DNA of 64,000 bases from Teretinema zuelzerae (GTDB lineage Bacteria > Spirochaetota > Spirochaetia > Treponematales > Treponemataceae), in contig NZ_JAINWA010000001.1 in the NCBI RefSeq assembly GCF_021021555.1, forward strand, positions 1,302,001-1,366,000. Direction: 5' to 3'. The notes under the pieces were generated by a model. That model was given only the letters and a program-made list of their open reading frames with translations, had not been told where the DNA came from and searched no databases. The translations under genes were made by a program, and so were the position numbers. Below are positions 1-64,000 of the stretch, in pieces (within the stretch, counting starts at the first letter, position 1; the number at the start of each line of letters is the position of its first letter).

Positions 1-12
1 TTCATCATTCGC

Positions 13-55
13 TTGTGCCTTTTCATCCTGCCTGCTATAATTGTTTGCGTAAACA
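13..55 (+). promoter_or_regulatory. Promoter and LacI-type operator of the first GH30 gene
   Basis: A -35 box TTGTGC (13-18) and a -10 box TATAAT (36-41) are 17 bp apart. The palindrome TGTTTGCGTAAACA (42-55) follows directly and would cover the transcription start. A regulator bound there should block the promoter. The same half-site, TGTTT/AAACA, recurs twice at the promoter of the divergent GH30-transport operon (7595-7649). The lacI-family gene downstream is the likely regulator; that link is inferred from context. Confidence 0.75.
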
Positions 56-80
56 TTTTAGTTTTTAACAGGAGAATCAA

Positions 81-1463
81 GTGAAACTAGTGAATATTCA
101 TGAAACCGCGAAAGATTCAGCATCACGGCTGTCACAGCTCAATCCGGCAGAACGGGAGGCGTCTTCGCCGAAGCATCTTTCCTGCGTCGTTAAAATAGAC
201 CCGAACAGAACCTACCAGACGGTCGAGGGATTCGGAGGCGCGCTGACGGAGGCCTCGGCCTATGTGCTCTCCGCCCTTCCGGAAGAAAAACGGGAGGAAG
301 TGATAGCCTCGTTCTTCGATCCCGTTGCGGGGCACGGATGGACGCTCGCGCGGACGCACATCAACAGCTGCGATTTCTCGCTCGAGAACTGGGCCTGCGT
401 CGAACAAACAGACGAAACACTGGAGTCGTTTTCGATGGAAAAGGTCGAACAGCGGCAGCTTCCCCTGATCAAACGGGCTATCGCCCATGCAGGAGGAAGC
501 CTCAAACTCATGCTCACGCCCTGGAGTCCGCCCGCGTGGATGAAGGACAACAACGACATGAACCACGGCGGAGCCCTCCTGAAAAAATACTATCCGCTGT
601 GGGCAGCGTACATCGTCCGTTTCATCGACGAACTGAAGGCGCGGAACGTTCCGGTATGGTGCATGAGCGTGCAAAACGAGCCGGAAGCGACTCAAACCTG
701 GGACTCATGCCGGTGGACGGGAACGGAGGAGGCGGAGTTCGCCGTGAACAATCTCGGTCCGGCGCTGGAAAAGGCGGGATACCAGGACCTTCCGATCCTG
801 GTTTGGGATCATAACCGGGACCGCCTGTTCGACCGGATGAAGGAAACAATGAGCGTTCCGGGGGCGGATGAGTACATCGGCGGGGCAGCCTTCCACTGGT
901 ATTCGGGAGACCAGTACGATACGGTGCGGAAAACTTCGCTAACCTGGCCGGGAAAAAAGCTGCTGTTCACCGAAGGCTGCGTCGAAGGCGGAGCCCGTCC
1001 GGGCGCCTGGTTCCCGGGAGAGCGCTATGCGCACAACATCATCAACGATCTCAACTCAGGCTGCACCGGATGGATAGACTGGAACATCGCGCTCGACATG
1101 GAAGGCGGACCCAATCACGTGGGCAATTTCTGCGATGCGCCCGTACTCGTAGACACGGAAAACAAAACGGTTCTCTATCAGAGCAGCTGGTATTATCTGG
1201 GGCACTTCAGCAGATTCATCAAGCCCGGCGCGGTCCGCATAGATTGCGCGATGGATTCGTGGATGACGCCGGCAACCGTGGACGGCCGGATGGGAAACAC
1301 GATGGAATCCTGCGCCTTCCGCAACCCCGACGGCACGATCGCACTCGTATTGTGCAACCGTACCGAGGCTGATATGATTTATACCCTGGAGTGCCCGCAA
1401 CTGAGCGAAGACAAGGCTTTCCGCTGCCCGCCGAGGGGCATCCAGACTCTATTGATAGGCTGA
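81..1463 (+). CDS. GH30 family beta-glycosidase, cytoplasmic
   Basis: This is a 460-residue glycoside hydrolase of family 30 (glucosylceramidase/beta-glucosidase type), which cleaves beta-linked sugars with retention of configuration. The family signature is clear: VEGFGGALTEASA near residues 48-60, TPWSPPAWM at 146-154, the acid/base glutamate in QNEPE (E200) and the nucleophile in FTEG (E298). There is no signal peptide, so it should act in the cytoplasm on an imported disaccharide or glycoside. The start is GTG at 81, with GGAG at 71-74. It shares an operon with the LacI regulator that starts 37 bp after its stop. The true substrate cannot be read from the sequence; glucosides, xylosides and beta-1,6-glucans are all used in this family. 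Confidence 0.88.
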   Translation: MKLVNIHETAKDSASRLSQLNPAEREASSPKHLSCVVKIDPNRTYQTVEGFGGALTEASAYVLSALPEEKREEVIASFFDPVAGHGWTLARTHINSCDFSLENWACVEQTDETLESFSMEKVEQRQLPLIKRAIAHAGGSLKLMLTPWSPPAWMKDNNDMNHGGALLKKYYPLWAAYIVRFIDELKARNVPVWCMSVQNEPEATQTWDSCRWTGTEEAEFAVNNLGPALEKAGYQDLPILVWDHNRDRLFDRMKETMSVPGADEYIGGAAFHWYSGDQYDTVRKTSLTWPGKKLLFTEGCVEGGARPGAWFPGERYAHNIINDLNSGCTGWIDWNIALDMEGGPNHVGNFCDAPVLVDTENKTVLYQSSWYYLGHFSRFIKPGAVRIDCAMDSWMTPATVDGRMGNTMESCAFRNPDGTIALVLCNRTEADMIYTLECPQLSEDKAFRCPPRGIQTLLIG

Positions 1464-1500
1464 TGCTACAAAGCCGAAAACCCGCCCAGGAGGATTACCG

Positions 1501-2529
1501 ATGGCAACCCAAAAGGAAGTCGCGGAACTTGCAGGAGTTTCTTTTATCACCGTATCGCGCGTCGTAAACAACGAAGGGAACGTGAAGGAAGAAACCCGCC
1601 GGCGGGTGGAAGAGGCGATACGAACGCTCGGCTACGAGCCGAGCTTCGCGGGAAAGGCCCTGAATTCGGGAAAAAGCAGCACCATCGGCGTCATGACCCC
1701 GGCCCGCTTCGGGGACGGCATGGAAAACACCTATCTGATGAGCGTGCTGCGGGGAATACAGGACACCTGCAGGGACAAGGGCTACGACATTCTCTTGTCG
1801 CCGCTTTCCGAGAACGATCCCGGATTCGACTACCTCAGGCCGTACCGGCAGAAAAAGGCCGACGGGATGATCTACGTCGGGCTGCGGTCTCTCACCCCGG
1901 AACTGAGCGATGAAATCCGGGACAGAAAAATTCCCTGCGTGGTGATCGGAGACCGCCCGGCCGAATCATTCCTTTCCTGGATCGACACGGACAACGAAAC
2001 GGCCGCCTACGAGACGACCCGCAGAATATGGGAGCTCGGCCACAGGCGGATAGCGTTTCACGGACTGTCGAAGGAGCACCGCAACGAAAACATCGCGGAC
2101 CGCGAGCGCGGCTACCGCAGGGCAATCAAAGAGCTGTCCGGAAAGGACGCGGACGAAAAGCTGGTGCTCCGCGCAAGCTACGATATTGAAGAAATCAGGG
2201 CAAGCGCGAACCGGGCCTTCCGGACCGAGGAAGACCGGCCGACGGCGATTTTCTGCTCCACCGACATCCGGGCCCTTGCCGTCTTGCGGGAACTGGAAAC
2301 GCTCGGGCTTTCCGTTCCCCGCGACGTCTCGGTGGCAGGCTTCGACGGATTCATACAGAATCACATCGTGCATCCCTCCGTGGCGACGAACGCCCAGCCT
2401 CTTGTAGAGATGGGGCGGCGCGCGGCGGAGATTCTCATCGACGAAATCATCACCGGAACAATCATCCGCCGCGAGGAAATATTCCCCGTGCCCTTCATCC
2501 CCGGAGAAAGCCTCGCCCGTCCGCGCTGA
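1501..2529 (+). CDS. LacI-family transcriptional repressor
   Basis: A 342-residue LacI/GalR regulator. The N-terminal helix-turn-helix (about residues 3-25, KEVAELAGVSFITVSRVVN) and hinge are followed by a periplasmic-binding-protein-like sugar sensor starting near IGVMTP (residue 61). The start has a strong AGGAGG at 1488-1493. It lies in one transcription unit with the cytoplasmic GH30 gene and converges, 19 bp apart, on the sugar ABC operon that ends at 2549. It most likely binds the TGTTT-N4-AAACA palindromes at 42-55, 7595-7610 and 7634-7649, and so controls both GH30 genes and the transporter. The effector is probably the imported beta-glycoside, which is an inference. Confidence 0.88.
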   Translation: MATQKEVAELAGVSFITVSRVVNNEGNVKEETRRRVEEAIRTLGYEPSFAGKALNSGKSSTIGVMTPARFGDGMENTYLMSVLRGIQDTCRDKGYDILLSPLSENDPGFDYLRPYRQKKADGMIYVGLRSLTPELSDEIRDRKIPCVVIGDRPAESFLSWIDTDNETAAYETTRRIWELGHRRIAFHGLSKEHRNENIADRERGYRRAIKELSGKDADEKLVLRASYDIEEIRASANRAFRTEEDRPTAIFCSTDIRALAVLRELETLGLSVPRDVSVAGFDGFIQNHIVHPSVATNAQPLVEMGRRAAEILIDEIITGTIIRREEIFPVPFIPGESLARPR

Positions 2530-2548
2530 ACGGACGAAGCCTTGCACG

Positions 2549-3574
2549 CTATTTATCGACTCCGGTAACGACCACTCCCTGCATGAAGAACTTCTGCGCG
2601 AAGAAAAAGATCGTGAACGGCACGACGCAGGCGATGAGGCTCGCCGCCTGCACGAGATGGCCTTCCGTTGTGTACATATTGTTGAAGGTGGACAGCCCGA
2701 CGGTTATCGGCTGAAGATCGGGCTTTCCGGCAAGGTAGATCAGCGGTCCGAAGAAGTCGTTCCACGCAAAGAAAAAGTGGAAGAGGGAAACGGATATCAC
2801 CGCGGGAACGGCCTGCGGAAGGATCACTGAAAACAGGGTTCTCAACGGTCCGGCACCGTCGATGCGGGCGGCTTCGTCCATCTCGCGGGGGATGCCCATG
2901 ATGAACTGCCTGAGCAGGAACACGTTGTAGGCGTTGGCGAAAAAAGGCGGAACCATGAGCGGGAGCCAGGTTCCTACCCAGCCGAGACGGAAAAACATCG
3001 AGTACGTCGGAATGAGGGTCACCGCCGAAGGCAGAATGATCGTGGAAATCAGTACGACGAACAAGATCTTCTTTCCGGGAAAGGCGAAGCGCGCGAATCC
3101 GTAGGCGACCAGGAGGGACGACAGGACGGTTCCGAACGTGGTGACGATCGCGTAAAGGGCCGTGTTTTTCAACAGCCGTACGAACTTCACGGCTTCCCAG
3201 GCGCGCCGGTAGTTCTTCCATTGCGGGTCGAGCTTCCATACCGGCTCAAGGGTGCGCCATTGGCCCTCCCACTCTATTTCGCCCGATTCAACGCTTTCTG
3301 GATCGATAAAGACGGATGAAGCGCGGCCTTTGCCCACGATAGCGAGCTCACGGAGCGTGCCGTCAGCCGCCGGAACCTGGAGAATGTCGCAATCGCGGCC
3401 CTTCCATGAGAACGTCTTCGGGGAACGAGGTATCGGAGACTGGCTCAGCGACGCGATCTGCTCCTTCGTTTTTAGAGACATTGAAACCCCGTAGGCCAGG
3501 GGCATCAAAAACACCGCGAGAATGCAGACGCTTAAAATGGTGATGAAGGTTCGCTGCGTTGTTTGGTTTTTCAT
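2549..3574 (-). CDS. Sugar ABC transporter permease, MalG type
   Basis: A 341-residue inner-membrane permease of the carbohydrate uptake (CUT1) family and the last gene of the GH30-transport operon. The EAA loop that contacts the ATPase is visible as EMDEAARIDGAG, followed by LPQA. It has about six membrane segments. Between segments 1 and 2 lies an unusually long soluble loop of roughly 85 residues, containing a WKGRD...WEGQW stretch, which should face the periplasm. The start chosen is the ATG at 3574, two bases after the upstream permease stop; an upstream in-frame start would overlap that gene by 31 bp. No ATP-binding subunit is encoded nearby, so a shared MsiK/UgpC-like ATPase elsewhere in the genome is needed. 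Confidence 0.88.
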   Translation of the reverse strand: MKNQTTQRTFITILSVCILAVFLMPLAYGVSMSLKTKEQIASLSQSPIPRSPKTFSWKGRDCDILQVPAADGTLRELAIVGKGRASSVFIDPESVESGEIEWEGQWRTLEPVWKLDPQWKNYRRAWEAVKFVRLLKNTALYAIVTTFGTVLSSLLVAYGFARFAFPGKKILFVVLISTIILPSAVTLIPTYSMFFRLGWVGTWLPLMVPPFFANAYNVFLLRQFIMGIPREMDEAARIDGAGPLRTLFSVILPQAVPAVISVSLFHFFFAWNDFFGPLIYLAGKPDLQPITVGLSTFNNMYTTEGHLVQAASLIACVVPFTIFFFAQKFFMQGVVVTGVDK

Positions 3575-3576
3575 GA

Positions 3577-4512
3577 TCAGTCTTTCCCCCCGGCGTAATA
3601 CACCCATCGGTTCGATGTTCCGAAGAGCACCAGTGTAAAGAAGAGGCCCAGGGCGAAGATGAGCCAGGCGATGACGGCTCCGTAGCCCATGTTGAAATAG
3701 GAAAAGGATTGGCGGTAGAAATACACCATGGGGAAGTTGGTCATGCCGTTAGGAAAACCGCTTCCCTGGTTGATGACGAAGGGAATGAGAAAATACTGCA
3801 TAAGGCCGACGATGCCGGTGATGAGGTTGTAGAACAGCACGGGGGTCATCATCGGTATCGTAATGGCGAAGAGGCGGCGGGGGCCGTTTGCGCCGTCGAT
3901 GAGGGCCGCCTCGTATAGTTCGGTCGGAATGCCCTGAAGGCCGGCGAGGAAAATCAATATCGTGTTTCCGCAGCCCCAGAGGCCTATCATCGTATAGGAG
4001 ATATAAATAAGGCGCGTGTTCGCGAGCCAGCGGATGCCGTCGACTCCGGTAACCTCGAGGCCGGTCAAATGCTTGATCGACAGATTTATCCAGCCGACAT
4101 GTTCGTTGAGAACGCCGTTCCAGATGAGTACGGTGGATACGAGCGGCACCATGGTGGGAAGGTAAAACAAAACCCGGAATAATTTGGTTCCCAGCAGAAG
4201 CCGGTTATTCAGAAGAATCGCGACCACCAGGGAAAAGCCGAAGCTGATGGGGAGGGATATCAGGGTATACTGCAGGATCCTCCCGATCGACGCGAGAACC
4301 TGCGGATCTTCCGACAGGGCTCGAACCCAGTTCTTCAAGCCGACGAAACGGTTGTTCTCCGGCTGAATCAGATTGAAATCCATGAACGAAAACAGAAAGG
4401 AAGCGGCCATCGGCACAAGATAAAAAATCAAAAATCCGGCAAGCCAGGGGGCGATGAACATCAAGCCCCACAATTGTTCCCTTTTCAACGGAAGACCCAA
4501 AATACGTCTCAT
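3577..4512 (-). CDS. Sugar ABC transporter permease, MalF type
   Basis: A 311-residue inner-membrane permease of the CUT1 sugar ABC family with six predicted membrane segments. The EAA loop ELYEAALIDGANG is followed by the typical IPMM. It is the second permease of a heterodimer with the 2549-3574 product, and the two genes are separated by two bases. Upstream, an intercistronic hairpin (4543-4577) separates it from the binding-protein gene, which should lower permease expression relative to the binding protein. In family terms this completes an uptake system for an oligosaccharide or glycoside, probably the product released by the GH30 lipoprotein. Confidence 0.9.
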   Translation of the reverse strand: MRRILGLPLKREQLWGLMFIAPWLAGFLIFYLVPMAASFLFSFMDFNLIQPENNRFVGLKNWVRALSEDPQVLASIGRILQYTLISLPISFGFSLVVAILLNNRLLLGTKLFRVLFYLPTMVPLVSTVLIWNGVLNEHVGWINLSIKHLTGLEVTGVDGIRWLANTRLIYISYTMIGLWGCGNTILIFLAGLQGIPTELYEAALIDGANGPRRLFAITIPMMTPVLFYNLITGIVGLMQYFLIPFVINQGSGFPNGMTNFPMVYFYRQSFSYFNMGYGAVIAWLIFALGLFFTLVLFGTSNRWVYYAGGKD

Positions 4513-4542
4513 ACAAAATCCTTCGGCAGAGTGGAATAAAAA

Positions 4543-4577
4543 GGCCGGCCGCCGGAGGAGAGATCGGACGGCCGGCC
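4543..4577 (-). terminator. Intercistronic hairpin after the sugar-binding protein gene
   Basis: Perfect 9-bp arms GGCCGGCCG (4543-4551) and CGGCCGGCC (4569-4577), followed on the - strand by TTTTTATT. It sits between the binding-protein stop (4593) and the first permease start (4512). Partial termination or 3'-end protection here would give more binding protein than permease, a common pattern in ABC operons. Confidence 0.75.
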
Positions 4578-4592
4578 CGGGACTAAAAAACC

Positions 4593-5972
4593 TTATTTTG
4601 CCGCTGCGAAAATCTTTTCAAGATCGGCCTTGAGCTTGTCCGCTTCCGCGTTTACGGAAATGGATGGTTCGTTGGTCAGGACGTTCCAGAAATCGGAATA
4701 GCGGGTCGTCGTTTCCTGGAAGCTGGGCATCCAGCCTTCATGGTTGGGATTGTCGGCGTAGGCGATGCTGTCCACGACGATGGAAGCGTCGATAGAAGCG
4801 GAAGGGAACTTCGTCGCGAAAAACTCGGAAAGGAAGCCTTCCTGCAGGTTCTTGCGCGCGGGCATTCCTCCGTAAATCTTGAGGAGGTCGGACGAGCCTT
4901 CGCCCAGAAGCCAGGAGAGAACCTTGAACGCGGCGTCGGGATTCTTCGACTGCTTGGTGATCACGAAGGTGTCGGCGTGCATTTTCGCGGTGGTTTTTCC
5001 GTTCCATTCAGGCATGGGATAAATGTCCCAGTCGAATTTGATCTGGGCAAAGCCGGCGTACCAGAGATGGCTGTGGTCCATCGCGATCTTGCCGGAAGCG
5101 AACCAGTCTCCGCCGCCTAGGATGTCGCTGGAACCATAGGGTCCGTTCGGGATGAAGTTATCCTTCCACATGCCGTCGTAGATCCAGTTCCACGCTGCAA
5201 GCCAGTTCGCGGGGATCTGGGCCTTGCCGGAGGCGTCTGTGAAGCTGCCGGGTCCGAAGAGGGTTCCCCAGGAGCGGGCGTCGCCCCACTGCTGGCCGAA
5301 GCCCCACTGAACCATGCTCGCGCTGTCGAAATCCGCTTCCGTGGAGTCGCGGCCCTTGGAGTCGACGGAAAGCTTGCGGGCGAGCATTTTGACGGTGTCG
5401 TAGTTCCACGGCCATTTCTTGCCGTTTTCGTCCACGTACTGCTCGCCGTATTTCTTCGGAGGCAGGGGAATTCCCGCTTCCGCGAAAAGCTCCTTGTTCA
5501 CGTACATGAACGAGGGGTAGATCGCGAAGGGAAGCCCGACGAGGCCCTCGTTCTTGTCGCGGTAGAATTCGACCATGGAGTTGTCGAACTGGGTCAGATC
5601 GTACTTTGTTTTTTCTACAAGAGGAGCAAGGTCGAGCCAGGTTCCCTTGAAGCTGTCGCGGCCGCGGATGCCGACCGGTCCGACGATGTCCGGAGCGTTT
5701 CCGCCGGAAATCTGGGTGGCCAGGGTGTTGTACGCCTGGCTGTTGTCTACGATTTCCAGCACCAGCTCGATCTCGTTTTGAGACGCGTTGAATTTATCCA
5801 CCACCGCTTTTTGCGGCGCGAACGTCGGTTCGTCCGAACCGGCTCCAAGACCCACGAACCAGCGAACCTGCGTTTTCTTCGCCGCGGGAGCGGACTTCGC
5901 GCAGGAAAAAGACATGAGTGCCGCGATCATAGTCGCCGCAGCCGCCAGAACAATTCCTGTTCTTTTTTTCAT
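4593..5972 (-). CDS. Extracellular sugar-binding lipoprotein of an ABC transporter
   Basis: A 459-residue solute-binding protein of the carbohydrate cluster (family 1, MalE/UgpB-like). The N terminus MKKRTGIVL is followed by a hydrophobic stretch and a lax lipobox ending FSC (Cys24), so it should be anchored as a lipoprotein. The start is the ATG at 5972, with AGGAGG at 5978-5983; an ATG at 5987 would begin before this ribosome site. Typical family segments include QVRWFVGLG and WFASGKIAMDHSHLWYAG. It lies between the GH30 lipoprotein gene and the two permease genes in one operon, so it should capture the sugar freed by that enzyme. Confidence 0.88.
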   Translation of the reverse strand: MKKRTGIVLAAAATMIAALMSFSCAKSAPAAKKTQVRWFVGLGAGSDEPTFAPQKAVVDKFNASQNEIELVLEIVDNSQAYNTLATQISGGNAPDIVGPVGIRGRDSFKGTWLDLAPLVEKTKYDLTQFDNSMVEFYRDKNEGLVGLPFAIYPSFMYVNKELFAEAGIPLPPKKYGEQYVDENGKKWPWNYDTVKMLARKLSVDSKGRDSTEADFDSASMVQWGFGQQWGDARSWGTLFGPGSFTDASGKAQIPANWLAAWNWIYDGMWKDNFIPNGPYGSSDILGGGDWFASGKIAMDHSHLWYAGFAQIKFDWDIYPMPEWNGKTTAKMHADTFVITKQSKNPDAAFKVLSWLLGEGSSDLLKIYGGMPARKNLQEGFLSEFFATKFPSASIDASIVVDSIAYADNPNHEGWMPSFQETTTRYSDFWNVLTNEPSISVNAEADKLKADLEKIFAAAK

Positions 5973-6071
5973 ACAATCCTCCTTCAAGATTCAGTTCCTT
6001 CTATATTGTTCGCGCATGCATCGCTCATGGCGACGCTGCGCAGGACCCAAGAACAGCGCAATAGCGCCGGA

Positions 6072-7610
6072 CTATCGATCGAATACGACCGTGACGGCAG
6101 AATGAGACGGAATCGGAACGATCCACTGATCGGCTCCGATGCCCGCGCGGATAGACAAATCGGAAAAGTACGGATTCCAGAAAACAGCAGCGGAGGATCC
6201 GTCCGGATTGCGGAAGGCGACGCCGGGAAGGTCCGAGCCGTCGATCGTCATGCCGATCCGCCTGGAGCCCGGAGAAATAAATTTGGAAAAATGCGAAAGC
6301 ACGTATAGCGAGGCACGTTCGGTTTGAGAAAGAGAGCCTTTGCCGGTCGCGGGATCGACGTCGATGCGGACCAATCCGTAATTCGCCGTGTTGGGAAACA
6401 CGATAGGCCCGTTGTTTCCGTCCAGGGCGATATTCCAGAGAACCAGGGATCGCGCCTGGTTCTGCATGATCGATACGGCCATGGACATGCCTTCCCGGAA
6501 GTTTCCCGAAAACGTGCCCTTCCCTATCCATCTGCCGGACCCGCCTTCCGTAAACCAGACGTCCTTGGAAGGAAATTGTTCCTTGATGCGCGACATGATC
6601 CCCGGCTCGCCGGCGTAGTGGTGCCAGGCCGAACCCGCGAGCCACTTGGAGGCTTCAGGATCTGAGAGGACCGCTGCCGCCATCTCGGGATGGTCCCAGT
6701 TGTGGTCGTAGCAGAAAATCTTCGCATCGAGCCCTGCTTTCTCCAGAGTCGGGCCCAGATACCGGCCGACGAATACGGCTTCTTCCCGCGGCGACATCAG
6801 CATTCCCGCATAGAGGGGCGGAGCGTAATTCACCTCGTTCTGGCTCGTCACCGCGTAAACAGGAAGGCCTTCCGCCTCGTAGGCCCGAATGAACGCCGTG
6901 AAGTAGTCGGCGTACGCTTGATAGCAGTCTTCGCGAAGTCGTCCGCCGGAAGCGCCGAGCATCGTGCCGCCGGTTTTCATCCATGCAGGAGGACTCCAGG
7001 GAGACGCCATGATTTTCAGAGCAGGGTTGATTTCCTTCGCCTGTTTTAAAAGGGGAAGAATCCACACTCTGTCGCGGTCTATCGTAAAGCGTTCCAGAGC
7101 GAAATCTGTCTGGCCGGGAGGGATATCGTCGTATGAATAGGTTGAAAGCGCGAAATCGGGCGATCCCATCGGCTGCCGAAGAAAGGAAAGGCCGAGGCCC
7201 TCGACAGGATCAAAAAGACGCCTCATCAGCACGTCTCGTTCTTCCTGCGGCAAGGACGCAATGCACCAGGCCGACGATTCGGTCATCGAGGCGCCGAACC
7301 CGTCGATCGTTTGGAATTTCTCGCGGGGATTCAACGACGCGTTGACGGCGGGGAGCGAGCCGCTTTTTCGGAGAGATCCGTCGACTTTCTGCAACTTTCC
7401 TGTCGAACGGAGAAGGGACGATCCGTCTGCCGAGGTGACCCAGGCTTCGGCTGTTTTCATCTTTCCCCCGAACAAACCGGAACAGCCGGCGAGCACCATG
7501 CAACCGATGCAGCACATTGCCGCCCGGCGAACAGCGGCGTATCCGGCACCTCCGGGGATTCGGTCAGAGGACTCGTCTTTGCGATACGAAATAAATGTTT
7601 CCGCAAACAT
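6072..7610 (-). CDS. GH30 family beta-glycosidase, predicted lipoprotein
   Basis: A second GH30 enzyme, 512 residues from the ATG at 7610. It has IDGFGASMTESSAW, SPWSPPAWMK, the acid/base glutamate in SQNEVN (E259) and the nucleophile in WFTEGG (E355). A hydrophobic stretch ends in a lipobox LAGC (Cys43), preceded by an odd 30-residue hydrophilic start. The promoter -10 box ends six bases before the ATG at 7610 and no ribosome site is visible, so a leaderless message starting there is favoured. A start at 7517 would leave a very short signal peptide with no basic residue, and a start at 7649 would lie inside the promoter. It heads the operon with the sugar-binding protein and permeases and should release sugars outside the inner membrane. 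Confidence 0.85.
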   Translation of the reverse strand: MFAETFISYRKDESSDRIPGGAGYAAVRRAAMCCIGCMVLAGCSGLFGGKMKTAEAWVTSADGSSLLRSTGKLQKVDGSLRKSGSLPAVNASLNPREKFQTIDGFGASMTESSAWCIASLPQEERDVLMRRLFDPVEGLGLSFLRQPMGSPDFALSTYSYDDIPPGQTDFALERFTIDRDRVWILPLLKQAKEINPALKIMASPWSPPAWMKTGGTMLGASGGRLREDCYQAYADYFTAFIRAYEAEGLPVYAVTSQNEVNYAPPLYAGMLMSPREEAVFVGRYLGPTLEKAGLDAKIFCYDHNWDHPEMAAAVLSDPEASKWLAGSAWHHYAGEPGIMSRIKEQFPSKDVWFTEGGSGRWIGKGTFSGNFREGMSMAVSIMQNQARSLVLWNIALDGNNGPIVFPNTANYGLVRIDVDPATGKGSLSQTERASLYVLSHFSKFISPGSRRIGMTIDGSDLPGVAFRNPDGSSAAVFWNPYFSDLSIRAGIGADQWIVPIPSHSAVTVVFDR

Positions 7611-7649
7611 ATCGGCAGTATACACCCGATGGAATGTTTCCGCAAACAT
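7595..7649 (-). promoter_or_regulatory. Promoter with two LacI-type operators for the GH30-transport operon
   Basis: The - strand has a -35 box TTGCGG (7645-7640), a 17-bp spacer and a -10 box TATACT (7622-7617), which ends six bases before the ATG at 7610. The 16-mer ATGTTTCCGCAAACAT (read on the + strand) occurs twice, at 7595-7610 and 7634-7649, with centres 39 bp apart. One copy contains the -35 box and the other covers the start of transcription and translation. This is the layout expected for repression by a LacI-family protein that can bridge two sites. Confidence 0.75.
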
Positions 7650-7675
7650 TATTTTCTCAATTTCACCATTTTATG

Positions 7676-8219
7676 GAGCGCTCACGGTCACAGGCGAGCG
7701 CTCACGGTCACAGCCAGCGCACACGGTATCTGCCAGCACTCACAGTATCCGCCAGCACTCACAGTATCCGCCAGCCTTCACGGTCACAGGCGAGCGCACA
7801 CGGTCACAGCAGCGCACACGGTCACAGCAGCGCACACGGTCACAGCAGCGCACACGGTCACAGCAGCGCACACGGTATCAGGCGAGCGCACACGGTATCA
7901 GCCAGCGCGTACACGGTCACAGCAGCGCTCACGGTCACAGGCCAGCGCTCACGGTCACAGGCCAGCGCTCACGGTATCCGCCGGCGCGCTCACGGTCTCA
8001 GGCCAGCGCTCACGGTCACAGCAGCGCTCACGGTCACAGGCCAGCGCACACGGTATCAGGCGAGCGCACACGGTCACAGGAGAGCGCACACGGTCACAGC
8101 CAGCGCGCACACGGTCACAGCCTGCGCTCACGGTCACAGCAGCGCACACGGTCACAGCCAGCGCACACGGTCACAGCCAGCGCACACGGTCACAGGCGAG
8201 CGCACACAGTGCCAGCCTG
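7676..8219. repeat. Tandem array of about 28 degenerate 18-20 bp units
   Basis: I count about 28 head-to-tail units with the consensus AGCGCWCACGGTCACAGSC. Unit length varies between 18, 19 and 20 bp (rarely 21-22) because of one or two bases at the joint. The commonest unit, AGCGCACACGGTCACAGC, is repeated exactly three times in a row near 7810-7864. Some units replace GGTCACAG with GGTATCAG or GTATCCG. The array fills the whole interval between the radA stop (8229) and the GH30 operon promoter (about 7650). It is not a CRISPR array because there are no unique spacers. Its forward frames stay open for hundreds of bases only because the unit lacks stop codons. Confidence 0.95.
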
Positions 8220-8228
8220 CCGACCCTC

Positions 8229-9623
8229 TTACTTCTTGAATATCGCCGAAAGGGCTTCCTTGATGGTGCGGACGGCGACAGAGCCGTCGATTTTTTCGGG
8301 GGCGAGAACGGTGGAGAAGCCGAGGCCGGTTGCGGCGCGGATGCGGGCTTTGAGCCTTCCGACGGGGCGGACTTCGCCCGCGAGGCTGAGTTCTCCGATG
8401 CTGGCGACGTTTTGCGGAGGGCTCATATCGGTGCGGGCAGAATAGAGGGCGAGCGCAAGGGCGAGATCGATGGCGCTCTCGGTAAGGCGGACGCCGCCGG
8501 CCACGTTGACGTAAATATCCTGGTCGGAGAATCGAAGCCCTACCCTCTTTTCCAGAACGGCCGCGATCCGGCTGACCCTCGCCGCGTCGATCCTGTCGGA
8601 ATAGACGCGAGTCATCGAGCTTTTCGACGGAACGGTAAGCGCCTGAATTTCCACGAGAAAGGCCCGGCTCCCCTCGAAAACCGGCACGACTGCCACTCCC
8701 GGCGGAAGCTCCCCGGTTCTCCGCACGATGAACAGGCTCGAGGGATCTTCGACGGCGGCAAGGCCCTGCCCCGTCATCTGGAAAATTCCCAGCTCGTCCA
8801 CCGAGCCGAACCGGTTTTTATGAGCGCGAAGGAATCGCACGTCCTCGTCGTTGCGTTCGAAGGAAATCACCGTATCGACCAGATGTTCCAGGGCCTTGGG
8901 ACCGGCTATCGTGCCGTCCTTGGTAACGTGGGCGACCAGAAAGAGAACCGCGTCGCGCTCCTTGACCCAGCATACCAGCTCGTGCGCGCAGAGCTTCAGC
9001 TGATTGACGGTGCCGGGAATCGAACCCGCTTCCGGGGACCAGACGGTTTGTATGGAGTCGACGATGACGAAGACGGGAGAGACTTCTTCAAGAGCACGCG
9101 CGATGTCCTCGAGCCTTCCGGTGCACAAGATTTCGATGCGGTCCAAGGGAAGTCCAAGGCGGTCGGCTCTCGACCGAATTTGCCCGGCGGATTCTTCGCC
9201 GGAAACGTATAAAATACGTCCGGCAGTTTGGGCCGAAGCGGCGGCCTGCAACAGAAGGGTTGATTTTCCGATTCCCGGCTCTCCGCCGACGAGTATCGCG
9301 GAACGCTTCATGGCCCCGCCCCCAAGCACGCGGTCGAGCTCGCCGATGCCGGAGCACAATCTCGCTGTTTCCCGGGTTTCAACCGCTGAAAGGGGAATCG
9401 GCCGGGACATGAAAGAGGTCCCGGAAGTTCCTGCGCCCGCCGCGGATGAGCGCACGGCGCCGTTCATGATCGAACCGGGGCCGATCGACGCGTCCTGAAG
9501 AATCACCTCGACAAAGGTGTTCCATTCTCCGCAGTCGGGACAGCGCCCGAGCCAGCGCGGCTGTGAGTATCCGCAGGAAGAACATTGAAAAGATACGGTT
9601 CCGGTCTTTTTCTTTGCGCTCAT
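8229..9623 (-). CDS. radA: DNA repair protein RadA
   Basis: A 464-residue RadA (Sms), a RecA-like branch-migration helicase used in recombinational repair. In order: an N-terminal four-cysteine zinc finger (C14, C17, C28, C31), a Walker A motif GGEPGIGKS (113-121), the RadA-specific KNRFG motif (269-273) and a C-terminal Lon-like domain. The length is typical of the family. The start at 9623 has no ribosome site. An extended -10 box TGATATGAT ends six bases before the ATG, so the message may be leaderless. The gene ends only about 10 bp before the tandem repeat array. Confidence 0.96.
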   Translation of the reverse strand: MSAKKKTGTVSFQCSSCGYSQPRWLGRCPDCGEWNTFVEVILQDASIGPGSIMNGAVRSSAAGAGTSGTSFMSRPIPLSAVETRETARLCSGIGELDRVLGGGAMKRSAILVGGEPGIGKSTLLLQAAASAQTAGRILYVSGEESAGQIRSRADRLGLPLDRIEILCTGRLEDIARALEEVSPVFVIVDSIQTVWSPEAGSIPGTVNQLKLCAHELVCWVKERDAVLFLVAHVTKDGTIAGPKALEHLVDTVISFERNDEDVRFLRAHKNRFGSVDELGIFQMTGQGLAAVEDPSSLFIVRRTGELPPGVAVVPVFEGSRAFLVEIQALTVPSKSSMTRVYSDRIDAARVSRIAAVLEKRVGLRFSDQDIYVNVAGGVRLTESAIDLALALALYSARTDMSPPQNVASIGELSLAGEVRPVGRLKARIRAATGLGFSTVLAPEKIDGSVAVRTIKEALSAIFKK

Positions 9624-9629
9624 ATACGC

Positions 9630-9638
9630 ATCATATCA
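9630..9638 (-). promoter_or_regulatory. Extended -10 box of radA, leaderless type
   Basis: TG-A-TATGAT lies on the - strand and ends six bases before the radA ATG (9623). A weak TTGTGC lies further upstream with a long, 19-bp spacer. There is no Shine-Dalgarno sequence between the box and the ATG. Confidence 0.55.
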
Positions 9639-9667
9639 AAAAAGAGGATTTCAGGCACAAATTCCGG

Positions 9668-10825
9668 TTAAAAAAGAGACTTGAAATACGCTTCGTTCGC
9701 GTTCCACACCGCTTTCGGGGCGGACAGACTCACGACCGTGCACTTTTTTCCGTCAGCGGACACGATGCATTCCTTGACATCCCTGTTGCGTGAGCCGGTT
9801 TCAAGATCGTCGACCTCATGCTCGATCCTGAAGCGCTTCGAGGAGCCGGATACGCGCATCGAGCCGGGGAGCACCCGCGTCGAGGCCCCGGACAGGCCGA
9901 AAAAGCGTACCAGGGACAGAGGAAGCTCGTCTGCGGGAAAACCCGCTTCGGCGATATCGAAGGTGTCGATCAGAAGGACGGCGGAGTTCCCCAGAAAAAA
10001 AGCGTTGTCCGCCATCATCGTCCAGTTCCCGTCCAGACGGAGAGTCACTCCGTCTACGGTGCGCGCTTCGGCGGCGGATTTTGCGATTTTCAGCAAGGAC
10101 GAATCCGAAGCGGTCCGGTTTCCGGCATTCCGGGAGTTGCCGGATGCGTCGGAATCGCCTTCTGCCGGAACAAGGGAGAAAAACTCGGCGTCGCCGGCCT
10201 GTCCCAATCTGCCGGCCTTGTACAGTTCCAGCACTTTTCCGCCGTCTGCCGAATCGAGAGAGCGGAGATTGAAGAGGGGAATCTCGGGAGCGAAGATCAG
10301 GGAAACCGATCCGCCGAAGGACTCAAGCGATTTCGGGAACGACAGCGGAGGAGGGAGCAGGGAGCGGCCGGACGAGGACATCACGCGGACAGCGGGAGAC
10401 GACGATAGATCGTTCCGCCAGCCGTACGCGTCGGGAAGGAGGGCCATCAGATAGTTGACCATCGGAACGTCCTGCCCGGTTATCTCCGAAATAATTTGCT
10501 GGCCGGTCAATACGAGGCGGCCGTCGGCTTCCTCGGTGCGGAACAGCACGGAAACGCGGGATTTAAGGGCGGGCGTATAGGTGAAAGCTCCCCAGGTCGA
10601 ATCGTCGTAGCAGAGAAAACCGGTCCAGGTCGGATTTTTCCACGAGTAATCCCGGTACACGACGTACTCGCCTGAGCGGGGCTCGGGATACCGGGAAAAC
10701 ACGGCGGCGCTTTCGGCGGCGGACAGGGCCGCGTGAAGCGACAGAGACATCAGCGCTGCGGCGAAAAAGGCCGGACGGCGGAAGCGCGTTGTTAAAGACT
10801 GAGCGGGCCGTCCGCGGTTCTGCAT
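9668..10825 (-). CDS. Exported protein of unknown function
   Basis: A 385-residue protein that I do not recognise as a named family. A basic start (residues 1-17) leads into a hydrophobic signal segment AFFAAALMSLSLHAALSAAES, so it is probably exported. The body has YRDYSWKNPTWTGF near residue 60 and ends NEAYFKSLF. Both stretches, and an IPLFNLRSLDSA segment, resemble the anchored protein at 44714-46399 (YRDETGAEPAYLGLF, IPLFAVKEFDSA, NEAYFESILF), so the two look like distant paralogues. The ATG at 10825 overlaps the proS stop by one base (TGATG), so translation is coupled to proS. A TTG one codon earlier is also possible. Confidence 0.8.
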   Translation of the reverse strand: MQNRGRPAQSLTTRFRRPAFFAAALMSLSLHAALSAAESAAVFSRYPEPRSGEYVVYRDYSWKNPTWTGFLCYDDSTWGAFTYTPALKSRVSVLFRTEEADGRLVLTGQQIISEITGQDVPMVNYLMALLPDAYGWRNDLSSSPAVRVMSSSGRSLLPPPLSFPKSLESFGGSVSLIFAPEIPLFNLRSLDSADGGKVLELYKAGRLGQAGDAEFFSLVPAEGDSDASGNSRNAGNRTASDSSLLKIAKSAAEARTVDGVTLRLDGNWTMMADNAFFLGNSAVLLIDTFDIAEAGFPADELPLSLVRFFGLSGASTRVLPGSMRVSGSSKRFRIEHEVDDLETGSRNRDVKECIVSADGKKCTVVSLSAPKAVWNANEAYFKSLF

Positions 10826-12642
10826 CAATTTTCTCCCGACAGGGCTGAGAGTTCTTCGCGGACAGTCTTCGCGACTGAGGCGGCGGCTTCGGAGAGGGGC
10901 ACAAGCACCGCGTCGCCGGCCTTGCGGAGCTTCACTTCCACGTTCGGAAGATTCTTGTCGCCCACCACGATGCGGACGGGAATGCCGATAAGATCCATAT
11001 CCTTGAATTTAACGCCGGGCCGCTCGGCGCGGTCGTCGAGCAACACCTCTATTCCGGCCGCGGCGAGCTCCGAGTAGAGCTTGTCGGCCGCGTCCTTCAT
11101 GGCGCCTTCGTATTTGATGGGCACGACGACCGCGTGGAAGGGAGCGACGGACATCGGCCACACGATGCCGTCTTCGTCGTTGTGTTCTTCGATGATCGAA
11201 GCGAGCGTGCGATCCACGCCGATTCCGTAGCAGCCCATCGTCGGCATCTGCTGTTTGCCGTTTTCATCGAGGTAGAACATTCCCATGCTCTTGGTGTATT
11301 TGTAGCCGAGCTTGAAAATATGGCCGAGCTCGTTGCCCTTTTTGCTGTAGTATTCGGCGCCGCAATTCGCGCAGCGGTCTCCCGCGACGACGGTGCGCAC
11401 GTCCGCGGTCATCCAGGGGGAGAAATCGCGGCCGGGCTCGACGTGTTCGAAGTGCAAATCGGCCTTCAGGGCGCCGGTCACCGAGTCGTGCATCGCCATG
11501 ACCGAGTCGTCAGCCAGGACGGGAGCGGAAGCGAAGCCCACGGGACCGGCAAAGCCGACCGGAGCGCCGGTAAGACGCTCTACGTCGGCGTCGCTCGCAA
11601 GCTCGACCTCGCTGGCCTTGAGGTTCGCCGCGAGCTTTACCTCGTTTACGTCGAGGTCGCCGCGGATGCACACCGCGAAAAACGCGACCGGATAATAGGC
11701 CGGCGAATTCTCGGGTTTCTTCCGTTCAAGCGACGCGCAGCCGGGAAGCCCGGCAAGATCGAGCTCTACGTTCACCGCCTTATAAATAAGGGTTTTAATG
11801 AAGGCGCGGGGGCTCGTATGGAGGAAGGCGCAGAGCTCGTCGATGGTTCTGACCTTCGGGGTTTCGATGGCGGCGTAGGGAGAATCGGTTTTCGCGGAGC
11901 CGGGTCCTTCGGTCGTCGGATCGGGAGCGCACGCGGCTTTTTCGTCGTTCGCGGCGTATCCGCACTTGGGGCAGAGAATCAGGTTGTTGTCGCCTACTTC
12001 GCTTTCCACCATGAACTCTTCGCTGCCCGTTCCGCCCATGGCGCCTGAATCAGCGCGCACCGGAATGACGGAAAGGCCGACCCGGCGGAAAATGCGGCGA
12101 TACGCCTTGCCCATGTCCTGATAGGTATCGTCCAGACTCTTGTCGTCGGTATGGAAGGAGTACGCGTCCTTCATGGTGAACTCGCGGGCGCGCATGAGGC
12201 CGTAGCGCGGGCGGATTTCGTCGCGGTACTTGGTGTTGATCTGATACACGGAGAGAGGAAGCTGTTTATAGGAAGAAATCTCGCTCCTGAGCAGGGCGAC
12301 GAAGGCTTCCTCGGCGGTGGGGCTGACTACCAGCTCCTGATCGACGCGGTTTTTGATTCTGAGCATGCCCGGGCCCATGGTTTCCCAGCGGCCGGATTCC
12401 CGCCAGATGTCTCCGGGAACCACGACTGAAGGCTTGAACTCGAGCGCGCCGACAGCGTTCATCTCGTCGCGGACGATGTTTTCCACCTTGCGGAAGCTTT
12501 TCAGCCCCAACGGGAGATAGGTAAACAGTCCGTTTGAAAGTTTGCGGATCATGCCGGCCCGCAAAAGCAGACGATGGCTGACGACAACGGCCTCCGCGGG
12601 TACTTCCCGCAGCGTAGGCATGAACAGACTGGACATTTTCAT
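10825..12642 (-). CDS. proS: Prolyl-tRNA synthetase
   Basis: A 605-residue class II prolyl-tRNA synthetase of the bacterial type. It joins proline to tRNA-Pro. Visible landmarks are MSSLFMPTLREVP at the start, GLFTYLPLGLK, the motif 2 region RYGLMRAREFTMKDAYSFH, a YbaK-like editing insertion in the middle (from about residue 235), GIGVDRTLASIIEEHNDEDG as motif 3, and a C-terminal anticodon-binding domain. The start is the ATG at 12642 with AGAGGT a few bases upstream; an in-frame ATG at 12696 would add 18 unrelated residues. The exported protein at 9668-10825 is translationally coupled behind it. Confidence 0.96.
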   Translation of the reverse strand: MKMSSLFMPTLREVPAEAVVVSHRLLLRAGMIRKLSNGLFTYLPLGLKSFRKVENIVRDEMNAVGALEFKPSVVVPGDIWRESGRWETMGPGMLRIKNRVDQELVVSPTAEEAFVALLRSEISSYKQLPLSVYQINTKYRDEIRPRYGLMRAREFTMKDAYSFHTDDKSLDDTYQDMGKAYRRIFRRVGLSVIPVRADSGAMGGTGSEEFMVESEVGDNNLILCPKCGYAANDEKAACAPDPTTEGPGSAKTDSPYAAIETPKVRTIDELCAFLHTSPRAFIKTLIYKAVNVELDLAGLPGCASLERKKPENSPAYYPVAFFAVCIRGDLDVNEVKLAANLKASEVELASDADVERLTGAPVGFAGPVGFASAPVLADDSVMAMHDSVTGALKADLHFEHVEPGRDFSPWMTADVRTVVAGDRCANCGAEYYSKKGNELGHIFKLGYKYTKSMGMFYLDENGKQQMPTMGCYGIGVDRTLASIIEEHNDEDGIVWPMSVAPFHAVVVPIKYEGAMKDAADKLYSELAAAGIEVLLDDRAERPGVKFKDMDLIGIPVRIVVGDKNLPNVEVKLRKAGDAVLVPLSEAAASVAKTVREELSALSGEN

Positions 12643-12730
12643 GTGGATTACCTCTCGAATATCGCCCATTTTACCGGGAACGGAGAGGTTTATCAAGGCA
12701 GAGGATGACTCCGGTTTTTTTAAAAAAAAC

Positions 12731-12778
12731 TGTTTTTTAACATTGTAAACACTATACTCTTCGTACGAGTCTGACTCG
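12731..12778 (+). promoter_or_regulatory. Likely promoter and palindrome ahead of the outer-membrane protein gene
   Basis: A -10-like TATACT (12753-12758) follows an A/T-rich tract. The perfect palindrome CGAGTC-T-GACTCG (12766-12778) lies just after it, where a repressor would cover the transcription start. The -35 match (CTGTTT) is weak. The pairing of promoter and operator is inferred from position only. Confidence 0.4.
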
Positions 12779-12803
12779 AAACTATTATGCTAAGGAAGTT
12801 CTC

Positions 12804-14489
12804 ATGACTAAAACACGCAGAGGAACAGCCCTCGCGGTAACGGCAGCGATTTTCACGGCTGTCGTTCCATTGGCGGCGCAGGAAGCATCGGATGGAAAAT
12901 CCCTTACGAACACCGTAACGAACGGTCTCTTTTTCTCGGACAGGGACAATTACCTGAGCACGACGGGAATCTGGACGCTGAAGAATAACGTGATCTTCGG
13001 CCAGATCAAGGCGCCGGGAGAATCCGCCGCGTCGTTCGACGCGGGAACCGGACTTTTCCTCGGAGATTTCTGGCTGGGCCTGGCTCTTGCGCAAAAAGCA
13101 GACATCGATAAAAGCGAATCGACCGATATCGATCAAACCTACGACACAAGCGCGACCAACACGCTCCTGGCCGGAAAAACTACAACCGACACCTGGTACA
13201 ATACGAACAGCCAGTACTACAAGTTCGCCGCTTTGTTCGGAAATAAAACCTGGGGCGTCAAGAACACCTTTATATTCAACCCGAACACGGTCGAAGACGA
13301 CAGCAACGGCTTCACAACCGACGGATCAAGCGTGACAGAACTGCTCGGAACGGGAACAGCGCAGACGAGCTCCAGAGTCACTGAAAAATACGCGACAAAC
13401 TACTCGTCATGGTCCGATTCGCTCGAGTTCGGAATGAACCTTCCAAAAAGAATCGCGGTCAAGGCATGGGCTAAAGTCGGTCATTCAGCCGGCGGAAGCT
13501 ACGACAATCAAACAGTGGCATCCTACGAACAGGACAGCGCCTCCTCAGCCCCCTCCTGGGACGGCAAGGCGGGAATTCTGAGCGCAAGCAAGAATACGAA
13601 CACCTACGGCGCTTCGTTTCTCTCTATCGAGCCCGGCGTTTTCGGATCGATCCTGATCGACCTCAACGACAAGGTCACGCTTAACCCGACTCTCGCCTAC
13701 AACCTGAGCCTGCCTCTCTACTCCAACGACTATTTCGACGGAAACGGAAACCTCTCCACAGTCTCGGGAACCGCGAGCTCCTCAAAGACCGTAGCGTACG
13801 CGTACGAAGGAATCAATTCCGCGAACGGCTCGGACATCACCAGGACGACCACGACCAGCTCGAGTTCGATCTCGGAAATCTCTTCAATGACCCACACCGT
13901 CTCTCCCGCCGTCAAGATTTCAGCAAAGATCTCGGAACGGGTCGTATTCGCGGCAAGATACACTCCTACCGTCTCGATATCGAACCGCGAAACTGTCACA
14001 ACCGCGGAAACCACAGCCAAGGTATCCTACAGGAACGGTACAGACAGCGGTTCCTACGATGAAACGACAACGATTACCAATCCGGTCGAGACGGTCGCAA
14101 GAGACAGCATGTCGTTTAAGAATACCATCGATTTCGGCAGCCAGATTCATATCATTCCGCAAAAGCTCCGCCTCAACCTCGGCGGTCGGATGATCAATAC
14201 GGTCGGCACCTGGACGACTCTGAAAACCACCAAAAAAGGACTCTCCGTTACTACTACAAAAGGAGAATTCCTCGACGGAGACGCCAGAACGCCAGAAACG
14301 ACGGTAAACAGCGTATCGATCGACAATCAGGGACAGGAATGGACGAGCAACGGCGGATTCTCGGCTGTTTACACGACCGGTTTGACCTGGTTCGTAGACG
14401 AGATGGTCGATCTGGATCTGTCGCTCACGAACGGAGCCGACATCTGGACCCCGAGCAATTGGACCCTGCAGCTCAACATCCGCTACTAA
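12804..14489 (+). CDS. Predicted outer-membrane beta-barrel protein
   Basis: A 561-residue exported protein. A signal peptide (residues 1 to about 25, cleavage near PLAAQ-EA) is followed by long stretches of alternating polar and hydrophobic residues rich in Ser, Thr, Asn and Asp. It ends LQLNIRY, an aromatic C terminus as used for barrel insertion by the BAM machinery. I do not recognise a named family; it resembles treponemal outer-membrane proteins of unknown function. The start at 12804 has AAGGAAG upstream. A lipoprotein gene follows 22 bp later in the same unit, and a terminator closes the pair at 15906-15949. The low-complexity Ser/Thr segments (for example TTTTSSSSISEISSM) suggest surface-exposed loops. 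Confidence 0.8.
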   Translation: MTKTRRGTALAVTAAIFTAVVPLAAQEASDGKSLTNTVTNGLFFSDRDNYLSTTGIWTLKNNVIFGQIKAPGESAASFDAGTGLFLGDFWLGLALAQKADIDKSESTDIDQTYDTSATNTLLAGKTTTDTWYNTNSQYYKFAALFGNKTWGVKNTFIFNPNTVEDDSNGFTTDGSSVTELLGTGTAQTSSRVTEKYATNYSSWSDSLEFGMNLPKRIAVKAWAKVGHSAGGSYDNQTVASYEQDSASSAPSWDGKAGILSASKNTNTYGASFLSIEPGVFGSILIDLNDKVTLNPTLAYNLSLPLYSNDYFDGNGNLSTVSGTASSSKTVAYAYEGINSANGSDITRTTTTSSSSISEISSMTHTVSPAVKISAKISERVVFAARYTPTVSISNRETVTTAETTAKVSYRNGTDSGSYDETTTITNPVETVARDSMSFKNTIDFGSQIHIIPQKLRLNLGGRMINTVGTWTTLKTTKKGLSVTTTKGEFLDGDARTPETTVNSVSIDNQGQEWTSNGGFSAVYTTGLTWFVDEMVDLDLSLTNGADIWTPSNWTLQLNIRY

Positions 14490-14511
14490 GCGGATACATT
14501 AAGGAGATAGT

Positions 14512-15885
14512 ATGACGACTAATACACTGATAAAAATCGCCGGAGCAGCCCTGCTCGGCGCCGCGCTCACCGGATGCGCGCCTGAAGCCTTTACGCCGGA
14601 TGTCACCAGCGACACCTCGGTACGCGCGAATTATTCAGCTGCCGTATCGATACAAACGAATATTACCGCACCCTGGAGCGGCCTGGTTAAACAGGAAGCC
14701 GCGACCCTCGAATATCAGAGAATCACGCTGACCGTCACGGACGGAGTCGATGACGACAGCTACATCGACATCAACGTAGACGGCAGCATTACCGGCTTCG
14801 CGATCTATCCCCTGGGCGACGCTGTCGACGCCGACGCCCTCTTCGTCAGAGGAACAGCGATCTCCTATCAGGCAAGAAGGATCAGCGAGAACGGAGTCGA
14901 AATTCTTATGCCGTTTACGGATGCGTCCATCGCAAGCGACTACCTGGAAGTCGAAATAAACCCGGCGACGGCAACGTTCAACGGCGGCACTGCCCGGCTC
15001 GACACGGACGGAGACAGGGTAAGCGGAGAAGCGGAAGAGGATCTCTACATAGATTTAGTGGATGTGAGTTCGGGAGGCACTACCGAAACCACAATTCCCG
15101 CGCTGTCTAGAGGCAACTTCAGGGCTCCCTGCACCGCGTATACGCTTGGTTGGTCCGCTAATTTTAGCTCTTTTGAAAATACGACTGGAACAAACGCAGT
15201 ACGCGTTACCTTTACATCGTCCGGTCCGCTGACATCTCTCAATGAAGCAAGCCTTCAGTCGGGAATCCAGATCGAGAAGCTGAACACCGCGACCGGCGCA
15301 TGGGCAACCGTTGCTCCGGGTTATGACTACAATGAGACATCCGGAGTCCTCTCGGCGGACTTCATCACCGCAGCGGGAGAAGTCTACCGGTACAGGCAAA
15401 ATCCCTACAACTACGCCGAATCCGTCGCCGTGAACGGTTACATCCACAGAGCGAGCTACGACCAGACAAACGGGTTCACCGATACATCGTGGACGTACCG
15501 GGCGATATCCTCTGCGGACAAAACATTTGAAACCGTTGACGATGCGACCCTCGGAGGAGTGAAAGGCTCGTGGTTCCTCGATGTGGAAACCTCTGCCGAA
15601 AACATTTCCGCCGCGACCCTGACCGTATCCGCCGTGCGAGTATTCAACATCAACGCCGACGGAATACCTTCAGAGGTTGAAGGATTCACTCTTTCAAAAA
15701 CTTCCCCTTCAACCTATCGAATCAACCTGCCCGCAAGATTCACTCCGTTCGTAAACGGAAAATGCAAAATCATGACGGCGCCTTCGGTTATCGATACCGA
15801 CGATCCCGACGTAACAACCGACGACGACTCCTTCACGGGACCGACTTTCAACGGCTGGTCCGTATCGGGTCTATTAACTTACTGA
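14512..15885 (+). CDS. Lipoprotein of unknown function
   Basis: A 457-residue predicted lipoprotein. The signal peptide ends in a clear lipobox LTGC (Cys22). The mature part is acidic and rich in Thr, Ser and Asp with many short beta-prone segments, and has no motif I can name. It starts 22 bp after the outer-membrane barrel gene with a good AAGGAGA ribosome site, so the two proteins are made together and may work together at the outer membrane. The sequence style suggests an immunoglobulin-like or other beta-sandwich surface protein, which is only an impression. Confidence 0.8.
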   Translation: MTTNTLIKIAGAALLGAALTGCAPEAFTPDVTSDTSVRANYSAAVSIQTNITAPWSGLVKQEAATLEYQRITLTVTDGVDDDSYIDINVDGSITGFAIYPLGDAVDADALFVRGTAISYQARRISENGVEILMPFTDASIASDYLEVEINPATATFNGGTARLDTDGDRVSGEAEEDLYIDLVDVSSGGTTETTIPALSRGNFRAPCTAYTLGWSANFSSFENTTGTNAVRVTFTSSGPLTSLNEASLQSGIQIEKLNTATGAWATVAPGYDYNETSGVLSADFITAAGEVYRYRQNPYNYAESVAVNGYIHRASYDQTNGFTDTSWTYRAISSADKTFETVDDATLGGVKGSWFLDVETSAENISAATLTVSAVRVFNINADGIPSEVEGFTLSKTSPSTYRINLPARFTPFVNGKCKIMTAPSVIDTDDPDVTTDDDSFTGPTFNGWSVSGLLTY

Positions 15886-15905
15886 TTGCCTTAGTATGAC
15901 TGAAT

Positions 15906-15949
15906 AAAGGCCGCCCCCTGCGTAATAACAGCAGGGGACGGCCTTTTTA
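15906..15949 (+). terminator. Rho-independent terminator
   Basis: A strong hairpin (AAGGCCG-CCCCCTGC paired with GCAGGGG-ACGGCCTT) is followed by TTTTT. It closes the barrel-lipoprotein operon. The A-rich left side means it may also work on the - strand for the diguanylate cyclase gene that ends at 15985. Confidence 0.9.
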
Positions 15950-15984
15950 TTATCAGCGGTTTTTGAGCGCTATATCTTATAACT

Positions 15985-17121
15985 TTATATCGATGAAACG
16001 CATTGATTCCGCCCGGCGAGCTTCGCGCAATAGAGGAAGCTGTCGACCCGCTTGACGAGAGACTCGATCGAATCGCCCCGCTGAACCTCGGCGACCCCGA
16101 AGCTCGAGGTTATCGAAGCGGGAATTTCGGGAAACGGATGAGATGCGATCGCCATGCGCATGCGCTCCGCGACCAGAAGAGCCTGGGCAATGGAGGTCTG
16201 GGGCAGGACTACGAGAAATTCCTCTCCGCCGTACCGGGCCTGCAGATCCGTATCCCGGGAATGAAGGAGCATAAGAGCGGCAATATCCTTTAAAACGGCG
16301 TCGCCCGCCGGGTGGCCGTATTTGTCGTTCACATCCTTAAAATGATCGATATCCGCCATGATTACGGAAAACGGCTGGCCGGACCGGTGATATCCGGCTA
16401 ACTGTTGAAGAAGAAACTCTTCGAGATACCTGCGGTTATACAGGTTTGTCAACGGATCCCGGAACGAATCTTCCTGAAGCTTATGGTTCGTCACCTCCAG
16501 CTTTCTAGTGACATCGAACAGGTGTGCATGCATGCGTTCCTGCGTTCTGGAAATTACGATGGCGAAGGCGAGAACTGCAAAAAGACTGAGAAGATGAATA
16601 ATATCCTGGCTGCCGTTGACGAGCGAAAAAATCGCAATATCTGATATAAAACCGGCAACGCAGAGAACGACAATCCTGAAAAAGCTCGTACGATAAAAAA
16701 AGGCCAGACTGAGAAAGAAAATAGCGACCGCAGTGGTGTCGTCGTCGGGATATGAATCCAGTACAGAAAGCGTGACGAAGGAAAGCATCAGGAACAGAAT
16801 ATACAAGAAGATTAAAACATCGGCGGCCTTAAACGCCTTTAAACGCTTAAAAAGCCGTAATAACACCAAGAAAACAAGGGAAAAAGAGGCGATACAGGAG
16901 AAAATAAATAAAGCGCGCAATTCATACAGGGTGCTTGAGGGGTTCTGCACAGCGAAAAAATAGTATGCGGAAAAAAGACTGCACAAGGGAATAGCTAATA
17001 AAGGCACATACGAGAACCTGATGCGGTTCTCGACGCGCCGTCCCTGAAGGAAGTGTTCAAGACTTTCCGTTTCGAAAGCGCCGTCGATCGATTGGAAAAG
17101 CGAATTATCTCTCTTCTGCAT
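15985..17121 (-). CDS. Membrane-bound diguanylate cyclase (GGDEF)
   Basis: A 378-residue protein that should make cyclic di-GMP from two GTP. About six membrane segments span residues 38-193, followed by a short coiled linker and a GGDEF domain (about 217-378). The catalytic signature is GGEEF (298-302). The inhibitory site RDTD (289-292) lies five residues upstream, so product feedback should be intact. DPLTNLYNRRYLEE and ADIDHFKDVNDKYGH are typical of active enzymes. The membrane part matches no sensor I can name. The start is the ATG at 17121, six bases after a TATACT box, with no ribosome site, so it may be leaderless. Confidence 0.92.
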   Translation of the reverse strand: MQKRDNSLFQSIDGAFETESLEHFLQGRRVENRIRFSYVPLLAIPLCSLFSAYYFFAVQNPSSTLYELRALFIFSCIASFSLVFLVLLRLFKRLKAFKAADVLIFLYILFLMLSFVTLSVLDSYPDDDTTAVAIFFLSLAFFYRTSFFRIVVLCVAGFISDIAIFSLVNGSQDIIHLLSLFAVLAFAIVISRTQERMHAHLFDVTRKLEVTNHKLQEDSFRDPLTNLYNRRYLEEFLLQQLAGYHRSGQPFSVIMADIDHFKDVNDKYGHPAGDAVLKDIAALMLLHSRDTDLQARYGGEEFLVVLPQTSIAQALLVAERMRMAIASHPFPEIPASITSSFGVAEVQRGDSIESLVKRVDSFLYCAKLAGRNQCVSSI

Positions 17122-17127
17122 ACAGCC

Positions 17128-17157
17128 AGTATACGTGCATCAATCGGCGGCGCGCAA
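17128..17157 (-). promoter_or_regulatory. Promoter of the diguanylate cyclase gene, leaderless type
   Basis: On the - strand a -35 box TTGCGC (17157-17152), an 18-bp spacer and a -10 box TATACT (17133-17128) end six bases before the ATG at 17121. Confidence 0.65.
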
Positions 17158-17203
17158 GTTTTGTAAAAAAGAAGCAAGAAACCAACCCATTTCATTGACG
17201 GGT

Positions 17204-17232
17204 TTGAAGGACGGCATGCTTTACGCTACACT
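17204..17232 (+). promoter_or_regulatory. Promoter of the lipoprotein-adenylate cyclase operon
   Basis: TTGAAG (17204-17209), a 17-bp spacer and TACACT (17227-17232). The start codon at 17251 lies 18 bases past the -10 box with an AGAGG ribosome site between them, so this unit has an ordinary short leader. Confidence 0.65.
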
Positions 17233-17250
17233 CTCTACAAGAGGTTCAGC

Positions 17251-18528
17251 ATGCAAAGAAAAAGTAAAGTTCATATCATTTTCATTGGTCTTCCGTTACT
17301 GGTTGCAGCGCTTTCATCCTGTACTACCGTCAGAACCAACGCCTTCCTGATAAAAGATTTATCGCCGGAGGAAAAAGCGGCCCTGCTCTTCGATAAAACC
17401 GTTGAAGAATATGCGGAGCAGATTCAGAAAAAACAGGATTATGCAAAAATAAAACCGGTGAGAACGGCATTCACAGACGTTCTCGCGTTGAACCCTACCT
17501 TTGTCGAAGCGGATAAATATATTGCGGAATTGGATCACTTGAAAGAAACCAAAATCAAGGAATACAAGGCGGTGATCGCGAAACTCGATCCATTGGAGAA
17601 AAAATCCGACTCGCAGACCTATGAATACCTGCTCGCGATCCAGCGGTTAAAGACGATCGAGCCCGGGGACAAGGATGCCTCTCGGCTGATGAAGGACACA
17701 GCCGAGATGAGAGATGCGGATATCGCGCTCAGAATCGAACGCCTCGGCGATTTGCACGCATCCATCATGGAAGAAAAGAATCAGCAGGTTCTCCTGAAGA
17801 ATTTGCGCACCGCGAAAGCCTCAATCGCGCAGATCGAAACGCTTAAACCGGGAGTCAGGGAAGTACGGGTAATAGAAGACGACCTCGATATGAAAATGAA
17901 CGACTTCGTCGCCCAGGATATCGCCATTGCCGAGACTAAACTCGCCGCGAAACGCTATTCAGAGGCCGAAACAGCCATCCTGCAGGCGGAAAAAAGCTTG
18001 AAATCGTTCACCAACGAGCCGAGCGCGAGAGTCGCGGATCTGAAGTACGCGATTTATTACAACTGGGCGGTTCAGTATTACGAAACCAAAAAATGGCAGT
18101 CGGCGGGACAGAGAACGAATCAGGCCATAGCAATCAGAAAGACGAGCGAGGCTGTTTCGCTTAAAAACAAGATCAACAAAGCCGCGGCGCAGCGGGATTA
18201 CGACGCTGAAATAGGCGACATTCTGGCCTCGATCGATTCGATGCTCAAACAGGATGATCCGGCCGGAGCGGCGACCGCGATCCAGGCGAATTTGCCCCGA
18301 ATGCAGCGCCAATCCAGCAAGAATTCGCTGAATGACAAACTGGCGGAGGCGCAGAATCTGGCCGCGAAAATCTATAAAGAGGGCGTAGACCTCTATACAG
18401 ACGAAGACTATGCGGGATCCATCAGAAAATTCCAGATTGTCGTCGCGTTCAGCAAGGATTACGAACAGGCTCAATCCTATCTGAGCAAGGCGCAGGCAAA
18501 GACCAAAGCCCTTTCGGGCGCTCAGTGA
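17251..18528 (+). CDS. Lipoprotein with TPR-like helical repeats
   Basis: A 425-residue predicted lipoprotein with lipobox LSSC (Cys25). The mature part is almost entirely helical and rich in Lys, Glu and Ala, with repeating segments such as KRYSEAETAILQAEKSL and YTDEDYAGSIRKFQIVV that look like tetratricopeptide or coiled-coil repeats. It therefore probably acts as a protein-binding scaffold on the periplasmic face. The adenylate cyclase starts four bases after its stop, so the two are co-expressed. The cyclase has a periplasmic sensor region, and a role for this lipoprotein as its partner is a reasonable inference without direct evidence. Confidence 0.8.
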   Translation: MQRKSKVHIIFIGLPLLVAALSSCTTVRTNAFLIKDLSPEEKAALLFDKTVEEYAEQIQKKQDYAKIKPVRTAFTDVLALNPTFVEADKYIAELDHLKETKIKEYKAVIAKLDPLEKKSDSQTYEYLLAIQRLKTIEPGDKDASRLMKDTAEMRDADIALRIERLGDLHASIMEEKNQQVLLKNLRTAKASIAQIETLKPGVREVRVIEDDLDMKMNDFVAQDIAIAETKLAAKRYSEAETAILQAEKSLKSFTNEPSARVADLKYAIYYNWAVQYYETKKWQSAGQRTNQAIAIRKTSEAVSLKNKINKAAAQRDYDAEIGDILASIDSMLKQDDPAGAATAIQANLPRMQRQSSKNSLNDKLAEAQNLAAKIYKEGVDLYTDEDYAGSIRKFQIVVAFSKDYEQAQSYLSKAQAKTKALSGAQ

Positions 18529-18532
18529 GGAT

Positions 18533-20845
18533 ATGATGAAAACATTCAATAAGCCGCCTCTTCATCTCGCGTTGGACGCGGCATCCGTATTTCTGGCGGG
18601 ATTTTGGCTTATCTCTCCATGGTCGACTTTCAGCCCCCAGCTTATACAGCCGGTGCTGATGCCGCTGTCGTTTCTGGGAAGCGGCGCCCCTGCGCTCTCT
18701 CGCGCCCCGCTGTTCGCGATTTGGCTGATTGCGCTGTGGATGCTTTTTTTGCTCGCAGCCGCGGCCATACCCCAGAAGCTTCGAGCCTTCGGCGATACGA
18801 CAGGACTTCCTCAGCACATCATGCGGATTCTGGCTACCGCGATCATAGCATGGGCTTCGATACTCCCGATTCTCGTCCAGGCAGATACTCCAGCCTGGTT
18901 TTCAGGCGTTTCGGCTTTCAGATGGACGGGTCCCGTGCTCGCCGCGGCGGCTCACATCGCGTCGACAGCCTATTTTCTTTCATATATAAACTGGCAGAAT
19001 CCCGTCTACCGCGAATATCGGGAATTCAGGAAGCAGCAGAAAGCTCAGGAAGCAGGCAGAAAGTCGAAGGAGCTGAGCGTGCGGACGAGAGCGGCCGTTC
19101 CCGCTCAGGACGAAGCAGCCGAAGCCGCCGGAAAAAAATCCGCCGTAGAAATATTCTTCCGGATCAGAAGCAAACTCTTCCTGGCCTTCATCGGCATCTT
19201 TTCGCTGATACTCGTCAGCCTTACCACCCTCTTGCTGGGGAACTACAAGGAAACCATCCTCGACGCGGTAGGCGACACCGCGCGAAGCTTCGCCGAACAG
19301 GCGGCTTCTTCCTACCGGATAAACCTGGGAGACGAAATAGCGCTTCACGAGTTCATCAACCGGCAGAACGACCTCAACAAAAAAGCCGAATTTAAATTCC
19401 ACGATTTAACCCTGTATACAAACTTAAAGCAGGAAATCTACCTGGACGACATTCCCGCCGAATTCCCGGAATACCGCGCCGAATACGGAACCCTTGTTCC
19501 CGGCGAACGGTTTCCCGAAACCGCCGCGCTTTCCGGTTCGGAGGCGAAAAGAATCGCCTCGGACAGGGCGCAAGGCAGGAAGGTTTCGGCCTACTTCGAT
19601 CCGGTCGAAGCAAGGCATGTGTTCGAAACGCCGATCATTAAAATCGATACGGTGCGCAAGGGAGACGAAAAAATCAGAAGAGAGCGCTTTCTGGGAGCAG
19701 CCCGAATCAGCTTCGACGACGCGGTCATCATGCGGCCGTATTTCAAGACGCGCATCTCGGTCGTCGCCTCCACCGCGTTCTTCCTGTATCTCGCCATCAT
19801 ACTCACCTATGTAGTCGGAAACTACATCGTCAATCCGCTGCTCTTCCTGCGCATGAACGTACGGAAAATTTCGGAAGTTCTCACCGACATGATCCGGGGA
19901 GAGACGCGAGTTTCAGCCAACGCCATCGTGTATCGGGACTGCGTTACGAGCCGTGACGAAATCAAATCCCTCTCCACCGAGATCAACGATATGGTTACGG
20001 TGATCCGCGGGATCGTGCCGTATATTTCGGCTTCCACTCTCAAACACGCTGAAAGCGGGTCTACGGTCAGCACCGAAAAGGATCTGGCCTTCCTGTTCAC
20101 GGACATACGCGGATTCACCACCCTCTGCGAAGGCATGAAGCCGGAACAGGTTGTGGACGTTCTTAACCGCTACCTGGATCTTGAAACGGAGATAATCCTC
20201 AACAATCAGGGCGATGTGGACAAATTCGTCGGGGACGAAATGATGGCCTTTTTCGACGGACCGAACAAGGATTTGAACGCGTGCCGGGCAGCAATGCAGA
20301 TCCGTCATGCGATGATGGAAGAAAAGGAAAAGCGGGAGAAGGAAGGACTGCCGGTAGTAGCGATCGGCATCGGCATCAATTCCGGCCCCGTTGTTTTCGG
20401 TTCCGTCGGCGCGCGGGAGAGAATGGACTTCACCTCGATCGGCGACACGGTGAACCTCGCCGCGCGGCTCGAAGGCGCGAACAAGGCATACGGATCGAAG
20501 ACGCTGATAACCGAAACGGTGTGGAAACAGGTCCGCGAAGATTTTCTGTGCCGCGAAATGGACGTAATCGCCGTAAAAGGAAAGAACGAACCGGTACGGA
20601 TCTACGAGATTCTGCAGGAATCCGCAAAGGCTCCCGAGAAGCTGAAGAACATCTGCGCGCAGTTCGAGGAAGGAATCGAAGCCTATCGCAAGCGTTCCTG
20701 GAAGAAGGCAGAGAAAATATTCGGCAAGCTCGCCAAGGAATACGGCGACGAGCCGTCGAAGGTCTATCTCGACCGGATCGCTCACTTCCAGATCCAGCCG
20801 CCCGCGGACGACTGGGACGGCGTGTTCAGGATGACGGTGAAATAA
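18533..20845 (+). CDS. Membrane adenylate cyclase (class III) with HAMP-like and TPR-like parts
   Basis: A 770-residue protein. Four N-terminal membrane segments (about residues 12-152) are followed by a charged linker, then a sensor flanked by membrane segments at 213-236 and 408-430, a HAMP-like region and a class III cyclase domain (about 515-695). The metal aspartates are D524 (FTDIRG) and D568 (VGDEM). K564 and D638 (IGDTVN) fit the adenine-recognising pair, and N641/R645 fit the transition-state residues, so cAMP is the expected product. The last 75 residues are helical and TPR-like (KRSWKKAEKIFGKL). Two adjacent ATGs at 18533 and 18536 could serve as the start. The gene ends at a convergent hairpin next to nupQ. 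Confidence 0.9.
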   Translation: MMKTFNKPPLHLALDAASVFLAGFWLISPWSTFSPQLIQPVLMPLSFLGSGAPALSRAPLFAIWLIALWMLFLLAAAAIPQKLRAFGDTTGLPQHIMRILATAIIAWASILPILVQADTPAWFSGVSAFRWTGPVLAAAAHIASTAYFLSYINWQNPVYREYREFRKQQKAQEAGRKSKELSVRTRAAVPAQDEAAEAAGKKSAVEIFFRIRSKLFLAFIGIFSLILVSLTTLLLGNYKETILDAVGDTARSFAEQAASSYRINLGDEIALHEFINRQNDLNKKAEFKFHDLTLYTNLKQEIYLDDIPAEFPEYRAEYGTLVPGERFPETAALSGSEAKRIASDRAQGRKVSAYFDPVEARHVFETPIIKIDTVRKGDEKIRRERFLGAARISFDDAVIMRPYFKTRISVVASTAFFLYLAIILTYVVGNYIVNPLLFLRMNVRKISEVLTDMIRGETRVSANAIVYRDCVTSRDEIKSLSTEINDMVTVIRGIVPYISASTLKHAESGSTVSTEKDLAFLFTDIRGFTTLCEGMKPEQVVDVLNRYLDLETEIILNNQGDVDKFVGDEMMAFFDGPNKDLNACRAAMQIRHAMMEEKEKREKEGLPVVAIGIGINSGPVVFGSVGARERMDFTSIGDTVNLAARLEGANKAYGSKTLITETVWKQVREDFLCREMDVIAVKGKNEPVRIYEILQESAKAPEKLKNICAQFEEGIEAYRKRSWKKAEKIFGKLAKEYGDEPSKVYLDRIAHFQIQPPADDWDGVFRMTVK

Positions 20846-20851
20846 TACAGC

Positions 20852-20872
20852 GGAAGAGCCTAGCGCTCTTCC
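20852..20872. terminator. Short convergent hairpin
   Basis: GGAAGAGC (20852-20859) pairs with GCTCTTCC (20865-20872) between the convergent cyclase and nupQ genes. There is no clear T-run on either side, so its role in termination is uncertain. Confidence 0.4.
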
Positions 20873-21843
20873 CTGAAATACGCGGAACCGAGCGCCGCGG
20901 GGCCGAATCCCCGGCGGTGCCGCGTTTTCGATACCAACCCGCGCGATGTGAGAACCAGCACGGCTATCGTCGCGACGTAGGGAATCATATCAAGCAATTG
21001 GGGCGAGAAAACGATTCTGTTTCCGAACACTACGAGGTCGATGTTCTGGAATTTAAAGCCGATCCCTTTTAAGGCGCCGAAGGCGTAAGCGGCTGCGATA
21101 GCCTTGAGCGGATCCCAACGGCTGAAAATAATAAGCGCTACGGCTATCCAGCCGGCGCCGGCGGTGATGTTTTCCTGCCAGCGCGGAACGAAGACCAGCG
21201 AAAGATACGCGCCGCCCAGGCCGCAGAGGAATCCCCCCGCCAGCACATGAATATATTTGTAGCGGCTCACCGCGATGCCGGACGCGTCCGCGGCCGCCGG
21301 ATTTTCTCCCACCGCGCGGACATTGAGGCCGATCCGCGTTCGGTTGAAATACACAGAGAGAACTACGGCGGCGGCGATCGCCAGATGCACATAGATGCTC
21401 TGCTCGAAAAACATCTTGCCCAGCACGGGAATATCGCGGAGGACGGGGATCGAAACGGGGGCGAAGGCGTCTGTTACGCGCGAGGGGAGAGACTTGCCGG
21501 ACAGATTCTTGCCGAGAAAGCCTGAAACGCCGGCGCCGAAAATCGCCAGAACCAATCCGGTGACTACCTGATTGCCCCGGAGCGTCACGGTAATTATCGC
21601 GTAAATCAGGGCTCCGGCGGCGCCCGCGGTTCCGGCCGCGAGAACAGCGAGAAAAGGATCCCCTGTGGAAAGCGCGGCAGCGAAGCCGACCGATGCGCCC
21701 ATCAGCATCATCCCCTCTATGCCGAGGTTCATGTTGCCGGCTTTCTCGCAGAGAATCCCCCCGAGGGTCGCAAACAGTATGTGGGTGCCCATTTGAACGG
21801 AGGTCTGGAGAAAGAGGGACAGAGCTTCTATAAACAGGTTCAT
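20860..21843 (-). CDS. nupQ: Nucleoside ABC transporter permease (NupQ/YufQ-like)
   Basis: A 327-residue inner-membrane permease of the branched-chain amino acid/nucleoside (LivH-like) family with about eight to ten membrane segments. The stretch CEKAGNMNLGIEGMMLMGA near the N terminus is the hallmark of the second permease in BMP-type nucleoside importers. It overlaps the preceding permease gene by four bases (ATGA), so translation is coupled. With the ATPase, the partner permease and the BMP lipoprotein upstream it should import purine nucleosides. It is the last gene of the xpt operon. Confidence 0.9.
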   Translation of the reverse strand: MNLFIEALSLFLQTSVQMGTHILFATLGGILCEKAGNMNLGIEGMMLMGASVGFAAALSTGDPFLAVLAAGTAGAAGALIYAIITVTLRGNQVVTGLVLAIFGAGVSGFLGKNLSGKSLPSRVTDAFAPVSIPVLRDIPVLGKMFFEQSIYVHLAIAAAVVLSVYFNRTRIGLNVRAVGENPAAADASGIAVSRYKYIHVLAGGFLCGLGGAYLSLVFVPRWQENITAGAGWIAVALIIFSRWDPLKAIAAAYAFGALKGIGFKFQNIDLVVFGNRIVFSPQLLDMIPYVATIAVLVLTSRGLVSKTRHRRGFGPAALGSAYFREER

Positions 21844-22898
21844 TTTTTTCCCTCCCGATCAAACGCGAAACGGTATCGCACGGAAAACTCGCTTCCCAGC
21901 ACGAAAAAGATGATTATTCCCTGCAGAATGTCCGCGACCGAGGCGGGTATTTTCATCGAGCTTTGCAGGAAGGACGCGCCCTGTAACAGCAGGGCGAACA
22001 GGAAGGAAACCGCGACGATGAGCGGGGGACTGAGCCGCGCGAGCCATGTCGTGATGACCGCGGTGAACCCGAGTCCGCCTGAAAGCTGGTCGGACAGAGT
22101 GTGCTCGATCGCCGAAGCCTGCATCATTCCGGCCACGCCGGCCAGGCCGCCGGAGAGCATCACCGCGGCGATGGTGATTCTGAACACGTTCATGCCGGCA
22201 TACCGCGCGGTCGCTTCGCTTTCTCCCAGAACATCGATTTCGTAGCCGAGAGTGCTTTTCGACAGCAGTATGTAGAGAAGAACAACCAGAACGAGGGCGA
22301 TGATCCAACCGGCGTGAATGCCCAGCACTTTGGGCAGAATCGCGTTCTGCGGGAAGTTCGCGATTTTCGGAAAGCCCTGGGCCGACGGGTCCTTCCACGG
22401 TCCGTACTGCAGATAGGAGATCCATTTAACGGCGACATAGTTGAGCATAAGGGTCGTAAGCGTTTCGCTCGCGGCGAAGCGGGCTCGCAGGACGGCGGGA
22501 AGCAGAGCCCACATGCCACCGAAGAAAAACGCGAAGATGAACATGAGAGGCAGAAGAATAACCGCCGGAAGGGAGGGAAACGAGACGGCGGCAAGGGTCG
22601 CGCCGAAGGCTCCGAGATAGAACTGCCCCTCGGCTCCGATGTTCCAGAATTTCATCCGAAACGCTACGGCGATGCCGAGAGACAGCACGACGAGCGGGAT
22701 GGTTTTATTGATCGTTTCGCGGAAACGGTAGGCGGTGCCGAGCGATCCCGAGATCATGCGGCCGTACACCTCCAGCGGATTGTAGCCGAGAAACAGCATC
22801 ACGAGGGAGGAAGCCGCGAGGGCGGCGAAAACGGCACCGCCGCGCAGAAGATTTTCGCCGAACCTGGTCGGCTCGGTGCGGGATACGATTCGGATCAT
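21840..22898 (-). CDS. nupP: Nucleoside ABC transporter permease (NupP/YufP-like)
   Basis: A 352-residue inner-membrane permease, the partner of NupQ. Typical family features are FRMKFWNIGAEGQFYLGAFGA in the first third and about ten membrane segments. It overlaps the ATPase gene upstream and the nupQ gene downstream by four bases each, so all three are translated as a block. The pair forms the channel of an importer fed by the BMP lipoprotein at 24489-25583. Confidence 0.9.
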   Translation of the reverse strand: MIRIVSRTEPTRFGENLLRGGAVFAALAASSLVMLFLGYNPLEVYGRMISGSLGTAYRFRETINKTIPLVVLSLGIAVAFRMKFWNIGAEGQFYLGAFGATLAAVSFPSLPAVILLPLMFIFAFFFGGMWALLPAVLRARFAASETLTTLMLNYVAVKWISYLQYGPWKDPSAQGFPKIANFPQNAILPKVLGIHAGWIIALVLVVLLYILLSKSTLGYEIDVLGESEATARYAGMNVFRITIAAVMLSGGLAGVAGMMQASAIEHTLSDQLSGGLGFTAVITTWLARLSPPLIVAVSFLFALLLQGASFLQSSMKIPASVADILQGIIIFFVLGSEFSVRYRFAFDREGKK

Positions 22899-24424
22899 TG
22901 CTTATTCTCCGCTGATTCGGGAAGATGGCCCATCATCATCAGGCCGATGTCTTCCTTTCCGGTTTTTTCAGGATCGACGATGCCCATAACCTTTCCGTCA
23001 TGGACGACCATGATGCGGTCGGACAGTTCGCGCAGAACGTCGAGATCCTCTCCGATGAACAGAACAGCGACGCCCTTGCGCTTCTGGGCGTTGAGCATAT
23101 CGTAGATGGTGGTGGAGGCGCCGATGTCGAGGCCCCGAACCGGGTAGGCGGTGACCAGTAGACGGGGAGCCATTTCTATCTCGCGGCCGAGAAGCACTTT
23201 CTGAATATTGCCGCCTGATAGTTTTTTGACCGTATGATGTATCGAAGGCGTGCTTATTCCGTAATCGCGCACGATGCGCTCCGCATGCTCCCGGCCCCAT
23301 TTGCGATCGACGAAGGCGCTTCCCGAACGGGCGTAGGATTTGAGCAGCACGTTGTCGGTTATGTCCATTCCCGCCACCAGCCCCATGCCGAGCCGGTCTT
23401 CGGGAATGAAGCTCATGCTCACTCCCTTGCGGATGATCGCGCGGGGAGACATCCCGCCGATTTCCTCGCCGAGAAACCGGATGGAGCCGGAGTCCGCTTT
23501 CAGGAGTCCTGCGACGCACTCGCACAGTTCCTTCTGGCCCGAGCCCGCGATTCCTGCGACTCCGAGGATTTCTCCGCCGCGGAGGGCGAAGGAAACGGAA
23601 TCCAGAAGAGGAATCCCCTCGGAATCCTTGAGCGAAAGGTTGTCGACCTGCAAAAGCGGATCACTGGAGACGTCCGCCTGTTCGCGCCGGATCTCCAGAG
23701 AGACGGACGCGCCGACCATCAGTTCCGTCAGCTCTCTCGGATTCGTCCCGGCGGTGTTCACCGTACCGACGCTTTCGCCGCGGCGGAGAACCGCGACCCT
23801 GTCGGATATGTCCATGACCTCGTTCAGTTTATGGGTGATGATGATGATCGAACATCCGTCGTCCTTCATCTTCCGTAAAATGGAAAACAACTGGGCGGTT
23901 TCCTGGGGCGTGAGCACGGCGGTCGGCTCGTCGAGGATGAGGACGCGCGCTCCGCGGTACAGCACTTTGAGGATTTCGACGGTCTGTTTTTCTCCGACCG
24001 ACATCTCGCAGACTTTCTTCTCCGGATTGGTGACCAGCCCGTACTTTTTTTCTATCCGATAAATCCGCTCGTCCACGGATTTCGCATCGAAAAAAAGCCG
24101 GCTCTTTTCGCCCAGGGCGATGTTCTCGCGGGCGGTCATCACTTCGACCAGCTTAAAATGCTGGTGGACCATGCCTATTCCGGCGCGTATGGCGTCCATC
24201 GGGCCCGAAAAGCGGACGCTCTTGCCGTCCAGCAGGATAGAGCCGGAATCGGGGGCGTAAATGCCGGAAAGCATGTTGACCAGGGTGCTCTTGCCGGAAC
24301 CGTTCTCTCCCAGAAGGGCGAGAATTTCGCCCTGCCTGACGTCGAGCGACACGGAGCGGTTAGCGGCGACGGAGCCGAAAGTCTTCGAGATGTTCCTCAG
24401 TTCTACGTAGGGGTGTTCTGTCAT
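22895..24424 (-). CDS. nupO: Nucleoside ABC transporter ATPase with two ABC domains (NupO/YufO-like)
   Basis: A 509-residue cytoplasmic ATPase made of two fused ABC domains, as usual for nucleoside and simple-sugar importers. Domain 1 has Walker A GENGSGKST (about 36-44), the signature MSVGEKQ and Walker B ILDEPTAVL. Domain 2 starts near residue 245; its P-loop region reads GIAGSGQKE (non-canonical, as in this family) and its signature is LSGGNIQKV. It energises the NupP/NupQ channel. The start is the ATG at 24424, downstream of the intercistronic hairpin at 24449-24482. Confidence 0.93.
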   Translation of the reverse strand: MTEHPYVELRNISKTFGSVAANRSVSLDVRQGEILALLGENGSGKSTLVNMLSGIYAPDSGSILLDGKSVRFSGPMDAIRAGIGMVHQHFKLVEVMTARENIALGEKSRLFFDAKSVDERIYRIEKKYGLVTNPEKKVCEMSVGEKQTVEILKVLYRGARVLILDEPTAVLTPQETAQLFSILRKMKDDGCSIIIITHKLNEVMDISDRVAVLRRGESVGTVNTAGTNPRELTELMVGASVSLEIRREQADVSSDPLLQVDNLSLKDSEGIPLLDSVSFALRGGEILGVAGIAGSGQKELCECVAGLLKADSGSIRFLGEEIGGMSPRAIIRKGVSMSFIPEDRLGMGLVAGMDITDNVLLKSYARSGSAFVDRKWGREHAERIVRDYGISTPSIHHTVKKLSGGNIQKVLLGREIEMAPRLLVTAYPVRGLDIGASTTIYDMLNAQKRKGVAVLFIGEDLDVLRELSDRIMVVHDGKVMGIVDPEKTGKEDIGLMMMGHLPESAENKQ

Positions 24425-24448
24425 GAATTAAATTCGGGTATAAAAGGT

Positions 24449-24482
24449 CGCCCTGCCCGGGCGCGAAACCTCGGGCAGGGCG
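24449..24482 (-). terminator. Intercistronic hairpin after the BMP lipoprotein gene
   Basis: An 11-bp perfect stem, CGCCCTGCCCG (24449-24459) with CGGGCAGGGCG (24472-24482), is followed on the - strand by ACCTTTTA. It lies between the lipoprotein stop (24489) and the ATPase start (24424). It should cap or attenuate the message so that more binding protein than transporter is made, the same arrangement as at 4543-4577. Confidence 0.75.
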
Positions 24483-24488
24483 GACTGA

Positions 24489-25583
24489 TTAGTTGGGAAT
24501 GGAGCCGACGACTCCCTTCACAAACCAGCTCATGTTCCAGATTTCGTCGTCCGTCATGACGGAACCTGCGGAAACCTTCTCCGCGCCGGACTGATCGGCG
24601 AGGGGACCGCTGAAAATCTTGAGGGAACCGTCGACGATTCCGGCCTTCGCGGCGGCGATCTTCTCGGCGGTGCCGGGAGCGCAATTAACGGAAAGCTCGT
24701 CGAGAGCGACCATATCCTTGTCGAAGCCTTCCCAGTATGCGCGGCTGGTCCAGGTTCCGGCGAGAATCTGGTTCACGTCGTCGACATAGAAGGTCGCCCA
24801 TTTGAAGAGGGGGGCGGTCAGATAAGCCGCGGGAGCGGCGCTGTAGGTGGGAGAGTTGTAGCCGATCGCGAAGGCGCCTTTTTCCTGGGCGGCGATCTGG
24901 GGAGCGGTGGTGTCCTGATGCTGGGACATGACGTCGCAACCCTTGTTGAGGAGCTCGAGAGCGGCCTGCTTCTCGACGGCGGGATCGAACCAGGTGTTGG
25001 TCCAGATCACTTCCACGGAAGCGGCGGGATTGACCGACTGGACGCCGAGGGTGAAGGCGTTAATTCCGCGGATTACTTCGGGAATGGGCATCGCGGCGAC
25101 GTAGCCGATCTTGTTCGCCTTGGTTTTGAGACCGGCGGCGATTCCGGAAAGGTAGCGGGCCTGGAACACCTTGCCGAAGTAGGTGCTTACGTTGTCGGCG
25201 CGCTTGTAGCCTGAGCAATGGCCGAAGTAGACCTCGGGATGATCGGCCGCGACCTTGATGGTCCAGTCCATGTAGCCGAAGCTGTTGGTGTAGATCACGT
25301 TGCAGCCCTGATCGATCAGATCGCGGATCGCCTTTTCGCAATCGGCGTTCTCGGGCACGTGCTCGATATATGCGGTGTTAATTCCCATTTCGTTCAGGGC
25401 GAGCCGTCCCTGATCGTGAGCCTGGGTGTACCCTTCGTCGTTGATGGTCCCGATATAGACGAAACCGACCTTCACGGTTTCCTTGGTGAGCGTCTTCGCC
25501 GCCGCGGTTTCCTGTTTCTTCGCGCAGGAAGTTGCGAGCAGGGCAAGACCTGCGATCATGACGAGGGCCAGTACCTTTTTCAT
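24489..25583 (-). CDS. BMP-family nucleoside-binding lipoprotein (PnrA/TmpC type)
   Basis: A 364-residue lipoprotein. The signal peptide MKKVLALVMIAGLALL ends in a lax lipobox ATSC (Cys21). The mature protein belongs to the BMP (basic membrane protein) family, which includes the purine nucleoside receptor PnrA (TmpC) of Treponema pallidum; KVGFVYIGTINDEGYTQAHDQG and YTNSFGYMDWTIKVAADHPE are typical. The ATG at 25583 is chosen because AGGAGAA lies just upstream; a start at 25655 would add 24 residues before the signal peptide. It should deliver purine nucleosides to NupOPQ. The gene follows xpt by about 100 bp. Confidence 0.92.
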   Translation of the reverse strand: MKKVLALVMIAGLALLATSCAKKQETAAAKTLTKETVKVGFVYIGTINDEGYTQAHDQGRLALNEMGINTAYIEHVPENADCEKAIRDLIDQGCNVIYTNSFGYMDWTIKVAADHPEVYFGHCSGYKRADNVSTYFGKVFQARYLSGIAAGLKTKANKIGYVAAMPIPEVIRGINAFTLGVQSVNPAASVEVIWTNTWFDPAVEKQAALELLNKGCDVMSQHQDTTAPQIAAQEKGAFAIGYNSPTYSAAPAAYLTAPLFKWATFYVDDVNQILAGTWTSRAYWEGFDKDMVALDELSVNCAPGTAEKIAAAKAGIVDGSLKIFSGPLADQSGAEKVSAGSVMTDDEIWNMSWFVKGVVGSIPN

Positions 25584-25686
25584 GTGTTTCTCCTCTAAAA
25601 AACGTTCGCTTTTTATCCGTTCGCGGCAATCGGCCTCGGCAGTCAGATTCGTCATTCGGCCTTGACCGGCAGCAGCGCGCGGCTAT

Positions 25687-26262
25687 TTACTTTCTGAAAA
25701 CGATGCCCTCGGGACCTTCGAGCGCTTCCACGATTGCAAGGGACTCGACCCGTACGCCCCGGGCGCGCAGACGGTCGCCGCCGCCCTGAAAGCCCTTTTC
25801 TATGGCGATTCCCGCTCCCGCGACGGTGGCTCCGCCCGAGACTATCATGGAGACCAGGCCCTCGAGGGCGCAGCCGTTGGCGAGAAAGTCGTCGATGACG
25901 AGAACGGAGTCTCCCGGACGCACATAGGCTTTGGGAAGAATGACGGTGTATTCGGTTTGATGCGTGTAAGAAGTTATAGTAGCCGAGAGGAGGTCGCCCG
26001 AGACGTTCGCGCTCCGGTGTTTTTTCGCGAAAACGACGGGAACATTGAAGTACTGGGCGGTAATGCAGGCGAGTCCGATGCCGGACGCTTCGATGGTAAC
26101 AATGCGGGAAATCTTGGTGCCGGAAAAACGACGGGCGAATTCCTTGCCCATTTCATTATAGAGGGCGATATCCATCTGTTGATTCAGGAAACTGCCGACT
26201 TTCAGGATATTGCCGGGAAGAACGCTTCCCTCTGCGCGAATTCGCTCTTTCAATAATTCCAT
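25687..26262 (-). CDS. xpt: Xanthine phosphoribosyltransferase
   Basis: A 191-residue purine phosphoribosyltransferase. It should make XMP from xanthine and PRPP in the cytoplasm. The N terminus [29 protein letters not shown]-like (here LNQQMD) and the PRPP-binding segment [11 protein letters not shown] match Xpt. It heads an operon with the BMP lipoprotein and nucleoside transporter genes, tying import to salvage. A TATAAA box ends seven bases before the ATG and no ribosome site is visible, so a leaderless message is possible. I see no purine riboswitch in the upstream 160 bases. Confidence 0.92.
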   Translation of the reverse strand: [191 protein letters not shown]

Positions 26263-26269
26263 GAATCAT

Positions 26270-26275
26270 TTTATA
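26270..26275 (-). promoter_or_regulatory. Possible -10 box of the xpt operon, leaderless type
   Basis: TATAAA on the - strand ends seven bases before the xpt ATG. The only -35-like match, TTGAAT, sits at a short 15-bp spacing. This is the weakest member of the group of leaderless-looking promoters. Confidence 0.4.
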
Positions 26276-26320
26276 CAGGAGGAGGCGTTTATTCAAGAGG
26301 AAGGAAGATAGGGAACCGCA

Positions 26321-26387
26321 CGTTTATCTACTAAACAGTACATAAACGCATGGATTGCCGATCCGGGGGAAGGAACAGCAATCCATG
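26321..26387. repeat. Two inverted repeats between xpt and trxA
   Basis: CGTTTAT (26321-26327) pairs with ATAAACG (26342-26348). Next to it CATGGATTGC (26349-26358) pairs perfectly with GCAATCCATG (26378-26387). The second could fold at the 3' end of the trxA message but lacks a T-run. The first lies about 60-85 bp upstream of xpt and could be an operator. Neither role is shown. Confidence 0.5.
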
Positions 26388-26426
26388 GATTCCGAAACGG
26401 CTTGCGGGGCAAGCTCGCGGGATTGA

Positions 26427-26744
26427 TTATGCGTGCGACTTTATCATCGACACGATTTTTTCTTTGCTCATAAAGCCTACGGCGCGGTCTACTGCCTGTC
26501 CGTTCTTGTAGATGATCATCGTAGGAATGCTGGAAACGCCGAACTTGATCGCAAGATCCTGCTCGTCGTCCACATTGACTTTCGCCACAACGGCTGAACC
26601 GCCGACTTCCTTCTCGACTTCTTCGAGGACGGGGCCGAGCATCTTGCACGGTCCGCACCAGGGAGCCCAGAAATCTACTAATACAGGAATATCCTGATTG
26701 ATTACCTTGTCGAAACTCGATCCGTTAGTATGCAACACTGCCAT
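26427..26744 (-). CDS. trxA: Thioredoxin
   Basis: A 105-residue thioredoxin, the cytoplasmic disulfide reductant. The active site is WCGPC (C30, C33) and the cis-proline is in SIPTM. The length is standard. It has a strong AAGGAGG ribosome site and stands alone between xpt and the SpoU methyltransferase gene. No thioredoxin reductase is nearby. Confidence 0.97.
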   Translation of the reverse strand: MAVLHTNGSSFDKVINQDIPVLVDFWAPWCGPCKMLGPVLEEVEKEVGGSAVVAKVNVDDEQDLAIKFGVSSIPTMIIYKNGQAVDRAVGFMSKEKIVSMIKSHA

Positions 26745-26824
26745 TGAGTGCCTCCTTGCTTCGTTTGTATGAGTTAAATATAACCAAACAAGGAGGCTTC
26801 CGCAGTAACTTTGTCACAAAAAAG

Positions 26825-27580
26825 CTATAAAAGCGAAAGTTCGTAGAGAAAGAGGGTCGCCGCCTGCGCGACGTTGAGGCTTTCGATCTCTCCGGTGCCC
26901 GGAATTTTCACGAGATCGTCGCAGGATGAGCGCACCTCGCCGGATAATCCGCTTTCCTCGTTGCCCATGACTACCAGAACCCCCTGAGAGCCGCCGACCA
27001 TGCCCCGCAGGTCCGAAAGGGTGCGCTTCGCCCGGTGGTCGGCTCCGATGCGGAGCATCTTCCCCGCGGACGCCTGAACCAACGCGGCCGCGGAACTCGC
27101 GCGGTAGACCTGGACGAGCTCCATTCCTCCCTGGGCGATGCGGTAGGCGCTCGTCGTGATCTGAGCTTGATCGTCGTCCTCGCCGATGACGATGCGGGTT
27201 ATCCCGAAAAAGGCCGCGCTCCGGACGATAGCGCCGAAATTGTTCGCGTTGCCTACGCGGTCGAGTACCAGGACGCGGGCCTTTTCACGCTGCCACATTT
27301 CAAGGGTGCCCATTTCGAGGCGAGGCACGACCGGCTCCTCGATCATCGCGGCGACGCCCTGGTGATGCACGCTCTGGGTAAGCTTTTCGAGCTCTTCGTC
27401 GGACTCGACCATTTTATAGGGCTTCTTTCTCGCAGCCAAAGTCTTGCAAACGTCGCCGAAATAGCGAGCCTTATCCTTGTTGAAAAACAGACGCTGTATT
27501 TTTTCGGGATGTTTCTCTGCCAGGGCGCGGACGGCTTCAAAACCGCAGACCGCAAGCTCCCGATATTGTTTATTCTTCAT
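26825..27580 (-). CDS. SpoU/TrmH-family RNA 2'-O-methyltransferase
   Basis: A 251-residue SPOUT methyltransferase. The N-terminal substrate-binding part (about 1-85, with FNKDKARYFGDVCK) is followed by the catalytic knot: VLDRVGNANNFGAIVRSAAFFG (motif 1), VVMGNEESGLS (motif 2) and IPGTGEIESLNVAQAATLFLYE (motif 3). These bind AdoMet and methylate a ribose 2'-OH in rRNA or tRNA. The domain order fits RlmB-like 23S rRNA enzymes, but the exact target cannot be assigned from the sequence. A GGAGG ribosome site precedes the ATG at 27580. Confidence 0.88.
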   Translation of the reverse strand: MKNKQYRELAVCGFEAVRALAEKHPEKIQRLFFNKDKARYFGDVCKTLAARKKPYKMVESDEELEKLTQSVHHQGVAAMIEEPVVPRLEMGTLEMWQREKARVLVLDRVGNANNFGAIVRSAAFFGITRIVIGEDDDQAQITTSAYRIAQGGMELVQVYRASSAAALVQASAGKMLRIGADHRAKRTLSDLRGMVGGSQGVLVVMGNEESGLSGEVRSSCDDLVKIPGTGEIESLNVAQAATLFLYELSLL

Positions 27581-27627
27581 GATTCCTCCCTGAAGTAAAA
27601 AGAGTGTATCACAACGATCATTCTTAG

Positions 27628-27679
27628 TTGACTGGATACGGTTTTTTTCTTATTTTCTTGTTACCGAACGTTCGGTAAC
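27628..27679 (+). promoter_or_regulatory. Promoter and perfect 20-bp operator of the efflux operon
   Basis: A -35 box TTGACT (27628-27633), a 17-bp spacer and a -10 box TATTTT (27651-27656). The perfect palindrome GTTACCGAACGTTCGGTAAC (27660-27679) covers the predicted transcription start. It fits a TetR/AcrR-type operator; the tetR-family gene that follows is the likely ligand, giving autorepression. Confidence 0.8.
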
Positions 27680-27738
27680 TTTTTTTATCATACAGGTGAC
27701 AGAGAATGGGGAACTGCGTGTTTCATAAAGGAATAAAG

Positions 27739-28965
27739 ATGAACGAAAATGCGGACAAAACCAATTCCCGGAAAGACCAGATTCTCCGCTCTGCGTTCGA
27801 ACTGATGCAGAACGGAGAAAAATGGTCCCTGTCAGAAATTTCAGCGAAGCTCGGCATCTCAAAGACGGCGATCTACCGGCATTTCAGCAACAAGGCGGAA
27901 ATCGAAGCGGAAATGGACGAACTGTTCGTTTCGGGTTTAACGGAAGCCGTCGAACAGGGAGGAAGCACGCCGAACAGTCTGAGGACGCGAGCCATCGATT
28001 TTTTCAAGGGCAACAACGGTTTCCTGCATCTGTTTTTCGGAAAATTTTTCTCATCGCCGGAATACGAGCTCGCGCTGTTCGAAACGCTGCTCAAACGATC
28101 GCCCCGTCTTGCCGAGTGGAACGCGCGGGCGGCAAAGATGGACGCGGACAGGAGAGCAATTGAAGAAATCAGCCTGATCAAAAACATCATTTCCGTCATG
28201 ATTATTTCGGTAAACGAGCCCAAAATGGAAGTGTTGCAGAAAGATCTTCTCGCCCTGCTGGAAAACGGACTCAAGGCCGATGATTTCCCGGGAATCGCCG
28301 CGAATCCGCAGAACATACCGGACAACAAGCGGCTCGACGAACTGGACGGGCTGTGCGTTCTGCAGCCGTCCGATCTCGGCGAAGCGAACCGTTTTTTCGA
28401 GGCGATCGCAGCAAGCATACGGGAGAACGGCATACATGGAACGACGATACAGAAAATAGCGGAACGGATGGGAACTGCGAAAAGCAGCCTCTATTTCTAC
28501 TATAATAACAAGCAGGAAATGCTGAAAGAACTTGTGCTATCGGAGACAGAGGCGATGAAGGCGCTCTGCGATCGATACAGCGCGCACGGACGCAATTTTC
28601 TCGAACAGCTGTACATATTGATGATGGTCCAATCGCAATACCTGCTGCTCCGCCCGGACATCCTGCCGGTATTCAACTGGATTCGGTATGAGATCATCCG
28701 GACGCCGATCGACCATCCCAACCCCGAGACAGAAAAGGCGCTGGAAGGTTTTCTCTGGCAGGATTTCTTCGGGAAGGACAAAAGGGGAGAAGCCAGGGCC
28801 ATGGCAACCCTGAAATGGGCATCGATCCTTTCGACCTCGATCGTGATACAGCACAACAGGAAGGGATCCCGATCGGATTCCGTGAGCATACGGCAAATGA
28901 ATCGGCTCATGTTTCACAGCATGCTGGCCGGAGACAAGATAGAGAGTGAGAAGGAGTCTATATGA
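27739..28965 (+). CDS. TetR-family regulator with two TetR DNA-binding domains
   Basis: A 408-residue regulator, about twice the usual TetR length. The first TetR helix-turn-helix is near residues 11-55 (ISAKLGISKTAIYRHFSNKAEIEAEM). A second complete one follows near 215-262 (TIQKIAERMGTAKSSLYFYYNNKQEMLKEL). Each is followed by a helical domain, so the protein looks like two TetR units in tandem. The ATG at 27739 has AAGGAA upstream and is preferred to an in-frame codon at 27706. It starts 59 bp after the palindromic operator and overlaps the outer-membrane efflux gene by four bases (ATGA). It should repress the efflux operon and respond to a drug or other ligand. Confidence 0.88.
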   Translation: MNENADKTNSRKDQILRSAFELMQNGEKWSLSEISAKLGISKTAIYRHFSNKAEIEAEMDELFVSGLTEAVEQGGSTPNSLRTRAIDFFKGNNGFLHLFFGKFFSSPEYELALFETLLKRSPRLAEWNARAAKMDADRRAIEEISLIKNIISVMIISVNEPKMEVLQKDLLALLENGLKADDFPGIAANPQNIPDNKRLDELDGLCVLQPSDLGEANRFFEAIAASIRENGIHGTTIQKIAERMGTAKSSLYFYYNNKQEMLKELVLSETEAMKALCDRYSAHGRNFLEQLYILMMVQSQYLLLRPDILPVFNWIRYEIIRTPIDHPNPETEKALEGFLWQDFFGKDKRGEARAMATLKWASILSTSIVIQHNRKGSRSDSVSIRQMNRLMFHSMLAGDKIESEKESI

Positions 28966-30320
28966 ATGCACGCACACTGGCAGCGGCGCTGGCGGCCATG
29001 ATCGCCGTCGGCTTTTCCGCAATCGCAGAACAAACAGAAATAAAACGGCTATCGATAGATGAAGCGGTGAACCTGGCGATGGAGAACAATATCCAGCTGG
29101 CCTCGACGGCGATCGACGTGCGGATGAAAAAGCGCGCGACGGATCTCGCGTGGAACGTCTTCATTCCGACCGTCCAGGGAACGGGAACCCTTGCCCGCTC
29201 GAACAGCGCGGCAAATCCCTATGCCAGCCTACTCGCCATGATCATCCCCGGATATACGGAGAGTGAACCCGAAGAGAAGGACCACTGGACCGCGATGGGA
29301 AACCTTTCGATCAGTTTGAACCTCAATTTAGCTCTCTTCGAAGGGCTCAAGGCCACGCGCCAGTCGTACGACGCGGGGATGCTCACCTGGGAACAGGCGC
29401 GAGCGCAAACCGAACAGAATGTGCGGAAGGCCTTCTACGGACTCCTGCTCCAGCAGGGCAGCCTCGGCCTCGCGCGCGACAAGCTCGCGATCAGCGAAGA
29501 GCGGATGAGGCAGACGCTCACAAATTTCCGCAACGGACTCGTCCCCGAACTGAGCTATCTGCAAACCCAGCTCGCGGTTGAGACGCAAAAGCCGTCCATC
29601 ATGGAGGCAGAGCTCGCGCTGGAACAGCAGACGAACCTCTTCGCCTTCATTCTTGGACTGCCCTTGGGAACCAAACTCGAACTGGACGGAAAGATAGACC
29701 CGCAAGTGCAGTCCTTCGACGCGGACGCTCTCGTGCGGGACCATCTGGCCGAACGATACGATCTTGCCATCCTGAGACAAAACATCGATCTGATGGAAAC
29801 GCAGATCCGGGCGACCAAGCTCCAGATCTATACGCCGAGCCTCGCCCTCAGCCAGAGTTACGGTCCGCGTCTCAGCGCTATCGACGCCGAATGGCTCGAT
29901 ACGGAGAACTGGAGCGATTCCTCCGGCGCCTTCAGCGCAACCCTGGCGTTCAACATCACCAACCTCCTCCCCTTCTCGTCCACCCAGCAAAAGCTAAGGG
30001 AAACGAAGGACGCGAAGAACAAGCTCGAACTCACCATGCAGCAGGCAGTGTATAACGCCGAGCTCGAAGTGCGGAATCTGGTGAAAAAGCTAGAAAAATC
30101 GAGGACATCAATCGCGGCGATGGAAATGAACGTAGCCATCGCGGAAAAGGCATGGCGGCTCACCGAGCAGGGCTACAAGGCGGGAACCATCGAGTACCTC
30201 GACCTCAAGGACGCGGAAAACACCCTTATCCAGGCGAGAATGGGCGTATTGAGCGAAAAGTTCACCTACCTCTCGAATCTTCTGGATCTGGAGACCGCGC
30301 TGAACACCGAACTGAACTAA
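28962..30320 (+). CDS. TolC-like outer-membrane efflux protein
   Basis: A 452-residue outer-membrane factor. A signal peptide (residues 1-22, ending SAIAE) precedes two tandem outer-membrane efflux repeats with long helices; LSIDEAVNLAMENNIQL and the helical KAGTIEYLDLKDAENTLIQA near the C terminus are typical. It forms the exit duct for the RND pump encoded downstream. Its ATG overlaps the stop of the TetR gene, so the two are translationally coupled. The adaptor gene follows 45 bp later. Confidence 0.92.
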   Translation: MNARTLAAALAAMIAVGFSAIAEQTEIKRLSIDEAVNLAMENNIQLASTAIDVRMKKRATDLAWNVFIPTVQGTGTLARSNSAANPYASLLAMIIPGYTESEPEEKDHWTAMGNLSISLNLNLALFEGLKATRQSYDAGMLTWEQARAQTEQNVRKAFYGLLLQQGSLGLARDKLAISEERMRQTLTNFRNGLVPELSYLQTQLAVETQKPSIMEAELALEQQTNLFAFILGLPLGTKLELDGKIDPQVQSFDADALVRDHLAERYDLAILRQNIDLMETQIRATKLQIYTPSLALSQSYGPRLSAIDAEWLDTENWSDSSGAFSATLAFNITNLLPFSSTQQKLRETKDAKNKLELTMQQAVYNAELEVRNLVKKLEKSRTSIAAMEMNVAIAEKAWRLTEQGYKAGTIEYLDLKDAENTLIQARMGVLSEKFTYLSNLLDLETALNTELN

Positions 30321-30365
30321 CGCTGAACTGAATACATTGACCATAGGTCAGGGAGAAAAACATAC

Positions 30366-31343
30366 ATGCGAAAACAAACTGTACTGACGGCCGCGGGCGC
30401 GGCTGTCCTGCTCGCGGGAGGACTCTTCGTCTCCTGCGGTCCGAAAAAGGAAGAAGCCGAGACAGACTCAAAAACGGAAACAACGGCCGATGAAGCCGTG
30501 TTCGCCGTTACCACCATACCCGCGACAAAGGGAGAGCTCCATGAGTATCTGCAGTTTTCAGGCGATGTAACCGCGAAAACCAGCCTGGACATATTGCCGG
30601 ACGCGGCGGGAAAAATAGTAGAAGTCAAAGTGAAGGTCGGCGACCGCGTCGAGAAAAACTCGATCGTAGCCCTCGTGGACGCGTCCCGCCCCGGAATGAC
30701 CTACGAGCCCGGCCCGGTCAAGTCTCCTATCTCGGGAACGATAACGGCGGTGAACGTGGTCCCCGGAAACATGGTCTCCCAACAGATGTCGGTAGCAAAG
30801 GTCAGCAAGACCGAGACACTCCAGGTCACCATGAACGTGCCCGAGCGCTTCGTCTCGAAGATCCGCGCCGAACAAAAAGCGTGGCTGCGCTTCGACGCGT
30901 ATCCGGGAGAGGTATTCCCCGCGCGCATCGAGGAGATCAGCCCGGTGCTCGATCAAACTTCGCGGACCATGGCGGTGAAGCTCGCGCTGACCGATCCCGA
31001 CCCCCGGATCAAGGCGGGAATGTTCGCGCGGGTTAAACTCATCACGGACACCCGCACGAACATCGTGAAAATTCCCGACTCCGCGGTGATCACCCGGTTC
31101 GGCGAAACCTTCGTGTTCGTGGCGGTTCCCGGCGAAAGCGCGGAAACGGAAAAAGAGGTTTTCACCGTGCGCAAGCAGCCGGTAAAGGCCGGAATCCGGG
31201 TCGACGATAAAATCGAAATTTTAAGCGGCCTGACGGCTCAAGACGAAGTGGTTGTCCGCGGACAAACCCTCCTCGAAGACGGTTCCAAGGTAAACGTCGT
31301 CGCCCGTCTTGAAGCCCTTCCCGCGATGGAGAGCGCAGAATGA
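30366..31343 (+). CDS. RND efflux periplasmic adaptor lipoprotein
   Basis: A 325-residue membrane fusion protein. The signal peptide ends in a lax lipobox VSC (Cys22), followed by an acidic linker. The lipoyl-like hairpin (LDILPDAAGKIVEVKVKVGDRVEKNSIVALV), a beta-barrel and a membrane-proximal domain follow. The helical hairpin between the lipoyl halves is very short (near VDASRPGMTYEPGPVKSPISGT), so it resembles short-hairpin adaptors. It links the RND pump to the TolC-like duct. It overlaps the pump gene by four bases. Confidence 0.92.
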   Translation: MRKQTVLTAAGAAVLLAGGLFVSCGPKKEEAETDSKTETTADEAVFAVTTIPATKGELHEYLQFSGDVTAKTSLDILPDAAGKIVEVKVKVGDRVEKNSIVALVDASRPGMTYEPGPVKSPISGTITAVNVVPGNMVSQQMSVAKVSKTETLQVTMNVPERFVSKIRAEQKAWLRFDAYPGEVFPARIEEISPVLDQTSRTMAVKLALTDPDPRIKAGMFARVKLITDTRTNIVKIPDSAVITRFGETFVFVAVPGESAETEKEVFTVRKQPVKAGIRVDDKIEILSGLTAQDEVVVRGQTLLEDGSKVNVVARLEALPAMESAE

Positions 31344-34300
31344 GCCTTTCGAAAACAGTAGTATCGCGGCCGACTACGGTCATGATCATCTTTACGGTCC
31401 TCGCGGCCCTCGGCATCTATGCCACAATGGATCTGCCGCTGGACCTTCTGCCCGATATGGAGCTCCCCTACGTCGCGATAAGCACGACCTACACAGGCGC
31501 CGGCCCGGAGGAAGTAGAAAAGCGCGTTACGCGGCCTCTTGAAAGCGTCATATCGAGCGTTTCAGGCATCGAATACCTCGGATCGCAGTCGTCCAGCGGA
31601 TCGAGTTTGATTTACATCCAGTTCGTATTCGGAACCAACATGGACGAAGCCATGAACGATATCCGGGCGAGCCTCGATTACGTGAAAAACCTTCTTCCGG
31701 ACGACGCGTCGACCCCGATGATCTTCAAGATGGATCCGAACATGATCCCGATCATGAACTACGCGATCAGCGGCAACCGCTCGCCCGAGGAGCTGCGCGA
31801 ATACGCGGAGGACCTGACGCCGAAGCTCGAACAGATCGAAGGCGTCGCGACTGCCAACGTGTTCGGCGGAAGGGAGCGGGCCATCCTCGTGGAAATTCCC
31901 CGCGACAGGCTCCAGGCCTACAACCTGACCGTCACCCAGATATCGCAGCTCATCGGAGCGCAGAACATCCAGGTGGCCGGCGGAACAATCACAGAAGAAG
32001 ACTACAACTACACCATCAGCACCGTCGGAGAATACCGCTCCATCGAAGACGTAAAAAATACCGTCATTTCCTACAAGATGGCGGGAACGACCTACGGTGC
32101 GATGGGCGTGACGAATCCCGGAACGATGACCACGGTGCGGTTGCGGGACATCGCGAACGTATACGAAGGCTACAAGCCGCAGACGTCTTCTTTCTATATG
32201 AACGGAGTGCCGGCAACCCAGCTGAGCATCCAGAAGCAGAGCGGTAAAAACTCCGTCCAGACAGCCCGCGTCGTGCGCGAGAAAATGGAAGAGATCAGGA
32301 AAACCGCTCCTTCGGACATCACCATTACGCTGACCAACGACACGACCGAAATAATCCAGCGGTCGGTCGATCAGGTTGCATCGAGCGCGATACAGGGAGC
32401 GCTTTTCGCGATCATCGTTCTGTTCATATTCCTCCGGAGCGTGCGAAGCACCGTCATCATCGGCCTTACCATTCCGATATCTCTGATCATCACGCTCGGA
32501 ATCATGTTTTTCACCGGCATGACGCTGAACATCATGACGCTCGCGGGACTCGCCCTCGGAGTCGGAATGCTGGTAGACAACTCGATCGTTATTCTGGAAA
32601 ACATCTACACTTATCGGGACAAAGGGGCAAAAGCCTTCGCGGCGGCGGTCCTGGGGTCTCAGGAAATGATGATGGCGATCGCGGCCTCGACCCTCACCAC
32701 GATCTGCGTATTCCTCCCCCTCATCATGTATCAGAAGGAACTCGGCATCATCGGCGAAGTGTTCAAGGGTCTCTCCTTTACCGTCGTCATTTCGCTCCTC
32801 TGCTCGCTTGTAGTGGCTGTCGTTCTGGTGCCGGTTCTCTCGAGCAAGTACTTCAAGATCGGAAGCAAGAAGGAGCGGAATCTTCCCGGCGTATTCGGCG
32901 CGGCCGACCGCCGGCTCGGCATCGCGTTCGACGCTCTCGACCAGGGCTATTACAACTCGATCCGCTGGGTTCTCAAACACAAGCTCATCACGCTCTGCAC
33001 CATCGCAGGACTGTTGATACTCAGCATAGTCATGATTCCGAGGCTGGGCTTCGTATTCATGCCGACCTCGGTAGCCGATTCGGTGAAAATCGACGTAACG
33101 CTTCCCGTCGGCACCAAGCTCGAAACGACTGAAGCCGTTCTGCGCCAGCTGGAACAGACGGTGTATCGCGAAGTCAAAGGCTACAAGCATGTGACGCTGC
33201 TCGCGGGCTCCTCGGGAATGATGGGATTCGGAAACACCTCGTCCTACTCGGGTTCGCTCACCGTAACCCTTCCGCCCCTTTCGGAGCGCATCGATTCGGA
33301 AGACGAGATCAAGGCGAAGCTTCGCTCTCACTTCGGCGACTACCCGGGAGCCACCTTTACGGTCGGCGGCGGCGGCGGAATGCAGCTGGGAGGAGGATCG
33401 TCGGCAGTTGCGATCAGCGTAAAGTCCGAAGACCTCGACAAGGCCCGCGATACGGCGAACGCGATCAAGACGCTGCTTGAAACGGAAGCGGCCGACATGG
33501 TCACCGATCCCAACATCTCCATGAAGGACGGCCTGCCCCAGGTTAATATCGTAATCGACCGCGAACGCATGTACGGGCTCGGCTTGAACGTGTACACGGT
33601 CGGCCAGGAAATAAAGGCGAACATCGCCGGAACCACCGCCAGCCGCTTCAGGCAGGACGGCGAAGAGATCGACATCGTGCTCATGCTCGCGGAAGAGGAT
33701 AAAACTCGCCTGAGCGACCTCGAGCAGATTTTCGTCACCAACGCCTCGGGCCAGCGGATTCCCGTATCGAGCTTCGCGCGGTATCAGGAAGGGGTGTCGC
33801 CGATCAGCATCACCCGCGAAAACCAGAGCCGCCTCATCACCGTGAACGCGGGAAGCGTGCCCGGAAAATCCATCACCGACATCCAGAAGCGCGTGGAATC
33901 GCTCGTTCAGGAAAAAATCCCCCAGGACCCGGCAGTCAGAATCGAATACGGCGGGGACTTTGAAGACCTCATGAAGGCGATAAAGCAGTTCGTCGTCATC
34001 ATCATCATGGCCATCGTGCTTGTTTTCGCAGTTATGGCGAGCCAGTTCGAGTCGCTGCTGGATCCGTTCATCGTGCTGTTCACCATGCCGCTCGTCGTCG
34101 TCGGAATCGTCGCGATTTACGCGATCACCGGCCTGCCCCTGAACGTCATGACGGCGGTCGGCGTGCTGATCCTCGTAGGAATCATCGTAAATAACGGCAT
34201 CGTGCTCGTGGACTACACCAATCTGCTGAGAAAGCGCGGCCTCGCCCTCGCGGACGCCTGCGCCCAGGCGGCTCGAAGCCGGCTCAGGCCGATTTTGATG

Positions 34301-34543
34301 ACGACTCTCACCACCGTGCTCGGACTCGTTCCGATGGCGTTCTTCCCCGGCGAAGGTTCCGAGATGGTACAGCCGATCGGACAAACCGTCCTCGGAGGGC
34401 TCTCCTTCGGAACCCTGATGACGCTCTTCCTCATGCCGGTGCTCTATTACGGATTCAACCGGATACGCGAAAAAAGGGAGCTGAAAAAGGCCGCACGGCT
34501 GGAACGGAAGCTGGCTCTCGCCGCTGAAAAAGGAGGGCTTTAA
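31340..34543 (+). CDS. RND-family multidrug efflux permease
   Basis: A 1067-residue inner-membrane RND pump (AcrB/HAE1-like) with two repeats of a membrane helix, a large periplasmic loop and five to six helices. GVGMLVDNSIVILENIYTY in helix 4 has the proton-relay aspartate D413 but Asn (N414) where AcrB has a second Asp. ILVGIIVNNGIVLVDYTNLLRKRG in helix 10 has the same layout as in other VDN-type pumps. A glycine-rich segment, VGGGGGMQLGGGSS, marks the second periplasmic loop. It should export drugs, detergents or lipids using the proton gradient. It is coupled by ATGA to the adaptor upstream, and its stop codon overlaps the next ATG. Confidence 0.94.
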   Translation: MSLSKTVVSRPTTVMIIFTVLAALGIYATMDLPLDLLPDMELPYVAISTTYTGAGPEEVEKRVTRPLESVISSVSGIEYLGSQSSSGSSLIYIQFVFGTNMDEAMNDIRASLDYVKNLLPDDASTPMIFKMDPNMIPIMNYAISGNRSPEELREYAEDLTPKLEQIEGVATANVFGGRERAILVEIPRDRLQAYNLTVTQISQLIGAQNIQVAGGTITEEDYNYTISTVGEYRSIEDVKNTVISYKMAGTTYGAMGVTNPGTMTTVRLRDIANVYEGYKPQTSSFYMNGVPATQLSIQKQSGKNSVQTARVVREKMEEIRKTAPSDITITLTNDTTEIIQRSVDQVASSAIQGALFAIIVLFIFLRSVRSTVIIGLTIPISLIITLGIMFFTGMTLNIMTLAGLALGVGMLVDNSIVILENIYTYRDKGAKAFAAAVLGSQEMMMAIAASTLTTICVFLPLIMYQKELGIIGEVFKGLSFTVVISLLCSLVVAVVLVPVLSSKYFKIGSKKERNLPGVFGAADRRLGIAFDALDQGYYNSIRWVLKHKLITLCTIAGLLILSIVMIPRLGFVFMPTSVADSVKIDVTLPVGTKLETTEAVLRQLEQTVYREVKGYKHVTLLAGSSGMMGFGNTSSYSGSLTVTLPPLSERIDSEDEIKAKLRSHFGDYPGATFTVGGGGGMQLGGGSSAVAISVKSEDLDKARDTANAIKTLLETEAADMVTDPNISMKDGLPQVNIVIDRERMYGLGLNVYTVGQEIKANIAGTTASRFRQDGEEIDIVLMLAEEDKTRLSDLEQIFVTNASGQRIPVSSFARYQEGVSPISITRENQSRLITVNAGSVPGKSITDIQKRVESLVQEKIPQDPAVRIEYGGDFEDLMKAIKQFVVIIIMAIVLVFAVMASQFESLLDPFIVLFTMPLVVVGIVAIYAITGLPLNVMTAVGVLILVGIIVNNGIVLVDYTNLLRKRGLALADACAQAARSRLRPILMTTLTTVLGLVPMAFFPGEGSEMVQPIGQTVLGGLSFGTLMTLFLMPVLYYGFNRIREKRELKKAARLERKLALAAEKGGL

Positions 34544-34818
34544 TGAAGAGAATCGAAATTATTTTCAGCCAATCGCTCGAGGAAGACGTCTTCGCCTCGC
34601 TGGCGCATATACCGGAAGCCGCGCGCTTCTCGATCATACCGGGGGTCCGCGGCAAGGGCTACTCTGTCCCTAAAATGGGAGACGCCGTATGGCCGGGAGA
34701 AAACACCATGATGATAATCTGGTGCGAATCAGACGCGGCGGCGGCCGAAATTGAAAAAGCGGTCGTTTCCGTACGGGAAAAATATCCCGACGAAGGCGTC
34801 GCCTGTTTTATGATGTAG
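34543..34818 (+). CDS. Small PII-like/ferredoxin-fold protein in the efflux operon
   Basis: A 91-residue cytoplasmic protein of unknown function. The predicted beta-alpha-beta-beta-alpha-beta order (KRIEIIFSQSLEEDVFASL, ENTMMIIWCES, AAEIEKAVVSVREKYPDEGVACFMM) and the central PGVRGKGYS loop resemble PII-like/DUF3240-type proteins. It has no signal peptide. Its ATG overlaps the RND pump stop, so it belongs to the efflux operon as its last gene. A role in sensing or tuning the pump would fit its fold and place but is an inference. It ends 11 bp inside the convergent flavoprotein gene. Confidence 0.7.
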   Translation: MKRIEIIFSQSLEEDVFASLAHIPEAARFSIIPGVRGKGYSVPKMGDAVWPGENTMMIIWCESDAAAAEIEKAVVSVREKYPDEGVACFMM

Positions 34819-36082
34819 CGGATGCAAGGATTCGAGCCGCGCTCTCCGCGGCAAGAACCCCCGAAGAAAAGGCGAACTGGAGGTTGAAGCCTCCCGTATC
34901 GCCGTCCACATCCAAAACCTCTCCCGCGAAATGGAGTCCCGGAACGATTCGGGACTCCATTGTTTTCGGATTCGCCTCCGAAACATCCACCCCGCCGGCA
35001 GTCGCCATCGCGACGGAAAAATCGCCGATTCTTTCTATTGTAAACGAGAATTCCGCAAGAACCGAAGCGATCGCCTTCCGTTCGGCTTTGGAGAGAACCG
35101 CCCCGGTACGGGACGGATCTGCGCCGGCGCGGGAAAAGACGACCTTGACGAGGGCTTCGCTGAGGGCAAGTCCGGAGGAAACGGCGTTGGCGAAGGTGCG
35201 TTTGGGGAAGCGCGCGCACAGATCGGCGAGAAGCGAGTCCATGCAGCGAGGTCCCGATTCTCCCTGCGGACGATCATGCGCGGAAAGGCTCCCCAGATCG
35301 AGGCGGATTTCGTCGCCGGGGGCGAAATCGCGGGAAAAATCCAGTATCAACGGGCCTGAAAGGCCGTCATGGGTAAAAAGCGCGTCGCCCCTGCGCTCTC
35401 CCGCCTTCCGCCCGTTTTTCCACAGGCTCGCGTGAACGCCTTCCAGGGCGTAGCCGGCGCAGGAGGCGCAGTCGTAGCGAGCGGGGAAAACCGGGGCGAG
35501 CGCCGGCCGGGGAGGGACGATGGAATGGCCCAGCGCGGCGGCGAGGGCGAAGCCGTCGCCGGTCGAACCGGTGACCGGCCAGGAGGAGCCTCCGGTCGTG
35601 ATCGCCACGCAGGAGGCGCCGTACTCGGCCTTGTCTGTCGAGACGATGAAGCCCCCGGGCGCCCGGACTATCGAAACGACCCGCTCCGAGAGGGCGATTT
35701 CCGCGTTCTCCGCTGAACAGGCGGAAAGAAGAACCCGCAGAACGTCGGACGATTTGCCGGACCGGGGGAACATTTTGCCGCCGTTGAGCTTCTCGAGAGG
35801 CAGACCGCGGGATTCGAAGAATTCGCGGAGATCGGACGGCGGAAAATTCTGCAAGCACGGGCGTACGAAGCGGCCGCTGTCGCCGTAGGAGCGGAAAAAG
35901 GTTTCAAGAGGAGCGGAATTAGTCAGATTGCAACGGCCCGAGCCGGCTACCAGCAGTTTTTTCCCCGGCTTGCTGTTTTTCTCGAGGACCAGCACCCGGG
36001 AACGCGAAAGCGAGGCGGCCTTCCAGGCGCACATCAATCCGGCGGGCCCGGCTCCGATTACGACGAGATCGACGCTTTTCAT
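34808..36082 (-). CDS. HI0933-family FAD/NAD(P)-dependent oxidoreductase
   Basis: A 424-residue flavoprotein of the HI0933/YhiN (BaiN-like) family. The N-terminal Rossmann motif VVIGAGPAGLMCAW binds FAD, followed by KPGKKLLVAGSGRCNLTN, the family signature. A second FAD contact near the C terminus reads LHFAGEVLDVDGDTGGFNLQFAFSSG. The reaction in this organism is unknown; family members include enzymes reducing steroid or other unsaturated substrates. The ATG at 36082 overlaps the Nudix stop by four bases. A much longer upstream extension in the same frame runs through the Nudix gene and is not credible. The 3' end overlaps the convergent PII-like gene by 11 bp. Confidence 0.9.
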   Translation of the reverse strand: MKSVDLVVIGAGPAGLMCAWKAASLSRSRVLVLEKNSKPGKKLLVAGSGRCNLTNSAPLETFFRSYGDSGRFVRPCLQNFPPSDLREFFESRGLPLEKLNGGKMFPRSGKSSDVLRVLLSACSAENAEIALSERVVSIVRAPGGFIVSTDKAEYGASCVAITTGGSSWPVTGSTGDGFALAAALGHSIVPPRPALAPVFPARYDCASCAGYALEGVHASLWKNGRKAGERRGDALFTHDGLSGPLILDFSRDFAPGDEIRLDLGSLSAHDRPQGESGPRCMDSLLADLCARFPKRTFANAVSSGLALSEALVKVVFSRAGADPSRTGAVLSKAERKAIASVLAEFSFTIERIGDFSVAMATAGGVDVSEANPKTMESRIVPGLHFAGEVLDVDGDTGGFNLQFAFSSGVLAAESAARILASATS

Positions 36083-36597
36083 CTGCGGGAACGCCACGCG
36101 AGCAGAGCCTGCCGATGGGACTCGAAGGCTATGGGCGCGTCTTCTATAGCGCCGACGGGCACCAAACGATAGCCTGAAACCTCGGACTCGTCCAATGAAA
36201 GCCCCTCGGCCGAAACTGCGGTGGAAGCGGAAAAATAGAGATCGCAGGTATGGTAGAGCACGTTCCGGTATATATATTCGTTCGGCCATGAACCGACGAA
36301 GGACGAAATCGAGACGGAGAGGCCGGTTTCTTCCAAACATTCCCGCACGGCGGCATCTTCCGCCCGTTCGCGCGAATCGACGAAGCCGCCGGGCAGGGCC
36401 AACAGGCCGATCCCCGGCTCGCGGTTTCTCACCAGCATGAGCACGGAGTCGCCGAAGGGCAGAATAACGCTGGCGGACGCGGCTACGTTGTGATAATAGG
36501 TAAAAAGACACACCGGACAATACCAGTATTTATTATCCCTATATTGATAGCCTATCGATCCGCATCGGGGACAAAATTTCAAAGAAGCAGGTTTCAT
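36079..36597 (-). CDS. Nudix hydrolase with an N-terminal zinc ribbon
   Basis: A 172-residue Nudix protein. A zinc ribbon (C9, C12, C27, C30) is followed by a complete Nudix box: G71, E77, R85, E86, E89, E90, G92. It should hydrolyse a nucleoside diphosphate linked to another moiety. The N-terminal ribbon is shared with NudC-type NADH pyrophosphatases and related ADP-sugar enzymes, but the overall length is short for NudC, so the substrate is open. The ATG at 36597 is preferred to an earlier in-frame start inside the ECF gene. It follows the ECF stop by seven bases and is coupled to the flavoprotein gene. Confidence 0.88.
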   Translation of the reverse strand: MKPASLKFCPRCGSIGYQYRDNKYWYCPVCLFTYYHNVAASASVILPFGDSVLMLVRNREPGIGLLALPGGFVDSRERAEDAAVRECLEETGLSVSISSFVGSWPNEYIYRNVLYHTCDLYFSASTAVSAEGLSLDESEVSGYRLVPVGAIEDAPIAFESHRQALLAWRSRR

Positions 36598-36604
36598 CGT
36601 ATCT

Positions 36605-38734
36605 CTACATCCTGACGAAAGTAGACAGCCATACCAGGATAATCGCAAGTACAGGAGCCATTACATTGAGTATAAGAGCGCGGACGTCTCTTTTCCAGAG
36701 AAGGTACCGCGAATTTTTTCCGGTCCCGAATCCGCGCGCCTCGATTGCTTGGGCGAGCCGGTCAGCCCGGACGAGGGTTCGGAGAACAAGGGGGACGAAG
36801 AGCGATGCGACCGAGGCGATTTTACCGGAAATTCCGCTTTTTTTTCGGTCTCCGCCCCGCATTTTCCGCGCCAGAACGATTCTGTCGGACTCGTCCTTCA
36901 GGATGACGACAAAGCGGAACACGACGGCTACGAGCAGGGATGCGCTTCTCGCCGGAACTCCCAGAAAGGAAAGCGGCTTCAGAAGGTCCTCCATGCCGTA
37001 CATGATCTCCGTATGCGAGCATAGATGCATGAACACGCTCAATGGAATGTACAGGGTGATGAAGCGGAGCAAAAACATCGCCGAATGATAGACATTCGGC
37101 TGAAGCAAAAACTGCAGGGCGACGATCAGGGCGAGCCAGGGAAGAATCCGCGCGATGCCGAGAATCAGCTTTTTCAGCGGATATCGGGAGGCTCTCAGCG
37201 GGATAAACTCAAGAAAAAGCAGAGCGGCTAAAAAAAGCGGTCCCTGGATGAATACGGCCGCGAACACCTGGGACAGGGTAAGCAGGTAGCGGGTCAGGGG
37301 GCTTGTCCGGCAAAGCGCGCTCTTGGAGCCGGCCGGGTCCGCGGTGCGAGGCGGAGGATCGGGAAGTGCGATCGTCTGGTCCGCCCAGGCGCATTCCTCT
37401 CTCCTGTTCGTGGTGAACGCGACCGCCTTTCCCTCGGCGCGTAGCGACCCGATCAGGGAAAAAAGCTGGGCGCGGCTCCGCACGTCCAGGGCCGAGGACG
37501 GCTCGTCCAGAAGCACGATATCGCTGTCCATCGCGACGATGCCGGCAAGCGCCGCCTTTCTTCGCTCTCCCCCGGAGAGCGAAAAGGTGTGGCGCTCGGC
37601 GAAGCGGTCGAAGGGGAGGCCGCAGAGGTCCATCGCGCGGCGCACCCGGGAAACGAGTTCCTTCCCCGAGACGCCCGAGTTGCGCGGACCGAAGGCGACG
37701 TCGTCCGCGGCGAATTCTGCGAAGAGGCTCGCCTCGCTTTCCTGAACCGCCAGCGCCGCCCGGCATCCGGGAGCGAGTGTTCTCGAGCCCTCCGCGGGTT
37801 CGGCAAGGCCGGCAAGCACGGACAGGAGCAGGGATTTGCCTGACCCCGATTCGCCGGTAACGGCGGTGACCGTCCCGGGATAGAGGTCGAGCGAGATGCC
37901 GGACAGGGGACCGAGAGACAGATGCGCGCAGGAAAGAAGCGGTGACGGAGCGGCGGCGGTTTCCGGCGCGGCAGAAAGCGCAGGGGAGAGAGCAGGAGAG
38001 GCGGGAGCAGGAACCTCCGGGACGGCCGCCTGAGGGACGGCGGGAGAGGCAAGGCCCCAGGCTTCGAGCGAGGATCGGGGGATAGCCGCGAAAGCGCTTG
38101 ACGGTCCGTCGAAAACTGTCCGCCCGTCATCCAAAATCAATATCCGTTCCGCCCGGGCGGCTTCTTCAAGATCGTGGGTGATGTGCATGATCGAACCGCC
38201 TTCGCCGTGGAAGCGGTCGAGAAAGGATAGCAGTGAGGCGCGGGCGGCGGGGCTCAGCATGGAAGTCGGTTCGTCGAGAAGGAGGAGGGCCGGATCGAGA
38301 ACCATGGCGCCGGCAAGGGCCGCATGCTGCTTGAGGCCGCAGGACAGCTCCCCCACTGGAAGATCGGCGACTGTATCGAGAGCGAATAGCGAAAGCGCTC
38401 CCCGAACCCGGCGAACCATCTCGGACTGATCCGTTCCGAGGTTCTCCAGGCCGAACGCCGCGTCGAGCTCGGCGGTTTCTCCGACAAGCTGGTCGGCGGG
38501 CGACTGAAACACGAGAGCGCAGGGAACCTTTCCTGCGGGAGCGTCGAAAACCGCGGAGCCGACCGAAGGCTTCAGCAAACCCGCGATGCATCTGGCAAGG
38601 GTGCTTTTGCCCGAACCGTTAGATCCCAGAACCGCGAGATATTCGCCGGAATCGAGGGAGAACGAGGCGTTTTGTACCGCCGCGGAAGGGGCTTCAGGGT
38701 AGGAATAGGAAAGATCGGTTACGCGAAGGAGCAT
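36605..38734 (-). CDS. ECF transporter: fused A-A'-T protein
   Basis: A 709-residue protein carrying two ABC ATPase domains and the EcfT membrane subunit in one chain. Domain 1 (about 1-230) has Walker A GSNGSGKST (37-45), H187 in the switch and a degenerate signature SCGLKQ (131-136). A Pro/Ala-rich linker (231-265) follows. Domain 2 (266-460) has Walker A GESGSGKS, the canonical signature LSGGE and Walker B VLLDEPSSAL, but Asn443 where the switch His is expected (TTNRREE). EcfT (about 480-709) has five or six membrane segments and the coupling motif EARGFG. It needs a substrate-binding S component, and the S gene at 40677-41285 is the nearest candidate. The start context is weak (AGG). Confidence 0.9.
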   Translation of the reverse strand: MLLRVTDLSYSYPEAPSAAVQNASFSLDSGEYLAVLGSNGSGKSTLARCIAGLLKPSVGSAVFDAPAGKVPCALVFQSPADQLVGETAELDAAFGLENLGTDQSEMVRRVRGALSLFALDTVADLPVGELSCGLKQHAALAGAMVLDPALLLLDEPTSMLSPAARASLLSFLDRFHGEGGSIMHITHDLEEAARAERILILDDGRTVFDGPSSAFAAIPRSSLEAWGLASPAVPQAAVPEVPAPASPALSPALSAAPETAAAPSPLLSCAHLSLGPLSGISLDLYPGTVTAVTGESGSGKSLLLSVLAGLAEPAEGSRTLAPGCRAALAVQESEASLFAEFAADDVAFGPRNSGVSGKELVSRVRRAMDLCGLPFDRFAERHTFSLSGGERRKAALAGIVAMDSDIVLLDEPSSALDVRSRAQLFSLIGSLRAEGKAVAFTTNRREECAWADQTIALPDPPPRTADPAGSKSALCRTSPLTRYLLTLSQVFAAVFIQGPLFLAALLFLEFIPLRASRYPLKKLILGIARILPWLALIVALQFLLQPNVYHSAMFLLRFITLYIPLSVFMHLCSHTEIMYGMEDLLKPLSFLGVPARSASLLVAVVFRFVVILKDESDRIVLARKMRGGDRKKSGISGKIASVASLFVPLVLRTLVRADRLAQAIEARGFGTGKNSRYLLWKRDVRALILNVMAPVLAIILVWLSTFVRM

Positions 38735-38769
38735 GGGCTAGGCCTGCACGGCGGCAAACTGCGCGCGGT

Positions 38770-38817
38770 TCAATTGAAATCCTTGCGCCGGCCGGCGCCG
38801 GTTTCGACTTTGATCAT
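38770..38817 (-). CDS. Possible 15-residue leader ORF ahead of the ECF gene
   Basis: A short reading frame, MIKVETGAGRRKDFN, starts at 38817 with a very good AAGGAG (38832-38827) and a TATACT box at 38847-38842 upstream. It stops 35 bp before the ECF start, whose own ribosome site is poor. Inside it lies the palindrome GCGCCGGCCGGCGC (38786-38799). It could be a translated leader that controls the ECF gene, or a chance frame. Confidence 0.35.
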   Translation of the reverse strand: MIKVETGAGRRKDFN

Positions 38818-38973
38818 GGTTTTAAGCTCCTTCAGGAAAGGAGTATAACGAAAGGGACATGCAAAAAAAAGAGAGCATTAACCAATTTTAAAGGATGTCT
38901 CGCGCATTTCTCTGGTATACCTTATAGAGAGGTGCGCATGCGTACCGAAAAAGATTCTATTTATGGAGGAAAC

Positions 38974-40569
38974 ATGAAACGGAAACTCTTCAATGCCGCG
39001 TCCGGAACGGCGATTCTGATCGCCCTGGCGGCCTTCTTTTTTACAATCGGCTCCTGCGCGGGAACTCCCGCCCCCAAGAGGGAAGCGGGAAAGCAATACA
39101 CGCTGACGGTCCTGCACACCAACGACCACCACGGAACGGTTCTTCCCAACGGAGGACAGGCCGGCCTGGCCGAGCGGGCGACCTTCGTCAAGGGAGCGAG
39201 GCAAGCGAACGACAACGTCCTTTTGCTGGACGCCGGAGACATCAACACCGGAAGCGCGCTCTCCAACATGTTCAAGGGCGAAATCGACATCAAGGCGTAT
39301 AACATGATGGGCTACGACGCGGTAGCCTTCGGAAACCATGAGTTCGACAAGGATCTCGCGTTGATCGAAACGCAGATGAGCCAAGCCGAATTCCCCTTCA
39401 TTTCCGCGAACGTGCTGAAGGCGAACGGAAAGCCGCTGGGGCTGCCCTACATCATCAAGGACTACGACGGCTTCAGGGTCGGCGTATTCGGACTGACAAC
39501 GCGCAGAACACTCGTGATCGCCAGCCCCGACAAGAGCCTCGCGTTCGCCGACGAAATCGAAACGGCGAAGGCGATGGTCGGCGAACTGAGGGACAAGAAA
39601 AAGTGCGACGTCGTGATCCTTTTGGCCCACATGGGGCTGACCGCTGAAACCGACAAGCACGTCACATCGGAGAAGCTCGCGCAGGCGGTTCCCGGAATCG
39701 ACCTTATCATCGACGGGCACTCCCACACCGCGATGGCGGAAGCGCTCTTCGTCGGAACGACGCCGATCGTATCCGCCAACGAATGGGGAAAGTTCGTGGG
39801 CGAGGCCAGGCTGACCATAGTCGACGGAAAAATCTCCGCGTTCGACTGGAAGCCGGTGAAGATCAACGCGAAGGACAAAATCGAATACGCCGCCGACGAA
39901 GCGGTCGCCGCGATGATCGCGCCCTACAAGGCGGAAGCAGACGCGACGATGAAAGAGGTAATCGCGGAAGCGAGCGCTCCGTTCGAATTCGGCGACAGGC
40001 TCTCCCGCAAAAAGGAAATCGCCCTTGGCAACATGGTGAACGACGGAGCGATGTGGTATTTCCGGACGGTTCTCGGCAAGGATCCCGATTTCGCGTTCAC
40101 GAACGGAGGAAACATCCGGGCGGAACTTCCGGCCGGAAAGCTGACCCGCGAGCAGATCACCACGGTGCTGCCCTTCGACAACTGGCTCTATCTGACGACC
40201 ATGAAGGGAAGCGACGTGCTCAAGCTCTTCGAGTTCATCGCCTCCATACCGCAGGGTGCGGGAGCCTGGGCTCAGGTCTCCGCCGAAGCCCGCTACACGA
40301 TCGACTATACCGATCCCTCCGGAAAGGGAGTCCTCAAAAACCTGACGATACGCGGGCAAAGCGTCGATCCGGACAAGGAATACACCTTCATCACCAACGA
40401 CTATCTGATGAACGGAGGAGACGGGTATGCGGTCCTTAAAAACAACTCAGGATCGTACAACACCTCGACCACGCTGCGCGACGTAATCATCGCCTACGCG
40501 AAGGAAATGAAAACCCTTGTTCCGGCAACCGACGGACGAATCGCCGTAATCGGCGGAATGACCTTCTAG
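38974..40569 (+). CDS. 5'-nucleotidase/UshA-family lipoprotein
   Basis: A 531-residue metallophosphatase. The signal peptide ends in a lax lipobox GSC (Cys28), so it should be a lipoprotein outside the inner membrane. The N-terminal calcineurin-like domain shows HTNDHHG (48-54), LDAGDINTG, FGNHEFD and DGHSHT, which bind two metal ions. The C-terminal 5'-nucleotidase domain shows FTNGGNIRAEL and TNDYLMNGGDGY for nucleotide binding. It should strip phosphates from extracellular nucleotides and perhaps NAD or NMN. The ATG at 38974 has GGAGG upstream and is preferred to one at 38932. A terminator follows directly, separating it from the NAD operon. Confidence 0.92.
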   Translation: MKRKLFNAASGTAILIALAAFFFTIGSCAGTPAPKREAGKQYTLTVLHTNDHHGTVLPNGGQAGLAERATFVKGARQANDNVLLLDAGDINTGSALSNMFKGEIDIKAYNMMGYDAVAFGNHEFDKDLALIETQMSQAEFPFISANVLKANGKPLGLPYIIKDYDGFRVGVFGLTTRRTLVIASPDKSLAFADEIETAKAMVGELRDKKKCDVVILLAHMGLTAETDKHVTSEKLAQAVPGIDLIIDGHSHTAMAEALFVGTTPIVSANEWGKFVGEARLTIVDGKISAFDWKPVKINAKDKIEYAADEAVAAMIAPYKAEADATMKEVIAEASAPFEFGDRLSRKKEIALGNMVNDGAMWYFRTVLGKDPDFAFTNGGNIRAELPAGKLTREQITTVLPFDNWLYLTTMKGSDVLKLFEFIASIPQGAGAWAQVSAEARYTIDYTDPSGKGVLKNLTIRGQSVDPDKEYTFITNDYLMNGGDGYAVLKNNSGSYNTSTTLRDVIIAYAKEMKTLVPATDGRIAVIGGMTF

Positions 40570-40575
40570 GACGAC

Positions 40576-40612
40576 AAGCCGCCGGATCGCGCAAGGCCGG
40601 CGGCTTCTTTAA
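40576..40612 (+). terminator. Rho-independent terminator of the 5'-nucleotidase gene
   Basis: A perfect 10-bp stem, AAGCCGCCGG (40576-40585) with CCGGCGGCTT (40597-40606), is followed by CTTTAA. It ends three bases before the -35 box of the next operon. Confidence 0.85.
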
Positions 40613-40614
40613 TC

Positions 40615-40643
40615 TTGACACAATACCCCTCGATTGTCATGAT
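40615..40643 (+). promoter_or_regulatory. Promoter of the ECF-S/nadCAB operon with an imperfect inverted repeat
   Basis: A perfect -35 box TTGACA (40615-40620) is followed after 17 bp by CATGAT (40638-40643). The region also holds an imperfect dyad, TGACACAAT near 40616 and ATTGTCA near 40633, that spans the promoter. A NAD-responsive repressor would be expected to bind there; no such regulator is in the window. Confidence 0.65.
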
Positions 40644-40676
40644 AGCCCCAACTTAGCTCTTTTGGAGGCTCCTGTC

Positions 40677-41285
40677 ATGAACAACACACCAAACACCCGA
40701 ATCAGAAAGCTCGTCGTCACCGGCGCTCTCGGCGCTCTGGCGGTTTTTCTCGGAATCACCCGTCTCGGACTCATCCCCTGGATTTCAGGAGCTTCCATAA
40801 CCGTCATGCATATTCCCGCCATCATCGGCGCGATCCTGGAAGGCCCGCTGGTCGGCTGCGGAATCGGCGCGATTTTCGGCGTATTCAGCCTGTATCAGGC
40901 CAACATCAGCCCGGTGGCCTTCGACGCCTTCTTCAGAAACCCGCTCGTTTCCGTGCTTCCGCGCATTCTCTTTCCCCTCGCCGCCTGGGGCATCTGGTGG
41001 GCAGTGTCCCGCTGGAAGAAAATCCCGGCGGTGATCGCGGCCGGCCTCGGCGGTAGCATCATCCACACCGTTCTCGTGCTCGGCATGCTCGTCGCGACCA
41101 ACGGTTCGAGCGTACTGACCGGGGGCGCGGAGGGCGTGACTCTCTGGGCCGTAGTGGGTATGATATTCGTCGCGAACGGTCTGCCTGAAGCCGCCGCCGC
41201 CGCGATACTTTCGACCCTCGTCGTAGCCGCCTGGCTCGGACTCAACACCCGCCGCAAGAAATCGAAATTGTCGGAGGAAGAATGA
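40677..41285 (+). CDS. ECF transporter substrate-binding (S) component, likely NAD-precursor related
   Basis: A 202-residue membrane protein with about six membrane segments. RKLVVTGALGALAVFLGITRLGLIPWISGAS and the loop HIPAIIGAILEGPLVGCGIGAIFGV are typical of ECF S components (ThiW/PanT/NiaX-like fold). The ATG at 40677 has GGAGG eight bases upstream; a TTG at 40662 would precede that site. It is the first gene of an operon with nadC, nadA and nadB (four-base overlap with nadC), so niacin or another pyridine is the likely cargo, by context only. It would pair with the fused A-A'-T protein 2 kb upstream. Confidence 0.82.
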   Translation: MNNTPNTRIRKLVVTGALGALAVFLGITRLGLIPWISGASITVMHIPAIIGAILEGPLVGCGIGAIFGVFSLYQANISPVAFDAFFRNPLVSVLPRILFPLAAWGIWWAVSRWKKIPAVIAAGLGGSIIHTVLVLGMLVATNGSSVLTGGAEGVTLWAVVGMIFVANGLPEAAAAAILSTLVVAAWLGLNTRRKKSKLSEEE

Positions 41286-42133
41286 TATCTGGACTGAAGA
41301 AATCTGATTATATTCCCCTTATCCGCCGGGCCCTGGCGGAAGATCTGGGGAAAAACGGCGACATAACCAGCCGCTCGATATTCACCGGAAAGGAAAAAGC
41401 CGTGTTCACCCTTTTGGCAAAGGACGACGGCGTGCTCTGCGGGGCGGAGGTGTTCACGGAAGTGTTCCGCCGGCTCGATAAAAAAGCGAAAGTGGAGTGG
41501 TACCTGAAAGACGGAGACTCCCTTGCCAAGGGGACGGTAGTCGCCCGGGTAAGCGGAAAACTGGTCGCGATCCTTTCCGGCGAGCGCACCGCGCTCAACC
41601 TGGTTTCGCACCTTTCCGCGGTCGCAACCAAGGCGCGCCGCTTCGCCCGGACGGCGGGAGACAAGCCCGTCGTGCTCGACACCAGAAAAACCGTGCCGGG
41701 ACTCAGAATGCTTCAGAAATACGCGGTCCGCACCGGCGGTGCGATGAACCACCGCATCGGGCTGTTCGACATGATCCTCATCAAGGACAATCACGTAGAC
41801 GCGGCCGGCGGAATCGCGACCGCGGTCTCCCGTGCCCGCAAGCGCTGGGGAAACACATTCAAGATCGAAGTGGAAACCCGCAGCCTGGACGAAGTCCGGC
41901 AGGCTCTCGAGGCGAAAGCTGACCGCATCATGCTCGACAATATGGACAATGCGCAAATGAAAAAGGCCGTCGAGCTCATAGCAGGAAAAGCGGAAACCGA
42001 AGCGTCCGGCAATATGACCCTCGAACGCCTGATGACGCTCGGAGAAACCGGGGTAGACTTCGTTTCCTTCGGAGAGCTGACCCATACGGTGCAGGTTTTC
42101 GACTTTTCGCTGAAACAGGAATCAACCGAATGA
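41282..42133 (+). CDS. nadC: Nicotinate-nucleotide pyrophosphorylase (quinolinate phosphoribosyltransferase)
   Basis: A 283-residue enzyme that turns quinolinate and PRPP into nicotinate mononucleotide, the last step of de novo pyridine synthesis. Family landmarks are ALAEDLGKNGDITS at the N terminus, SGERTALNLVSHLSAVAT, LDTRKTVPGLRMLQKYAVRTGG and DMILIKDNHV. The length is normal. It overlaps the S-component gene upstream and nadA downstream by four bases each (ATGA), so the operon is tightly coupled. Confidence 0.96.
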   Translation: MISGLKKSDYIPLIRRALAEDLGKNGDITSRSIFTGKEKAVFTLLAKDDGVLCGAEVFTEVFRRLDKKAKVEWYLKDGDSLAKGTVVARVSGKLVAILSGERTALNLVSHLSAVATKARRFARTAGDKPVVLDTRKTVPGLRMLQKYAVRTGGAMNHRIGLFDMILIKDNHVDAAGGIATAVSRARKRWGNTFKIEVETRSLDEVRQALEAKADRIMLDNMDNAQMKKAVELIAGKAETEASGNMTLERLMTLGETGVDFVSFGELTHTVQVFDFSLKQESTE

Positions 42134-43131
42134 AAGAAAAGATTTTCATAGCCGCTCACCACTACCAGCACGCGGACATCGTGAAACAGGCGGATCTGGT
42201 CGCGGACTCCTACCGGCTCGCGGTGGAAGCCGCGAAGAGCGACGCGAAGTACATCGTGGTGTGCGGGGTGCGCTTCATGGCGGAAAGCGTGGCGACCCTC
42301 GCGCGCAGCGACCAGATGGTGATCCACCCCAACCCGCGCGCCGGCTGCCCCATGGCCGACATGGTCGCCGTGGATACGGCCGAAAAAGCGATCGAAAAAA
42401 TCCGCGGGATAACCGGAAAAACGCCGGTTCCCGTCACCTATATGAACTCGGGAAACGCCATGAAGGCCCTCACCGGGCGCATGGGAGGAAGCATCTGCAC
42501 CTCCGGCAACGCGAAAAAAATCATGGCGCATTATCTTGAAGGCGGAGCTCCCATCCTCTTCATGCCGGACCGAAACCTCGGAGAGAACACCGCTCTCGCA
42601 CTGGGACTCGGGAAGGACGACCTGGCCGTAGTCAGCCGCGACGGAAGCGAAATTACCGGAGCGCGGCCGGACACCCGCGTCTTCCTCTGGGACGGATTCT
42701 GCCCGATTCACAAGGTCTTCACCGTCGCCGATATCGAAGAAATGCGCGCGGCCTTCCCGGGAATCAATATCACCGTCCATCCGGAAAGCCTTCCGGAAGT
42801 CGTAAAGGCCGCGGGCTTGAGCGGCTCGACCGAAGGAATGCACCATCAGCTCCGCGACGCGGAGGCAGGCTCCGTGTGGGGAGTCGGTACGGAAATACAC
42901 TTCGTCGAGCGAATGGCTACCCTCTTCCCCGATAAAAAAATCATGCCGCTGCGGCCCTCCGGCTGCGTGAACATGATACTCATCACTCCGGAAAAACTCG
43001 CCGCGTCCCTGAAGGCGATCGAAGCCCACGAGCGCGACGGCTCGCCGCTTGAAACAGTCGTCGTTCCGGAAGCGGAGCGCGAAGACGCAAAAGCGGCGCT
43101 TACTACGATGGTAAGGCTCACCGATGCGTGA
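42130..43131 (+). CDS. nadA: Quinolinate synthase
   Basis: A 333-residue iron-sulfur enzyme that condenses iminoaspartate with dihydroxyacetone phosphate to quinolinate. The expected 4Fe-4S ligands are visible: C73 in RAGCPMAD, C191 in DGFCPIH and C279 in PSGCVNM. AAHHYQHADIVKQADLVADSY at the start and HPNPRAGCPMADMV are typical. It overlaps nadC by four bases and nadB by eight. NadA uses the unstable product of NadB directly, so close co-expression makes sense. Confidence 0.96.
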   Translation: MKEKIFIAAHHYQHADIVKQADLVADSYRLAVEAAKSDAKYIVVCGVRFMAESVATLARSDQMVIHPNPRAGCPMADMVAVDTAEKAIEKIRGITGKTPVPVTYMNSGNAMKALTGRMGGSICTSGNAKKIMAHYLEGGAPILFMPDRNLGENTALALGLGKDDLAVVSRDGSEITGARPDTRVFLWDGFCPIHKVFTVADIEEMRAAFPGINITVHPESLPEVVKAAGLSGSTEGMHHQLRDAEAGSVWGVGTEIHFVERMATLFPDKKIMPLRPSGCVNMILITPEKLAASLKAIEAHERDGSPLETVVVPEAEREDAKAALTTMVRLTDA

Positions 43132-44689
43132 ACGATGCGACGTCCTCGTCGCGGGGACGGGAATCGCCGGGCTTACGGCGGCCATAACCTGCAGGGAAGC
43201 GGGGCTCCGGGTCCTGGTGATAACCAAGGAAGACCGGATCCAGGAAACGAACACGAACTACGCCCAGGGCGGCATAATCGCGGCGAAGAAAGGGAGCGAT
43301 CCAGCCCTTCTCGAGAAGGACATCCTGGAAGCGGGCTGCCGGCTCAACAATCGGGAGGCGGTTTCCCTTTTTTCCAGGGAAGCGCCCGCGCTGGTGTTCG
43401 ACTTTCTGATCGACAAGGTCGGAACAGTATTCAGCAAAAACGACTCGGGCGCCTACGACTATACCGAGGAAGCCGCGCATTCGGAGCGGAGAATCCTCCA
43501 CTTTGAAGACCATACCGGCGATTCCATCGAAGAGAGTTTGATAGCGCGCGCGAAAAAGATCGGCGTGGAAATTCGCCCGGGCTATACCGCGGTCGACCTC
43601 ATCACCAACAACCACCACTCCGAGGATTCCCAGGAGCTCTATCAGCCGCGGGAAGTTTTCGGGATGTACGCCCTTGAAAACGCGACCGGCGAGGTGCATA
43701 CCCTTTTCGCGGATTCCGTGATCCTCGCGACAGGCGGACTCGGCAACATTTTCCATTTCACCACGAATCCGCTCGCCGCGACCGGCGACGGAATCGCGAT
43801 GGCATGGCAGGCGGGTGCGGACATCATCAACGCAGAATTCGTGCAGTTCCACCCCACCGCCCTCTTCCACAAGGACATCAAGCGCTTCCTTATTTCAGAA
43901 TCCCTGCGCGGCGAGGGAGCCAAGCTCATGGACCGCCAGGGCCGCCCCTTCATGCATAAATACGATGCCCGCGAAGAGCTCGCCCCCCGCGACGTGGTCA
44001 CCCGCGCCATCTACGAGGAAATGTCCCGCCAGGGAAGCGAGTACATGCTGCTCGACATTGCCGGACACTATCGGGGAGAAAAGCCCATTCAGGAACGCTT
44101 TTCCCGCATCTGGGAAACCTGCAAGAAAGGCGGAATCGACATTACAAAAGACCCCATCCCCGTGGTTCCCGCGGCTCATTATTTCTGCGGCGGAATCAAG
44201 GTGAACACGGAGGGGAAAAGCTCGATCGCCCGGCTCTTCGCCGTGGGAGAGGTTGCCTGCACCGGCATACACGGCGCGAACCGCCTCGCCTCGACCTCGC
44301 TTCTGGAAGGACTCTTCTGGGGGAGAAAGGCGGGCCTCTCGATCGCCGCCGGAGGGAATAAAATAGCCGACAGGCGCCTCGAGTCGATTCCCGACTGGAG
44401 GACCCCCGCACAGGCGGAGCGGTTCGAAAGCGCCCTGATTTATCAGGACTGGAAGATGATCAAGCTGACCATGTGGAACCACGCCGGAATCGTGCGCACC
44501 AAGCGCAGCCTTGAGCGGGCGCAAGCGGATCTCGACTACCACGCGCACCGGATCACGAAGTTCTACCGCGAGGCCATCCTGGACCGCGACATCATCGAAC
44601 TGCGGAACGGCGTGTCGGCCGCCCGCATCGTCACCGCGGCGGCCCTTCACAATACGAAATCCGCGGGATGCCACTACCGAAAAGACTGA
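43124..44689 (+). CDS. nadB: L-aspartate oxidase
   Basis: A 521-residue FAD enzyme that oxidises L-aspartate to iminoaspartate, the first step of de novo NAD synthesis. The N-terminal dinucleotide fold reads VLVAGTGIAGLTAAI, then NYAQGGI, FVQFHPTAL and the substrate loop HGANRLASTSLLEGLFWGRKAG. A helical C-terminal domain follows. In anaerobes fumarate can replace oxygen as acceptor. It starts inside the end of nadA (eight-base overlap) and is the last gene of the operon. A short insertion near NNHHSEDSQELYQPREVFG is the only odd point. Confidence 0.95.
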   Translation: MRERCDVLVAGTGIAGLTAAITCREAGLRVLVITKEDRIQETNTNYAQGGIIAAKKGSDPALLEKDILEAGCRLNNREAVSLFSREAPALVFDFLIDKVGTVFSKNDSGAYDYTEEAAHSERRILHFEDHTGDSIEESLIARAKKIGVEIRPGYTAVDLITNNHHSEDSQELYQPREVFGMYALENATGEVHTLFADSVILATGGLGNIFHFTTNPLAATGDGIAMAWQAGADIINAEFVQFHPTALFHKDIKRFLISESLRGEGAKLMDRQGRPFMHKYDAREELAPRDVVTRAIYEEMSRQGSEYMLLDIAGHYRGEKPIQERFSRIWETCKKGGIDITKDPIPVVPAAHYFCGGIKVNTEGKSSIARLFAVGEVACTGIHGANRLASTSLLEGLFWGRKAGLSIAAGGNKIADRRLESIPDWRTPAQAERFESALIYQDWKMIKLTMWNHAGIVRTKRSLERAQADLDYHAHRITKFYREAILDRDIIELRNGVSAARIVTAAALHNTKSAGCHYRKD

Positions 44690-44713
44690 CAGCCCGGAGA
44701 TCTCCGATCTTAG

Positions 44714-46399
44714 CTAAAACAGGATAGATTCGAAGTACGCTTCGTTTTCCCGAAAAACCGACTCGTCGGCCTCGAGGCCGAGCACGGAAACAACCGAGCC
44801 GCCGCGCGAGAAAAACAGCCTGAACTGAATCCGCGCGAGGCCGGTTTCCGGATCGAGCACCCGGCAGAACAGGCAGGGAACGCCGTCCACTACCGAAACG
44901 GAAAGGCCTTCCGCCGAAAGGTATCCGCCGGTTTGCAGCAGATACGCCGACATGAGCCGGGGAAGATCGAGGGACGCGTGGGCGGAAAGATCCACCGTAT
45001 CGACCTGGACGCGGGCGGCTTCGCGGCCGTTCAAAACGAGAACCTTCGCAGGAACCGTCCATTCTTCGGGGGCTGAGGCCGCGTCCGTCCACGCGGAATC
45101 GAGCGGGAGCTCCAAACCTTCGAGGAACACAGACCCCGGCGTTCCGGGAACTATCTTGCCGCCAGGGCCTTTCGCCTCGGCAGGTTCGCCCTTCCAATCG
45201 AAGAAGGCCGGATCGGCGCCGGAAGACGCGAGTCCGGCGCTAACCAGGCGCACGCGGGCTGAATCGAACTCCTTCACGGCGAACAAGGGAATCCAAAACT
45301 GAAACACAGGGGAACCCGCTTCGTTTTCCAGGCGAACCTCCGGTTCGCCGGGCATGCGGGTTCTCGCCTGCAGCCATTTCTGCGCCCAGCGCTCCGCGTT
45401 CGAAACGGACTGCAGGGCCGCCGCGTCGGAGAGGTCTCCGCGGATAACCTCCAGAGCCCCGGTCGAAGCCTCGGGACCGGCGGACGAACCGCCTGAGCCG
45501 ACATGCCAGGTTTGCAGAACCAGCAGCTCCTTTTTATCGGAAGGACGGTAATACCTGATGGCCAGCTCGTTCCCACCGACGTAGAAAAGCCCGAGATAGG
45601 CCGGCTCCGCCCCGGTTTCGTCGCGGTACATCGCCCAGGATCCGGGCATGTCGGCAAAGCGGAGCGGCTCGTATTCGACCGGACCCGCGGGAGGAAGAAC
45701 ATAGCCGCCCGAGGGATCTATCTCCGCCGCCTCCGAATACAGCGGACTTTTGCCCGCGGCAAGGATAACCAAGGCCGCGAAGATGACTGAAAACAACGAA
45801 GATCCGGATCGGTACGCGCTTCCCGAACGCTTTCCGTCGACCGGAAGAGGCTGTACGAACAACGGCGAAGGAAGCTTTCGCCCCGCAATATCCGCGATAA
45901 TGCCGGCGGTTTTGCCGACTTCCCTGTACCACATGTCTCGATCCATAGTCAGCACGCTCCTGTCCAAATCCGCGAGGCGTTCGCTCAAAGAAGAGTTTTC
46001 CGGCGCTCCCGGCGCGAGACAGACCGTCCCGCTCTGCGAATCGATCGTCGCGAAGACGTTCGCCATGCCCGGAGTCTTCCGATTTTCGGGTACATCGAGC
46101 GCTTCCTGAAGGTAAATGCCTCCGCTTTCCGAAAGAAAAAGCCAGGTCGCCCGGATTGCCAGAAACCGGCAGGAATCAGCGGCGAAGCGTTGCGCCAGCT
46201 CCGCGAACAATGCCGAAGACAGCTGAGAAAAATTGATTTCGCGCGATTGCATGTCCGCCAGCACGAGAACGTCAGCGGTTTCACCCTTCCCGAACAAGCG
46301 GGGCCGGGACGAACGCACAAGGTAATGGAGGCTTGTCCCCGGAAGGACGATGGACTGAGCGTCTGCAAAAAGCGAATTTCGGAAGCCGTCGTTCAACAT
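44714..46399 (-). CDS. Membrane-anchored protein of unknown function
   Basis: A 561-residue protein I cannot place in a named family. A soluble N-terminal part (about 1-195) is followed by one membrane segment (about 200-217, SLFSVIFAALVILAAGK) and a large domain that should lie outside the cytoplasm. That domain carries YRDETGAEPAYLGLF, IPLFAVKEFDSA and ends NEAYFESILF. All three match segments of the exported protein at 9668-10825, so the outer domain is shared. The ATG at 46399 is chosen because a promoter (TTGCGG-17-TATAGT) ends seven bases before it. A GTG at 46483 would put that promoter and an inverted repeat inside the gene. Confidence 0.72.
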   Translation of the reverse strand: MLNDGFRNSLFADAQSIVLPGTSLHYLVRSSRPRLFGKGETADVLVLADMQSREINFSQLSSALFAELAQRFAADSCRFLAIRATWLFLSESGGIYLQEALDVPENRKTPGMANVFATIDSQSGTVCLAPGAPENSSLSERLADLDRSVLTMDRDMWYREVGKTAGIIADIAGRKLPSPLFVQPLPVDGKRSGSAYRSGSSLFSVIFAALVILAAGKSPLYSEAAEIDPSGGYVLPPAGPVEYEPLRFADMPGSWAMYRDETGAEPAYLGLFYVGGNELAIRYYRPSDKKELLVLQTWHVGSGGSSAGPEASTGALEVIRGDLSDAAALQSVSNAERWAQKWLQARTRMPGEPEVRLENEAGSPVFQFWIPLFAVKEFDSARVRLVSAGLASSGADPAFFDWKGEPAEAKGPGGKIVPGTPGSVFLEGLELPLDSAWTDAASAPEEWTVPAKVLVLNGREAARVQVDTVDLSAHASLDLPRLMSAYLLQTGGYLSAEGLSVSVVDGVPCLFCRVLDPETGLARIQFRLFFSRGGSVVSVLGLEADESVFRENEAYFESILF

Positions 46400-46435
46400 A
46401 GCCTCGACTATAGCCCGCCTTGCCTGCGGCCGCAA
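46400..46435 (-). promoter_or_regulatory. Promoter of the anchored unknown protein, leaderless type
   Basis: TTGCGG (46435-46430), a 17-bp spacer and TATAGT (46412-46407) on the - strand, ending seven bases before the ATG at 46399. A GAGG lies only two bases before the ATG, too close to serve as a ribosome site. This pattern decides the start of the gene. Confidence 0.6.
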
Positions 46436-46447
46436 GGCCGAAAGGCC

Positions 46448-46477
46448 GAGCCTTACGACCTTGCGGACGTAAGGCTC
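46448..46477. repeat. Perfect 10-bp inverted repeat between divergent promoters
   Basis: GAGCCTTACG (46448-46457) and CGTAAGGCTC (46468-46477) with a 10-base loop. It lies between the -35 boxes of two divergent genes and touches the -35 box of sua5, so it could be an operator for both. No regulator is implied by the neighbours. Confidence 0.6.
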
Positions 46478-46505
46478 TGACACAACCGCCGGATCGTGAT
46501 AGAAT
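46477..46505 (+). promoter_or_regulatory. Promoter of sua5, leaderless type
   Basis: CTGACA (46477-46482), a 17-bp spacer and TAGAAT (46500-46505), ending seven bases before the ATG at 46513. No ribosome-binding site is present. Confidence 0.65.
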
Positions 46506-46512
46506 CGCCGTC

Positions 46513-47535
46513 ATGACCACAGAACTGCTGACTCCCGACGGAACAGAACGCGCGGGAGAACTGATACGGCAGGGAAAACTCGTCGTCTTCCCGACCGAAA
46601 CCGTGTACGGCCTCGGAGCCGACGCCCTCGATCCCGGCGCGTGCCGCAGAATTTTCGAGGCGAAGGGGCGCCCCCAGGACAACCCCCTCATCGTCCATAT
46701 ATACGACCGCTCGCAGGTCGATCTCGTCGCACGCTCCCTTCCTCCCGGAGCGGAAATTCTCATGGACTCCTTCTGGCCCGGCCCGCTCACCCTCGTTTTA
46801 CCGAAGAGAAGCGCGGTAAGCGATGTGGTAACCGCGGGACTCGATACCGTCGGCGTGCGCATGCCGCGCCATCCTGCGGCCCTCGATTTTCTGAAAGCCG
46901 CGGGAACGCCGGTCGCGGCGCCCTCCGCCAACCGCTCGGGAAAACCGAGCCCGACTAATTTCGCCATGGCCCGATCGGCCATGGAAGGCAGGGCCGAAGC
47001 GATCATCGACGGAGGCCAGTGCGAAACCGGGCTCGAATCGACCGTCGCCGCCTGGACGGACACCGCCGCCGGCAGGGGCTGGACCATTCTGCGCCCCGGA
47101 GCAGTAACGCGGGAGGATCTCTACTCCGTACTGGACGATCTCTACCTTTCGCAGGAGAGCGCGCGGGACGAAGGCCTCCTCGCCCGGTCTCCCGGAACGA
47201 GGCATCCCCATTACCAGCCGAGGGCAGAAGTCAGGCTGTTTTCCGATGCGGAAGAACTCGAACGGGCGAATGCAGCGGGATGCTATCAAGGATGGGCGGT
47301 TCTCTGCGCGGAGGAAGCGAAGAACGCGGCGGAAACCGGAAGAGGGCCGCTCCTGGTGCGAAGCTATCCCGGATGGATCGCCCTCGCGCGCCGCCTCTAC
47401 TCGGATTTCTACGAGCTCGACGCCGCGGGGGTTCCCGGAATCCTCGCCCAAATCCCGACTGAAGAAGGCGGAATTTCTGACGCCCTGCGGAACCGGCTTT
47501 TAAAAGCCAGCGCAGGGCGCCTCATAGAAATTTAA
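46513..47535 (+). CDS. L-threonylcarbamoyladenylate synthase, Sua5 type
   Basis: A 340-residue enzyme that makes threonylcarbamoyl-AMP from threonine, bicarbonate and ATP for the universal tRNA modification t6A at position 37. The YrdC-like catalytic part (1 to about 205) shows PTETVYGLGADAL, GRPQDNPLIVHI, WPGPLTLVLPKR and AAPSANRSGKPSPT. The extra C-terminal Sua5 domain (about 235-340) follows the linker SPGTRHPHYQPRA. The ATG at 46513 is set by a promoter ending seven bases upstream; longer in-frame starts would include the promoter. Its 3' end overlaps the convergent pepF stop by four bases. Confidence 0.93.
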   Translation: MTTELLTPDGTERAGELIRQGKLVVFPTETVYGLGADALDPGACRRIFEAKGRPQDNPLIVHIYDRSQVDLVARSLPPGAEILMDSFWPGPLTLVLPKRSAVSDVVTAGLDTVGVRMPRHPAALDFLKAAGTPVAAPSANRSGKPSPTNFAMARSAMEGRAEAIIDGGQCETGLESTVAAWTDTAAGRGWTILRPGAVTREDLYSVLDDLYLSQESARDEGLLARSPGTRHPHYQPRAEVRLFSDAEELERANAAGCYQGWAVLCAEEAKNAAETGRGPLLVRSYPGWIALARRLYSDFYELDAAGVPGILAQIPTEEGGISDALRNRLLKASAGRLIEI

Positions 47536-49349
47536 ATTAATCGTTCCAACAGATCGATATAGGATTCGAGCACCTCGTAAGCGCTGTCCATCGCCGCAGG
47601 AGAGGTCATATCCACCCCCGCCCGCGCGAGCGCGTCCACCGGATAGACCGATGAACCCGCTGAAATAAACTCGACGTAGCGTTCTGCGGCGGCGCGGTCT
47701 CCGGCAAGCACCGGCTTCGCGAGCGCATGGGCCGCGCTGATCCCCGTCGCGTACTGGAATACGTAGAAATTCGCATACAGATGTCCGAACTGGGCCCAGG
47801 TCGAACCTTCGCGGTCTTCGTCGAGCATAACCGCGTCCCCGTAGCCTTCCGCGAACAGCTTAGCCATCAGCGCTCGAAGATCGCCGTCCGTAAGTCCCTC
47901 CCCGGCTTCGATGCGTGAGTGCACCTCTTTCTCGAACAGGGCCAGAATCGGCATGATGAAAAAATACCGATGGAAGTTCTCCATCGCCTCTTCGACGAGG
48001 GCGATTTGAAATTCCCTGTCCTTCTCTATCGAAAACAAATGAGCCCGCGTCATCGCCTGATGGAAATTCGAGGCGACCTCAGCGACGAAGATGCTGTAGT
48101 CGGCATACACGGGAGGCTGAGTTTTCCAGGTATGGAGGCTGTGCATCGAATGCCCGAGTTCGTGGGTGAGCGTGCTCATCGACGACAGGTCGTCCGTCCA
48201 GCTCATCTTGATGAAGGGAAAAAGCCCCTGCGCCCCATAGCTGAAGGCCCCGCCGCCCTTCCCTTCCGTCGGATAGACGTCCACCCAGCGGTCTTCGAGG
48301 CAGCCCTTCCGCAAGGCCGCGGCGTAGTCCCCGCCCAGCGGTTCGAGCGCGTCCGCGATCCAGCCGACAGCCTGCTCGTACCCGATCTTCGGCGGTTTTT
48401 TGGAAAGCGGCGCCCAGATATCCCAGTGGGACATTTTTTCAAGGCCGAGCGCGGCCGCCTTCGCCTTCCAGTAGCGGTGCCACAGGGGAAGCCGCGAACG
48501 GAAGGTCGCGAGCGTCTGATCGTATACGGAGCGCGGAATGTTCACGCCGAAGAGGGCCGCCTCGAGGGACGACCCGTATCCGCGGGCCCGCGCGAGAAAC
48601 ACGTCTTTTTTAACCGCCGCGGAGTAAATCGCCGCGAGGGTCGGCCCGAAGGCCAGATGCGCGTCGCAATAGCTTTCCCAGGCGCTGCGGCGCAGCGTTC
48701 TGTCCGGGCTGGAAAGCAGGGCCTCCACCGAGCTCTGTGCCACCGGATGCCGGGCGCCTTGCGAATCGACGGCGTCGTCGAAGCGCAGATCCGAGTCGGC
48801 GAGCGCGTCGCGTACGGAATCTATCCCCGCGAACACCTCGCCGGCGGAGCCCAGCAGGGCCTCTATCTCCCGGGAGCGCACATGAGAGCGCTGGCGGAAG
48901 AGGTCTTCCAGCCAATGCCGGTAGACCGCGAGAGAGGGCGACTCCGCGGTCCACGCGAGAAGCCGCTCCTCACCGAGCGCGATGAGCTCAGGCTCGATAA
49001 AGGCCGACGCTTCCGCGAAACGGCTCTCCGCCCCCGCCGCCCGGCTTTCCATGGAGCGGGCCTCCGCGTCGCCGGAATCGACGGCGCCGCGCATGACCGC
49101 GTAGAAAATCAGTTTTCCCAGGCGATTGCCCAGCCGGTCCCGAAGGTCCAGCGCCGCCGCAGGGAGAGCAGGACCTTCGGCCAGGCGGCCGTTGAGTTTA
49201 TTCAGCTCCGGAAGCTCCTGTAGAAAAGAGGCGAGCTCAAGGCTCCACTCTTCGGTTCCAGAAAAAACGCTTTCCGAATTCCATCTATATCTCTTTTCTA
49301 TGCTTTCCTTGACGGGAAGCGCGTTGCGAGTCTGTTCTTCGGCGCTCAT
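47532..49349 (-). CDS. pepF: Oligoendopeptidase F (M3 metallopeptidase)
   Basis: A 605-residue cytoplasmic zinc peptidase that degrades short peptides. The zinc-binding motif is HELGH within TLTHELGHSMHS, and the third ligand region reads YSIFVAEVASNFHQ. Length and order match PepF. The ATG at 49349 overlaps the stop of the small DUF4405-like membrane protein by four bases, so pepF is translated as the third gene of the DOMON operon. No functional link between the peptidase and that redox pair is known to me. Confidence 0.93.
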   Translation of the reverse strand: MSAEEQTRNALPVKESIEKRYRWNSESVFSGTEEWSLELASFLQELPELNKLNGRLAEGPALPAAALDLRDRLGNRLGKLIFYAVMRGAVDSGDAEARSMESRAAGAESRFAEASAFIEPELIALGEERLLAWTAESPSLAVYRHWLEDLFRQRSHVRSREIEALLGSAGEVFAGIDSVRDALADSDLRFDDAVDSQGARHPVAQSSVEALLSSPDRTLRRSAWESYCDAHLAFGPTLAAIYSAAVKKDVFLARARGYGSSLEAALFGVNIPRSVYDQTLATFRSRLPLWHRYWKAKAAALGLEKMSHWDIWAPLSKKPPKIGYEQAVGWIADALEPLGGDYAAALRKGCLEDRWVDVYPTEGKGGGAFSYGAQGLFPFIKMSWTDDLSSMSTLTHELGHSMHSLHTWKTQPPVYADYSIFVAEVASNFHQAMTRAHLFSIEKDREFQIALVEEAMENFHRYFFIMPILALFEKEVHSRIEAGEGLTDGDLRALMAKLFAEGYGDAVMLDEDREGSTWAQFGHLYANFYVFQYATGISAAHALAKPVLAGDRAAAERYVEFISAGSSVYPVDALARAGVDMTSPAAMDSAYEVLESYIDLLERLI

Positions 49350-49579
49350 TTTTTTGCGGAGCTCTTGAAGATCTGCGCCTTGATCCAGCTGAAATTAAGG
49401 ACGATGTGGGCGACAACGAGCAGAACCAGGGCGAAGCCGAGCTTGCCGTGCAGGTTCCAGGAAATCTCGCCGGCGAGTCCGGAACCCATCAGCATGCCGG
49501 TTCCCGCCTGTACGGCGAAGGTCAGGAAGAGCAGCGAATTCACGACTATCAGGAGAGAGGTTTTGGTTTTCGGCTTCAT
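49346..49579 (-). CDS. Small two-helix membrane protein, DUF4405/cytochrome b-like
   Basis: A 77-residue inner-membrane protein with two membrane segments (about 9-33 and 44-67). Two histidines, one in SWNLHGKLG and one in VVAHIVLNFSW, sit where DUF4405-type proteins carry heme ligands. The first gene of the operon encodes a DOMON domain protein, so the two may form a small membrane electron carrier; this is an inference. It is coupled by ATGA to both neighbours. Confidence 0.72.
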   Translation of the reverse strand: MKPKTKTSLLIVVNSLLFLTFAVQAGTGMLMGSGLAGEISWNLHGKLGFALVLLVVAHIVLNFSWIKAQIFKSSAKK

Positions 49580-50091
49580 GGGATCATGTCCCCCTTGCCC
49601 TTTTTATTGTGCTTCGAGGTAAAAGAATCCTTGGCGGAAGACGCGAAAATCGCCTTGACGCTTTTTCCCGCTTCAAGCTTCGCGTCGTACTCGTCCCCGG
49701 AATTGAGCGGTATGGAAAAGCGCACCGTGGTGACCCCGTCTTTCTCGGAACCCGAGAGCACGGTCACGTCGGAGGTGCCGCCGATGTCGACGTCCTTTTT
49801 ATGGCTGATCGAGCCGGTTCCGAAGTGGTCCTCGGCTACGACCTCGCCGGAGGGCGTCACCGCGAACAGATACATGTCCGCGTCCTTCATGATCCGGGTG
49901 GGCCCGAATCCCACGGAAATCCACCCCGTCGTCGGAGCGGACAATTCGGCTACAAGCGACGAACCTTCGATTTTCCAGGAAAACGAAAAGTTCCCGTCTG
50001 AAAAGTTTCCGTCCGCAACCGCGGGAACCGCGAAGAGAACGGCCAGTGCGAATCCGAGCATAAGAGTGCCGGCAAAAGTGTTTGTTTTCAT
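49576..50091 (-). CDS. Exported DOMON-domain protein
   Basis: A 171-residue protein. A signal peptide (residues 1-26, cleavage near VPAVA-DG) is followed by a DOMON-like beta-sandwich, with WKIEGSSLVAELSAPTTGWISVGFGPTRIMKDADMYLF typical of the fold. DOMON domains bind heme or sugars outside the inner membrane. The partner membrane protein with paired histidines favours heme and electron transfer. The ATG at 50091 is supported by a promoter whose -10 box ends six bases upstream; a start at 50133 would precede that promoter. Confidence 0.78.
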   Translation of the reverse strand: MKTNTFAGTLMLGFALAVLFAVPAVADGNFSDGNFSFSWKIEGSSLVAELSAPTTGWISVGFGPTRIMKDADMYLFAVTPSGEVVAEDHFGTGSISHKKDVDIGGTSDVTVLSGSEKDGVTTVRFSIPLNSGDEYDAKLEAGKSVKAIFASSAKDSFTSKHNKKGKGDMIP

Positions 50092-50097
50092 GGTTAT

Positions 50098-50126
50098 AAT
50101 GTAATGTAATACGGGGAAAACACCAA
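50098..50126 (-). promoter_or_regulatory. Promoter of the DOMON operon, leaderless type
   Basis: TTGGTG (50126-50121), a 17-bp spacer and TACATT (50103-50098) on the - strand, ending six bases before the ATG at 50091. No ribosome site is present. Confidence 0.5.
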
Positions 50127-50136
50127 CATTCATTTT

Positions 50137-50343
50137 CTACTTTCCGGCGGCCGAACGCGGCGCGCTTCGATACCGCTTCGAATCGAGAAGCCCGAGCGCG
50201 CGCTGATAGTCCCCGGAAGAGACGTACACCCGCACCGAACCCCGCTGGGTATCCTTTTTAACATAGGGAATCACGTGTTCCTCGAGCAGCACGGTCACCT
50301 GCCCGGCATCGTCGTTCGAGCGATACGCTCCGATCAATTCCAT
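50137..50343 (-). CDS. Small DUF2007-like protein
   Basis: A 68-residue cytoplasmic protein. ELIGAYRSNDDAGQVTVLLEEHVIPYVKK followed by a VRVYVSSGDYQRALGLL segment resembles DUF2007 proteins (a PII/ferredoxin-like fold of unknown role that tracks with zinc ribbons or signalling). The ATG at 50343 has an excellent AGGAGG; an upstream in-frame ATG at 50385 lies inside the divergent gene's promoter. It ends 46 bp before the DOMON gene. Confidence 0.7.
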   Translation of the reverse strand: MELIGAYRSNDDAGQVTVLLEEHVIPYVKKDTQRGSVRVYVSSGDYQRALGLLDSKRYRSAPRSAAGK

Positions 50344-50385
50344 GACGCGCCTCCTTTTAAAAAATGTTCCGCCGCAGAATCTCAT

Positions 50386-50393
50386 GATATAAT
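50386..50393 (+). promoter_or_regulatory. Extended -10 box of the membrane protein gene at 50400, leaderless type
   Basis: TGATATAAT spans 50385-50393 and ends six bases before the ATG at 50400. There is no ribosome site and no good -35 box, which the extended -10 element can replace. Confidence 0.6.
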
Positions 50394-50399
50394 TATAGT

Positions 50400-50939
50400 A
50401 TGTCAGTCAAACGCGCCGCACGGTTTCTCAACCGGATTATCGAAACAACCATCATTTTATTCGGAATTATCGTCATTCTCGCTCTGGTGCAGCACGGCAC
50501 CGGAATTTTCACTCCGATATTACGGGAATTTTCAAATCGCATGGCTCAAGCTGAACGGCTCCTCGACAAGAGGACTATGCTGGGCATTTCATCAGGAATG
50601 ATAGTATTCACCCTCGCATCCCTCCTGTTTCCGTTGTTCCTGCGCCGCGTAAATAAAGCGCAGTACCGCGTGAACACCTTGCGGGGAATCATCTCGTCCG
50701 TGGTGTTCTTTTTTACGCAGATGCTCTATTCCTGGGCCGCTCTGAAAAGCCGCCTCCACATGTTCGCGTCTATGGCCCTGGCAATCATCGCCACCCTCGT
50801 CATCATCGAATTCCTGTCCCATCTCATCAGCAACGAAGAAGAAGTCTCCTTCAGGACGGACCTCCTGTCCGCCGCCTCCTCGGGCCTCGCCGCCGGTATC
50901 GTCATCCGCCTGATCCAAATCGCCGCCGCTCAATTGTGA
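50400..50939 (+). CDS. Integral membrane protein of unknown function
   Basis: A 179-residue protein with four or five membrane segments (about 13-32, 62-82, 92-112, 122-145 and 158-178). The loops are short and basic near the N terminus (SVKRAARFLNR). I do not recognise the family. It starts six bases after an extended -10 box and its last four bases overlap a short DUF5680-like fragment in another frame. Confidence 0.7.
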   Translation: MSVKRAARFLNRIIETTIILFGIIVILALVQHGTGIFTPILREFSNRMAQAERLLDKRTMLGISSGMIVFTLASLLFPLFLRRVNKAQYRVNTLRGIISSVVFFFTQMLYSWAALKSRLHMFASMALAIIATLVIIEFLSHLISNEEEVSFRTDLLSAASSGLAAGIVIRLIQIAAAQL

Positions 50940-51109
50940 CCGGAACGTGCCGGAAGGTAGCGCCGAACCGCGGGCTCTATGCATCGGGAGACTACACCTA
51001 CCACTGCGCAGTCGAGGGAAGCTTCGAGTGGTACTCAGGCAGGGAGGAAATCTTCCTCGCCGGAAAGCCGATCTACGAATGCCTGTTCCACGGCGGCCTG
51101 GTAAAATAG
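50936..51109 (+). pseudogene. Fragment resembling the C-terminal end of a DUF5680-like protein
   Basis: A 57-codon frame begins with GTG inside the stop of the preceding gene and ends TAG at 51107-51109. Its last 38 residues look like genuine protein: YASGDYTYHCAVEGSFEW, then YSGREEIFLAGKPIYECLFH and GGLVK. Wording of this kind (acidic beta hairpin, EEIF, short basic hairpin, HGG) recalls the DUF5680 domain found at the C terminus of some XRE regulators. The rest of such a gene is absent, so it is probably a remnant. A small functional protein cannot be excluded. The same frame stays open after the TAG until 51178. Confidence 0.45.
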
Positions 51110-51174
51110 AATATTTTCGAACATAACGGCGGAGCGCCGCAGGCAGAGGCAAACGGCCGGATGCTGCAGGACGG

Positions 51175-52074
51175 CTAGGCGCCCAGTTCGGCGATCTTCT
51201 GCAGAAGGGCTTCGTCGTATTCAGGGATGGCGCCCTTTCGCGTCACCACGAAATCGGCTAGCTCGGCGCCGAAAGAAAGGGCGCGACTCACCGGGCAGCC
51301 CCGGCCGAGCGCCGCCAAAAAGCCCGCGGAGAAGCTGTCTCCCGCGCCCACGGTGTCCACGACGGCGACCTTCGCGGGAACCGAGCGAGCGGTTTCCCCC
51401 GCGTGCCGCGCCAGGGCGCCGGCCTTCCCGAGCGTGACGAGCACGATGCGCAAACCGTAACGGCCGATCATTGCGTCCGCGAACGATTCTTCCGTGTCCG
51501 CCGAAAGCGGTATATCCAGGAGGGCGGCAAGAATCGCCACCTCCTCGTCGTTCACCTTCAGAATGTCCGCGAACTTCAAGCCGTCTTCCAGAATTTCGCG
51601 GGAGTAGTAGTTCTTGCGAAGATTCACGTCGAAAAACACGGTTTTGGCCGAAACGCTTTCAAGGATCCGCCTGAGGCACGCCCTGCTCGCCGGAGAGCGC
51701 TGTGCAAGGGTGCCGAAGCAGACGACGTCCCACTCGGCGGATTGAATCGCCTTCAATTGCTCTTCGGAGAGATCTATAGCGTCCCACGCGCACGGGTCGT
51801 TGAACTCGTAGGAAGGAATCCCCTTGTCGAGGAAGATGGTCGCGGTTCCGGTAGGCAGGCCGGGGAGCGCAGACACATAGTCCGCGCCCACTCCGAGCGC
51901 GCGAACGAGGGACAGAGCCTCGTCCCCCCGCCGGTCCGCTCCGACCGCGGACACGATGCACGAATCCGCCCCCAGCCGCGCCAAATGCCCGGCAACGTTG
52001 AGCGGAGCCCCGCCAAGAGTCTGATGATCCGCGAACACATCCCACAGGATTTCCCCGAAAGCAAGACTTTTCAT
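51175..52074 (-). CDS. PfkB-family carbohydrate kinase, fructokinase-like
   Basis: A 299-residue ribokinase-type sugar kinase. GEILWDVFADHQTLGGAPLNVAGHLARLG at the start is typical of fructokinases. The catalytic signature DTVGAGDSFSAGF near residue 245 carries the general-base Asp. It should phosphorylate fructose or a related sugar in the cytoplasm. The ATG at 52074 follows a strong promoter (TTGCGA-17-TATAAT) by seven bases, so the message is probably leaderless. A start at 52113 would lie within that promoter. Confidence 0.9.
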   Translation of the reverse strand: MKSLAFGEILWDVFADHQTLGGAPLNVAGHLARLGADSCIVSAVGADRRGDEALSLVRALGVGADYVSALPGLPTGTATIFLDKGIPSYEFNDPCAWDAIDLSEEQLKAIQSAEWDVVCFGTLAQRSPASRACLRRILESVSAKTVFFDVNLRKNYYSREILEDGLKFADILKVNDEEVAILAALLDIPLSADTEESFADAMIGRYGLRIVLVTLGKAGALARHAGETARSVPAKVAVVDTVGAGDSFSAGFLAALGRGCPVSRALSFGAELADFVVTRKGAIPEYDEALLQKIAELGA

Positions 52075-52081
52075 CTGCTCG

Positions 52082-52110
52082 ATTATACGGCCGTTCCGGG
52101 GTAATCGCAA
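52082..52110 (-). promoter_or_regulatory. Promoter of the sugar kinase gene, leaderless type
   Basis: TTGCGA (52110-52105), a 17-bp spacer and a perfect TATAAT (52087-52082) on the - strand, ending seven bases before the ATG at 52074. It is the clearest of the leaderless-type promoters. Confidence 0.75.
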
Positions 52111-52126
52111 CAAGCCTTCCCGCGAT

Positions 52127-52142
52127 TATGACAAATGTCATA
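52127..52142 (+). promoter_or_regulatory. CRP/FNR-like palindrome upstream of the DUF438 gene
   Basis: TATGACAAATGTCATA has perfect seven-base arms. It lies about 60 bp before the predicted start of transcription from a TATTCT box (52182-52187), a distance used by class I CRP/FNR activators. The neighbouring gene encodes a hemerythrin-like/PAS protein, so a redox or NO regulator of this family is plausible. That is an inference. Confidence 0.5.
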
Positions 52143-52206
52143 TTTCCCGTTTTTTATCGCTCAAATTCCGCTAAAAGGGATTATTCTATTAGCGGAGGAG
52201 CGACGC

Positions 52207-53337
52207 ATGGAACTTATTCACACCGGCGACGAAAAGACTGAAGATTTGATCCGGTATCTCCGCCTGTTAGGAGCGGGAGAAACAAACCGTGAAACCTACG
52301 ACCGTTTTTCGGGAGCGCTGAAAAGCGCCGATCCGTTCAGCGTAAACGCTGCCCTGCACCGGGTTCTTTCGGAAGCGGAATCGGTGGAAGCATGGAAGGC
52401 TCCTGTGGCGCGGTTTCTCCGGGCGGCTGCGGCGGCCCTGGAAGCGCTGCCGCTTCCGGACTATCCGGAGAATCATCCGCTGGCCCTGCTTGATGCCGAA
52501 AACGGCGAGATCGTGCGCGCGCTCGAATCGCTGCAGTCGATAGCCCGCGGAATCCCCGGAAGCGAGGCGAATCCGCAGGCAGTCGTTATTCAGAACAGGC
52601 TGCGCGAGTTCTCTCTTCTCGGCGCGCATTACGCAAGACTCCAGAACGAGCTCTTTCCCCTTTTCGAAACCGCGGCGCAGGACCATGACTGCGTCGCCCT
52701 GATGTGGTCGATACAGGACGACGTCCTCGAGTTGTTGAAGCGGCTCCAGTCCCCCGGCGCAGCCGATGACGGGGCGGCCTTTCTGAAGGACTTCGGAACC
52801 TTCTACCTCACCGCGGCGTCCCTCGTATGGCGCGAGCGCAGGGTTCTCTATCCAGCCGCGTTCCGCGCAGTTCCCGAGCGAATCTTTCTGCCGAAGGAGG
52901 GACGCGCCGGCCCGGTTTCGACCGCAGGCGGAGCAGAACCCTGCTTTATCAGCTCCACCGGTTCTCTCACCCAGGTTCAGCTGGAAGCTGTTTTCAAAGT
53001 CCTGCCGGTAGACGTGTCGTTCATCGGCGCGGACGACCGCGTAAAGTTCTACTCCGACCCGCCGCACCGAGTGTTCCCGCGCAGCCCGCAGATCATCGGT
53101 CGGCTGGTGCAGAACTGCCATCCCCCGAAAAGCGTCGCGACGGTAGAAAAAATCCTTGCGTCCTTCAAGGACGGATCGGAAGACTCGGCGGAATTCTGGC
53201 TCTCCATGAAGGGGCGATTCATCCACATCGAATACTTCGCCCTCCGCGACGACTCAGGCGCCTATCTCGGCACCCTGGAAGTCAGCGGCGACGCAACTGC
53301 CGTGCGCGCCCTGGAGGGAGAAAAGCGGCTTTTATAG
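52207..53337 (+). CDS. DUF438/hemerythrin-like protein with a C-terminal PAS domain
   Basis: A 376-residue cytoplasmic protein. The N-terminal third is helical. The middle part, FSLLGAHYARLQNELFPLFE with later histidine and glutamates, looks like a hemerythrin-type di-iron bundle. The C-terminal part (about 265-376, VLPVDVSFIGADDRVKFYSDPPHRVFPRSPQIIGRLV) is a PAS domain of the kind found in DUF438 proteins. Family context suggests binding of oxygen or NO and a signalling role, but no output domain is present. The ATG at 52207 has GGAGGAG; an earlier in-frame ATG at 52135 lies in the regulatory region. Confidence 0.82.
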   Translation: MELIHTGDEKTEDLIRYLRLLGAGETNRETYDRFSGALKSADPFSVNAALHRVLSEAESVEAWKAPVARFLRAAAAALEALPLPDYPENHPLALLDAENGEIVRALESLQSIARGIPGSEANPQAVVIQNRLREFSLLGAHYARLQNELFPLFETAAQDHDCVALMWSIQDDVLELLKRLQSPGAADDGAAFLKDFGTFYLTAASLVWRERRVLYPAAFRAVPERIFLPKEGRAGPVSTAGGAEPCFISSTGSLTQVQLEAVFKVLPVDVSFIGADDRVKFYSDPPHRVFPRSPQIIGRLVQNCHPPKSVATVEKILASFKDGSEDSAEFWLSMKGRFIHIEYFALRDDSGAYLGTLEVSGDATAVRALEGEKRLL

Positions 53338-53426
53338 AGAAAGGCCGTCGGAACCCGGAAATGCGCTGAACGAGGGCTATACTGGCAGTCGTCGCGCGCG
53401 TTGCGCACGCGAACGGAGGATTGAAC

Positions 53427-54011
53427 ATGAAAAGAAAAAACGTATTCGGTTTGCTGATGGTCGCCGCGTGTTCGGCGCTTCTTTCTGCCGAACTTCCCGG
53501 AACAATCGAAAAGATTCCGCTTTTCAAGGGAATGGTTCTGGAATCCGAAGAGACGGCGCCGGCGGACGGGGAGCTATTGCTCGGAATCGTCCGCACCTAT
53601 ACGGTCAATGCGGCGCCGGAAGAGGTGCTCGCCTTTTATGAAAAGGCGCTGGCTATAAGAGAGCGATTCGGCGAGAGCGGGGACCAGAACGACCTCAAGG
53701 TGAAGGAATTCGTCCCACCGTCGATGCAGGTGTATTTCTGGGACGAGAACTACTTCATCGACGGCGACTTCGGAGAAGGCGGATCGTCCAATCGGGGCTG
53801 GATGAAAAAGGAACTATCGAAGCGGATAAAAGACCGCGAAGGATACTGGGTGCAAAACGCCTCGGCCCTCTGGTATTACCGCGATACGGCGAACACCCTT
53901 ACCGAGCTTCAGGTGATGCTGGACGATTTGAGCATCAACGAAGACGAGGGAACCTATAGGCTTCGCACGCAGGTCGCCATCCGGGTTGTTCGATATACAT
54001 ACGGGTTCTGA
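53427..54011 (+). CDS. Exported protein of unknown function
   Basis: A 194-residue protein with a signal peptide (residues 1-21, ending LLSAE). The mature part contains TYTVNAAPEEVLAFYEKAL, a beta-strand plus helix that recalls small periplasmic lipid- or ligand-binding folds, then several aromatic-rich strands. I do not recognise the family. The ATG at 53427 has CGGAGG upstream. It converges on htpG, with a two-way terminator between them. Confidence 0.72.
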   Translation: MKRKNVFGLLMVAACSALLSAELPGTIEKIPLFKGMVLESEETAPADGELLLGIVRTYTVNAAPEEVLAFYEKALAIRERFGESGDQNDLKVKEFVPPSMQVYFWDENYFIDGDFGEGGSSNRGWMKKELSKRIKDREGYWVQNASALWYYRDTANTLTELQVMLDDLSINEDEGTYRLRTQVAIRVVRYTYGF

Positions 54012-54035
54012 TCGAAACAGAGCCTCAATAAAAAA

Positions 54036-54069
54036 GCCGTCCGGCTGTTCAACGCCGGACGGCCTTTTT
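54036..54069. terminator. Bidirectional rho-independent terminator
   Basis: A perfect stem, GCCGTCCGGC (54036-54045) with GCCGGACGGC (54054-54063), is preceded by A6 and followed by TTTTT. It serves both the gene ending at 54011 and htpG ending at 54091. Confidence 0.92.
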
Positions 54070-54090
54070 ACGCCTCAAGGGCGCAATCTC

Positions 54091-56037
54091 TTATTTCGCC
54101 AACAGGCGGTTAAGCTTCTTAACGAAATCGGCGGGATCCTTCAGCTCGCTTCCTTCCACCAGAAGAGCCTGGTCGAGCAGGATGGAAGAAACGTCCGCGA
54201 TAAAGGTTTCGTCCTCGCTGTCGCGCACCTTCTGAACAAGCGCGTGATCGGGATTGATCTCGAGAATCGGCTTTACTTCCGTCATGCCGGCCTGACCCAT
54301 CGCGCGCATCATCCGCTCCATCTGGAGGGAGGGATCGTTCTCGTCCACGACGATGCAGGAGGGAGAGTCGGAAAGTCGCTTTGAAAGATGCACATCCTTC
54401 ACGCGGTCTCCCAAAGCCTTCTTGATTTTCTCCGCGACCGGCTTAAAGGATTTCTCCTTCTCCTCCGCGGTCTTCTTGTCTTCGTCGGAACCGAGCTCAT
54501 CGTCCGAGCCGGCCCGGTTCGCGGCTTTCAGATCCCACTCTTTGTGTTTTCCGAGCGAGGGGATGACGATGTCGTCGATCTCGTCCGCCATGATGAGCAC
54601 TTCGATGCCTTTCTTGCGGAAGGCTTCCAGGTGCGGGCTCTGGCGGAGCGTTTTCTCGTCGCCGCCGGTAAGGTAGTAGATAGCCTTCTGCTCGGGCTTC
54701 ATGCGGGAAGCGTAGTCGGCGAAGCTCGTCCACTGGGGAGCCGGCTTTACGTTGCCGTCGGAGTCCTTCTCATCCTCGCCTACCCAGGTCGATTTGAAGC
54801 GTACCAGTTCCGAAAGCTCCTCGCGGTGGGCGTAGTCGCCGTAGAGGCCTTCCTTGAGCGGGCGGTTGTATTCGGTTATGAACTTCTCGTACTTCGCGCG
54901 GTCGTTTTCGGCCAGCTTCTTGAACTCTCCCAGAAGCTTCTTGACGGAGGACGACTGGATGCCGCTGAGAATACGGTTCTGCTGGAGTATTTCGCGGCTG
55001 ACGTTCAGCGGGAGATCCTCGCTGTCGATGATTCCCCGTACGAAGCGGAGATACACCGGCAAGAGCTCCTTGTCGTCGTCGGTGATGAACACGCGTTTGA
55101 CGAAGAGCTTCACGCCGCTTTTATAGTCGGCGTTGAACATGTCGAAGGGCGCCTTCTGCGGAACGTAGAACAGCGTCGTGTATTCCTGGGTTCCCTCGGC
55201 CTTCGTGTGTACATAGAGCAGCGGATCTTCGCTGTCGTGGGAAAGAGACTTGTAGAAACTCTTGTAGTCTTCTTCCTTGAGTTCGCTCTTCGGCTTCTGC
55301 CAGATCGCGCTCGCGTCGTTGATCTGCTCGGCGGTCATCGCCTCGGAGGAAACCTTTCCCTTGTCGTCGTATTCCTTCTTGAGATAGTGCAGGTAGATGG
55401 GGAAGGCGATGTGGTCGGAATAGCGCTTGACGATGTCTTCGATCTTCCATCGGGAGGCGAATTCCTTGTCGTCGTCGTTCAAGTACATGACGACGGCCGT
55501 GCCGTGAGATCCTTCGCCCACGCCTTCAACAAGCGGGAAGGCCGAGTCGTCGGCTTCCGAAAGATCGTATTCTCCCTTTCCGTCGCTGGTCCACTTCCAT
55601 ACCTTCGAATCTGCGGCCTTTTTCGTAAAGACTTCGATTTTCGAGGCGACCATGAAGGCCGAATAAAACCCGACGCCGAACTGGCCGATGAGGTTCGAGT
55701 CTTTCTTCGCGTCGCTCGCGAGCTGCTCGATGAAAGCCTTCGTTCCCGAGCGGGCGATGGTTCCCAGGTTGGAAACGACGTCGTCAGAGTTCATGCCGAT
55801 GCCGGTATCGCGGACGGTGAGCGTCTTTTTCTCTTCATCGAAGAGGATGTCGATGCGCGGGTCGAAGCGCACGCTCTTGTAGGCTTCGTCCGAAAGAGAA
55901 AGGTACTTCAACTTGTCGAGGGCGTCCGAAGCGTTTGAAACGATCTCGCGGAGAAAAATCTCCTTGTTGGAATACATGGAATGGATGATGAGGGTGAGAA
56001 GTTGATTGACTTCCGTTTGGAACTGATGTGTCGCCAT
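54091..56037 (-). CDS. htpG: Molecular chaperone HtpG (Hsp90)
   Basis: A 648-residue bacterial Hsp90. The ATP-binding domain shows SNASDALDKLKYLSL, DTGIGMN and GQFGVGFYSAFMVA, followed by the middle domain (LFVKRVFITDD, LPLNVSREILQQN) and the C-terminal dimerisation domain. It refolds or stabilises client proteins in the cytoplasm under stress. The gene stands alone, with a terminator behind it and an AGGAGA ribosome site at a rather long distance (12 bases). I see no CIRCE element upstream. Confidence 0.97.
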   Translation of the reverse strand: MATHQFQTEVNQLLTLIIHSMYSNKEIFLREIVSNASDALDKLKYLSLSDEAYKSVRFDPRIDILFDEEKKTLTVRDTGIGMNSDDVVSNLGTIARSGTKAFIEQLASDAKKDSNLIGQFGVGFYSAFMVASKIEVFTKKAADSKVWKWTSDGKGEYDLSEADDSAFPLVEGVGEGSHGTAVVMYLNDDDKEFASRWKIEDIVKRYSDHIAFPIYLHYLKKEYDDKGKVSSEAMTAEQINDASAIWQKPKSELKEEDYKSFYKSLSHDSEDPLLYVHTKAEGTQEYTTLFYVPQKAPFDMFNADYKSGVKLFVKRVFITDDDKELLPVYLRFVRGIIDSEDLPLNVSREILQQNRILSGIQSSSVKKLLGEFKKLAENDRAKYEKFITEYNRPLKEGLYGDYAHREELSELVRFKSTWVGEDEKDSDGNVKPAPQWTSFADYASRMKPEQKAIYYLTGGDEKTLRQSPHLEAFRKKGIEVLIMADEIDDIVIPSLGKHKEWDLKAANRAGSDDELGSDEDKKTAEEKEKSFKPVAEKIKKALGDRVKDVHLSKRLSDSPSCIVVDENDPSLQMERMMRAMGQAGMTEVKPILEINPDHALVQKVRDSEDETFIADVSSILLDQALLVEGSELKDPADFVKKLNRLLAK

Positions 56038-56119
56038 TTATTCGAGTTCTCCTGAAATGTAAAGGGTATCTTTTACAAAGGTACTTAAATCTATCTGCGA
56101 ACGGCAAGTCCAAATGTGC

Positions 56120-56125
56120 TAGAAT
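56120..56125 (+). promoter_or_regulatory. -10 box of the outer-membrane protein gene at 56133, leaderless type
   Basis: TAGAAT ends seven bases before the ATG at 56133. No ribosome site is present, and the -35 region is weak (TGCGAA at 18 bp). An in-frame ATG at 56124 overlaps the box itself. Confidence 0.5.
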
Positions 56126-56132
56126 GGTGTTC

Positions 56133-57146
56133 ATGCGCATCGTAAGCCCCTGCACCGCCGGCATCCGCACAACTTTTATCCGCATGATTTGTTCGATGAT
56201 GCTTCTCGTGTCCGCGGCGGCGGCCCGGAACCTCGCCGCGATGGAAGCTCCGTCGTTCTCGGCATCTCCTTTTTTCGAAGCCACCCGCGGAAACGCGCTT
56301 GAATATGTGTACTACAACGATAAGTTCTTGAGCGAACTGATCTGGGACATGAAGCCGATGCTTTCGGCGGGAATGAAGGCCGATGCCGAGTGGCGCAACG
56401 GAGTAAGCATCAGCGTCGAAGGCTCGCTCGCCGTACCCATGAACACCGGCATTATGGAAGATTCGGATTGGTTTAATCTGTATTACTATAATCAGGATAC
56501 CGAAAAAACCAATTTTTCGCGCCATGAGGCCGAACTCCTGTACGGCGGAAGCCTGGAAGCCCTCATCGGAAAGACGTTCAAGGCAGGAGGCGGCGGAAAA
56601 CGGGACATCTCGGTTACCCCCGCCCTCGGAATCCGGTATTACCGCTGGAAATGGGACGCCAACGACGGATACACCCAGTACGCGAGCGACTCGGGCGCCT
56701 ACGTGTGGTCGGAGGATCTGCCGAAAACCCCCATTTATGGAACCGGCATCAGCTATGAACAGCAATACCTCATCCCCATTGCCGCCGTCAGGGCGGATCT
56801 ATCTTTTTCGACAAATCTGAAGATCTCGACATCGGTCGCCTTGAGCCCCTGGCTCTATTGCTACTCGATCGACAACCACCATCTTACCGGATACGACTAC
56901 CACGACATCATGACCGGAGGATACCTGTTAGAACCGGCTCTCTCTCTGGAATGGACGGCTGCCTCGAAGGTTGTCCCCTTTCTGAGCCTCAAGTGGACGC
57001 AGATCGGCGGGCTTCGGGGAAAAACGGGAGAAATCAATACGGCGGCGAACACCATCTCCTGGTCGTACGCAGAAGACGGCGCAGGGCCGGGAGCGGGGCT
57101 CGAAACCGCTGTGTTCCGCGCGGGCGTTGCATTCGCACTCAACTAA
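56133..57146 (+). CDS. Predicted outer-membrane beta-barrel protein
   Basis: A 337-residue exported protein. A basic start and a hydrophobic segment (ICSMMLLVSAAAARNLAA) give a signal peptide of about 37 residues. The mature part alternates polar and aromatic residues in strand-like blocks (LEYVYYNDKFLSELIWDMKP, ISVTPALGIRYYRWKWD, PFLSLKWTQIGG), as expected of a barrel. It ends FRAGVAFALN. The omptin-like order of strands is suggestive but I cannot see the catalytic residues, so it stays unassigned. The start is set by the -10 box seven bases upstream. Confidence 0.72.
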   Translation: MRIVSPCTAGIRTTFIRMICSMMLLVSAAAARNLAAMEAPSFSASPFFEATRGNALEYVYYNDKFLSELIWDMKPMLSAGMKADAEWRNGVSISVEGSLAVPMNTGIMEDSDWFNLYYYNQDTEKTNFSRHEAELLYGGSLEALIGKTFKAGGGGKRDISVTPALGIRYYRWKWDANDGYTQYASDSGAYVWSEDLPKTPIYGTGISYEQQYLIPIAAVRADLSFSTNLKISTSVALSPWLYCYSIDNHHLTGYDYHDIMTGGYLLEPALSLEWTAASKVVPFLSLKWTQIGGLRGKTGEINTAANTISWSYAEDGAGPGAGLETAVFRAGVAFALN

Positions 57147-57253
57147 CGCGGAAAGCCGATCGCTCCGCCTGGCCGCATTTCATGCCGCGGCTGATCCCCG
57201 ACAACTTCGAACATCGCACGCGGCCGAAGAGTCGCTGCACCCTGCTCTATACG

Positions 57254-59473
57254 TCATCCGAGCGGACAGATTTTTACCAGGCCGCTTTTCCTGAACGTCT
57301 TGAACGTCTTTCGCGGAAGAGCCGCGAGAACTTCGGGAGAGACAGGAATGTCGGCGAAGGCGCGCTGAATGCGCCGCGCGGACTCAGGATCGACGCGCAG
57401 GGAATGCTCCTCGCCCAGAAAATACCAGACAAGCTCGCCGTCATCCGAGCCCCGAACGGGAGAACTCCCTGTCCAGCAATAATCGGAGGCCGGGTCGAAG
57501 GGTTTGTTCCGCTCGAAATCCCGCGCTTTTTCATACGAGGCGATATACTCGTCGATAAGATCCGCCTGTATTCGCGGAGAGGGCATGCTGAACGGAAACC
57601 ACTTGCGGACGGGAGAGTCGAGCCCTTCTCCGTGCATCCAGGCCTGGAGCGCGGCGTCGAGAGGGGCGGTATAGAGCTTCGAGGCCTCCTCGCCGGCGAA
57701 ACGGAGATCGTTGTCCGCGAAGTTTCCCCTCTTGTCTATCGGCTCCAGCTTTGCCGAACCGTTTTCGCCCCGGTGCATTCCGGCCTCCCACTCGCGGTGA
57801 ACGCGGGAGTGGCGGGTAAGCACGAATTTATGCCAAAAAGCTGAATCTACGAGTCCGGCGGCGAAAAGCTGGCGCATGACTTCAGCCGAATCAACGACGT
57901 CCTGCTCAGTCTCGTTCCAGTAGCCGTAGATCAAATAGGAATGCACGAGCACTCCCGCCTCCTTGAAGGCGGCGCAGACTGCCACGAGGTTTTCGAGGTC
58001 GATGCCCTTGTCCACGGCCTTGAAGCCCGAAGGGCTGGCGATTTCGATGCCCCCGGAGACGGCGGAAAGCCCGCCGAAGGAGAGGAAGTCGGCAAGGTCG
58101 CGGGTGAAGGTTTTCTCGAAGCGGATGTTCCCCCAGAACGAGAGGAGGCCGCCGGAGGGGTCTTCGCGGGCCGCGCGGAGATTGCCGAGGGCGAAGTCGC
58201 GAAGAGCCCGGGGCGGGGCCGCTTCGTCGACAAGGTGGATGCCGCGCACTCGGCGCGAGAGGGCCTGGGCGCGGAGGGATTGGTACAAATTTGGTATACC
58301 TACCGGTAGGTATACACCAACATAATCAAGACTCACATCGCAGAACGAGCATCTGTGCCAATAGCAGCCGTGAGCAAGATACGCTTTCAGCCAGGCTCCG
58401 TCGGACCATAACCGGTGCATCGGATTCGGCGTGTCGGACAATCTCGGATAAAGGGCGAAATCGATGTCCGAATAATCGGGAGAGATCGACGCGGTAAGCC
58501 GGTTTTCTTCATCCCTGAGCCCGGGAGGACAGTGCAGAAAGCGCAAGGTCCCGGATCGCCGGGCTTCGGGATCGCGCAACAGAGACAGATACGCTCCGAA
58601 GCCGCGGTCGAAGCAGAGAAAGTCCGCATACAGGCCGAGCCGTTCCGCGGAGCAGTTGCGCAGTTCAGTATTCACGTACCCGCCGCCCATGCTGATCAGG
58701 GCCCGCTCGCCGAACCGGTTCCTGAGCGCCCGCGCCGTAGCGAGGGCGTTCACCAGACAGCCGGGAAAGGGTATCGAAACGCAGAAGAGCGTCTGCCCGT
58801 CCGCGGAAACCGAAGGCTCCAGATCATCGAGAAACCGCTCCAGAAAGGGCTCGTAATAATCGGCCACCAGAGGACGCGAGAGAGCCGTCTCTATCCGTGA
58901 AAAGTCGCGTTCGCTCGCCGCGATCGATTCGGCGTAGCGCACCAGGGAAAACTCCCCGTCGACGGCGGCGGTAATGTAGTCGGCGAGATCCTCGATCGCG
59001 AGTGTCGCGAGGGTTCGTCCGTCGTCGGCCGTGGGCTCGCCTTCGAGGGAGGCGAAAAATGCGTCCATGCGCGCGCCCCGGGGAGCGTGAGGAGAGCGGA
59101 CCAGGGCATGGCACAGCTCCCGGTCTCCGCCGCACAATATTGAAATGATCGGATCGATCCAGGAAATCCAGGCCTTTTCAAGCGAAAGGTATCGCTTCAG
59201 CTGTCTCGCCGTTTCCGCGCCGGCACCGCCCGAGCGCCAGGCTTTTTCCGCCGCCGCAAGGGCTCCCTCCCGGCTTTTCTCGAACAGGCGCTCAAGCCCG
59301 CGAGCGGAAAAAAGATCCCTGAAGAAGAGATTCCCCGCGTCGAACCAGCGGACGTTTTCAATGCCGAACTCGCCGGCTACGCCGCGAAAAAAGGCGGAAA
59401 GATAGGCGCCTGCCGGATAGGGTCCGTTGAGCTGGACGAATGGCGGCTGGATTATTACGACCGAACGAATCAT
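57254..59473 (-). CDS. Radical SAM protein with an N-terminal B12-binding-like domain
   Basis: A 739-residue protein. The N-terminal part (IIQPPFVQLNGPYPAGAYLSAFFRG, later SMGGGYVNTELR) resembles the cobalamin-binding domain of B12-dependent radical SAM enzymes. The iron-sulfur cysteines are in HGCYWHRCSFCD, a C-x4-C-x2-C spacing instead of the usual C-x3-C-x2-C; the CYW...C variant exists in related proteins. SAM-binding segments GGIEIASPSG and YLIYGYWNETEQDV follow. The last 150 residues form a family-specific tail. The substrate is unknown. It is divergent from the Mla-like operon, with only 56 bp between the two start codons. Confidence 0.85.
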   Translation of the reverse strand: MIRSVVIIQPPFVQLNGPYPAGAYLSAFFRGVAGEFGIENVRWFDAGNLFFRDLFSARGLERLFEKSREGALAAAEKAWRSGGAGAETARQLKRYLSLEKAWISWIDPIISILCGGDRELCHALVRSPHAPRGARMDAFFASLEGEPTADDGRTLATLAIEDLADYITAAVDGEFSLVRYAESIAASERDFSRIETALSRPLVADYYEPFLERFLDDLEPSVSADGQTLFCVSIPFPGCLVNALATARALRNRFGERALISMGGGYVNTELRNCSAERLGLYADFLCFDRGFGAYLSLLRDPEARRSGTLRFLHCPPGLRDEENRLTASISPDYSDIDFALYPRLSDTPNPMHRLWSDGAWLKAYLAHGCYWHRCSFCDVSLDYVGVYLPVGIPNLYQSLRAQALSRRVRGIHLVDEAAPPRALRDFALGNLRAAREDPSGGLLSFWGNIRFEKTFTRDLADFLSFGGLSAVSGGIEIASPSGFKAVDKGIDLENLVAVCAAFKEAGVLVHSYLIYGYWNETEQDVVDSAEVMRQLFAAGLVDSAFWHKFVLTRHSRVHREWEAGMHRGENGSAKLEPIDKRGNFADNDLRFAGEEASKLYTAPLDAALQAWMHGEGLDSPVRKWFPFSMPSPRIQADLIDEYIASYEKARDFERNKPFDPASDYCWTGSSPVRGSDDGELVWYFLGEEHSLRVDPESARRIQRAFADIPVSPEVLAALPRKTFKTFRKSGLVKICPLG

Positions 59474-59479
59474 TTGTCC

Positions 59480-59523
59480 AAAATATCACTTTGTTTTACT
59501 TTATGCCATTGATGGGATATACT
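59480..59523. promoter_or_regulatory. Back-to-back leaderless-type promoters of the radical SAM and mlaE genes
   Basis: On the - strand an extended -10, TGATATTTT (59488-59480), ends six bases before the ATG at 59473. On the + strand TTTACT (59495-59500), a 17-bp spacer and TATACT (59518-59523) end six bases before the ATG at 59530. Both fit in 56 bp with no ribosome site on either side. Confidence 0.6.
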
Positions 59524-59529
59524 CGAGCC

Positions 59530-60309
59530 ATGATTCAGGCTGTCGGTGCGAAAATCCTCCAGAAAGCCGGCGATTCTCTGTACACCATCGGGTTCTTCGG
59601 AAAAACCCTCCGCGGAGCGCTTCCCTTCGTCTACCGCGGACAGGCTTCCTGGAAAATTCTCACCATGCAGATACTGTTCACCTTCGTCGAAGCGCTGGGA
59701 ATCTCCAGCCTCCTCGGCATGGGAATCGGAGCGGCGGTCCATATTCTGGGCATGCCCATCCTTTCCAGCTTTTCCCAGGAAAAACTGATCTACCCCCTGC
59801 TCATCACCATCGTCACCCGAGAGCTCGGCCCCCTGCTCACCGCCTTCATCATCATCGCCCGCTCGGCCACCGCCATCGCGACCGAAATCGCGAGCATGGT
59901 CGTCTCGCATGAAATCGAAGCCTACATATCGGTCGGGGTAGATCCGATCGAACACATCGCGGTTCCTCGCTTCCTCGGGGTAACGGTATCCCTATTCCTT
60001 TTAAACATTTACTTTTCCCTTTTCGGCCTCGCGGGATCCTTCCTGGTCGTACAGGTTCTGAGCCCCATACCGGCCGTCGAGTATTTTTCCAACCTGCTCC
60101 AAAACCTCCGCCTCGCGGACCTGGGAGTTTCGGTGGCTAAAAGCATCGTGTTCGGGATGATCCTCGCGACCGTCGCCGTCGTGCAGGGCTTCTCGGTGGA
60201 ACGGGCAAGCACGGAGATACCGCAGGCGGGGCTTCGCGCCGTCGGAAGCGCCTTCGCCTGGTGCATCGTCGCGGATCTGGCCGTTTCGGCCGTCTACTAT
60301 CTTTCGTGA
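59530..60309 (+). CDS. mlaE: MlaE-like lipid ABC transporter permease
   Basis: A 259-residue inner-membrane permease of the MlaE/TTG2 family, which moves phospholipids between the membranes. FFGKTLRGALPFVYRGQASWKIL at the N terminus is an amphipathic segment, followed by five or six membrane segments including TRELGPLLTAFIIIARSATAIATEIASM, the family hallmark. The ATG at 59530 is set by a TATACT box ending six bases upstream; starts at 59503 or 59440 would lie upstream of or within that promoter. The ATPase gene follows eight bases after its stop. Confidence 0.9.
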   Translation: MIQAVGAKILQKAGDSLYTIGFFGKTLRGALPFVYRGQASWKILTMQILFTFVEALGISSLLGMGIGAAVHILGMPILSSFSQEKLIYPLLITIVTRELGPLLTAFIIIARSATAIATEIASMVVSHEIEAYISVGVDPIEHIAVPRFLGVTVSLFLLNIYFSLFGLAGSFLVVQVLSPIPAVEYFSNLLQNLRLADLGVSVAKSIVFGMILATVAVVQGFSVERASTEIPQAGLRAVGSAFAWCIVADLAVSAVYYLS

Positions 60310-60316
60310 GGAACCC

Positions 60317-61063
60317 ATGAACACCGAAGCGGCGCCTATTCTTGAACTGAGGGATGTCTCTTTCGCGGCCCAGGGAAAACCCATAGTACAGGACGTCTCC
60401 TGCGTATTTCCGGAAAACCGGACGACAGCCCTCGTCGGCCCCTCGGGAGGCGGAAAAAGCACCGTCCTCAAACTGGCGGCCGGGCTCATCGTTCCCACGC
60501 GCGGAAAAGCCCTCTACCGGGGATATGAAATCGCGACGATGAACCGCCTGAGGAATCTCGAGTTCCGGAAAAACGCCTCCTTCGTGTTTCAGGATTCCGC
60601 GCTCTGGGCGAACCAGACGCTCCGCCAGATTCTGGAACTCCCGCTGAAAATCCACAATCCCCGCATGAAGGACGGAGAGAGGGCAAGGAAAATAACTGAA
60701 GTCCTGGCGACGACAGGGTACCGCAAGGACATCGATGTGCGTCCCTCCCAACTATCCATGGGAGAACAGAAACTGATCGCGTTTTCGCGCGCGATCCTGT
60801 GCGATCCGAAGCTCCTGTTTCTCGACGAGTGGACAGAGTCTCTCGACGACGCGGCGGCAAGGCGTCTGGTCAACCTGGTGAAAGCCCGGAAAGAAAGAGG
60901 AGACACGATCGTCTTCGTCAGCCACAGTTATCGGATCATTAAAGAACTCGCGGACACGATACTGATGGTGGAAGACGGCCGAATAAAGCTGAACGTAACG
61001 GCGCAGGAATTCGCGGCTGATGAAAACCTCGCCCGGACGATAGAAAAAGGAATCGCTCAATGA
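60317..61063 (+). CDS. mlaF: MlaF-like lipid ABC transporter ATPase
   Basis: A 248-residue ABC ATPase. Walker A is GPSGGGKST (near 40-48), the signature LSMGEQ and Walker B LLFLDEWTES, with Trp in place of the usual Pro. The switch histidine is in FVSHSYRI. It powers the MlaE-like permease. GTGAGG serves as ribosome site. Its end overlaps the MlaD-like gene by four bases (ATGA). Confidence 0.92.
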   Translation: MNTEAAPILELRDVSFAAQGKPIVQDVSCVFPENRTTALVGPSGGGKSTVLKLAAGLIVPTRGKALYRGYEIATMNRLRNLEFRKNASFVFQDSALWANQTLRQILELPLKIHNPRMKDGERARKITEVLATTGYRKDIDVRPSQLSMGEQKLIAFSRAILCDPKLLFLDEWTESLDDAAARRLVNLVKARKERGDTIVFVSHSYRIIKELADTILMVEDGRIKLNVTAQEFAADENLARTIEKGIAQ

Positions 61064-62082
61064 AATTCAAGATCCGGTACGCCGATCAAATCGTAGGAAC
61101 TCTGGCAATAGCGGCGCTCGTCGCCCTGGCTGTAGTCGTCATCCTGCTAGGGAGCAAGCAGCGCTGGTTCGCCCGCGACTACGCGTTCAAGACCACCTTC
61201 GCAAGCGCCTCGGGAATTACGCCGGGAATGCCCCTCGTTTACCGCGGATTCACGATCGGGAAAATAACCTCCATCGCGTTGAACGATCAGGACGAGGTGG
61301 ACGCATCCTTCGTCGTTTTCGACACCTACTACGGGCGGGCCAAAGAAGGATCACTCGTCGAACTGGTGATAAACCCCATCGGACTCGGCAACCAGTTCCT
61401 GTTCCACCCGGGCAACGGGACCGCTCTTTTAACGGAGGGAACCCATGTGCCGAGGGTCGACAGCCCGGAGGGCAGGGAGCTCATAGACTCGGGCCTCGCC
61501 AAGGTTCAGAAAAAAGACGACACCATCACCAACCTGATCGCCCAGATCAACCCGCTCCTGACTAACATCAACGACACGCTCGGACAGCTCAACGGCGCCT
61601 TCCGCGGCACCGGAAAGGGCCCGCTCGCTGACACGATGAAGGGCGTCGCCGCGACGGTGACGGAAGCGGGAGCCATCGCCGGAAGCGTGAACCGCTCGCT
61701 CGACGGTTTGCTGGGAGACATCTCGCAGGTTACCGCAAACGTCAGAGGAATCACCGAAAACCTCGAAACCCTGAGCGCGGAAGTGTCGAATCCCGACGGA
61801 CTCGTCCCCCGCCTCGTCGACCCCGACGGCAGGCTTTTCGGAAGCATCGGCAACTCCCTCGAATCCGTCGAGGCCACCCTTTCGGGCGTGGCCGAATCGG
61901 CGGACATGCTGAAGAGCCAGGTTCCGCAGATAGCGGGAGTCATCGAAGAACTGAGGCTCGCCCTGGTCCAGGGACAGGATGTGCTGGAAGCGGTAAAGAA
62001 CAATCCCCTGCTCAAGGGCGGAGTCAGCCCGCGGGCCGAACCGGTCTCGTCGGGATCGGGCTCGCGCGCGATCGAATTTTAG
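61060..62082 (+). CDS. mlaD: MlaD-like MCE-domain lipid-binding protein
   Basis: A 340-residue protein anchored by one N-terminal membrane segment (about 12-32) with its main part in the periplasm. The MCE domain (about 40-125) reads FASASGITPGMPLVYRGFTIGKITSI and continues to a LGNQFLFHPG loop. A long helical tail with heptad-like repeats (NPLLTNINDTLGQLNGAF and on) follows, longer than in E. coli MlaD, and could span part of the periplasm as in other MCE proteins. It binds lipids for the MlaE/MlaF transporter. The operon continues with a lipoprotein gene. Confidence 0.92.
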   Translation: MKFKIRYADQIVGTLAIAALVALAVVVILLGSKQRWFARDYAFKTTFASASGITPGMPLVYRGFTIGKITSIALNDQDEVDASFVVFDTYYGRAKEGSLVELVINPIGLGNQFLFHPGNGTALLTEGTHVPRVDSPEGRELIDSGLAKVQKKDDTITNLIAQINPLLTNINDTLGQLNGAFRGTGKGPLADTMKGVAATVTEAGAIAGSVNRSLDGLLGDISQVTANVRGITENLETLSAEVSNPDGLVPRLVDPDGRLFGSIGNSLESVEATLSGVAESADMLKSQVPQIAGVIEELRLALVQGQDVLEAVKNNPLLKGGVSPRAEPVSSGSGSRAIEF

Positions 62083-62098
62083 TGTAAGGGGCGAACAT

Positions 62099-63070
62099 AT
62101 GATCGATAACAGAGCGCGCTTCGGTTTCATTCATGGGCGCGCGCAAACGAAATGCATCCTGAAGCCCGCGGGAGCGCTCGCGTCTTTCGCAGCCCTCGCC
62201 GTATTCGCCTCGCTACTCCTTTTAACCGGAGGATGCTCCTCGGCGCCCAAGCGGCCGGCGGAGATAACCGCCGCAAGGAACGCCTGCGACGCCCAGATCG
62301 CGATGGGAGACGCCGCCTCCGCTCGGGGAGACTTCGCTAACGCCGAACTCTATTTTGCAGAAGCATGGCGTCTTGCCGTCGGCGCCGATTACGAAAAAGG
62401 CCGAATCAGGGCCCTATTGTCGCGGGGAGAGGCGCGCTTCGCCGCCGGAGACATTGCGCGAGCCCAAACCGACAGGCAGCAGGCCTACGCCGAAGCCGCA
62501 GCCGGAGGATATCCGGCGCTCGCGGCGGCGGCACAGGCTTCCATCGCGCGGGGAAATCTCGGAGAAGGCCGGGCGGACGTTTCAACGGAAAACCGCGCAG
62601 TGCGCGCCCTCGAGGCTCAAGCCGCTGCGCGGGAAGCCCTCCCCCTGCTGGGAGGAGAGCCGCTCCTGAAGGCATCCGTGTTGCGGACTGCCGCTCTTGC
62701 CGAAAAAGACCTGGGCAACTTCGCGGAGGCCGAAAAACACCTGCTCGAGGCCGCCGGCATTCATGAGAAAGGACTCTTTCTTGAAGACTCGGGCTACGAC
62801 TGGTTCCTCCTCGCGTCGGTGCGCTCGAAGGCGGGAATGTACGACCGGGCGCTGGAGGCTCTGGACCGCGCGATTGAATTCGACCGGAAGGCCGAACACT
62901 CGGCAGGGCTGGGCATGGACTGGCTCGCCCGCGGAACGGTGTTTGAAAAGAAGGGAGAGAGGGACGCCGCGGCCGCGGCATACCGGCGGAGCGAGGAAAT
63001 CTTCGCCGCCGCGTATCTGAAGGAAAACGAACGGGCCGCGCGAGCGGCCCTTGAAAGAATGTCTCAGTAA
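62099..63070 (+). CDS. TPR-like lipoprotein of the Mla operon
   Basis: A 323-residue predicted lipoprotein. A long charged start (about 25 residues) leads to a hydrophobic stretch and lipobox TGGC (Cys46). The mature part has repeated helix pairs with the tetratricopeptide pattern (RGDFANAELYFAEAW, GNFAEAEKHLLEAAGIH, GMYDRALEALDRAIEFDRKAE). It lies 16 bp after the MlaD-like gene with AAGGGG upstream, so it is probably an accessory part of the lipid transport system. Its exact role is unknown. The end overlaps the convergent gene by seven bases. Confidence 0.82.
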   Translation: MIDNRARFGFIHGRAQTKCILKPAGALASFAALAVFASLLLLTGGCSSAPKRPAEITAARNACDAQIAMGDAASARGDFANAELYFAEAWRLAVGADYEKGRIRALLSRGEARFAAGDIARAQTDRQQAYAEAAAGGYPALAAAAQASIARGNLGEGRADVSTENRAVRALEAQAAAREALPLLGGEPLLKASVLRTAALAEKDLGNFAEAEKHLLEAAGIHEKGLFLEDSGYDWFLLASVRSKAGMYDRALEALDRAIEFDRKAEHSAGLGMDWLARGTVFEKKGERDAAAAAYRRSEEIFAAAYLKENERAARAALERMSQ

Positions 63071-63984
63071 CGAACGGTAAGATTCAGGGAAACCGGAAGC
63101 GGTTTTTTCTCGCGCGGAGAGGCCGGCCGCAGGTTCAAGGGGCTCGAGCCGAACGAGATACCGGGAGTTACCAGTGCCATCGAAGGATCGCGCTTGTAGC
63201 GCCAGGGCCGAACAAACGCATAGGCGACGGTGGCGGCAAAACCCACCCCGCCTGCCATCATCAGAAACGAGCCGTCCTCTCCGGCGTCGTTTTTCGACGC
63301 ACCCCACGCAAAAACGCCGGCTGTTGCCAGCTCCCAGAACATCACCCGCCTGCCGCCCGAGAAGTCTCCCTGCATGTACGAGCCAATGCCGAAAAAGAAA
63401 TTAACCGACGAACAGATCAGGCGGCCAGAAAAATCCGCGACGGAGCGGGCGGCGCTTCCGACGGAGGCGGCGGCCGATTTTCTCGGATTGACCTGGCCCA
63501 GCAGGGTTTCCGTCTCGTCCGTCGCTGCGATGTTGACGGTTCCCATGTACTGGATCTCCGAGGTTTCAACCTGGATCGCCTTGAGGGAAAGCCGATACCC
63601 GCCTGAAAGCTTGTCGAGCGAGCCGGTCACGAGCGTTTCCGCTCCCAGCATGGCGCCGAGCCGTTGGGCGGAGTCGTCGCTCACGTCTCCGGACATCTGG
63701 AAGGAAAGCTCGGCCCGCACCTTCGCGATATTTTCGCGGTCCACGATGCGCAGAGAGCCGAGTTCGAGGAGCTCAAGAGTCAACCCGTCGATCACATAGG
63801 AGGAAGCTTCCTGAGTCGAAGCGGAAATATCGTAAATTACGATCTTCGTGCCGGCCGGAAGACGGCCGGAAAGCTTGCCTGAAATTTCGGCAATGCCGTC
63901 GTCGAGGCGGAACGATTTTCCTGCGGCGAAAACAGACAGGGACAACAGGCCGGACAGGCACAGCAAAAGAATCTTTTTTGCCAT
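63064..63984 (-). CDS. Exported CsgG-like protein with a P13-like membrane tail
   Basis: A 306-residue protein. A signal peptide (residues 1-20, ending VFA-AG) is followed by a domain (about 25-165) with KIVIYDISASTQEASSYVIDGLTLEL and LGAMLGAETLVTGSLDKLSGGYRLSLKAIQVET, similar to the CsgG/LpoB-like fold. From about residue 185 it carries glycine-rich hydrophobic segments (FFFGIGSYMQGDFSGGRRVMFWELATAG, GGVGFAATVAYAFVRPWRYKRD) reminiscent of the spirochaete P13 family. It ends LTVRY. The ATG at 63984 has GGAG upstream. An in-frame ATG at 63996 is possible; promoter sequences lie beyond the window. Confidence 0.75.
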   Translation of the reverse strand: MAKKILLLCLSGLLSLSVFAAGKSFRLDDGIAEISGKLSGRLPAGTKIVIYDISASTQEASSYVIDGLTLELLELGSLRIVDRENIAKVRAELSFQMSGDVSDDSAQRLGAMLGAETLVTGSLDKLSGGYRLSLKAIQVETSEIQYMGTVNIAATDETETLLGQVNPRKSAAASVGSAARSVADFSGRLICSSVNFFFGIGSYMQGDFSGGRRVMFWELATAGVFAWGASKNDAGEDGSFLMMAGGVGFAATVAYAFVRPWRYKRDPSMALVTPGISFGSSPLNLRPASPREKKPLPVSLNLTVRY

Positions 63985-64000
63985 TCGGAACTCCATCGGT

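Follow-up and report, generated by a model that had tools for sequence, protein, structure and literature searches.

A one-chain ECF transporter module with one canonical and one degenerate ATP site in a clade of spirochaetes

The window analysed here is a stretch of 64,000 nucleotides from Teretinema zuelzerae (contig NZ_JAINWA010000001.1, positions 1,302,001 to 1,366,000), and its minus strand carries a gene at 36605..38734 (stop codon included) that encodes a single protein of 709 residues. An earlier note, made from the sequence alone, had described this frame as a one-chain fusion of both ECF ATPases and EcfT without stating the strand, and the open frame and its Pfam matches bear out the description: two ABC_tran domains and one CbiQ/EcfT domain were detected, the latter scoring 66.2 bits against a cut-off of 25. 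The first nucleotide-binding domain (NBD1; residues 1-232; 38039..38734, minus) is EcfA1-like, its best solved relative being 9kym_A, which is named EcfA1; 4huq_B scores equally and carries both EcfA names. The second (NBD2; residues 267-461; 37352..37936, minus) is labelled EcfA2-like, with EcfA2 chains scoring slightly above EcfA1 chains among those named EcfA and with residues 313-458 forming the best stretch of the match to the EcfA2 chain 5d3m_B. Because OppD-like chains (8j5q_D and 8j5s_D) match NBD2 best when it is searched alone, together with TM_0222 and with EcfA chains also among the top matches, this label leans on gene order as well. The remaining residues, 472-709 (36608..37321, minus), form the EcfT domain, as delimited by the CbiQ match and by an alignment with the EcfT chain 4hzu_T (E 5.4e-16). 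Two arginines, R626 and R667, do not vary among the nine rows of alignment A1, and we take them for the X-Arg-X arginines of EcfT. Among the NCBIfam models, those for EcfA stayed under their cut-offs for the fusion (300.7 vs 315 and 275.8 vs 330) and the cbiO model TIGR01166 scored above its own (238 vs 211.8). The locus holds the parts by which an ECF module is recognized: two ABC ATPases of the EcfA kind, an EcfT/CbiQ domain and, nearby, an S component.

Downstream of the fusion lies a NUDIX frame (36079..36648, minus), a mechanically called frame that overlaps the end of the fusion gene. The divergent gene at 40662..41285 (plus) encodes an ECF S component (PF12822; 64.5 bits against a cut-off of 30.7) and is the likely partner of the fusion. 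All five loci examined from the window's own clade (L042, L043, L044, L045 and L048) have a PF12822 gene close to the fusion, a set that leaves aside L046, L049 and the loci with short flanks. The window's S component resembles 6zg3_C (8.9e-9), whose entry is titled ECF PanT, and 4rfs_S (2.2e-11), which we take to be PanT as well; for the S components of five relatives, NCBIfam returned no name.

Between 38932 and 44689 the window holds, in series, a 5'-nucleotidase, the ECF S component and nadC-nadA-nadB, of which nadB was identified by search and the two genes before it, next to the S component, are presumably nadC and nadA. This row of genes hints at NAD-related salvage and uptake. In two relatives a gene for a pyridoxine/hydroxymethylpyrimidine kinase stands directly ahead of the fusion (L042, 5182-5991; L045, 5163-5987), and in L044 the gene ahead of the fusion was judged from its similar first residues to encode the same kinase; in the window, the kinase gene does not adjoin the fusion. 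A 91-residue frame at 34543-34818 of the window has a homologue beside the fusion in all five loci examined from the clade, and the large frame that adjoins it presumably encodes an RND-type transporter, judging by its look.

In its parts the module is like the group II ECF transporters of L. delbrueckii (ECF-FolT2, ECF-CbrT and ECF-PanT), with EcfA1- and EcfA2-like ATPases, an EcfT bearing two conserved arginines and a PF12822 S component nearby. Unlike these transporters, it has its three module subunits in one chain.

In a head-to-tail ABC dimer, the Walker A motif of each NBD faces the signature motif of the other. We defined site 1 as the Walker A, Walker B and H187 of NBD1 together with the signature (LSGGE) and D-loop of NBD2, and site 2 as the Walker A and Walker B of NBD2 together with the signature and D-loop of NBD1. 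Assigning a D-loop to the site that receives the signature of its domain is a convention adopted in this analysis; D-loop contacts vary among ABC proteins, according to passages of PMC7756269.

With these definitions the two sites of the window's protein differ sharply (all motifs on the minus strand). The motifs named in the earlier note were found where it had placed them. NBD1 retains its switch His in site 1 (H187; 38174..38176) and contributes to site 2 a broken signature, noted before as SCGLKQ (LSCGLKQ, residues 130-136; 38327..38347); NBD2 contributes to site 1 a perfect signature (LSGGERR, residues 386-392, with LSGGE at 386-390; 37559..37579) and carries Asn443 at the switch-His position of site 2 (37406..37408). 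The proposed pairings, of the first Walker A and H187 with LSGGE and of the second Walker A and N443 with the broken signature, fit a head-to-tail dimer, and NBD pairs arranged in this way align with the predicted model. Beyond what the note had seen, the D-loop of NBD1 reads SMLS (residues 158-161; 38252..38263), with Ser161 in place of the Asp, the Walker A of NBD2 reads GESGSGKSL (residues 294-302; 37829..37855), with Leu302 in place of the last Thr, and the A-loop region of NBD2 is shortened; these changes also fall in site 2. One canonical and one altered composite site, the pattern by which degenerate-site ABC proteins are recognized, are both present in the chain. The loss of the Walker B catalytic Glu from the degenerate site, which excerpts of PMC7544095 give as a hallmark of such proteins, is not found in the fusion, since E411 is present.

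Support for the head-to-tail pairing of NBD1 and NBD2 comes from established ABC architecture and from a predicted model. AlphaFold2, run on nine sequences, returned a model with a mean pLDDT of 76.2 and a pTM of 0.70, which is weak just ahead of signature 2 (residues 381-384 below 50 pLDDT). Residues 1-461 of this model align with solved NBD pairs from single chains, namely with ATP-bound DppD (8wdb_D; 424 residues, 2.9 A, Z 26.3) and with ATP-bound CFTR (8v7z; 383 residues, 2.8 A, Z 25.6). They also align with apo ABCB1 (8avy), and the model thus leaves unsettled whether it represents an open or a closed state.

Relatives of the fusion were collected from 195 genomes of the family (E <= 1e-60) and from 392 genomes of the phylum (E <= 1e-50), the own genome being counted in each, and from named records. 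Matches were obtained in at least 76 of the 195 family genomes, including 11 of the 12 genomes of the window's genus (code g1), and in 51 of the 392 phylum genomes; the looser threshold used in the phylum added six further genomes of the family. Identical proteins were merged into one row, and loci L117-L132, second copies of included genomes, were not used. The 84 own-family rows comprise 81 complete A-A'-T frames and three partial ones (L046, L049 and L067). The window's own clade (codes g1, g5, g18 and g20) comprises 18 rows, 15 complete and 3 partial, and includes Brucepastera parasyntrophica RmG11, a named strain with a complete genome (L045). L046 and L049 were assigned to it by similarity, outside the tree. 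L049 and L067 share a stretch and are probably the same gene, so that the 18 rows may represent 17 genes. A quick tree that did not use the trait columns groups the 15 own-clade rows in a single branch (SH-aLRT 99); it included about one third of the rows of code g3 and none of L046, L049, L067, L149 and the paralogues L152 and L153, and the placement of the long row L073 in it is unsure.

Across this clade, no readable row (15 to 18 rows for each position) deviates at any of the twelve motif positions of site 1. The switch His of site 2 is kept in none of the 18 rows (0/16 without L046 and L049); the position of N443 holds Asn in 12, Thr in 4, Ser in 1 and Gly in 1, a mixture that fits relaxed constraint, though Asn dominates. 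The first Gly of signature 1 is kept in 0/15 readable rows and the D-loop Asp of NBD1 in 0/16, while the Thr/Ser that follows the Mg-binding Ser/Thr in the Walker A of NBD2 survives in 2/16. Elsewhere in the site 2 signature the Gln/Glu is kept in 6, the Ser in 10 and the second Gly in 14 of 15 rows. The stretch ahead of the NBD2 Walker A has a median length of 29 residues (21-34) in the clade vs 33 (33-49) in its sisters. A text pattern for the A-loop aromatic residue was found in NBD2 of 5 of the 18 rows and not in the other 13, two of which (L046 and L049) are unreadable there; the pattern was also negative in NBD2 of 2/66 sister rows, 2/5 rows of family f3 and 2/8 rows of families f2, f4 and f18, and in 1/16 own-clade rows of NBD1. 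Because this pattern is crude, the main support for the A-loop claim is the shortened segment, the length ranges of which in the clade and in the sisters touch.

NBD1 has defects in its signature and D-loop, and NBD2 in its A-loop region, Walker A, Glu and switch His; all of them fall in site 2, as would be expected if one composite site had lost constraint and not if a domain were decaying. General decay of NBD2 is ruled out, since NBD2 is the best-conserved domain within the clade (mean pairwise identity 0.57, compared with 0.50 for NBD1 and 0.43 for EcfT; 15 rows). A strain-specific change or a sequencing error, the case that the earlier note had named as fatal to its reading, is ruled out by the clade-wide pattern: the signature Gly is absent from 80 of the 81 readable family rows and the switch His from all 18 own-clade rows. 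The contrast between one canonical site and one that combines both defects is stronger than the note had seen. That the gene is decaying, has been repurposed or reflects an artefact of sequencing or strain is barely credible: the loss of several conserved motifs and the partial relative L067, whose open frame matches only from query residue 138 onward, would speak for it, but 81 of 84 family frames are complete, site 1 is fully kept, NBD2 is so well conserved, R626 and R667 are invariant in A1, and all five loci examined have a PF12822 gene close by.

Other positions of site 2 have stayed intact in the clade. The Walker A Lys and the Mg-binding Ser/Thr are kept in 16/16 rows each, the Walker B Asp in 18/18 and the Q-loop Gln in 17/17; the catalytic Glu is kept in 16/18, with Asp in L014 and Asn in L073. 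These residues bear on two alternatives to a one-sided motor that holds ATP at site 2. One is that both sites hydrolyse ATP, Asn443 and the altered signature being tolerated and site 2 perhaps slower. The retained Glu, Lys, Asp and Gln favour it, and so does ABCC1, where, in the part of PMC7756269 that deals with it, transport was retained although one site had Asn at the switch-His position. We consider this alternative unlikely, because the switch-His position also accepts Thr, Ser and Gly, the D-loop Asp is gone from 16/16 rows and the signature Ser from 5/15, and two rows have lost the Glu itself. The other alternative, that site 2 is an empty structural site without ATP and the module uses a single ATP overall, would suit the shortened segment ahead of the NBD2 Walker A and the near-absence of its Thr/Ser; it is the more improbable of the two, given that the Lys and Mg-binding residue of Walker A, the Walker B Asp and the Q-loop Gln are kept in all rows readable there and that the degenerate site of BmrCD holds ATP, according to a passage of PMC7828314.

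The sister clade (66 rows) and family f3 (5 rows) have the same one-chain A-A'-T architecture as the window's fusion. In f3 both sites are canonical (5/5). In the sister clade the losses at site 2 are limited to the first signature Gly of NBD1, which is kept in just one row (L096), and His occupies the position of N443 in 66/66 rows. The earlier note had asked whether the signature and switch-His changes occur together; they do in the window's own clade, whereas in the sister clade the Gly is lost in 65/66 rows and the His in none. With only the signature Gly gone in the sisters, the changes arose in stages, and with the switch His kept in all sister rows, the signature change is the older. 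The changes of the switch His, the D-loop Asp and the A-loop are later and lie on the branch that leads to the window's clade. All three map to this one branch and so are not independent losses.

In families f2, f4 and f18 (8 rows), the two ATPases are fused (A-A'), with a separate EcfT frame in seven rows and none in the truncated L149. Their NBD1 signature reads LSAGQQQ in 8/8, and the other motifs are intact in readable rows except in L139 (f18), which combines LSAGQQQ with a missing D-loop Asp; a milder form of the degeneration may therefore exist elsewhere. LSAGQQQ is also found in the first ATPase of a Chloroflexota A-A' fusion (L190), and a search of 251 genomes from the phylum of an Anaerolineae record gave one A-A' fusion. 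The 299 genomes searched from the phylum of an Oscillospiraceae record yielded no full-length relatives at E 1e-62, in a search run without a positive control. ECF-like ATPases of other bacteria carry LSTGMQR (L155), LSQGQKR (L159) and LSLGQKK (L183). We rejected a changed signature as the sole mark of a weak site, since the ATPases with LSAGQQQ, LSLGQKK, LSTGMQR or LSQGQKR otherwise look intact; a third signature residue other than Gly, seen elsewhere with the remaining motifs in place, is weak evidence when taken alone.

EcfA1/EcfA2 pairs served as controls. They came from 61 genomes of the phylum of the Oscillospiraceae record and were the top NBD1 matches, not a random draw. Thirty loci gave 29 pairs, L183 yielding one domain only and standing outside the pair count, as do L154-L159, L190 and the rows of f2, f4 and f18. 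Both sites are canonical in all 29 pairs except L165 (Q-loop Gln) and L181 (D-loop Asp). The window's own genome holds a second ECF module (L152, C1:1094000-1102000), made of an EcfA and an EcfA-EcfT fusion, with LSGG and the switch His in both ATPases. A PF12822 match lies beside this module. Searches with the two Pfam families PF12822 and CbiQ located two places for the former and three for the latter in the genome.

Degenerate ATP sites are a well-known feature of exporters and channels. Like TM287/288, BmrCD, TAP, the ABCC family and CFTR, the fusion has one canonical and one degenerate site per NBD pair; these relatives in kind are exporters or channels, whereas the fusion is an ECF importer module. 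Among the papers listed by searches of the open-licence texts of PubMed Central, none dealt with an ECF transporter that has a degenerate site. PMC7828314 mentions both ECF and 'degenerate', and its passage on degeneracy concerns BmrCD. What we rate as new is an ECF module whose site degeneration is clade-wide and one-sided; degenerate sites as such were already known from exporters and channels.

We consider it probable that the protein is a one-chain motor of a vitamin or cofactor ECF transporter, in which site 1 hydrolyses ATP and site 2 holds ATP or hydrolyses it slowly. According to passages of PMC10368641, the L. delbrueckii motor expels its S component on ATP-driven closure of the dimer and is reset by hydrolysis. 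In the fusion, site 2 would bind ATP as a glue for dimer closure, with slow hydrolysis or none; the S component would be expelled when ATP closes the dimer; and site 1, by hydrolysing its ATP, would on its own reopen the dimer and so reset the motor. We infer that ATP is retained at site 2 and that one hydrolysis takes place per cycle, with closure still needing ATP at site 2, or at least its shape. Because the catalytic Glu is so widely kept, the inactivity of site 2 is likewise something that we infer and do not observe; slow hydrolysis there is possible, since the Glu, the Walker A Lys and the Q-loop are retained and Asn at the switch-His position is tolerated in ABCC1. With the presence of E411 and this tolerance (PMC7756269, in the part cited above) as reservations, the interpretation offered in the earlier note is supported overall.

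Glu-to-Gln replacement in either ATPase of L. delbrueckii caused severe growth defects, and the purified Glu-to-Gln motors showed neither ATPase activity nor transport (PMC10368641); E169 of EcfA falls on the catalytic Glu of EcfA1, by residue count in the alignment. Unlike this system, in which the Glu of each ATPase is needed, the fusion has one degenerate composite site, and with both L. delbrueckii Glu residues needed, operation on one site would need compensation. In a structure obtained under turnover, EcfA of L. delbrueckii held ATP and EcfA' held ADP (PMC10368641, in the part describing it). As a tentative proposal, in which we place less than even trust, the spirochaete ECF motor would perform one hydrolysis per cycle, and its silent site would be the one whose Walker A belongs to the EcfA2-like half; in the L. 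delbrueckii structure the corresponding half contains ADP, having already fired.

PMC10368641, in the portion cited, describes the sequence in which ECF motors bind and hydrolyse ATP at their two sites as not yet established, and excerpts of PMC12075633 report futile ATP turnover in ECF transporters. With f3 canonical, the sister clade half-changed and the window's clade one-sided, the fusions offer natural variants, alongside point mutants, for testing the role of each site, and the one-sided fusion is a natural test of whether ECF importers must burn ATP at both. If one hydrolysis per cycle is indeed what drives the spirochaete motor, ECF motors would have two sites whose functions can be separated, and the motor that evolved in spirochaetes would be a cheaper one or one with different timing.
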